The notes beneath the pieces were generated by a model. The model did not search any database, was not told the origin of the DNA, and saw only the letters and a list, made by a program, of their open reading frames with translations. A program made the position numbers and the translations under genes. From Devosia sp. (lineage in GTDB: Bacteria; Pseudomonadota; Alphaproteobacteria; Rhizobiales; Devosiaceae): 39,416 nucleotides of DNA. Numbering within the stretch: position 1 is the first letter of the stretch; every line of letters begins with the position of its first letter. The stretch is taken from NCBI GenBank assembly GCA_015657675.1, contig JACDQI010000209.1, positions 1 through 39,416 of the forward strand, in the 5' to 3' direction. Positions 1 to 39,416 of the stretch are shown here, piece by piece.

Positions 1-69
1 CATCCTCGCGCTTGACGCGAGTACCCATCTCTCCTGCTCGCCACCGCTAGTCGATCCGCGCGAGGATGA
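1..69. repeat. Intergenic palindromic repeat element (REP-like)
   Basis: CATCCTCGCG (1-10) is the exact reverse complement of CGCGAGGATG (58-67); nested CTCGCG-CTTGA-CGCGAG hairpin inside the left arm; noncoding flank. Confidence 0.6.
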
Positions 70-117
70 CGGCGCGGAGGATGGTCCCTTGACCCATCCA
101 ACCCCTCAGTCGGGACA

Positions 118-138
118 TCTCTCCCTTTGAGGGAGAGA
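118..138. repeat. Perfect hairpin TCTCTCCCT-TTG-AGGGAGAGA followed by repeat-like GACTTACGAGCGCAGCGAGTTAGTC
   Basis: 9-bp perfect inverted repeat with 3-nt loop, in the noncoding region adjoining the repeat at 1-69. Confidence 0.55.
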
Positions 139-410
139 GGGCGAGACTTACGAGCGCAGCGAGTTAGTCGCAGCAGAGAGTTTGCGGTGGGTCCGTCACC
201 TCCCAAATCCGTGCAACCCGCGCCGTCATCCCCGCGAGGCGAGCGATCACTTTTCCTCCGCCCTCTGTTGCCCGTTCCCAGGCTTTTTGGGGCTCTCCGG
301 CAATTGCCTACAATTTGAACTAAATCTCCGCCTTCACTTTCAGACGGCAAACGCATCTTGGCGCGCAGGCTCCCATCCCAGTCGTGGCAGAAGGCCAAAG
401 GGGAATTGAG

Positions 411-1535
411 ATGCGTGAGATGAATGAAGGGGCACGAGCCTTTTCGACCTTCCGAGTTCTGAACGGCGACGCCAATGTCGCGGAGCGCGACCAGCTGTTC
501 CGGAACATGGCCCAGCTCTACTCCTACGTTTCGGATCGCTGTGACGACGAGCAGGTCGCCCAGTATGACGAAGTGCTCTGCCAATTGGCCGAGCTGGTGG
601 AGGTCGAGGCCCGTTCCCATGTGGCCAAACTGCTGGCGCCGCTGGAGCGCGCGCCAGGCAACGTCGTGGTCCGGCTCGCCAATGACACCATAGAGGTCGC
701 CGCGCCGCTGCTTGAGTTCTCCAACGTGCTCAGCGACGATGACCTCATCGAAATCATCACCAACCGGACCGAGGCGCACCGCGTCGCCATTGCCGGCCGC
801 GCCATCGTGGCCGCCCGCGTCGGCGATGCCATCGTCGAACACGGCGGCACCTCTTCGGTCATTCGCCTCGTTCGCAACCCCAATGCCGAACTGGCGCAGG
901 GCACCGTTGAACGCCTCGTCGTCCGCGCCAGCCACGACGCCGAAATTGCCGCCGACCTTCGCGGCCGCACTGATATCGACTGGAAGGGACTGCGCGGCGA
1001 GATCCATGCCGCCGGCGACAAGGTGCTGCAGTCGGTCGCCGAGATCGACGCCCAGCTCGACCCGGTCACCATGGGCAAGGTCTCTTCGGTCGTTTACACC
1101 CGCATGAAGAACCGCGCGGGCTTCTCCAGCCAGGAGTGGCGCGTCGCCTACAATCAGGTCAAGGCGCTGGCCGACCGCAAGCAGCTCGACGACAGGGCGC
1201 TGATGCGCTTTGCCCGCTTCGGCTATGGCCACCACACGGCCGCCGCGCTCACCGTGCTGCTGCAGGTGGCCCCGGAAGTCTTCGTCAAATGGCTCGCCAT
1301 GCAGGACTATGTCGCCCTCACCGTGGCGCTGCGCGCCCTCGGGGTGAACCCGGACCTGTTCCAGACCATGATCGCCAGCATGCCGTGGCGCGATATGCCG
1401 ACCGAGGCCGACAAGGCCAATGTCCGCCGTCGCTTCGAGGCCCTCAGCCAGGACGAGGCTGTTGGCATCTTTGAACTCTGGCGTGCACACGCCTTCCGCA
1501 AGCGCCCCGAAGACCGGGTCGCGGGCGTCGCCTGA
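411..1535 (+). CDS. DUF2336 domain-containing protein
   Basis: ORF 384-1535; ATG at 411 preceded by GGGGAATTGAG; translation resembles the alphaproteobacterial DUF2336 alpha-helical repeat family (LLEFSNVLSDDDLIEII, HRVAIAGRAIV). Confidence 0.75.
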   Translation: MREMNEGARAFSTFRVLNGDANVAERDQLFRNMAQLYSYVSDRCDDEQVAQYDEVLCQLAELVEVEARSHVAKLLAPLERAPGNVVVRLANDTIEVAAPLLEFSNVLSDDDLIEIITNRTEAHRVAIAGRAIVAARVGDAIVEHGGTSSVIRLVRNPNAELAQGTVERLVVRASHDAEIAADLRGRTDIDWKGLRGEIHAAGDKVLQSVAEIDAQLDPVTMGKVSSVVYTRMKNRAGFSSQEWRVAYNQVKALADRKQLDDRALMRFARFGYGHHTAAALTVLLQVAPEVFVKWLAMQDYVALTVALRALGVNPDLFQTMIASMPWRDMPTEADKANVRRRFEALSQDEAVGIFELWRAHAFRKRPEDRVAGVA

Positions 1536-1564
1536 TCACTTTCCCTGACGCCTCCAACTTATCC

Positions 1565-1592
1565 GGGCGGCTCGCAAGAGCCGCCCGTTTTC
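1565..1592 (+). terminator. Rho-independent terminator
   Basis: GGGCGGCTC-GCAA-GAGCCGCCC stem-loop followed by GTTTTC. Confidence 0.8.
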
Positions 1593-1635
1593 ATTGTCGG
1601 GGCAGGTAGATGGCCACTAGACCGCAAGCGACATC

Positions 1636-1657
1636 ACATATAAAGATATGTTTATGT
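1636..1657. promoter_or_regulatory. AT-rich dyad, candidate operator for the downstream ArsR-type regulator
   Basis: ACATATAAAGATATGTTTATGT; core ATAAA-G-ATAT-G-TTTAT (1640-1655) is a near-perfect palindrome in a GC-rich region, 20 nt before the GTG start. Confidence 0.5.
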
Positions 1658-1676
1658 CTCGTGGACGAGAGATGAC

Positions 1677-2621
1677 GTGGCTGATTCAGAAGTTTTGATT
1701 GAGATCCTGCGCGCAGCAGGCGAGGGCACGCGCTTGCGGCTGCTATCGCTTCTGAGCGATGGCGAGCATTCGGTCAAGGATCTGACCGAAATCCTTGGCC
1801 AGAGCCAGCCGCGCGTCTCCCGCCACCTCAAACTCCTCGCCGATGCCGGGCTCATTGTCCGCAACGCCGAGGGCGCTTGGGCCTACTATGGCCTTGCGCC
1901 CAGCGGGGTCGGGGGCGACCTGGCGCGATGGCTCATTGGCCAGCTGGAGCCCGACGACCCAGATCGCCTGCGTGACCTCAACCGGCTGCGCCTTGTGCGT
2001 GCCGCCCAGCAGGAGCAGGCCGCCGCCTACTTCGCCAAGGTGGCCGAGAGCTGGGATCTGCTGCGCAGCCTGCACGTCCCGGAGGAAGCCGTCGAAGCTG
2101 CCATTGTCGAGGCGGTAGGCGACCGCGATTTCGAGGTCATGCTCGACCTTGGCACCGGCACGGGCCGCATGCTCGAACTGCTGGCGCCGCACTTTAAGCG
2201 CGGCATTGGGCTCGATTCCAGCCGTGAGATGATCGCCGTGGCGCGGGCGAGGTTGGCCTCGGCCGGCGTCGGCCACGCGCAGGTCCGGCTGGGCGATATC
2301 GGGGATATCGACAGCTCCATCGGCTCGGCCGATCTCATCGTCATCCACCAGGTGCTGCATTATTTCGATGATCCGGGCCGCATGCTGACGCAGGCGCGCC
2401 GCGCGTTGCGGCCGGACGGGCGGATGCTGATCGTCGATTTCGCGCCGCACGAGCTCGAATTCTTGCGCAGCCATCACGCGCATCGCCGCCTCGGCCTCTC
2501 CGAGGCGCAGATGCAGCAATGGGCGCGCGCCGCGGGCCTGCAGGTCCAGGCGCTCAAGACCTTTCCACCCCTCAGCGCGACCGAGGGGCTCACCGTCTGC
2601 CTCTGGCAGCTGGGCGAATGA
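1677..2621 (+). CDS. ArsR-family HTH regulator fused to SAM-dependent methyltransferase domain (SahR-like)
   Basis: N-terminal winged HTH (LRLLSLLSDGEHSVKDLTEILGQSQPRVSRHLKLLADAGLI) plus Rossmann methyltransferase motif (VMLDLGTGTGRMLELLAPHF); adjacent to metF. Confidence 0.85.
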   Translation: MADSEVLIEILRAAGEGTRLRLLSLLSDGEHSVKDLTEILGQSQPRVSRHLKLLADAGLIVRNAEGAWAYYGLAPSGVGGDLARWLIGQLEPDDPDRLRDLNRLRLVRAAQQEQAAAYFAKVAESWDLLRSLHVPEEAVEAAIVEAVGDRDFEVMLDLGTGTGRMLELLAPHFKRGIGLDSSREMIAVARARLASAGVGHAQVRLGDIGDIDSSIGSADLIVIHQVLHYFDDPGRMLTQARRALRPDGRMLIVDFAPHELEFLRSHHAHRRLGLSEAQMQQWARAAGLQVQALKTFPPLSATEGLTVCLWQLGE

Positions 2622-2637
2622 ACCGGGGACTTTTGTC

Positions 2638-3537
2638 ATGACTGCCCATTCCGATCCGCGCATGAGCCGCCAGATCACGCCCGGCGCGGCGCCGTTCCAG
2701 GTGTCGTTCGAGTTCTTTCCGCCCAAGACCGACGTCATGGAAGAGCGGTTCTGGGATTCCATCGGCAAGCTCGCCCCGCTGCATCCGCGCTTCGTTTCCG
2801 TCACCTACGGCGCCGGCGGCACCACGCGCGAACGCACATTGCGCATGGTTTCGCGCATCAAGTCCGATACCGGCGTGGACGCGGCTGCGCACCTCACCTG
2901 CGTCGGCGCCTCGCGTGACGAGGTCGACGCCGTCGTGCGCGGCTATCAGGCCGTCGGGGTCAACCGTATCGTGGCGCTGCGCGGTGATCCGCCGGAAGGC
3001 ACCGGGCAGCCGTTCGTGGCGCATCCCGAGGGCTATCAGAACGCTGCCGAGCTGGTTGCGGGCATCCGCCGCATTGGCGATTTCGACATCTCGGTCTCGG
3101 CCTATCCGGAAAAGCACCCGCAGAGCCCAAACTGGGACGCCGAGATCGATAACCTCAAACGCAAGCTCGGGGCAGGGGCGTCGCGGGCCATCACCCAGAT
3201 GTTCTTCGACAATGACGACTATTTCCGCCTTCTCGATCGGGCAGAGAAAGCCGGCATCACCGCGCCGATCGTGCCGGGCATCCAGCCGATCCATTCGTTC
3301 AAGCAGATTTCGAGCTTTGCCGCCCGGTGCGGCGCCACCATTCCAAACTGGGTGGCGCAGCGCTTCGAGGGGCTCGACGAGGATCCCGAGACCCATGCGC
3401 TGGTCGCCTCGGCGGTCGCTGCCGAGCAGGTGCTCGAACTGGTCGACCAGGGGATCACCGAGTTCCATTTCTACACGCTCAACCGCGCCAATCTGGTGTT
3501 GGCGCTGGCGCGGCTGCTCGGGGTGCGTCCCTCCTGA
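2638..3537 (+). CDS. metF: Methylenetetrahydrofolate reductase
   Basis: SFEFFPPKT, FVSVTYGAGGTTRERT, VALRGDPP, ITQMFFDNDDYFR, EFHFYTLNRANL motifs. Confidence 0.95.
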   Translation: MTAHSDPRMSRQITPGAAPFQVSFEFFPPKTDVMEERFWDSIGKLAPLHPRFVSVTYGAGGTTRERTLRMVSRIKSDTGVDAAAHLTCVGASRDEVDAVVRGYQAVGVNRIVALRGDPPEGTGQPFVAHPEGYQNAAELVAGIRRIGDFDISVSAYPEKHPQSPNWDAEIDNLKRKLGAGASRAITQMFFDNDDYFRLLDRAEKAGITAPIVPGIQPIHSFKQISSFAARCGATIPNWVAQRFEGLDEDPETHALVASAVAAEQVLELVDQGITEFHFYTLNRANLVLALARLLGVRPS

Positions 3538-3669
3538 CGCCTGAAGCCGTTCAGGTGACGTTCATCGAGAGGGCAATAGTCTGGCAAAGGAGCGGGTTCA
3601 CAAAACGGCCCCATTGATTACATCAGGTCCTCTTGCTGCGCAGAAGCGCTCGGACCGAGGACAAGATCC

Positions 3670-4419
3670 ATGAAACTGAACCCGAAAGTCACCGGCGCCC
3701 TGGCCTGGACCGGGCTCGTCCTGGTGCTGGCTGTTCCTGCAGCGAACATGCTGATCGACCAGCCCGAAGCCAAGATCGCGCTGACTTCGGACACCGATCA
3801 GGTCAAGACCTCCATCACCAAACCGGCGCAAACCGCCCCGGCAAAGCCGGTGGCCAAGCCTGCTGTCGGTGACGATGTGGTTGAGGAATTCGTCAAGTCC
3901 GGCAAGAAGTTGCCGTCATACATCTCGGGCTCGGATACCCCCGCGACGGACGAGGCCAACGTCCCCAAGACGCCGGTCAAGAAGCCGGGAACGGTGACCA
4001 TCAACCCCGATGGCACCATCGACAAGCCGGCCGCCACGACGGCACCGGCCACCGATGTTGCGATCCTCCCCAAGACCCCGGTCGTTGCTCCCGTGCCGCT
4101 GCCGGCCTCAGCGCGACCCAAGGTCGTTGCGCCCGTGGACTCCCCGCTCATTCTCGACGAAGAGCAGGTCGCCGCGCGCGATCCGAATACCAGCCCGGTG
4201 ATCATTCCCCCCGAGCCAATCCCTGAGGACACCTTCGTCGATGGCGATCAGCTCGAAGAGTGGGACAGCGGCTCGCTTGCCGATTATCTGCGCCGCAAGG
4301 GGCTGATGGAGGACTCGGCACAAACCTCTGACAGTTTTGGACAATATGACGCAAACGGCTTCTTCCTCAGCGACGGCCCCAACCGTTCGCGCTCGAACGT
4401 CGTGATCATCGGTAACTGA
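3670..4419 (+). CDS. Hypothetical membrane-anchored Pro/Ala/Lys-rich protein
   Basis: N-terminal hydrophobic helix (ALAWTGLVLVLAVPAANML), low-complexity middle with repeated PKTPV, acidic C-terminus (DGDQLEEWDSGSLADYLRRKGLM). Confidence 0.6.
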   Translation: MKLNPKVTGALAWTGLVLVLAVPAANMLIDQPEAKIALTSDTDQVKTSITKPAQTAPAKPVAKPAVGDDVVEEFVKSGKKLPSYISGSDTPATDEANVPKTPVKKPGTVTINPDGTIDKPAATTAPATDVAILPKTPVVAPVPLPASARPKVVAPVDSPLILDEEQVAARDPNTSPVIIPPEPIPEDTFVDGDQLEEWDSGSLADYLRRKGLMEDSAQTSDSFGQYDANGFFLSDGPNRSRSNVVIIGN

Positions 4420-4515
4420 TCCTGGCCGCCGCGTGCGGCATGCCACCCTTACGGAAACGTCACTTTCCATTTGGCCGGCAGGGTCTATTGTGCGCCGCTG
4501 AATCGGAGAGTTGCC

Positions 4516-5229
4516 GTGTCTGTCTGGGATCGCCTCAGTTCCATTGTCGGTTCGTTCTCCCAGCGGACCGGCGTGGCCGGCTCGCTGGCGAATGCGCTCG
4601 ACCCGGACAATTGGCTCCCGGGCGGCAAAGACGCGGCTTTCACCCTCGCCCTGATTGCCCTTTCCGCGAAGATGGCGGTGTCCGATGGCGTGGTGCAAGC
4701 GTCGGAGCTGCGGGCATTCCAGCGCACCGTCGACATCCCCTCGGCGATCGAGCACCAAGTGCAGAAGGTATTCGAACTCGCCCAGCAGGATGTGGCCGGC
4801 TACGAGTTCTACGCCCGCAAGATCGGTCGGTTCTTCTTCGATAGTCCGGAAACCTTGGAGCATGTCCTCGATGGGCTGTTCCACATTGCGTCAGCGGACG
4901 GCATGATCCACGAGTCCGAACTGGATTATCTCAAGTCCGTCAGCAGCATATTTGGCTTTGACGCTGCTCGTTTCGAGCAGATCGCCAGCCAGCATGTGGT
5001 GCTCGATACCGGCGTCGACCCCTATATGGTGCTCGGCCTTGCGCCCAACGCGCCGGCCGCCGAAGTGCGCCGCGTCTACCGGCTGCTGGTGGCTGAACAC
5101 CATCCCGACCGGCTGATTGCCAAGGGCGTGCCAGAGGAGCTGATCGACGTCGCAACGGCCCGCATGGCCGCGATCAACCAGGCCTATGGCAAGCTGACCC
5201 GTATCCAGGTTCCGGCGCTCGCCAGCTAG
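4516..5229 (+). CDS. DjlA-like protein: TerB-type helical domain plus C-terminal J domain
   Basis: DGVVQASELRAFQ / ADGMIHESELDYLKSVSSIFGF TerB pattern; J-domain signature PYMVLGLAPNAP...YRLLVAEHHPDRL (HPD); GTG start at 4516. Confidence 0.8.
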   Translation: MSVWDRLSSIVGSFSQRTGVAGSLANALDPDNWLPGGKDAAFTLALIALSAKMAVSDGVVQASELRAFQRTVDIPSAIEHQVQKVFELAQQDVAGYEFYARKIGRFFFDSPETLEHVLDGLFHIASADGMIHESELDYLKSVSSIFGFDAARFEQIASQHVVLDTGVDPYMVLGLAPNAPAAEVRRVYRLLVAEHHPDRLIAKGVPEELIDVATARMAAINQAYGKLTRIQVPALAS

Positions 5230-5276
5230 CCCTATCTGCTGCGGCGCTTGACGCCGGGCGCCCGGCCCCCTACATG

Positions 5277-5675
<399 letters not shown>

Positions 5676-5919
5676 TTTTGACCTACGGATCGATCGGCGT
5701 GGTCGCTTCTCTGTTGAGGGCGGTTTTTTGCCTGGATTGCGGCCGCCAGCTTCCCGGAAGGAACCGTAATTGCTCCAGTTTTGGCGGTGTCGGAGCCGAT
5801 GGCTTTCGCGGTGTGCTCAATAGAATCTTAAACCTAGACGTCCAAAGTGGTCGAAATGCCCTCCCTCCCGGAGGGTGCAGTGTTTTCCGGCTTCTGCCGG
5901 GTTGGAGTTTGGGCGGAGA

Positions 5920-6903
5920 ATGGGCAAGCCGTTGGCCAGCGAGCAGACTGGGCCGCATGTGCCGGTGTTGCTTGCAGAGGTGCTCAAGGCCCTGCAGCCG
6001 CTGGAGGGTGCCCGCATCGTCGATGGCACTTTCGGGGCCGGCGGATACTCGCGTGCGCTGCTGGAAGCCGGTGCGAGCGTGGTGGCGATCGATCGCGACC
6101 CCTCCGTGGCGCCGCACGTTGCGCAACTGCACGCTGCTTATCCGAAGACGTTCAACTTCGTTGCCGGCGAGTTCGCCAATCTCGACCAACTCGTTGAAAC
6201 CCCGGTCGATGGCGTGGTCCTCGATATTGGCGTGTCGTCCATGCAGCTCGATCAGGCCGAGCGCGGATTCTCGTTTATGCGAGAAGGGCCGTTGGACATG
6301 CGCATGTCTGGTTCGGGCGAAAGCGCTGCCGATCTGGTCAACACGCTGGAGGAATCCCAGCTCGCCAATCTGCTCTTTGCCTATGGTGAGGAGCGCAAGT
6401 CGCGACGCATCGCCCATTCGGTCGTCGCGGCCCGCGCCGAGGCGCCCATCACGACCACGACGCAACTGGCGCGGCTGATCGAAAAGGCCATCGGCCGGAA
6501 GCCGGGCGACAGCCATCCGGCAACACGCAGCTTCCAGGCGCTTCGCATCGCGGTCAACGCCGAGTTCGATCAACTCGTCGAAGGGCTTTTTGCCAGCGAG
6601 CGCGTTCTGGGGGAGGGCGGTCGGCTGGCCGTCGTGACGTTCCACAGTCTCGAAGATCGGATCGCCAAGCGCTTTTTCGACCCTGACAAGGGCGGTCCGG
6701 CCCAGTCGCGGCATCTGCCGCAGACGGCAACCGAAGCGCTGCGCTGGCAGGTGGCCAAGGCCGTCAAACCCTCCGATGCCGAGATCGGCCGTAACCCCCG
6801 GGCGCGTTCCGCCATCTTGCGGTCTGCCGTGCGCACCGAGGTGGCGGCACGGGCCGTGAGCTTTGCCGGCCTGGCCGTTCCTTCGATCCGGGGCGCCGCA
6901 TGA
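5920..6903 (+). CDS. rsmH: 16S rRNA (cytosine1402-N4)-methyltransferase
   Basis: HVPVLLAEVLKAL, DGTFGAGGYSRALL, RSFQALRIAVNAE, VVTFHSLEDRIAKRFF; ATG at 5920 with GGCGGAGA upstream. Confidence 0.96.
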   Translation: MGKPLASEQTGPHVPVLLAEVLKALQPLEGARIVDGTFGAGGYSRALLEAGASVVAIDRDPSVAPHVAQLHAAYPKTFNFVAGEFANLDQLVETPVDGVVLDIGVSSMQLDQAERGFSFMREGPLDMRMSGSGESAADLVNTLEESQLANLLFAYGEERKSRRIAHSVVAARAEAPITTTTQLARLIEKAIGRKPGDSHPATRSFQALRIAVNAEFDQLVEGLFASERVLGEGGRLAVVTFHSLEDRIAKRFFDPDKGGPAQSRHLPQTATEALRWQVAKAVKPSDAEIGRNPRARSAILRSAVRTEVAARAVSFAGLAVPSIRGAA

Positions 6904-7295
6904 TCAAGACGCTCAATTTTATTCTGGTGTGCACCAGCCTGGTCGGGCTCGTGGGCGTTTATGCCCTCAAGTTCCACGTCGAGGACACGGCGAGCGCCAA
7001 GTCGGCGCTGGAGCGGCAGATCGAGCGCCAGCAGGCCTCGCTGTCGCTGCTTGAAGCCGAATGGGCCTATCTCAACCAGCCGACACATGTCGCGCCGATC
7101 ATCGCCCGGCACAATGAAGTGCTGATGCTGCAGCCGACAAAGCCGACCCAATTTGCAGCCATCGACTCCCTGCCGATGCGGCCGGTGGTGCAGCTCGACA
7201 CGACGGCGCTCGATGTGCTGTTCGAGTCGCTGGAATCGGGCGTCGATCCCATCGAACAACTGATTGAAGCGAGCGAGAATGGCACTGCTCTCTGA
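6900..7295 (+). CDS. ftsL: Cell division protein FtsL
   Basis: Short protein with N-terminal TM and coiled-coil (SALERQIERQQASLSLLEAEWAYLNQP) between rsmH and ftsI; ATGA overlap with rsmH. Confidence 0.85.
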   Translation: MIKTLNFILVCTSLVGLVGVYALKFHVEDTASAKSALERQIERQQASLSLLEAEWAYLNQPTHVAPIIARHNEVLMLQPTKPTQFAAIDSLPMRPVVQLDTTALDVLFESLESGVDPIEQLIEASENGTAL

Positions 7296-9003
7296 AGGCG
7301 CGGCGACCATCGCGCTTGATGGCGCCCGCAAGTCCCGCGGCAATCTCACCAAGGCCCGCATTCGCTGGGTGATCCTGGCGCTGCTGATCGTTTTCGGCAC
7401 CGTCGCCGGGCGATTGATCCAACTGGGCTGGGTGGTCACCGACACCACGATCGAGGGGCAGGCGCGCGACATCATCACTGCCTCGCGTCCGGCACTGCTC
7501 GATCGCAATGGCCTTGAGATGGCCGTCGATATCCGCGTGCCTTCGCTCTATGCCGAGCCGCGGCGCATCATCGACGTCGAAGAAGCGGTGCAGAAGCTCC
7601 GCACCGTGCTGCCCGAGCTGGATGCCGACTGGCTGCGCAAGCGTCTCACCGGCGACAAGGGGTTTGTTTGGGTCAAGCGCGAGCTGACGCCGGCGATCGA
7701 AGACGCGATCTTTGCGCTCGGTCTGCCTGGCTTTGATTTTGTGCAGGAGAGCAAGCGCTTCTATCCCGGCGGCAAGGAAGCCTCACACATTCTGGGTGCG
7801 ACCAATATCGATAATCAGGGCATTGCCGGTATCGAAAAGTACATGGACGATCAGGACGTGGCGCTGCTGCAGTCGCTCGGCCTGGCGCGCGGCAATGACC
7901 TGACCCCGGTGAACCTGTCGATCGATCTGCGCGTGCAGCACGTCCTCTATCAGCAGCTCAGCGACTCCCTGGTGCGCTACAAGGCGATCGCTGCGGCGGG
8001 GGCGATGATGGACATCAAGACCGGCGAGATCATCGGCATGGTGTCGCTGCCGGACTATGATCCGAACAATCCGCAGAGCGCCTTTGAAGACTTCATGGGC
8101 AAGAAGAACCAGCGCTTCAACCGCGTCACCTCGGGCATCTATGAGCTGGGCTCCACCTTCAAGACGGTGACCATGGCTGCGGCCCTCGACAGCGGCAAGG
8201 TCAAGATCACGGACACGTTCGACGCCCGCTATGGCGTGCGTTTTGGTCGCTTCACCATCGATGATTTCCACGGCAAGCACCGCGTGCTGACCCTGCCGGA
8301 GGTCTTCAAGTATTCATCCAACATCGGCACCATCAAGGCCATGCAGCAGATGGGCAAGGAAGATTTCCGCGCCTTCCTCACCAAGGTGGGGTTCGACACG
8401 CAAGTGACGATCGAACTGCCGGAAAAGCGCTTGCCGACTATTCCCGAGAGGTTCTCCGAGATCGTCGCGGCTACGTCCAGCTTCGGTCATGGCCTCTCGA
8501 TCTCGCCGATGCATATGCTCCGGGCTGTCGCTGCGTTCGCCAATGACGGCAACATGGTGACGCCGACCCTCTTCAAGCGGAGCGAAGAGGAGGCGAGGAA
8601 GCTCTACACGCCGGTGATCTCGAGCCGGACGAGCGCCCAGATGCGATACCTGATGCGGCTCAACGCCCTTGAGGGCTCGGGCACACGCATGAACAAGGAG
8701 GCTGCGGGCTATCGGGCCGGCGGCAAGACCGGGACGGCCGAGAAGGTCGTTGGCGGACAGTACTCGGCCAACAAGACACTTACTGTCTTTTCGTCCGCCT
8801 TCCCGCTCGACAATCCGCGCTATGCCATGATCATCATGGTGGATGAGCCGCAGAAAGAAAATGCCCAGTCTGGAAATACAGCAGGCTGGAATGCCGGCGA
8901 GATAACCGGACGCGTCGTTGCGCAGGTGGCGCCGATGCTCGGCATCAGCCCTGACTTCAACGAAATGCTGGATTCAAATCTTGTCCCTGTCGAAATCCGT
9001 TAG
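7279..9003 (+). CDS. ftsI: Peptidoglycan transpeptidase / penicillin-binding protein FtsI
   Basis: GSTFK (SxxK), YSSN, GGKTGTAEK active-site motifs; N-terminal TM; overlaps the ftsL 3' end. Confidence 0.95.
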   Translation: MALLSEGAATIALDGARKSRGNLTKARIRWVILALLIVFGTVAGRLIQLGWVVTDTTIEGQARDIITASRPALLDRNGLEMAVDIRVPSLYAEPRRIIDVEEAVQKLRTVLPELDADWLRKRLTGDKGFVWVKRELTPAIEDAIFALGLPGFDFVQESKRFYPGGKEASHILGATNIDNQGIAGIEKYMDDQDVALLQSLGLARGNDLTPVNLSIDLRVQHVLYQQLSDSLVRYKAIAAAGAMMDIKTGEIIGMVSLPDYDPNNPQSAFEDFMGKKNQRFNRVTSGIYELGSTFKTVTMAAALDSGKVKITDTFDARYGVRFGRFTIDDFHGKHRVLTLPEVFKYSSNIGTIKAMQQMGKEDFRAFLTKVGFDTQVTIELPEKRLPTIPERFSEIVAATSSFGHGLSISPMHMLRAVAAFANDGNMVTPTLFKRSEEEARKLYTPVISSRTSAQMRYLMRLNALEGSGTRMNKEAAGYRAGGKTGTAEKVVGGQYSANKTLTVFSSAFPLDNPRYAMIIMVDEPQKENAQSGNTAGWNAGEITGRVVAQVAPMLGISPDFNEMLDSNLVPVEIR

Positions 9004-9028
9004 CCCGGTTCCAGAAGGAAATACGCAC

Positions 9029-10471
9029 GTGCCGTTCGTACTGGCAGAATTGCTCAAAGGAACGGGGGCCAGAAAGGTCCCCTCGCTGACGGTGGCCGGC
9101 GTGCATGCCGACAGCCGCGAAATCGGTGCTGGCGAGGTCTTTTTCGCCATATCGGGCACCAATGTCCATGGCGATGCCTATGCGCCTCAGGCGCGCGAGC
9201 GCGGTGCCGTGGCAATGGTCACGGACCGGGCGCCGAAGACCGATCCCGGCATTCCCGTGGTGCTCGTCAAGGATGTGCGGACCGCCTATGCCAATGCCGC
9301 GGCGCGCCAGTTTGCGTCCATTCCAGCGACTGAAGTCGCGGTGACCGGTACGAACGGCAAGTCGTCGATCGTTTCCTACGTGCGCCAGATCTGGACCTAT
9401 TGCGGCATCAAGAGCGCCAGCATGGGGGACCATCGGCATCGACGACGCCGAGGGGTCGAGCCGGCCGAACTCACGACCGCGGATCCCCTGACGCTGCACC
9501 GCAACCTCGCCGACCTCAAGTCGCGCGGTGTCGATCACGTCGCCATGGAAGCCTCGAGCCAGGGCCTCGACCAGCGCCGACTGGACGGCCTGCGATTTAA
9601 TGCCGTTGCCTTCAGCAACCTCAGCCGCGACCATCTCGACTACCATATCGACATGGAGACCTATCGCGAGGCCAAGCTGCGGCTCTTCCGCGACCTGCTT
9701 GCCGATGGTGGCGCGGCCGTGGTCAATGCTGATGACGAAGAGCACATGCCCTTCCTATTTGCCGCACTCGACCGTGGGGCGACCTTGCTGACGATCGGCA
9801 AGGAAGGGGCATTCTTCGAGATTGGCGACGTCGTCAACGAAGGCTATGGGCAGCGCGTCACCGGCCGCATGGTCGGTGAGCCTGTAAGCTTTCACCTGCC
9901 GCTGACCGGCGCCTTCCAGGTCAGCAACGCCGTCATGGCGCTGGCGCTGGCCATTACGACCGGCGCACCGCCCGAAAAGGCGGTCGAGGCGCTGGAAACG
10001 CTCAAGGGCGCCAAGGGCCGCATGGAGCTGGTCGGCGAGCACAATGGTGCGGCGATTTTCGTCGACTACTCGCACAAGCCCGCTGCGTTGGAGTCAGCGC
10101 TCACGTCGCTCCGCCCATTCGCCAAAAAGAAGCTGCATGTGGTGTTCGGCGCCGGCGGCGACCGCGACCGCGGCAAACGCCCGCTGATGGGCGAGGTTGC
10201 GCAGCGGCTGGCCGATGTGGTCATCGTCACTGACGACAATCCACGCACCGAAGATCCAAAGCTGATCCGCACCCAGATCATAGCCGAGGCCCCCAAGGCC
10301 AAAGAGATTCCGGATCGGCGCAAGGCCATCGAGACCGCGATCGGCCAACTCAAGCCGGGTGATGCACTGCTGATTGCAGGCAAGGGCCATGAGGATTATC
10401 AGATCATCGGAACCACCAAACACCATTTCTCCGACCACGAGGTGGTCCGGGAGATTCTAAAAGGGATGTAG
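9029..10471 (+). CDS. murE: UDP-N-acetylmuramoyl-tripeptide synthetase MurE (contains an out-of-frame internal segment)
   Basis: VTGTNGKSS P-loop, MEASSQGLDQRRLDG, SRDHLDYH, VVFGAGGDRDRGKRPLMG, VTDDNPRTEDP; residues after ASMG read DHRHRRRRGVEP instead of the conserved GTxG continuation. GTG start at 9029 preceded by AGAAGGA. Confidence 0.92.
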   Translation: MPFVLAELLKGTGARKVPSLTVAGVHADSREIGAGEVFFAISGTNVHGDAYAPQARERGAVAMVTDRAPKTDPGIPVVLVKDVRTAYANAAARQFASIPATEVAVTGTNGKSSIVSYVRQIWTYCGIKSASMGDHRHRRRRGVEPAELTTADPLTLHRNLADLKSRGVDHVAMEASSQGLDQRRLDGLRFNAVAFSNLSRDHLDYHIDMETYREAKLRLFRDLLADGGAAVVNADDEEHMPFLFAALDRGATLLTIGKEGAFFEIGDVVNEGYGQRVTGRMVGEPVSFHLPLTGAFQVSNAVMALALAITTGAPPEKAVEALETLKGAKGRMELVGEHNGAAIFVDYSHKPAALESALTSLRPFAKKKLHVVFGAGGDRDRGKRPLMGEVAQRLADVVIVTDDNPRTEDPKLIRTQIIAEAPKAKEIPDRRKAIETAIGQLKPGDALLIAGKGHEDYQIIGTTKHHFSDHEVVREILKGM

Positions 10472-10477
10472 CCGCGC

Positions 10478-11875
10478 ATGAGACCACTCTGGACCGTCGC
10501 CGAGGTTGTTGCAGCCACCGGCGGACGGCCGGAAGGTCTGCTCGAAGGTCCGATCGGCTCGATTTCGATCGACTCGCGGGATATTCAGCCCGACGCTCTC
10601 TTCGTCGCCATCAAGGGCGACACGCACGATGGCCACGATTTTGTCGGCAAGGCACTGGAGCAGGGCGCCGCTGCGGCGCTGGTTTCCGAGGCCTTCCACG
10701 CCCGTAATGGTGGCAGCAAGCTCATTGTCGTTGCTGATCCGCTGGCGGCACTGACCAAGCTTGCTGTGGCCGCGCGGGCGCGCAGCCAGGCGCAGATCGT
10801 GGCTGTCACCGGCAGCGCCGGCAAGACCACCACCAAGGAGGCGATGCGGACCGTTTTAGCGGCGGTTGGCGAGACGCATGCCTCGGTCAAAAGCTTCAAC
10901 AACCACTGGGGCGTTCCCCTGACGCTGGCGCGGCTGCCGCGCGAGGCACGCTTCGGCGTCTTCGAGATCGGCATGAACCACGCCGGTGAGATCACTCCGC
11001 TGGTCAAACTGGTGCGGCCGCATATCTCGGTGATCACCACCGTCGCGGCTGCGCATCTCGAGTTCTTCGCATCGGTGGCCGATATTGCCGTGGCCAAGGC
11101 AGAGATCTTTCTCGGGCTCGAGCCCGGCGGTACGGCGGTGCTCAACGGCGACCACGAATATCTTCACATTCTCTTCGGCCGCGCCCGGGAGGCGGGCGTG
11201 TCGCGCATCGTCACCTATGGCTTCGACGAGAGCTGCGACTGGCGCATCACCGGCTATGAGGCGCGCGGTGGGCGGACGCATCTCTCGGTGGTACACGACG
11301 GGCAGGTGCACGAACTGAGCTTGCAGGTGCAGGGCAGGCACATGGCTGCCAACGCCGTGGCGGCCCTCGCTGCCGCCAGCCTTGCGGGAGAGGGTCCGTC
11401 GACGGCTGCTGCTGCACTGGCTGGGTTCGGCGCGCCGGAGGGCCGTGGGGAGAGCGCACGGCTCGGACCCGCGGATCGGCCACTGCTGCTGGTCGACGAA
11501 AGCTATAACGCAAATGTGGCTTCGATGACGGCAGCGCTTGACGTCTTTGCCGGTGTTTCTGCACCTGGGGGGCGAAAAGTGTTGGTGCTGGGCGACATGC
11601 TGGAGCTTGGGCCGCTTGGTCCGGAACTTCACGCATCGCTCAAGGATGCCGTGCTAAAATCCGGGGCAGACAGGATCTATCTCGTCGGTCGGGCGATCGA
11701 TGCACTGGGCAAAGCGCTGGGCGAAGGGTTCGTCACGGCTCAGGCCGCCAGTATCGACGAGATTGCCGAAGCCATTCTTTCCAGCCTTGCGCATGGCGAT
11801 GCTGTTATGGTCAAAGGGTCCAATGGCGTGCGCCTGTCGAGCCTCGTGAAGCTGATCCGCGAGCGTTTCGCCTGA
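10478..11875 (+). CDS. murF: UDP-N-acetylmuramoyl-tripeptide--D-alanyl-D-alanine ligase
   Basis: VTGSAGKTTTKE, SFNNHWGVPLTLARLP, EIGMNHAGEI, LVDESYNANVASM, LGDMLELG. Confidence 0.96.
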   Translation: MRPLWTVAEVVAATGGRPEGLLEGPIGSISIDSRDIQPDALFVAIKGDTHDGHDFVGKALEQGAAAALVSEAFHARNGGSKLIVVADPLAALTKLAVAARARSQAQIVAVTGSAGKTTTKEAMRTVLAAVGETHASVKSFNNHWGVPLTLARLPREARFGVFEIGMNHAGEITPLVKLVRPHISVITTVAAAHLEFFASVADIAVAKAEIFLGLEPGGTAVLNGDHEYLHILFGRAREAGVSRIVTYGFDESCDWRITGYEARGGRTHLSVVHDGQVHELSLQVQGRHMAANAVAALAAASLAGEGPSTAAAALAGFGAPEGRGESARLGPADRPLLLVDESYNANVASMTAALDVFAGVSAPGGRKVLVLGDMLELGPLGPELHASLKDAVLKSGADRIYLVGRAIDALGKALGEGFVTAQAASIDEIAEAILSSLAHGDAVMVKGSNGVRLSSLVKLIRERFA

Positions 11876-11904
11876 GCTGCCGCTGCGTCGGGGAAGCGTA
11901 GGAC

Positions 11905-12990
11905 ATGCTGTATTTTCTGGGGCAGTTGGGCGAGAGTCTCGCCGCCTTCAACGTCTTCCGGTACATCACCTTCAGAACCGCAGGCGCCGTGGTGACGGCG
12001 CTGTTCTTCGTGTTCCTGTTCGGGCCCGGCATGATCGCGTCCCTGCGCATCCGCCAGGGCAAGGGTCAACCGATCCGCGAAGATGGTCCGCAGTCGCACC
12101 TGCTGACCAAGAAGGGCACACCCACCATGGGCGGGCTGATGATCCTTTCCGGCGCCGTGATCTCGACGCTGCTCTGGTCCAACCTTTCCAACGGCTATGT
12201 CTGGTGCGTGCTGTTCGTCACCATCGGCTTTGGCGCGATCGGCTTTTATGACGACTATCTCAAGGTCAAGCGCATGTCGCATAACGGCTTTTCGGGCCGC
12301 CAGCGGCTGCTGCTGGAAGCCCTGATTGCTATCATTGCCTGCTATGTCATCTCCATTCTGGGCGAGCCGGGCTCGTCGACCTCGCTGTTCTTCCCGTTCG
12401 TAAAGGGGCTCGCGGTCAACCTGGGCTGGTTCTTCCTGCTGTTTGGCGGCTTTGTGATCGTGGCCGCGGGCAACTCGGTGAACCTCACGGATGGCCTTGA
12501 TGGCCTCGCCATCGTGCCCGTGATGGTGGCGGCGGCCTGTTTCGGGCTGATCGCCTATCTCGTCGGCTCCGTGACTTTTTCGGACTACCTGCTGATCAAC
12601 AACGTGCCGGGAACGGCGGAGCTTTCGGTCGTCTGTGGGGCCCTGATCGGCGCCGGCCTCGGTTTTTTGTGGTTCAACGCGCCGCCGGCGCAGATCTTTA
12701 TGGGCGATACCGGCTCGCTCGCGCTGGGCGGCGCACTGGGCACCATCGCGGTCGCCACCAAGCACGAGATCGTGCTCGCCATCATCGGCGGCCTCTTCGT
12801 GCTCGAAGCGGTTTCGGTGATCGTGCAGGTCGCCTCGTTCAAGCTTACGGGCAAGCGGGTATTCCGCATGGCGCCGATTCACCACCATTTCGAGCATCTG
12901 GGCTGGACCGAGAGCCAAGTGGTGATCCGGTTCTGGATCATCTCCTTCGTCCTGGCCCTGATCGGGCTGAGCTCCCTCAAGCTGCGCTAG
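11905..12990 (+). CDS. mraY: Phospho-N-acetylmuramoyl-pentapeptide-transferase
   Basis: [44 protein letters not shown]. Confidence 0.97.
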
Positions 12991-13012
12991 ATTCGCAAAA
13001 CGCGAAACCGGT

Positions 13013-13035
13013 CGGACTTTGGTAACCAAAGTCCG
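13013..13035. repeat. 23-nt near-perfect palindrome in the mraY-ftsW intergenic gap
   Basis: CGGACTTTGGT-A-ACCAAAGTCCG, 11-bp arms around a central A; a weaker TTCGC-AAAAC-GCGAA hairpin lies at 12992-13006. Confidence 0.8.
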
Positions 13036-13091
13036 TCTAGAGTGCGTGCAAGTAGAGTTATCGGGAGCCGCCGGGCAGGGCGGGTCAGTTC

Positions 13092-14252
13092 ATGTTTTCA
13101 CGGGATCGCAAGACACCCATCGCCGAGTGGTGGTGGACGATCGACAAGCAATTGCTGTCGGCTTTGATCCTCCTGCTCGTTGTGGGGGTCGTCCTCAGTT
13201 TCGCCGCCAGCCCGCCGGTGGCCGAACGGCTCGGGCTCGATGCCTGGCACTTCGTGGTGCGCCACGCCATGTTCTCGCTGATTGCCCTGGGCGTGCTGGT
13301 CGCCACTTCGATGCTTCCGCATCGCAGTGCGCGCATTTTCGCCATTATGGTGCTCGCTGTCAGCATTGTCCTGCTCTGGCTCACGCTGAAGTTCGGCGTC
13401 GAGGTCAAGGGTGCCAAGCGCTGGATTTCGGCCTTTGGTCAAACCATTCAGCCCTCGGAGTTCGTCAAACCGGCCTTTGCGGTGATCGGGGCCTGGCTCT
13501 TTTCTGAAAGCATGAAGCAGAAGGGCATGCCGGCCCGCACGCTGGCGACGCTCATCATGCTTGCGATTGTCGGCGGGCTGCTGCTGCAGCCCGATATCGG
13601 ACAGACGGCTCTTGTCCTTGCTACCTGGGCCGCGCTGCTGTTCCTGTCCGGCATTTCCTGGTTTGTCATCGGCGGGCTCGGGGTGGCTGCAGTCGGGCTC
13701 TTGTTCGGCGCTTATGCGTTCTTCCCGCATTTTGCCAAGCGCATCGACAGCTTCATGAACCCCGAGGAAGGCAACACCTATCAGGTCGACAAAGCGCTCT
13801 CTTCGCTGCTGGAAGGCGGCTGGTTCGGCCGTGGACCGGGTGAATCGCTGGCCAAGAAGGTCATTCCGGACGCCCATGCCGACTACGTGTTTTCCGCGGC
13901 GGCCGGCGAGTTCGGCATTCTTTTCTCGCTTTGCCTGGTCGCGCTCATCACCTTCATCGTCGTCCGGGCGCTTAATGGGGCGCAACGGCAGGCGAGCCTG
14001 TTTGCGCGGCTGGCGGCCTCGACTCTGGCTATTCAGTTCGGGTTACAGTGCAGCATTAACCTGGCGGTGAATCTCAACCTGATCCCGCCAAAAGGCATGA
14101 CGCTGCCTTTCGTCTCCTACGGTGGTACCTCGATGATCGCCATTGCCTTCGGCATGGGCTTGATGCTGGCGCTGACGCGTAAGCGGCCGGAGGAACGCAT
14201 GGTCTCCGGCCTGCCGCTCTATCGCGTCTCGGCTATCGCACCCGCCGAATGA
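13092..14252 (+). CDS. ftsW: Peptidoglycan glycosyltransferase FtsW (SEDS family)
   Basis: Polytopic SEDS protein; QPSEFVKPAF, NPEEGNTYQVDKAL, PDAHADYVFSAAAGEFG, GMTLPFVSYGGTSM. Confidence 0.96.
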   Translation: MFSRDRKTPIAEWWWTIDKQLLSALILLLVVGVVLSFAASPPVAERLGLDAWHFVVRHAMFSLIALGVLVATSMLPHRSARIFAIMVLAVSIVLLWLTLKFGVEVKGAKRWISAFGQTIQPSEFVKPAFAVIGAWLFSESMKQKGMPARTLATLIMLAIVGGLLLQPDIGQTALVLATWAALLFLSGISWFVIGGLGVAAVGLLFGAYAFFPHFAKRIDSFMNPEEGNTYQVDKALSSLLEGGWFGRGPGESLAKKVIPDAHADYVFSAAAGEFGILFSLCLVALITFIVVRALNGAQRQASLFARLAASTLAIQFGLQCSINLAVNLNLIPPKGMTLPFVSYGGTSMIAIAFGMGLMLALTRKRPEERMVSGLPLYRVSAIAPAE

Positions 14253-15343
14253 GCACTTTTGTTCTCATGGCAGGCGGCACGGGAGGTCATCTCTTCCCGG
14301 CCATGTCCCTGGCGCAGGAGCTGCGGCGGCGCGGCCACATCATTCACTTGATGACCGATCATCGGGTCGAAAGCTATGGCGGCGATTTTCCTGCGCGCAG
14401 CATTGAGATCGTGCCCTCGGCAACGCCGTCAGGTCGCAATCCCGTGCAGTTCACTCTGGCGGGCTTCAAGATCCTGGGCGGCATCGGGGTCGCCCTATCG
14501 AAACTTCGCTCGCTGCGTCCCGATGGCGTCATCGGTTTTGGCGGCTATCCAACGTTTCCGCCCTTTCTGGCCGCTCGGCTGCTCGGCATTCCTGGCATGC
14601 TGCACGAGCAGAATGCCGTTATGGGCCGCGCCAATCGCGCGCTGGGCCGGTTCGCGCAGGTTCTGGCGCTGAGTTACGAGAATACCCGCTTTGCCGACAC
14701 GCTTGCCGCCCGCAAGCAACTGACCGGCAATCCTGTTCGGGACAAGGTCCGGGCGCTTGCCGGCACGCCCTATCCGGCGCTCGATGACACTGGTCCGCTG
14801 CGCCTCGTGGTCGTTGCCGGCAGTCAGGGTGCGCGGGCTTTCTCCGACATCATCCCGGACGCCATCGGCCTTCTGCCTGAGCCGATGCGCAAACGGCTGC
14901 AGATCGCCCAGCAATGCCGGGCCGAGGATCTCGATCGGGTGGCCGAGACCTACCGCAAGCTCAAGATCAATGTCGAACTCGCGACCTTCTTCAACGATCT
15001 ACCGGAACGCGCCGCGCGGGCGCATCTGATGATCTGTCGATCTGGCGCCTCGACCATTGCCGACGCCTGCGTTATCGGTCGGCCGATGATTCTCGTGCCG
15101 CTGCCGGGCTCGCTCGATGCGGACCAGAAGAACAATGCACTCGTGGTCGATGCAGCCGGTGGCGGCTGGATCGCCGAACAGGCCACGCTTTCGCCACCTT
15201 CGCTTGCGACTCGCCTGAGCTCACTTTTCGGTGAGCCGGAGACGCTGCGAACTGCCGCAGCCGCGGCCAAATCGCTCGGGCAGCCGAACGCGGTTGAAAA
15301 GCTCGCCGACGCGGCAGAACGCCTCGTCGTCAGGGGGAAATGA
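14249..15343 (+). CDS. murG: UDP-GlcNAc:undecaprenyl-pyrophosphoryl-MurNAc-pentapeptide GlcNAc transferase
   Basis: [60 protein letters not shown] overlap with ftsW. Confidence 0.97.
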
Positions 15344-15347
15344 AAAT

Positions 15348-16775
15348 ATGAAAATGCCGCGCAATATCGGTCCGGTGCACTTTGTCGGCATCGGGGGCAT
15401 CGGGATGAGCGGCATTGCCGAAATCCTGCACAACCAGGGCTATGTCGTCCGCGGGTCGGACAGCGCCGAAAACCCTAATGTGCAGCGCCTGCGCAAGATG
15501 GGCATCGAGGTCCAGATCGGCCAGAGCGCCGACAACCTCAAGGACGCCGCTGTCGTCGTCATCTCCTCGGCCATCAAGAAGGGCAATCCAGAACTGGCTG
15601 CGGCTCGTGCGCGCGGCCTGCCAGTGGTCCGCCGGGCCGAGATGCTGGCCGAGATCATGCGGTTCAAGAACGCCATTGCCATCGGCGGCACGCACGGCAA
15701 GACCACGACGACCACGCTGGTCGCCACGCTGCTCGATGCCGGCAACATGGACCCGACCGTCATCAACGGCGGCATCATCAATGCCTACGGCACCAATGCT
15801 CGACTGGGCGGCGGCGAGTGGATGGTGGTGGAAGCCGACGAGTCTGACGGCACTTTCGTCAAGCTCCCCGCCGACGTGGTGATCGTTACCAATGTCGATC
15901 CCGAGCATCTCGACCACTATCACGACTTCGACCACGTCAAGCAGGCGTTCCTCAACTTCGTCGAAAACGTGCCGTTCTACGGCTTTGCCGTGATGTGCCT
16001 CGACCATCCGGAAGTGCAGGCACTGGTCGGGCAGATCCGCGATCGCCGCGTCATCACCTATGGCCGCAACCCGCAGGCTGACGTTCGTCTGGTCGATCTT
16101 GAAAGCCGCGACAACGGCGTGCAGCACTTTGCCGTCGAGATCCGTGATCGTATCCGGCAGACGCATTTGCGTATCGAGGGCCTCGAATTGCCGATGCCGG
16201 GCGAGCACAATGCGCTTAATGCGACCGCCGCCATTGCCGTTGCCGACCAGCTCAAGGTGCCGGCCGAAGCCATCCGCAAGGGGCTCAAGAACTTCTCGGG
16301 CGTCAAACGCCGCTTCACTCGTACCGGGACGGTTGGTGGCATCACGGTCATCGACGACTATGGTCACCATCCCGTCGAGATCGCCTCGGTGCTCAAGGCC
16401 GCGCGGCAATCGACCAAGCGCGACGTCATCGCCGTCGTGCAGCCACACCGCTACTCGCGCCTCAACGACCTCTTCGACGACTTTGCGGCCTGCTTCAACG
16501 ACGCCGATACAGTGATTGTGGCGCCGGTCTATGCGGCGGGCGAAGCGCCGATTGAAGGCGTAACGCACGAGGAACTGGTCACGCGCATCCGCGCCCGCGG
16601 CCACCGCGACGCGCGCGTCATTGATCGTGCCGAAGCGCTGGCGCCGCTGATCGCCAGCCGTGCCGCCAGCGGCGACTATGTCGTCTGCCTCGGGGCAGGG
16701 AACATTACCCAGTGGGCCGCGGCCCTGCCGGGCGAACTGGGCACGTTGCTCGGCGTGGAGCCGGAACTGCCATGA
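15348..16775 (+). CDS. murC: UDP-N-acetylmuramate--L-alanine ligase
   Basis: [55 protein letters not shown]. Confidence 0.97.
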
Positions 16776-17761
16776 GCGATCCCGTGCTCTGGCCTGATCT
16801 GCTGCCCGGTTTCCAGCCCTGGATCGCTGAAGTCCGCGGCAAGCTGGTGCCGAACCAGCTTCTCAGCGAAGTGACCTGGTTTCGGGTCGGCGGCCCGGCG
16901 CAGCTGTTCTTCCAGCCGGCGGACGAAGCCGATCTGGCGTTTTTCCTCAAGCACCTGCCGCGCGAAATTCGCGTCACCACCATCGGCCTCGGCTCGAATC
17001 TCTTGATCCGAGATGGCGGCCTCGACGGGGTGGTGATCCGCCTCTCGGCCAAGGGTTTTGGTGGCATCGACGTGCTGGACGATCACCGCATTCGCGTCGG
17101 CACGGCGTTGCCGGACGTCAAGGTGGCGACGGCGGCGGCCGAAGCGGGGATCGACGGGCTCACCTTTTATCGCGGTATTCCCGGCGGCATCGGGGGTGCG
17201 CTTTACATGAATGCCGGCTGCTACGGCACCGAGACGCGCGACCGCATGGTCGAGCTCCGCGCTGTCACCCGCGAAGGGGAGATCGTCACCCTCAGCAATG
17301 CTGACATGGGCTACCTCTACCGCAAGTCCAACGGGCCGCGCGGCGCCGTCTATACCTCGGCGGTCTACCAGGGCTTTGCGGGGGATCCGGCCGACATCCT
17401 CGAACGCATGCGGCAGATCACCGAAAAACGCGAGGCCAGTCAGCCGACGCGCGCCAAGACCGGTGGCTCGACCTTCAAGAACCCCGAGGGCCATTCGAGC
17501 TGGAAGCTGATCGACGAGGCGGGCTGTCGCGGTCTGATCGTCGGCGGCGCGCAGATGAGTGAGCTGCACGCCAACTTCCTCCTCAACATCAATGATGCGA
17601 CGGCGTTTGATATCGAGACGCTGGGTGAAACGGTGCGCAACCGGGTGCGGGCCAAGTCGGGCATCGAGCTCAAGTGGGAAATCCGGCGCATGGGTCATTT
17701 CCTGCCGGGTCGGGAAGTTCGGGAATTCATGGACGGCGACGTCTTTACGGGAGCTGTCTGA
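16772..17761 (+). CDS. murB: UDP-N-acetylenolpyruvoylglucosamine reductase
   Basis: [61 protein letters not shown]. Confidence 0.96.
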
Positions 17762-18681
17762 TGAGCAAGCACGTCGCTGTCCTGATGGGCGGCTGGTCAA
17801 ACGAGCGGCCTGTATCGCTGAAATCTGGCCGGGAATGCTCGGATGCGCTGCAGCGCGCCGGCTATCGGGTCACTGACATCGACGTGGGTCGCGACATCGC
17901 CACCGTGCTGATGGAGCTCAAGCCGGACGTTGTCTTCAATGCTCTCCACGGCCCGTTCGGCGAGAGCGGCATGATCCAGGGCCTGCTCGAACTGCTGCAA
18001 CTGCCCTACACGCATTCGGGCGTGCTGGCTTCGGCGCTCGCCATGGACAAGCACCAGGCCAAGATCGTGCTCAAGGCCGCCGGCATTCCGGTCACCGATC
18101 ACCTGATCATGCACCGCGCCGATGTCGCCAAGGCGCATGCGATGCCGCCGCCTTATGTGATCAAGCCGATCGCCGATGGCTCGAGCTTTGGCGTCTTCAT
18201 CGTCAAGGGCGATCATGCGCATCCGCCGCAGGAGATCCTGCGCGAGGATTGGAACTCGGGTGATGAGGTGATGGTCGAGCGCTACATCCCGGGTCGCGAG
18301 CTCACCTGCGCGGTGATGGGCGACGTCGCTTTGGGCGTCACCGAGATCGTTACCGACCTGCAGTTCTACAATTATGAGGCAAAATACGCCAAAGGTGGCT
18401 CGCACCACCTAATTCCGGCGCCGCTGCAACCGAATATTTACGATAAAGTGCAGAAACTGTCGCTCAAGGCGCATGCTGCGCTTGGGTGCCGAGGCGTATC
18501 GCGGACGGATTTCCGCTTCAACGACAAGGCCGGGCCGGACGGGGAGCTCGTCTGTCTCGAGGTCAACACCCAGCCAGGCATGACTGAGACGTCGTTGGTT
18601 CCCGAACAGGCCAAGTTTGCTGGCCACTCATTCGAGGAGCTGGTCTCCTGGATGGTGGAGGATGCGAGTTGCAACAGGTAG
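17761..18681 (+). CDS. ddl: D-alanine--D-alanine ligase
   Basis: [62 protein letters not shown]. Confidence 0.96.
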
Positions 18682-19667
18682 GGGCGAGACAGTTTGCCGA
18701 TGCCCAGGCCGTGCCGCTGTCGAGCCTTGCGTCCGCGCCCCCTGAGCTCCCCGCCCTGCGCCAGCCCAACAGCCTGTCGGTCAGCCGCCGGGCGCTGATC
18801 ACGCTCAACCACGCCTGGGTGCTGCACCGGCGTGTCTTCATCCGCGTTGCCGGCGCCCTGCTGGCGCTGGTGTTTATTGTTGGCCTCTACCAGGCGCGCG
18901 AGCCGCTGGCCAAGGTCGGCACGAACCTCGTCAACATGGTGCAGGGCGAGTTCGCTGCCGCTGGGTTCGGCATTGATGCAATCAAGATTTCCGGCCAGAC
19001 CCTCAGCCAGGACGAGCACATCATTGCCCTCCTGATGATGAGCGGCGGGTCCTCGACACTCGACTTCGATGCCCAGAAGGCGAGAAACCTGCTGCGCTGG
19101 ATGCAGGCGGTCCAGAGCGCCACGGTCCGCAAGATCTACCCCGGTGAAGTTGTCGTCGACATCGTCGAAAAGACGCCGGTCGTGCGGTGGCGCGTTGGCA
19201 CCACGACCTGGCTCGTCGATGAGTCCGGTCAGCGGATCGGCACCGATCCCGCGACCGCCTATACCGACCTGCCGCTTGTGGTCGGGGAGGGCGCTGCGGA
19301 CGACGCCATCATCATGACTCGTATGCTGGACCGACATCCGCTGCTCAAGAATGACCTTGCGGCGCTTTCGCGCATCGGCGACCGACGCTGGGACCTGATC
19401 TACTTTACCGGCCTGCGTGTGCAACTGCCCGAACAGGGTGTCGCCCAGGCGCTTGACCACCTTGAGGTCTATCAGCGGGATTCCAAACTGCTCGATCGCG
19501 ATGTGACGCTGGTCGATCTCCGGGTTCCTGGCCTGGTTGCGCTCAAACCCGGTCCACTAGCTGCCGAACAACTCGCCGAGGCCGCCAAGCCCGGCAAGCC
19601 CAAAAAGCCGACCGTCAAGGTCGACCCTGCAACGCCTGCTGAAAAGCCGGCAGAGAAGGTCCAGTGA
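18669..19667 (+). CDS. ftsQ: Cell division protein FtsQ
   Basis: Single N-terminal TM plus POTRA-like region ([18 protein letters not shown]), between ddl and ftsA; overlaps the ddl 3' end (TTG start). Confidence 0.9.
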
Positions 19668-20977
19668 TGATGACCGAAGCCATGACCGCGCGGCTCAAGC
19701 CCGTGCAGCCCGGACGCACCTCCCTGGTTGCGGTCCTCGACATCGGTTCGACCAAGATCTGCTGCGTGATCGCCCGTCTGGTGCCGCGCGCCGAGGGCAA
19801 GTCGCTGCGCGGACGGTCCCACACGGTCGAAGTCATCGGCTTTGGCTATGGCAAGTCGTCGGGCATCAAGTCCGGCGTCATCACTGATCTCGACAAAGCC
19901 GAGCAGGCCGTGCGGACCGTTGTCGGCATGGCCGAGCGGGCCGCGGGTCTGACAGTGCAGTCGGTGATCGTCAATGTCACCGCCGGCCGACTTGGCTCGG
20001 AAACCTTCTCCGCCACCGTCAACCTGGGTGGTCAGGAAGTCGAACGCGGCGATATCCAGAGGGTGCTGAAGGCCGTGAACGAGCGGTCGGTCCGGCCGGA
20101 GCGCTCGATCGTCCACGCGCTGCCGATCGGCTACGCGCTTGATGGTCAGAAGGGCGTCAAGGATCCGCGCGGCATGGTGGGCGAAAAGCTCAGCGTCGAT
20201 GTGTCGGTGATCTCGGCCGAGACGCTTGCCATGCGCAATATCGAACTGGTGCTGCACCGCTGCCACCTGCAAATCGAGGCGCTGGTGGCCACTCCTTATG
20301 CCTCAGGGCTGTCGACCCTGGTCGACGACGAATCCCATCTGGGTGTCGCGTGCATCGATCTGGGCGGCGCAACTACGACAGTGTCGGTGTTTGCCGAAGG
20401 TCAGCTCGTCTATACCGATGCCATTGCCATTGGCGGACATCACCTCACTCTCGACGTTGCGCGTCACCTCTCGGTCAGCGTTGCAGACGCCGAGCGCCTG
20501 AAGACAGTCTATGGATCGGTGCTGCCCGGCCAGGCTGATGAGCGCGATCTCATCGCCATCGTGCCGGTTGGTGCTACGCCTGATGAGGCGCCGGGCCAGA
20601 TCCCGCGTTCGCACATCACCCGCATCATCCGGCCGCGCATCGAGGAAATGTTCACGGCCGTGCGCGATCGCATGCAGGCGACGGGGATGATGGATATCTG
20701 CGGTCGTCGATTTGTGCTGACCGGCGGCGGCAGCGAACTCACCGGTCTGCCGGAAGTGGCGCGCCGCGTGCTGGCCCGCAATGTGCGCAATGGCCGCCCC
20801 ATGGGGATCTCCGGTCTGCCGGATATGGCCAAGGGTCCGGCCTTTGCGGCTGTTGCCGGCATGCTGATCTATCCGCAGGTCTGCAGCCAGGAGTTCTCGG
20901 AACCCCGCTCGGCCCGCCTCACGGGCACCGATGGCTATTTCGCTCGCGTCGGCAGCTGGCTCAAGTCGGCGTTCTGA
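19664..20977 (+). CDS. ftsA: Cell division protein FtsA
   Basis: VAVLDIGSTKICCVIARL, ERSIVHALPIGYALDG, VACIDLGGATTTVSVF, FVLTGGGSELTGLPE. Confidence 0.96.
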   Translation: MMMTEAMTARLKPVQPGRTSLVAVLDIGSTKICCVIARLVPRAEGKSLRGRSHTVEVIGFGYGKSSGIKSGVITDLDKAEQAVRTVVGMAERAAGLTVQSVIVNVTAGRLGSETFSATVNLGGQEVERGDIQRVLKAVNERSVRPERSIVHALPIGYALDGQKGVKDPRGMVGEKLSVDVSVISAETLAMRNIELVLHRCHLQIEALVATPYASGLSTLVDDESHLGVACIDLGGATTTVSVFAEGQLVYTDAIAIGGHHLTLDVARHLSVSVADAERLKTVYGSVLPGQADERDLIAIVPVGATPDEAPGQIPRSHITRIIRPRIEEMFTAVRDRMQATGMMDICGRRFVLTGGGSELTGLPEVARRVLARNVRNGRPMGISGLPDMAKGPAFAAVAGMLIYPQVCSQEFSEPRSARLTGTDGYFARVGSWLKSAF

Positions 20978-22234
20978 TCAGCGCTTCTTGGCCCGTGCAA
21001 ACGGCTCTGCCGCGTCGTCGAACACCGTTCGGCCGCCATAGTCCGGTGATCGACGCCATTCCTCCGCGACGTAGGACTTCAAGCTCGGTCCCGTCGCGGT
21101 CTTTTCCAGCTGACGCGACTGGCTGTCGAGGCGCTTGAGGGCGTCGGCTTGTTCGCTCTGACCCAGGCGGGCTTTCACCACGGCATATTTCAGCACCTTG
21201 ATGGTCTCGTCGTAGACCTTCAGTGGCACGGGGAAGGGGGCGCCGTCCTTGCCGCCATGGGCCATGGCGAAACGGGCAGGGTCGGCGAAGCGATGCGGGG
21301 CGCCGTGGATGACCTCCGCCACTTGCGCCAGGGACTGCACGGTGCGGGCGCCGATCCCGGGGACCAGCAACAGCTCGGCGAAATCTCGCGGTGCCTGCTC
21401 TTCAGCGGCGGCCAGGGCGCCGTGCAGGCGGCGCATCATCACATCCTTTTCGCGGATATCATGGTGCGCTGGCATGACGAGGTGCGGCAGCAGGCTCATT
21501 TGCGCCGGGGGCTCGACCGGCCTTTTGGGCTGCAGATCGATCAACTGATCGACGATCCCGTCCGGCCCGAGACTGGCGAGCAGGTCGACCTGTGCCTTGC
21601 GCGACCGTTCCGCCCGCTTGTCGGTGAGATTGATGATCTCGCCTTCAGCCTCTCCTTCGATGGCGGCGTGGGGCGCGTCGACGAAGCTTTCGAGCCCCTC
21701 TGAGGTCCAGTGGTACCGGCGGGCGGTGCTCGAAGCGTTTCGCATGCCCTGCTGGACCACCACCCAGTGTCCGTCGGCGGCGACGATGAAGCCGTGGAGG
21801 TAAAGGTCGAACCCGTCCTGAACGGCCGCGCTGTCAACCTTGGCGACGAGCCGGCTGGCCTGGGCCAGTGCCGCCCCATCGAAACCGACCCGGTAGCCGA
21901 TGCTAACGAGTTCCCCCGGAGTCTTGCGAGAATGCCGGCCGCGTCCGCCGCAGACAAACAGACCCAGTTCGCGCTCCATCGGCTGCAGACCGCGCTTTAG
22001 GGCGCCGATGACGCTGGTGGTGATGCCGGAGGAGTGCCAGTCCATCCCCATCACGGCGCCGAAAGACTGGAACCAGAACGGGTTCGCCAGACGTCGGAGC
22101 AGTTCGTCGCGGCCGTATTCCTGGACGATCGCCTCGCAGATCACCCCGCCCAGCTTGGCCATACGCTCGGCCAGCCAGGCCGGTACGCGTCCGCCATGCA
22201 GGGGCAGGTCGGCGCTTCCGGATCGTTGAGCCAT
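20978..22234 (-). CDS. DUF763 domain-containing protein
   Basis: ORF 20978-22282; likely ATG at 22234 (MAQRSGSADLPLHGGRVPAWL); DUF763-type motifs GSADLPLHGG, CGGRGRHSRKTPGEL, HhH-like LLLVPGIGARTVQSLA. Confidence 0.85.
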   Translation of the reverse strand: MAQRSGSADLPLHGGRVPAWLAERMAKLGGVICEAIVQEYGRDELLRRLANPFWFQSFGAVMGMDWHSSGITTSVIGALKRGLQPMERELGLFVCGGRGRHSRKTPGELVSIGYRVGFDGAALAQASRLVAKVDSAAVQDGFDLYLHGFIVAADGHWVVVQQGMRNASSTARRYHWTSEGLESFVDAPHAAIEGEAEGEIINLTDKRAERSRKAQVDLLASLGPDGIVDQLIDLQPKRPVEPPAQMSLLPHLVMPAHHDIREKDVMMRRLHGALAAAEEQAPRDFAELLLVPGIGARTVQSLAQVAEVIHGAPHRFADPARFAMAHGGKDGAPFPVPLKVYDETIKVLKYAVVKARLGQSEQADALKRLDSQSRQLEKTATGPSLKSYVAEEWRRSPDYGGRTVFDDAAEPFARAKKR

Positions 22235-22453
22235 CGATTGCACGCCCCTTGTGTCGATCTGGAACATATCAGGAACGAACAAAAGTGTGAAGCGTCCTGG
22301 AACAGATTGCCGACCGGGCGAGTCGTGTGAATGGGCTTCGCTGCTGCCGATTTGATGAGTCGCGGCCGTGCTTTAGCGGAGGAACTTGCAGTTGCCGACC
22401 ATGCTTAACAGGCCCTTTCAAGTGCCCTGAGCCGTCTTGCAAATTGCGTCGCC

Positions 22454-22494
22454 GTTAACGAAATCGACGGCTTTGTTAGGAGTGGGTTAACGAA
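22454..22494 (+). promoter_or_regulatory. Candidate ftsZ upstream regulatory region (CtrA-like half sites and direct repeat)
   Basis: Direct repeat GTTAACGAA at 22454-22462 and 22486-22494 (32-bp period); TTAG-N7-TTAA at 22476-22490, one mismatch from TTAA-N7-TTAA. Confidence 0.45.
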
Positions 22495-22539
22495 TTGGCG
22501 ACTAAAACTTAGTCAACACGCCACTCATGGGGCCTCTAC

Positions 22540-24204
22540 ATGACGATCAATCTCACGATCCCAGACATCCAGGAACTGAAGCCGCGCATCACCGTCTTTG
22601 GTGTGGGCGGTGCTGGCGGCAACGCCGTCAACAACATGATCAACTCCGGTCTGGATGGCGTCGACTTCGTGGTCGCCAATACCGACGCTCAGGCGTTGGC
22701 GCTGTCGAGCGCGCAGCGGATCATCCAGCTGGGTGTCTCGGTCACCGAGGGTCTTGGTGCTGGCTCGCATCCTGAGGTCGGCAAGGCTGCCGCCGAAGAG
22801 AGCTGGGATGAGATCAATGACCATCTCTCCGGCTCGCACATGGTGTTCATCACTGCCGGCATGGGTGGCGGTACCGGTACAGGTGCAGCCCCGGTTATTG
22901 CGCGAGCCGCGCGGGAGCAGGGGATCCTGACTGTTGGCGTGGTGACCAAGCCGTTCCAGTTTGAAGGCAACCGTCGTGGGCGTTTGGCCGAAGACGGCAT
23001 CGATGAACTGCATCGCCATGTCGACACTCTGATCGTCATTCCGAACCAGAACCTCTTCCGGGTTGCGAACGAGAAGACCACCTTTGCGGACGCATTCAAG
23101 ATGGCGGACCAGGTGCTGTATTCGGGTGTGGCCTGCATTACCGACCTGATGGTCAAGGAAGGTCTGATCAATCTCGATTTCGCCGACGTGCGCGCCGTGA
23201 TGCGCGGCATGGGCAAGGCGATGATGGGTACAGGCGAAGCCTCGGGCGAAGATCGTGCCCGTCATGCGGCAGAAGCCGCAATTGCCAATCCGCTGCTCGA
23301 CGACGTGTCGATGCATGGCGCCCGCGGCCTGCTGATCTCGATCACCGGCGGCCCGGACCTGACGCTCTACGAAGTCGACGAGGCAGCCAGCCGCATCCGC
23401 GAGGAAGTCGACCCGGATGCCAACATCATCCTGGGCGCGACGTTCGATCCGAACATGAATGGCTCGATCCGCGTCTCGGTGGTCGCCACCGGCACGGACG
23501 CCACCATGGTGCAGGCGCTCGAGCCGATGAAGTCGAATGGCACGCGTGCCCCGCTGCAGGCGCAGCAGATTCGCCGTGCCATGCCCGAGTTGGCGCCGCA
23601 GCTGCAGGTCGAAATGCAGCAGCCGGCACCGATGCCGGCGCCTGAACCGCTCGAATCGCAGGTGCAGCAGGCCGTGGCGGAAGCCATCCAGGAGCCGACC
23701 TACGCCAGCTACCAGGACGACGACGGCGTGACGGTGGAGCCCTATATCCCCGCTGCTGCGCACAACATCATCGAAGAGGGCATGCGGGCCCCCGAGGCGC
23801 CGATTCCCAGCGTCTATGTGCCTTCGAGCGCCGAGCGTCCTGATGGTCAGCGGCGGATGCCGCGCACCGAGGAACTGCCGGTTGTTGCAAGACGGTCACT
23901 CGGTGCACAAGAAAAGCATGAACCCGAGCCGCGCAATGCGCGTGCCCTGTTCAAGCGCCTGGCCTCCAATGTCGGTAACGCGCTGCGTCCCACCGATAGC
24001 GTGGGTCGCGACGAGACCACCTATACCAGTGCCGACGACGCTGCTGCGCGTAGTGCCATAGAGGCCGGTGCGCCTAGGGTTTCCCATGCTCCGCAGCCGA
24101 CTCAGGGTGCTTCCGGATCGCTCGACAAGCTCGGTCGTGAGCCCGCTGTCGCCCCGCAGAAAGAGCATATCGAGATCCCGTCATTCCTGCGCAAGCACGG
24201 TTAG
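22540..24204 (+). CDS. ftsZ: Cell division protein FtsZ
   Basis: [37 protein letters not shown]-terminal linker and conserved terminal peptide [11 protein letters not shown]. Confidence 0.98.
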
Positions 24205-24234
24205 TCACAGCTTAATGGGCCGTTAAAAACTTCG

Positions 24235-24265
24235 CCCGGTGCGGCTTCCGCGCCGGGTTTTTATT
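24235..24265 (+). terminator. Rho-independent terminator after ftsZ
   Basis: CCCGGTGCGG-CTT-CCGCGCCGGG (one GU pair) followed by TTTTTATT. Confidence 0.85.
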
Positions 24266-24313
24266 GGCTAAGACTGCTTCGGGGCCGTCTGTCGGGGTTT
24301 GGAGTCCAATCGT

Positions 24314-25269
24314 ATGCAGAAGCTTTCGGCGCGGCAGCGCACCCTCGCACGTGCGCTCGAATTCAGCGGTTTTGGTGTCCACAGCGGATTGCCTGTTACC
24401 CTGACGATCGAGCCTGCCCCCGCCGACAGTGGATACCTGATTGCCCGCAAGCTGGAGAGCGGCGTTACCGTCGGCCCGGTAGCGGTGCATTTTTCCCGCG
24501 TTACCCGCACGACTCTCTGCACCACACTCGACCTGGGCGACAGCGTCTCGGTCGCGACGTGGAGCACGTCATTTCGGCACTGTCCGGCATGGGCGTCGAC
24601 AATGCTCTCATCACGCTGACCGGAGCCGAGTGTCCGATTCTCGATGGCAGTGCCTCGCCCTACGTGCAGGGCATCATGGAAGCCGGTCTCGATGTGCAGC
24701 CGGCGCCGCGCCGCTACATCAAGATCATGCGCCAGGTGCTGGTGCGCAACAATGAGGCTTCGGCCGCGCTCGAGCCCTATAACGGCCGTATGCTCGACCT
24801 CGAGATCGATTTCGACAGCCGCGTCATCGGCCGTCAGCGGATGATCTTTGACTGGACGCCGCGCAAGTACTGCGAGGATGTGTCGCGGGCCCGCACGTTT
24901 GGCTTTGTGCGCGATGCCAAGATCCTGCGCCAGGCGGGCTATGCGCTGGGCTCGTCGCTCGACAACTCCATCACCGTGCACGAAGACCGCATCCTCAATC
25001 CGGGCGGCCTGCGCTACGAAGACGAGTTCGTCCGCCACAAGCTGCTGGACGCGATCGGTGATCTGGCGCTTTGCGGCCTGCCGATCTATGGCCGTTTCCG
25101 CTCCTATAAGGGCGGCCACGCCCTGAACGCCCTCGTCTTGCATGGGCTGTTTGCGAGCGAAGCCAACTATGAGATAGTGACGGCCGAAGAACTGCCGTTG
25201 GCGTTCGATGCGCTCGATGACGTGCCCGAAGGGCTCGAAGTTCGGCCCTACCTTCGCTCTGTTGGCTGA
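24314..25269 (+). CDS. lpxC: UDP-3-O-acyl-N-acetylglucosamine deacetylase, reading frame broken near 24556-24561
   Basis: MQKLSARQRTLARALEFSGFGVHSGLPVTLTIEPAP in one frame, then EHVISALSGMGVDNALITLTGAECPILDGSASP in the next; frames join as SVAT-V-EHV if one base is restored. Confidence 0.92.
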
Positions 25270-25338
25270 TCGCCGCTCTGCAGCCACAGTTTTGATCGTT
25301 TTTGTCAGTAGTCGGCTTGTCCGCAGGCGGCGTGTAAC

Positions 25339-26193
25339 GTGACGGGGCTTTTCGTGAATACCAACAGATCTATGGGTTCGTTCAGCCGGGTTGCCCGGAT
25401 CGCGGCAATCGGCCTCTTGGCCGTTACGCTCGCCGGTTGCGACATGTTTGGCGCGCCCAAGGTCAAGGAAGAGACCATCATCCCGCCCGAAACGCTCTAT
25501 GCGGCGGCGATCAAGGATATGGACAACCAGCGCTACGTTACGGCGGTGGCCAATCTCGAAAAGCTCGAACGTCAGCATCCCTACTCGGACTACACCGAGA
25601 AGGCCAAGCTGATGCAGGTCTATGGCAATTATCGCGTCGGCAAGTTCGACGAGGCGATTCTGGCTGCCGACCGCTACGTCGCGCTCTATCCGACCAACAA
25701 GGAAGTGCCTTACGTCCTCTATCTCAAGGGCAACGCCTATTTTGCCCAGATCAAGGACATCACGCGCGACCAGCAGATTTCCAAGGATGCGATCGACACC
25801 TATACGCTGCTGATCGCCAACTATCCCAAGAGCGAGTACGCCAAGGACGCCAAGGAGAAGATCCTGGTTGCCTACGACCAGATGGCCGGCAAGGAGATGT
25901 CCGTCGGCCGCTACTACCTGGGCAATGGCCAGTATGCCGCAGCGATCAACCGCTTCCAGGCTGTTACCGAGCAGTTCCAGACCTCGACCCATATCGAGGA
26001 GGCGCTGTACCGCCTGACCGAGGCGAATCTCGCGCTTGGCCTTGTTGGCGAGGCCCAGACGGCTGCCGCGGTGCTAGGTCACAACTACCCGGCCAGCTCC
26101 TGGTACAAGCAAGCCGTCACACTGCTGCAAAAGCAGGGTCTGGCGCCGCAGATGAACGAAGGCAGCAAGCTGGCTACCCTGAAGAGGGGCTGA
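25339..26193 (+). CDS. bamD: Outer membrane protein assembly factor BamD (lipoprotein)
   Basis: Lipobox LAVTLAGC; TPR-like repeats ERQHPYSDYTEKAKLMQVYGNYRVGKFDEAILAADRYVALYPTN. Confidence 0.92.
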   Translation: MTGLFVNTNRSMGSFSRVARIAAIGLLAVTLAGCDMFGAPKVKEETIIPPETLYAAAIKDMDNQRYVTAVANLEKLERQHPYSDYTEKAKLMQVYGNYRVGKFDEAILAADRYVALYPTNKEVPYVLYLKGNAYFAQIKDITRDQQISKDAIDTYTLLIANYPKSEYAKDAKEKILVAYDQMAGKEMSVGRYYLGNGQYAAAINRFQAVTEQFQTSTHIEEALYRLTEANLALGLVGEAQTAAAVLGHNYPASSWYKQAVTLLQKQGLAPQMNEGSKLATLKRG

Positions 26194-26287
26194 CAAATTC
26201 TGTTGCTTGTTTGTTCTTGCTCACGCTAGGTTGGCCCGGCGCGGGGAAGGGTGATGGTTCGCGCTGGTTTGAGGGTTTGTTCCCGGA

Positions 26288-27952
26288 ATGCTGAGTGCGC
26301 TGTCTGTCCGCAACATCGTTCTGATCGATCAGCTCGATCTGGCACTCGACTCAGGCCTTACCGTGCTGACGGGCGAGACCGGGGCCGGTAAATCCATTCT
26401 CCTTGATGCGCTGACGCTGGCACTGGGCGGCCGCGGCGATGCCTCGCTGGTGCGGGCCGGGGCTGAAAGCGGGCAGGTGGTCGCGGTGCTGTCGCTGCCG
26501 CGCGCCCATCCGGCCCGCGAAGCTCTGCGCGACAATGCCGTTGCCGATGATGAGGACGTCATCCTCCGCCGCGTGCAGTACGCTGACGGCCGGACCCGCG
26601 CCTTCATAAACGACCAGCCCGTCTCCGCCGGGCTGTTGCAGACCGTTGGCCGACTGGTGGTGGAAATCCACGGTCAGCACGATGACCGCGCGCTTGTCGA
26701 CGTCGCCACGCATCGTGCTGCGCTGGACGCCTTTGGCGGTTACGATGTGGCCAGTGTTCGCGCTGCCCATGCCGCCCTGGTCGAAGCCGACACCGCCGTA
26801 GCGGCGCAGAAGGCGATCATCGACGAAGCGTTGTCGCGTGAGGACTATGCCCGCCACGTGGTCGAGGAACTTGCAGCCCTGGGTTTGGAACTGGGCGAAG
26901 AAGAGGTTCTGGCCGAGCGACGGCAGCGGCTGATGACGCTGGAGAAGGCGGCGGAGGAAGTCCGCGATGCCGATGAAATTCTCAACGGGCCGAGCGCCCC
27001 CGGACCGGTTCTCGCCGGGCTGATGCGGCGGCTCTTGCGCAAGGCCGAAGGCGGCGCCGCGATCTTCCAGCCAATTGTCGAGGCACTAGATGCCTCGCTT
27101 GTGGCGCTGGACGGCACCTCGGATGCACTCGAAACGCTCAAGCGCGAGATGGCTTTCGATCCGGCCGATCTGGAACGGGTAGAGGAGCGGCTCTTTGCCC
27201 TGCGCGCCGCCTCGCGCAAGCATCACGTCACCGCCGATGGGCTGCTCGATGTGCTCGCCAAGTATCGCGGCGAACTGGAGATGCTGCAAAGCGGGGAAGA
27301 ATCGCTCAAGACGCTGGAAGCCACCGCTGCGGCCGCCCGCGAGGCCTATCTCAAGGCGGCGACCAAGCTCAGCGCCGAGCGCGAGAAGGCCGCCAAGGCA
27401 TTGACCAAGGCCGTGGAAGCCGAGTTGCCGGATCTCAAGCTGGGCGCTGCCCGCTTCATCGTTGACCGGCAGGTGGATAGTGCCCGGGTCGCGGCCACCG
27501 GCTTTGACCAGGTGGCCTTTCACGTGCAGACCAACCCCGGGACGCTTGCCGGTCCGTTGCTGAAGGTCGCTTCGGGCGGCGAGCTCAGCCGGTTCCTCCT
27601 GGCCCTCAAGGTGGTGCTGGCCGATCGCGGCTCGGCGCCAGTGCTGATCTTTGACGAAATCGACACCGGCGTCGGCGGTGCAGTGGCCGACGCCATCGGC
27701 CGTCGCCTCGGCCGGTTGGCGGGCAGGGTACAGGTCATCTCGGTGACCCACGCGCCGCAGGTGGCAGCACGTGCGCAGACGCACCTACTCATCGAAAAAC
27801 AGGCGATTTCCGAAGGTGCCTTCATGCGGACCCATGTCCGGCCGCTCGACGAGCCGGCGCGGCGCGAGGAAGTGGCCCGCATGCTGGCCGGCGCCACTGT
27901 CACCGAAGAAGCGCGCGCGGCGGCTCGCAAGCTCATTTCAGAGGTTGGTTGA
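26288..27952 (+). CDS. recN: DNA repair protein RecN
   Basis: MLSALSVRNIVLIDQLDL, GETGAGKSILLDALTLALGGR, EIHGQHDDRALVD, ASGGELSRFLLALK, FDEIDTGVGG, ISVTHAPQVAA. Confidence 0.96.
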   Translation: MLSALSVRNIVLIDQLDLALDSGLTVLTGETGAGKSILLDALTLALGGRGDASLVRAGAESGQVVAVLSLPRAHPAREALRDNAVADDEDVILRRVQYADGRTRAFINDQPVSAGLLQTVGRLVVEIHGQHDDRALVDVATHRAALDAFGGYDVASVRAAHAALVEADTAVAAQKAIIDEALSREDYARHVVEELAALGLELGEEEVLAERRQRLMTLEKAAEEVRDADEILNGPSAPGPVLAGLMRRLLRKAEGGAAIFQPIVEALDASLVALDGTSDALETLKREMAFDPADLERVEERLFALRAASRKHHVTADGLLDVLAKYRGELEMLQSGEESLKTLEATAAAAREAYLKAATKLSAEREKAAKALTKAVEAELPDLKLGAARFIVDRQVDSARVAATGFDQVAFHVQTNPGTLAGPLLKVASGGELSRFLLALKVVLADRGSAPVLIFDEIDTGVGGAVADAIGRRLGRLAGRVQVISVTHAPQVAARAQTHLLIEKQAISEGAFMRTHVRPLDEPARREEVARMLAGATVTEEARAAARKLISEVG

Positions 27953-30166
<2,214 letters not shown>

Positions 30167-30193
30167 CCGGGGGGCGCTTCGGAGGGTTTCCCA

Positions 30194-31468
30194 ATGTTCA
30201 AGCGCGTTCTGGCTTTATTGGCCTGCGCCGTCAGCCTGCCGGCCTTTGCGGGCGAGGCTGGCGATCTCACCCGGCAACATCTTTATGCCGGTACGCTGGC
30301 CGAGGCCAAAGTGGCGCTCGCGCCGCTTGGCGCCGCTGGTGACACTGAAGCGCAGTTCGGGCTCGGGCTTATCGAGATTGTCGACGCGATTGGCAGCGTC
30401 AGCCGTGCCTTCTATCGGCATGGCGCCGTGCTCCCCGGTAGCGAATTCGTGCTGGGGAGCGCCATTTCCGGCTCGCTGCCGGCCAATTCCAAGCCGGAAC
30501 CGCTCGACTATGCGGCGTTCCGAAGCATTCTGGAAACGTTAGTCGCGCAGCTCGACACCGCGAGTGTGGCGCTCGAGACGGCTGGTGCCGCGGGCGATTA
30601 TGTGGTGCCGGTCGACCTGCTCAAGATCCGTGTCGATATCAATGGCAACGGGACTGCCGAGGAGGGCGAGACGGTCGCCAATGCGCTGATGGCGGGGCTG
30701 CAGATCGATCCGGCGCAGCTTGCCAACGGCGACGCGGCGGGCGGTGCGGTTGGAGCAGGTGGCCATGATGCAGCGCTGCCGAACACCGAAGTCGGCTTTG
30801 ACCGTGCCGACGCGCTCTGGCTCGCAGGCTATGCCAATGTCATCGCCGCACAGGCGGATTTCCTGCTCGCGCACGACTTTTCCGAGTTCTTCAATGCCAG
30901 CTTCCACCGGGTGTTCCCGGCGGCGGGGCTGCCAATGCAGAACCATTCCAATGGTGGTCGGCTGGTGCTCGACTCGGGCTCGGATAACGCCATTGCCGAT
31001 GCTATCGCCGCCATCCACACCATCAACTGGGCGGTCACCGACCCGGCGCGGCTGAAGCGCGTCCACACGCGGCTGGGCAAGATCGTCGCGCTTTCGCGGC
31101 AGAACTGGGACGCCATCCTGCTCGAGACCGACGACAATCGCGAACTGCTTCCCAGTCCGCGCCAGACCAGCCTGGTGCCCGAAGGGGCTGTCACCGACGA
31201 GATGGTGGCCGCCTGGCGGGCGACGCTCGATGTTGCCGACAGGATCCTGGCTGGCGAGCTGCTGATCCCGCATTGGCGGTTCAAGCAGGGCTTTGACCTC
31301 AAGGCCTACTTCGAAATGGCGACCCGCACCGATTTCGTCATGATCCTCAGCGGCTATGGCGCCTTGCCCTATCTGCGCGACGGGCCGATCGCGACTGCCG
31401 ACAGTTTTGCCGAGGCCAACCGTGTTTTTGGTGACAATCTTCTCGGCTACGCCTTCTGGTTCAACTAA
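30194..31468 (+). CDS. Secreted hypothetical protein with an EF-hand-like loop
   Basis: Signal peptide MFKRVLALLACAVSLPAFA; calcium-loop-like DINGNGTAEEGE. Confidence 0.65.
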   Translation: MFKRVLALLACAVSLPAFAGEAGDLTRQHLYAGTLAEAKVALAPLGAAGDTEAQFGLGLIEIVDAIGSVSRAFYRHGAVLPGSEFVLGSAISGSLPANSKPEPLDYAAFRSILETLVAQLDTASVALETAGAAGDYVVPVDLLKIRVDINGNGTAEEGETVANALMAGLQIDPAQLANGDAAGGAVGAGGHDAALPNTEVGFDRADALWLAGYANVIAAQADFLLAHDFSEFFNASFHRVFPAAGLPMQNHSNGGRLVLDSGSDNAIADAIAAIHTINWAVTDPARLKRVHTRLGKIVALSRQNWDAILLETDDNRELLPSPRQTSLVPEGAVTDEMVAAWRATLDVADRILAGELLIPHWRFKQGFDLKAYFEMATRTDFVMILSGYGALPYLRDGPIATADSFAEANRVFGDNLLGYAFWFN

Positions 31469-31497
31469 GAGTGCATCTCCATCCGGGGTCTTCCATC

Positions 31498-32367
31498 ATG
31501 CGTCTCCTCGCCGTTCTCGGTTTCCTGCTTGCGTCCATCCTGCCCGCCGCCGCGTTCGACACGGCTGAGGAGCTGGTTGCTGCTCTCTACGCTCCGTACA
31601 TGGGCGGGGCGGAGTCGGCAGATGTCCGCGCACTCCGCTCGGACGAGCTCAACCTGCTCTATGACGCCGAGGCAGCGCGTGTCGCGGAAGGGGAGGATGC
31701 CTCGCTCGACTTCGATCCGTTCGTGAACGGGCAAGACTTTCAGGTCACCGACCTCGTCACCGAACTCACCCCGGACTCCAACGAGTTTGCGGCAACGATC
31801 AATGTCAGCTTCAAGAACTTTGGCCAGCCGGTGTCGCTGCAGCTGCAGGCTTTCAACTTCGATAGCTCTGGCTGGAAGCTCGAGGACATCACCTCTACCA
31901 TGCCGGGTGCCGAGTATCGGCTGACCGACCTGCTGTCGCCCAAGATCATCATCGGGGACGACGTGTTTGCCGATCCCAGCGAAGTGGTCGAAGCGCTCTA
32001 TGACGCCTATAGCTCCGAGCGCGCCGCCGAATGGCGCCGCTGGGATGCCGAGCAGCTCTATTCGACCCAGCTCAAGGCGCTGTTCCTCAAGGATCAGGAA
32101 GAGGCGGGCGGCGAGATCGGGCGCATCGATTTTGATCCCTGGATCAACGGTCAGGACTACGAGATCAAGGACGTGGTGATCGGCGACCCCGTCATTGCCG
32201 GCGACCGCGCCACCGTGCCGGTTGAGTTCAAGAATTTTGATCAGCCGCAGAAGGCGACGCTCACCCTGGTCAAGGAAGGGGCGCGCTGGATGGTCGATGA
32301 TATCGAGAACGTCGATACCGAGTATGCCTTCCGCCTGCGCGCTATCCTCGAAGCGCCGATGCCCTGA
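31498..32367 (+). CDS. Secreted protein with two tandem DUF3828-like domains
   Basis: Signal peptide MRLLAVLGFLLASILPAAAF; internal duplication: FDPFVNGQDFQVTDLV...VSFKNFGQPVSLQL vs FDPWINGQDYEIKDVV...VEFKNFDQPQKATL. Confidence 0.7.
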   Translation: MRLLAVLGFLLASILPAAAFDTAEELVAALYAPYMGGAESADVRALRSDELNLLYDAEAARVAEGEDASLDFDPFVNGQDFQVTDLVTELTPDSNEFAATINVSFKNFGQPVSLQLQAFNFDSSGWKLEDITSTMPGAEYRLTDLLSPKIIIGDDVFADPSEVVEALYDAYSSERAAEWRRWDAEQLYSTQLKALFLKDQEEAGGEIGRIDFDPWINGQDYEIKDVVIGDPVIAGDRATVPVEFKNFDQPQKATLTLVKEGARWMVDDIENVDTEYAFRLRAILEAPMP

Positions 32368-32369
32368 GG

Positions 32370-33563
32370 ATGGATGCGATCGAGCGCCCATCGCCGGCAT
32401 TTCCAGCCGTGCCGCGGCCGGTGATCCATGATCTGGCGGCCTCGCTGATCCGCGAGGTGGCCAATGCCGGCATGGGGCGCACCGACATCTTGCCGTTCTG
32501 GTTCGGCGAGTCGGATCAGGCGACGCCGGGCTTTATCCGCGATGCGGCCGTGCGGTCGCTGGAGGCTGGCGAGACGTTCTACTCGCAGAACCTGGGGCGA
32601 CCCTATCTGCGCGAGGCGATCTCGACCTATCTCAGCGATCTGCACAGCGTTGCCATCGCTCCGGAGCGCGTTGCTGCCGTCGGTTCGGGTGTCTCCGGGC
32701 TAATGCTCGCCATGCAGACGGTGCTGGCGCCGGGTGACCGGGTGGTGGCGGTGACGCCGCTCTGGCCCAATATCGTCGAGATCCCAAAAATCCTCGGCGC
32801 CCATGTCGCCCGGGTGCCGCTGCAGGTCAGCGTTGGACGCTGGAGCCTCGATGTGGAGCAGTTGCTGGCGGCGCTGACGCCAGAGACGCGGCTCTGCATC
32901 ATCAACTCGCCCAATAACCCCACCGGGTGGACGATCGCGCCTGAGGCAGTTGGCGTGATTATGGCGCATTGCCGCAAGCACGGCATCTGGCTGCTCAGCG
33001 ATGATGTCTACGAGCGGCTGGTGCACGATCCCTCGCGGCGCTCGGCGCCGTCGTTTCTCGCCGAGGCGGAGCCGGGTGACCGGGTGATGTCGGTCAACAG
33101 CTTCTCCAAAGCCTGGAGCATGACGGGCTGGCGCATCGGCTGGATCGTGGCGCCGGAGGCGGTGGTGACCGACCTCACCAAGGTCATTGAATACAATACG
33201 TCGTGCATCCTCGAACCGGTGCAGCGTGCGGCGACAGCCGCGCTGCAGCAGGGCGAACCGGAGGTGGCTCGACTGCGGGCGCATCTGCGAACGACGCGGC
33301 AGCTGCTGGTCGACGGGCTTCGCGCCTTCCCGGGCATCGAGGTGCCGGGGGCAGGTGGGGCAATGTATGTGTTCTTCCGCATGGCCGGGCAGGGGGACAG
33401 CATTGCGCTGGCCAAGCGTCTCGTCGCTGAAGCCGGCCTGGGTCTGGCGCCGGGCGCTGCCTTCGGGCCGGAAGGCGAGGGGTGGCTGCGCTGGTGCCAT
33501 GCCGTCACCGAATCCCGCCTGCAGGACGGACTGGCGCGCCTGGCGGGCTTCCTCGGCGACTAA
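32370..33563 (+). CDS. PLP-dependent aminotransferase, class I/II
   Basis: INSPNNPTGW, LLSDDVYERLVHD, VNSFSKAWSMTGWRIGW (PLP lysine). Confidence 0.92.
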   Translation: MDAIERPSPAFPAVPRPVIHDLAASLIREVANAGMGRTDILPFWFGESDQATPGFIRDAAVRSLEAGETFYSQNLGRPYLREAISTYLSDLHSVAIAPERVAAVGSGVSGLMLAMQTVLAPGDRVVAVTPLWPNIVEIPKILGAHVARVPLQVSVGRWSLDVEQLLAALTPETRLCIINSPNNPTGWTIAPEAVGVIMAHCRKHGIWLLSDDVYERLVHDPSRRSAPSFLAEAEPGDRVMSVNSFSKAWSMTGWRIGWIVAPEAVVTDLTKVIEYNTSCILEPVQRAATAALQQGEPEVARLRAHLRTTRQLLVDGLRAFPGIEVPGAGGAMYVFFRMAGQGDSIALAKRLVAEAGLGLAPGAAFGPEGEGWLRWCHAVTESRLQDGLARLAGFLGD

Positions 33564-33652
33564 AGCCACAATCTTTGCTGATTGCCGCCGCCATTGCGCC
33601 CCACGCACTGGCTAGGAGAGGCTGGTGTTCATTTCAGCGCGGTGGGGCCATC

Positions 33653-34129
33653 TTGCGCATTCTTCTGACCTTCATTCTGCTGCTCGTGCCAAGCTTGGTG
33701 CAGGCGTTCGAGACGCCCAAGGCGCTGCTCGAAGCGATCTACCAGCCCTACCAGGCCGGCAAAAAACATGAGAGCCTCGATCCGTTCTACTCAAACCGGA
33801 TCAAGGGCCTGTTTATAGACCATGCCAACCGCGTGACGGCGGAGACGGTGGCATTCGAGACCGACGCGACGCCAAGCCGGGCGTTCAACCCGTTTCTTGA
33901 CGCCGACAATGCGCTGCTGCTCGACGTGGTGATCAGCGAGCCGGTGCTCTTGGGTGACAATGCCCTCGCCACCGTCAGCTTCCACAATTTCGACCATCCG
34001 AGCCTTCTGAGCATCGCGATGGTCAAGGAAGCCGACGGCTGGAAGGTGGATGATGTCACCTCCACCGGCGCCGGGGAGAACTGGATGCTCTCCTGGCTGC
34101 TGATCTACGACCCGTGGGACGTGAAATAA
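33653..34129 (+). CDS. Secreted DUF3828-like single-domain protein
   Basis: TTG start gives signal peptide LRILLTFILLLVPSLVQAF; FETPKALLEAIYQPYQAG, VSFHNFDHPSLLSIAMVKEADGWKVDDVTS resembles the repeats in 31498-32367. Confidence 0.65.
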   Translation: MRILLTFILLLVPSLVQAFETPKALLEAIYQPYQAGKKHESLDPFYSNRIKGLFIDHANRVTAETVAFETDATPSRAFNPFLDADNALLLDVVISEPVLLGDNALATVSFHNFDHPSLLSIAMVKEADGWKVDDVTSTGAGENWMLSWLLIYDPWDVK

Positions 34130-34145
34130 GCGAAACGAGCTTGGC

Positions 34146-35975
34146 TCAGATGGCGCGGGTTGCGTCCTTGAGCCAGGCCTTCACCTCGCCTTTGACCTGC
34201 GGACCGATCTCCTTGAACACGCGCTTGTGGTACGCGTTGAGCCAGTCGCGCTCCGCCTCGGTCAGCAGCTTTTCGTCCACTAGCCGCAGATCGATGGGCG
34301 TCAGGGTCAGGGTCTCGAACTCGAGATAGCCCGGGAAACTGCTTTCGACCGTCAGCACCAGGTTCTCGATGCGGATGCCGTAGGCGTCCGGCTTGTAGTA
34401 ACCCGGCTCGTTCGAGAGGATCATGCCGGCCTCGAGCGGCGTCGGGTAACGCGAGGAAATCCCCGCAGGTCCTTCATGCACCGAGAGGAAATGGCCGACG
34501 CCATGGCCGGTACCGTGGTTGTAGGTGATGCCGGCCTGCCAGAGGAACTGCCGCGCCAGCACGTCGATCTGCGCGCCCGATGTGCCCTTGGGGAATTTCA
34601 CCATCGAGATGGCGATCATGCCCTTGAGCACGCGGGTGAAGCGGTCTTTCTGCTCGGCGGTGACCTTGCCGGTCGCCATGGTGCGGGTGATGTCGGTGGT
34701 GCCCATCAGGTATTGGCCGCCGGAATCCACCAGCATCAGTTCGCCCGGTTTCAGCGTCCGGTTGGTCTGGCTGTTGACCCGGTAGTGGACGATGGCGCCG
34801 TTGGGGCCGGCGCCCGAAATGGTGTCGAAGCTGACGTCGGCCAGCGAGTCGCTTTCGCGCCGGAAGGCTTCGAGCGCGGTGACGATGCCGATTTCGTCGA
34901 GCTTGCCCCTGGGCGCTTCGGCGTCGAACCAGCAGAGGAACTTGGCCATGGCGGCACCATCGATCCGCTGAGCTTCCTTCATCCCTGAGATCTCGACCTC
35001 GTTTTTCCTGGCCTTGGGCAGGAGGATGGGATCGCGCTTTTCGACGATGACGGCGTCCGAGACGCCCTTGATGGTGTCAACGATCGCCACCGGGCAAGTG
35101 GCGGGGTCGAGCAGCACGCGCTTGTCGGCCGCGCCGAGCTTGCGGAGCGCGGCCGACATGGTTGCAGCGTCGGCGACACCGGCCACGCCCTCGAGGCCTT
35201 TCCTGACCTCGGGACTGATCTTCTTCTTGTTCAGATAGAGCGTCGGCTTGCCCTTTTTCGGCACGATGGCGAAGCCCAGCACGAACGGCGTGTTGGGCAC
35301 ATCCCGGCCGCGCATATTGAAGAGCCAGCAGATCGACTCGGGTAGCGTTAGCACCGTGGCATCGACATTTTCGGCGGCGAGGGTCTTTTGCAGGTCCGCG
35401 AGCTTTTCGGCAGCCGTCCGACCGGCGCGGTTGTGACCGAGGAATTCGACCAGACTCACCGGCGCGCCGGGCCGGTCGGTCCAGATGCGGTCGACAAGGT
35501 TGTCGGTGGCGACCAGCGTCGCGTGCCCGGCGAGCTTGGCGGTGAGGTCCTTGATCTCGCCCGGGGTGTGCAGCCAGGGGTCGTAGCCGAGCTTGCCGCC
35601 CTTGGGGACGACGTCGCCGATTTCTGCCGGCATGCCGCCTTGGGTAGTCTCGATCACCTTGACCAGGCTGGTGTTGGTTTCGGCCGGCGCCTGCAGGGTG
35701 TAGCGGCTATCGACAAAGAGCGTGGCCTTGCGCAGGCCGATGGCAGCGATGCCGGCCGAACCGGTAAAGCTGGTCATGTAGGCCAGCCGGGCTTCGCCGG
35801 GGGGGACCTGTTCGCCGCGATGGGCGTCGGCGCGCGGCACGAGGAAGCCGTCGAGCCCCGCTTCGGCAATGACGGCGCGCAGTGCCTTGAGCCGTGGCGC
35901 CACGGTGGACTTCTTGGTCCGGCTGTCAAAGCTCTGGTAGACGGTGGGGGCGAAGGCCGGGGGTGTAGGTGACAT
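34146..35975 (-). CDS. Aminopeptidase P family protein (Xaa-Pro aminopeptidase, M24)
   Basis: DGFLVPRADAHRGE, VDSGGQYLMGTTDITRTMATG, YNHGTGHGVGHFLSVHEGP, SNEPGYY metal-binding motifs. Confidence 0.93.
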   Translation of the reverse strand: MSPTPPAFAPTVYQSFDSRTKKSTVAPRLKALRAVIAEAGLDGFLVPRADAHRGEQVPPGEARLAYMTSFTGSAGIAAIGLRKATLFVDSRYTLQAPAETNTSLVKVIETTQGGMPAEIGDVVPKGGKLGYDPWLHTPGEIKDLTAKLAGHATLVATDNLVDRIWTDRPGAPVSLVEFLGHNRAGRTAAEKLADLQKTLAAENVDATVLTLPESICWLFNMRGRDVPNTPFVLGFAIVPKKGKPTLYLNKKKISPEVRKGLEGVAGVADAATMSAALRKLGAADKRVLLDPATCPVAIVDTIKGVSDAVIVEKRDPILLPKARKNEVEISGMKEAQRIDGAAMAKFLCWFDAEAPRGKLDEIGIVTALEAFRRESDSLADVSFDTISGAGPNGAIVHYRVNSQTNRTLKPGELMLVDSGGQYLMGTTDITRTMATGKVTAEQKDRFTRVLKGMIAISMVKFPKGTSGAQIDVLARQFLWQAGITYNHGTGHGVGHFLSVHEGPAGISSRYPTPLEAGMILSNEPGYYKPDAYGIRIENLVLTVESSFPGYLEFETLTLTPIDLRLVDEKLLTEAERDWLNAYHKRVFKEIGPQVKGEVKAWLKDATRAI

Positions 35976-36247
35976 GTCTCTCTGCCGCTTGCAGCAGCCA
36001 GGTTGGCTGGTGGAAGGACCCTAGCAGAGCCGAACCCCACAACCCAACTGTCGCGCTGCCGAAAACCACAGCCGTGCCAATGACGCCGCCCGCATTCACC
36101 ATTGGCGTTCAGCTCCCGTTAAGCCGGGTTGCGCGAAACGAATGGCTGGTCTGTGAAAGCAGGCCTAACGCCCTGCGGCGACGCACACTATGTACTGCTC
36201 CGTGGCGCTGATGCGCCGGACTACACGAATTTTAGGAGACGACCACC

Positions 36248-36382
36248 ATGCCCGAGAGCAAGAACGACTTCCGCAAGGCCCTGGGCGCTGTGATCGATGC
36301 ACGGAGCCGCGAGGCGACCCGTCAGGTGAATTATCGGTTCCAGCACCAGCTGATCGGCGCCATCACCAAGCGACCGAACTGA
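36248..36382 (+). CDS. Putative 44-aa small protein
   Basis: ATG preceded by TTTTAGGAGACGACCACC (good SD); MPESKNDFRKALGAVIDARSREATRQVNYRFQHQLIGAITKRPN stop; followed by a strong terminator. Confidence 0.6.
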   Translation: MPESKNDFRKALGAVIDARSREATRQVNYRFQHQLIGAITKRPN

Positions 36383-36430
36383 CCTCCTGGCGCGCGGCAC
36401 GGCGCGCCGATACATGCACAGGATTTGCTG

Positions 36431-36464
36431 ATCCCCGGTCCCTCTGGTCCGGGGATTTTGTTTT
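36431..36464 (+). terminator. Rho-independent terminator
   Basis: ATCCCCGG-N10-CCGGGGAT followed by TTTGTTTTG. Confidence 0.8.
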
Positions 36465-36481
36465 GCCTGGTCGGTTTTCGC

Positions 36482-37369
36482 TCAGTCCTGCCACCGTGAT
36501 GCCTTGGCGATCAGTTCCTCCGCCACTGGGCTCTGGAACTGGCGCTGGTAGGTGAGGGCGTAGAAGGTTTCCCGGATGCCAGGCAGTTGCACCACCTCTC
36601 TCAAGGTGCCTGCTTCCAGTTCATCTCGCACCACGATCGCCGGCAGGGGCGCCAGGCCAATGGCTTCGCGCGCCATCAGGCGGAGCATGGCCATGTCATC
36701 GATTTCGGCAACGATGGTGGGGGTCACCGCCAGCCGGTCGCAGAGCGCGTCAAACTCGGCGCGGATGCTGCTGGCGCCAGTCGGCAGGATCACTGGATGG
36801 GCCTTTAGCGCATCGCGAGGCGTCTTTGCGGTGCCCTTTAGTGCGGTGGCGCCGAAGAGGCTGATCGGTTGCTGCGCCAGGCGGTGTGCCACAAAGCCGT
36901 CGGCGGGACTACTGGCCGGCGCGGCGTTGCAAAGCACCACGTCGAGTTCGAGCCGGCGGAGCAGGCCGAGTAGTTCCGCCAGACTGCCCGCCGTCAGCAT
37001 GACTTCGAGGTCGGGTCGCCCGAGGCACGGGCGCAGGAAGTCGATCTGGAAATTGCGCGACAGCGTCGCCAGGGCGCCGACCCGCAGCACCTGCCGGTGG
37101 CCGGAGCCAACCCGCAGCGTCGCCAGCAGATCCTCGCCCACCGCGAAGATGGCGTCGGCATGGTCTAGGGCGACGCGACCGGCTTCGGTCAATACCAGTC
37201 GCCGCCCGACGCGCTCGAAGAGGGGATGACCGAGTCGCTCTTCCAGCGTGTGGATCTGGGTCGACAAGGCTGATTGGGCGACGCCCAAGGCGCGCGACGC
37301 CTGGGTGAGATTGCCGGCATGGGCTACTTCGCGAAAGTAGCGCAGGTGCTTGAAGTTGAGATCACTCAT
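36482..37369 (-). CDS. LysR-family transcriptional regulator
   Basis: N-terminal HTH LKHLRYFREVAHAGNLTQASRALGVAQSALSTQIHTLEERLGHPLFER. Confidence 0.95.
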   Translation of the reverse strand: MSDLNFKHLRYFREVAHAGNLTQASRALGVAQSALSTQIHTLEERLGHPLFERVGRRLVLTEAGRVALDHADAIFAVGEDLLATLRVGSGHRQVLRVGALATLSRNFQIDFLRPCLGRPDLEVMLTAGSLAELLGLLRRLELDVVLCNAAPASSPADGFVAHRLAQQPISLFGATALKGTAKTPRDALKAHPVILPTGASSIRAEFDALCDRLAVTPTIVAEIDDMAMLRLMAREAIGLAPLPAIVVRDELEAGTLREVVQLPGIRETFYALTYQRQFQSPVAEELIAKASRWQD

Positions 37370-37375
37370 CCTTCC

Positions 37376-37419
37376 ATTATAGAGAACGTTCTGTTCAGAT
37401 CAATGAATTATACAGAACG
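37376..37419. promoter_or_regulatory. Candidate LysR-type operator in the divergent promoter
   Basis: Perfect palindrome AGAACGTTCT (37383-37392); near-identical 13-nt direct repeats ATTATAGAGAACG (37376-37388) and ATTATACAGAACG (37407-37419). Confidence 0.6.
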
Positions 37420-37471
37420 AAATACGCTCGCTACATCGCTGGCCATTGGTAGCTCACAGGGGTCAGGGCAC

Positions 37472-38419
37472 GTGGACAGCATCTTTTCACCGGTCATCTT
37501 GTTTTTCGGGCTCGGCGTTGCAGCGGTGATCGCGCGCAGCAATCTTGCGGTGCCCGAAGTGGTGGGCAAGGCGCTGGCGCTGTACCTGATGGCGGCGATT
37601 GGCCTCAAAGGCGGGGTGCAGGTTTCCGAGTCAGGCTTTACGGCCGAGCTGGGGATTGCAGCTCTGGCTGGCCTCGGACTCAGCCTTTTGCTGCCGCTGC
37701 CGGTATTCTGGGTGGTGCGGAAGCTCGGAAAGCTCGACAGCCTCAATGCCGGGGCGGTGGCTGCCCACTATGGCTCGGTTTCGGTGGTGACTTTCGTTAC
37801 CGGCGTCGAAATCCTGACGGCCAGTGGCATGCCGCCGGCAGGCTACATGGTGGCCGTACTGGCGCTGATGGAGGCCCCAGCGATCATTGTTGGGCTGTGG
37901 CTGGCACGGCGGGCGACTGCGGGCAGCTCGGTCGGCGTCGGTCACCACATTTCGGAATCGCTGCGGGACGGCACGGTGATGCTGCTGATGGGCAGCTTTG
38001 CCATCGGCCTTGTCATCGGCCGGGACGGATTTGCGCCGGTCCAGCCGGTGTTCGAGGGGGCGTTCCGGGGCATGCTCTGCCTGTTCCTGCTCGACATGGG
38101 CCTGGTGGCGGCTCGGCAGCTGTTCAAGACTCGCAGCCTGACGCCGACCCTGGCGCTGCTGGCCATCGGCTTTGCAGTGGTCAACGGTGCGCTGGGCGTG
38201 GTGCTCGGCTCGCTGCTGGGACTCGACGCGGGTACGGCAGCGGCCTTGGGGGTCCTTTCCGGCAGCGCCAGCTATATTGCGGCGCCGGCGGCTATCCGGC
38301 TGGCGCTCCCGGAGGCAGATATCGGCCTTCCGCTCGCCATGTCGCTGGCCATCACCTTCCCCTACAACGTGCTGATCGGCATCCCGCTGCTGGGCTGGCT
38401 GGCGCAGCTTTTGGCCTGA
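37472..38419 (+). CDS. Sodium-dependent bicarbonate transporter (SbtA)-family permease
   Basis: Polytopic; AIGLKGGVQVSESG, AAHYGSVSVVTFVTG, GLVIGRDGFAPVQPVFEGAFRGMLCLFLLDMGLVAARQ, GSASYIAAPAAIRLALPEAD; GTG start at 37472 gives MDSIFSPVILFFGLG. Confidence 0.85.
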   Translation: MDSIFSPVILFFGLGVAAVIARSNLAVPEVVGKALALYLMAAIGLKGGVQVSESGFTAELGIAALAGLGLSLLLPLPVFWVVRKLGKLDSLNAGAVAAHYGSVSVVTFVTGVEILTASGMPPAGYMVAVLALMEAPAIIVGLWLARRATAGSSVGVGHHISESLRDGTVMLLMGSFAIGLVIGRDGFAPVQPVFEGAFRGMLCLFLLDMGLVAARQLFKTRSLTPTLALLAIGFAVVNGALGVVLGSLLGLDAGTAAALGVLSGSASYIAAPAAIRLALPEADIGLPLAMSLAITFPYNVLIGIPLLGWLAQLLA

Positions 38420-38423
38420 GGTC

Positions 38424-39293
38424 CTAGAGCTTTTCGAGCACCAGGGTGGCCCATTCCTTCTTCAAGATCTTGAAACGGACGACCATGCCGAGGCGGGAGT
38501 AGGCGGCGACGACGCGAGCGGCCTGGGTTAGCAGAATGCCCGAGAGGATGATCGAACTGCCCTTGGTCACGAGGCGGTTCATGTCTGGCGCGAGCGCCAC
38601 CAGCGGGCCGGCAAGGATGTTGGCGACCACCAGGTCGAACGGTGCCTTGGCGATAATGCGCGCGTGGTCGAGGCCGGTGGCTTCCAGGGCGTGGACGAAC
38701 TTGCCGACGCCATTGGCCTGCGCGTTCTCGGCCGTGGTGGTGACGGCGACCGGGTCGATGTCGGTTGCCAGAACCGGGATGCGGAGCCGCTTGGCCAGCG
38801 CGATGGCGAGCACGCCCGTGCCGGTGCCGACGTCGATGGGGTTGTGCGGGCGGCGGCGCTTCAGCAACCGGTCGATGGCCTCGAGGCAGCCGGTGGTGGT
38901 CTCATGGTGGCCGGTGCCGAAAGCCAGCGCAGCGTCGATCTGGATCGACTGCATGCCCGAGGGCGCCTTGCCGGCGTCGTGGCTGCCATGGATGAAGAAA
39001 CCGCCCGCAACCACCGGCGCCAGCCCTTCGAGCGATTTGGCCACCCAGTTGATCTCGGGATCGATGGCTTCGACGGTGAATTGCACGTCGCCCCCAAGGG
39101 TCTGCCGGGCGATCTCGGCAAAGGCCGCCAGTGCCGGTTCCTCGAGGCAAGTGGCTTCAAAGATCCATTCCCCGGTGGCCTCGTTCTCGTGCGCCGAAGC
39201 GGTGACGGCAAGATCGTCGCGCTCACTCACGGCATCCACCAGAGCATAGGCCTGGTCCTTGGTGAGGGGGACAGAGAGCTGCGAGAGGGGCAT
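38424..39293 (-). CDS. prmA: Ribosomal protein L11 methyltransferase
   Basis: FGTGHHETTTGCLEAIDRLL, DVGTGTGVLAIALAKR, DLVVANILAGPLVALAPDM. Confidence 0.92.
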   Translation of the reverse strand: MPLSQLSVPLTKDQAYALVDAVSERDDLAVTASAHENEATGEWIFEATCLEEPALAAFAEIARQTLGGDVQFTVEAIDPEINWVAKSLEGLAPVVAGGFFIHGSHDAGKAPSGMQSIQIDAALAFGTGHHETTTGCLEAIDRLLKRRRPHNPIDVGTGTGVLAIALAKRLRIPVLATDIDPVAVTTTAENAQANGVGKFVHALEATGLDHARIIAKAPFDLVVANILAGPLVALAPDMNRLVTKGSSIILSGILLTQAARVVAAYSRLGMVVRFKILKKEWATLVLEKL

Positions 39294-39367
39294 GGCGCGA
39301 TTGTTCCGGTTTAGGCCGTTCATGGGCCGGGAGCCGGCCGGAAGTCAACGGCGGGGCGGTGCCAGCG

Positions 39368-39416
39368 TTAAGGCAGGCGCAGGTCGGCCCAGACCGGGAG
39401 ATGGTCCGAACCGCGG
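39368..39416 (-). CDS. C-terminal fragment of endonuclease/exonuclease/phosphatase (EEP)-family protein, truncated by window edge
   Basis: Reverse strand reads RGSDHLPVWADLRLP-stop; SDHLPVWAD is the typical EEP C-terminal motif. Confidence 0.6.
   Translation of the reverse strand, partial: RGSDHLPVWADLRLP

Follow-up and report, generated by a model that had tools for sequence, protein, structure and literature searches.

MurL-linked MurD2 very probably replaces the canonical murD missing from the dcw cluster of a Devosiaceae bacterium

The dcw cluster of a Devosiaceae bacterium lacks murD, and comparison of its sequence with those of relatives makes it very probable that this organism makes its peptidoglycan D-Glu by the MurD2/MurL pathway and that the canonical gene has therefore been dropped from the cluster. 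The window, i.e. the whole stretch of 39,416 nucleotides that was analysed, is contig C9 of a 3.94-Mb draft genome (G000; 317 contigs, 85% complete). Replacement of this kind is already known biology and an ordinary trait of the Devosiaceae. In Xanthomonas oryzae (XOO_1320/XOO_1319; Feng et al. 2017) MurD2 adds L-Glu, which MurL then epimerises to D-Glu with ATP (PMC8788868, PMC5808125), and alphaproteobacteria that use the pathway and lack D-Glu-forming genes include, according to a 2021 review, Devosia, Pelagibacterium and Parvularcula (PMC8788868). Judging from its gene content, the present organism would operate the same pathway: MurD2 would add L-Glu, MurL, whose gene lies immediately upstream and overlaps that of MurD2, would epimerise the attached L-Glu to D-Glu with ATP, and MurE, MurF and MraY of the window cluster would then continue as usual. 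The emptied slot would now hold the ftsW promoter region with a conserved TTGGTAACCA-N-TAGA element; in this species the core of the element appears to lie by chance within a longer palindrome.

The cluster itself is otherwise well preserved, and all of its genes lie on the forward strand. The upstream border of the slot is mraY, encoding phospho-MurNAc-pentapeptide transferase (11905-12990; TIGR00445, 413.8 bits, cut-off 192), and the downstream border is ftsW (13092-14252), whose best NCBIfam model, TIGR02614, scores 312.5 bits, slightly below its cut-off of 337.5. Between them lie the 101 bp (12991-13091) that most families of the order devote to murD. The first-pass annotation had placed both borders correctly and had seen no gene in the gap; a few frames are open there by chance and none fits as a gene. 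It had also listed murE, murF, murG, murC, murB and ddl in the window, all of which are recovered by profile matches: murE (8918-10471; NF001124, 581.7 bits, cut-off 476), murF (10478-11875; TIGR01143, 370.2 bits, cut-off 288.6), murG (14249-15343; TIGR01133, 256 bits, cut-off 250), murC (15231-16775; TIGR01082, 535 bits, cut-off 335), murB (16712-17761; NF010480, 372.7 bits, cut-off 259) and ddl, the D-Ala-D-Ala ligase gene (17674-18681; NF002378, 402.5 bits, cut-off 243), where murE, murC, murB and ddl are given as open reading frames from the first possible start. No murD-like gene occurs elsewhere in the window, as had been stated, and the only window genes hit by the murD model are murC, murE and murF, with scores that fall far short of the cut-off. 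Outside the cluster, positions 1677-3537 hold a fusion of an ArsR-type regulator with a methyltransferase and, after it, methylenetetrahydrofolate reductase (metF).

The empty slot is a property of the family. In the comparison of mraY-ftsW synteny that the first-pass annotation had proposed, murD is missing between the two genes at each of the 28 family loci, counting the window, where one contig holds both; besides the window, the murD-less junction thus recurs in 27 independent relatives, and some of these genomes consist of a single contig. The usual order mraY-murD-ftsW, which had been put forward as the alphaproteobacterial norm, holds for the rest of the order: of 24 other families, 21 have murD immediately after mraY in the same orientation, and the remaining three have the pair on separate contigs. 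MurL is distributed accordingly, being present in 35 of 36 sampled Devosiaceae genomes versus none of the 24 other families. Two family members (G017, G032) have about 1.5 kb of other DNA after mraY, and there too the only murD adjoins murL. An apparent absence of murD in three others (G010, G011, G014) was a false alarm, as the model match is fragmented and murD2 adjoins murL; in a further two (G003, G005) murL is split or cut by contig ends. Neither MurL nor murD was found in G021, but this is a 260-contig draft in which the contig stops 150 bp beyond mraY, so that nothing follows from the absence and both genes are perhaps missing from the assembly only. Outside the family, 13 of 14 MurL-bearing genomes have a single murD. 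The remaining one, G166, combines a murD of canonical type with a murD2 linked to MurL (C2:88529-89836 and C3:970964-972292) and is possibly an intermediate state.

The genome-wide MurD search that had likewise been proposed yielded a single gene that clears the cut-off; it lies on contig C44 and thus outside the window. This murD-family ligase adjoins MurL: murL lies directly upstream and the ends overlap, the murD2 ATG falling within the last codons of murL. The MurL on C44 matches NF041275 over its full length (6-440 of 445 aa) with 372 bits and an E-value of 2.4e-111, below a cut-off of 700 bits that was set for Xanthomonadales. Named MurL matches at 52-73% identity come from Devosia, Pelagibacterium, Maritalea, Cucumibacter and Arsenicitalea. 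In the murD2 copy of the present genome the reading frame is shifted by one base around codon 16 (L001:1328-1400; C44 about 26273-26345), which if real would destroy the only murD of the genome; since all relatives are intact and the assembly is a draft, it is probably a sequence error.

The residues of the ligase point in the same direction. Changes of E. coli MurD Asp182 and Lys348 to Glu and Arg set the L-Glu specificity of MurD2 (Glu197/Arg358) (PMC8788868), and Glu and Arg occupy these positions in all 104 MurL-linked MurDs versus none of 25 canonical ones, every one of which has Asp and Lys. The copy on C44 reads E and R (NLSPEHTDW, GGHERQQDY); it has neither the Asp182/Lys348 D-Glu site of canonical MurD nor the canonical place between mraY and ftsW. 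In the tree, the MurL-linked MurDs form one clade, set apart by a branch with an SH-aLRT support of 99.7. The column of E. coli Lys319 is occupied by Ile (once Asn) in the 104 MurL-linked MurDs and by Lys in 25 of 25 canonical ones; E. coli MurD becomes able to accept L-Glu through the change K319T (PMC8788868).

D-Glu-forming genes likewise did not reach their cut-offs. No glutamate racemase MurI scores above the cut-off in the sampled family genomes; 15 of 24 other families have one. A MurI-like match of 30 bits on contig C6 is instead a member of PF01177, the general Asp/Glu racemase family. D-amino-acid transaminase likewise stays below its cut-off of 277 bits in the present genome and throughout the family, the best match being 108 bits in the former versus about 218-264 bits in 23 of 24 other families; two relatives, G022 and G029, reach 214 and 260 bits. 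Neither kind of D-Glu-forming gene was thus found above cut-off in the present genome at its 85% completeness.

To account for the missing gene, the first-pass annotation had offered relocation, replacement by a nonhomologous or distant ligase, and loss in assembly at a repeat. Of these the second stands, in its distant-ligase form, as the only murD is a MurD2 of a separate clade that adjoins MurL. That the ancestral canonical gene simply moved and still adds racemase-made D-Glu is very improbable: a murD-family gene above the model cut-off does exist on another contig, as relocation would predict, but its clade and its substrate-determining residues both differ from those of the old gene, its neighbour is MurL, and the family offers no MurI above the cut-off to supply the substrate, the weak racemase match being PF01177. 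Misassembly at the palindrome might have been suspected in a draft this fragmented with an inverted repeat at the very place where murD is expected, but it can be given almost no credence and is already refuted by the relatives, 27 of which independently show the same gap, with no second murD elsewhere. The palindrome is moreover single-copy, and therefore offers no dispersed repeat for an assembler to collapse. A second murD could lie unseen in the missing part of the present genome, but relatives that are 99-100% complete have one only. The MurL-linked clade, the Glu/Arg pair and the family-wide gap together therefore indicate that murD was replaced, and neither simply moved nor lost in assembly.

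The gap is a putative ftsW promoter region. It contains a promoter-like element on the forward strand (13019-13043), composed of TTGGTAACCA at 13019-13028 followed by TAGAGT at 13038-13043. The pattern YTGSTAACCA-N7-10-STA has its single genome-wide match at this site. Of 28 family loci, 24 keep TAACC between -46 and -98 relative to ftsW. The conserved form embeds TAACC in (Y)(Y)G(G/C)TAACCA and has TA(C/G)(A/G) 8-10 nt later; two further loci keep GGTAAC with a different next base. The strict motif is found in none of 21 canonical loci within the 200 bp before ftsW; the comparison is imperfect, since murD coding sequence makes up most of that stretch. The gap holds further features in some relatives: G008 carries a PIN-domain toxin-antitoxin-like pair on the opposite strand (L087:2583-3304), the gaps of G018 and G020 (L085, L089) are of similar size and appear alike, and G001 contains a GIY-YIG protein gene together with short dispersed repeats of the GTCATCCCAGCGAAAGCTGGGATCC type (L084:2623-3027).

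The inverted repeat noticed in the first-pass annotation is real, with arms of 11 nt (13013-13023 and 13025-13035) that are 100% complementary and separated by a single nucleotide (CGGACTTTGGT-A-ACCAAAGTCCG). By our own arithmetic, chance would produce about 0.01 perfect repeats with such arms per 39 kb. The genome contains a single copy, and the gaps of relatives do not share its symmetry, which rules it out as a dispersed repeat. The palindrome is unrelated to the loss of murD and overlaps the conserved promoter-like element of ftsW.

The element may represent an ftsW promoter that arose, or was needed, once murD had left and the mraY-murD-ftsW chain was broken, and it is rather likely that the arrival of murL-murD2 in the Devosiaceae freed ftsW from this chain and gave it a conserved promoter of its own. 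Alternatively, and more tentatively, the element could be a half-site for CtrA, which would put ftsW under cell-cycle control; its TAACCA fits the half-site TTAACCAT used for Hyphomicrobiales (PMC11527210), and the CtrA-regulated genes of Caulobacter include ftsW (PMC2877005). However, the conserved core STAACCAW differs from TTAACCAT by one mismatch, the first base here being G or C rather than T, and a strict element that occurs just once in this genome is unlike a regulon motif. It is unlikely that the palindrome itself acts, apart from the promoter, as an operator or as an RNA hairpin (attenuator) controlling ftsW. The perfection of its arms, the folding of the gap RNA, which is better than that of shuffled sequences (z -2.8), and the near self-complementarity of the conserved core TGGTAACCA would suit such a role, but the outer arms are not conserved and several relatives carry the nonsymmetric TTGCTAACCA with unrelated flanks. 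Nor does the mraY-ftsW gap contain a T-run or any other terminator-like site, and an Rfam search of 12991-13091 gave zero matches. What is conserved, the TAACC core followed after 8-10 nt by a TA(C/G)A box, resembles a promoter or a half-site.

MurL is described in reviews as having no known domain and an unclear mechanism (PMC8788868, PMC5808125). A Pfam search with MurL found no family at E 0.1, PF06508 included, a PDB sequence search gave no match above noise and PADLOC returned nothing significant. The AlphaFold2 model of MurL (L001:10-1338), with a pLDDT of 93.4, has its top Foldseek matches in QatC (9y02/9y01, E 1e-6), QueC (2pg3/3bl5) and Cap9, with a probability of 1.00, and its TM-score of 0.66-0.67 over the length of QueC places the predicted structure in the same fold. 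The hallmarks of QueC are an SGGxDS phosphate loop and a C(x)8CxxCxxC zinc motif (PMC13329287). Like the QueC/QatC (PF06508) PP-loop enzymes, MurL possesses a P-loop, GGGKDS, with G instead of S as its first residue, and a cysteine motif, C-x14-C-xx-C-xx-C; GGGKDS is found in 101 of 102 MurLs and C(x)nCxxCxxC in all 102. It is unlike them in that sequence searches of Pfam and PDB make no link, and in its substrate and outcome, which is epimerisation. An AMP-forming adenylation has been proposed for MurL (PMC8788868), and the predicted QueC-like fold and motifs would fit such a step. Two papers on the QueC family (PMC13329287, PMC13279940) make no mention of MurL, but the relationship may be stated elsewhere.

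An essential gene can thus disappear harmlessly from a highly conserved cluster where a two-enzyme detour takes over, and here its loss has become fixed family-wide. For annotators this means that genomes without a gene in the murD slot are not to be called defective, and the fold match of MurL, which is studied as a narrow-spectrum antibiotic target, suggests chemistry that can be tested. Compared with the canonical dcw cluster of E. coli and of other families of the order, the remaining mur and fts genes stand in the usual order here too, but the place of murD between mraY and ftsW is taken by 101 bp that carry a conserved promoter-like element. Devosiaceae MurL is about 40% identical to the Xanthomonadales form, and the arrangement differs from that of Xanthomonas oryzae in its order murL-murD2 with overlapping ends. 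Both systems are alike in that murL and murD2 are adjacent, in the lack of MurI and in a single murD per genome, and the specificity residues Glu/Arg/Pro are identical to those of X. oryzae MurD2.
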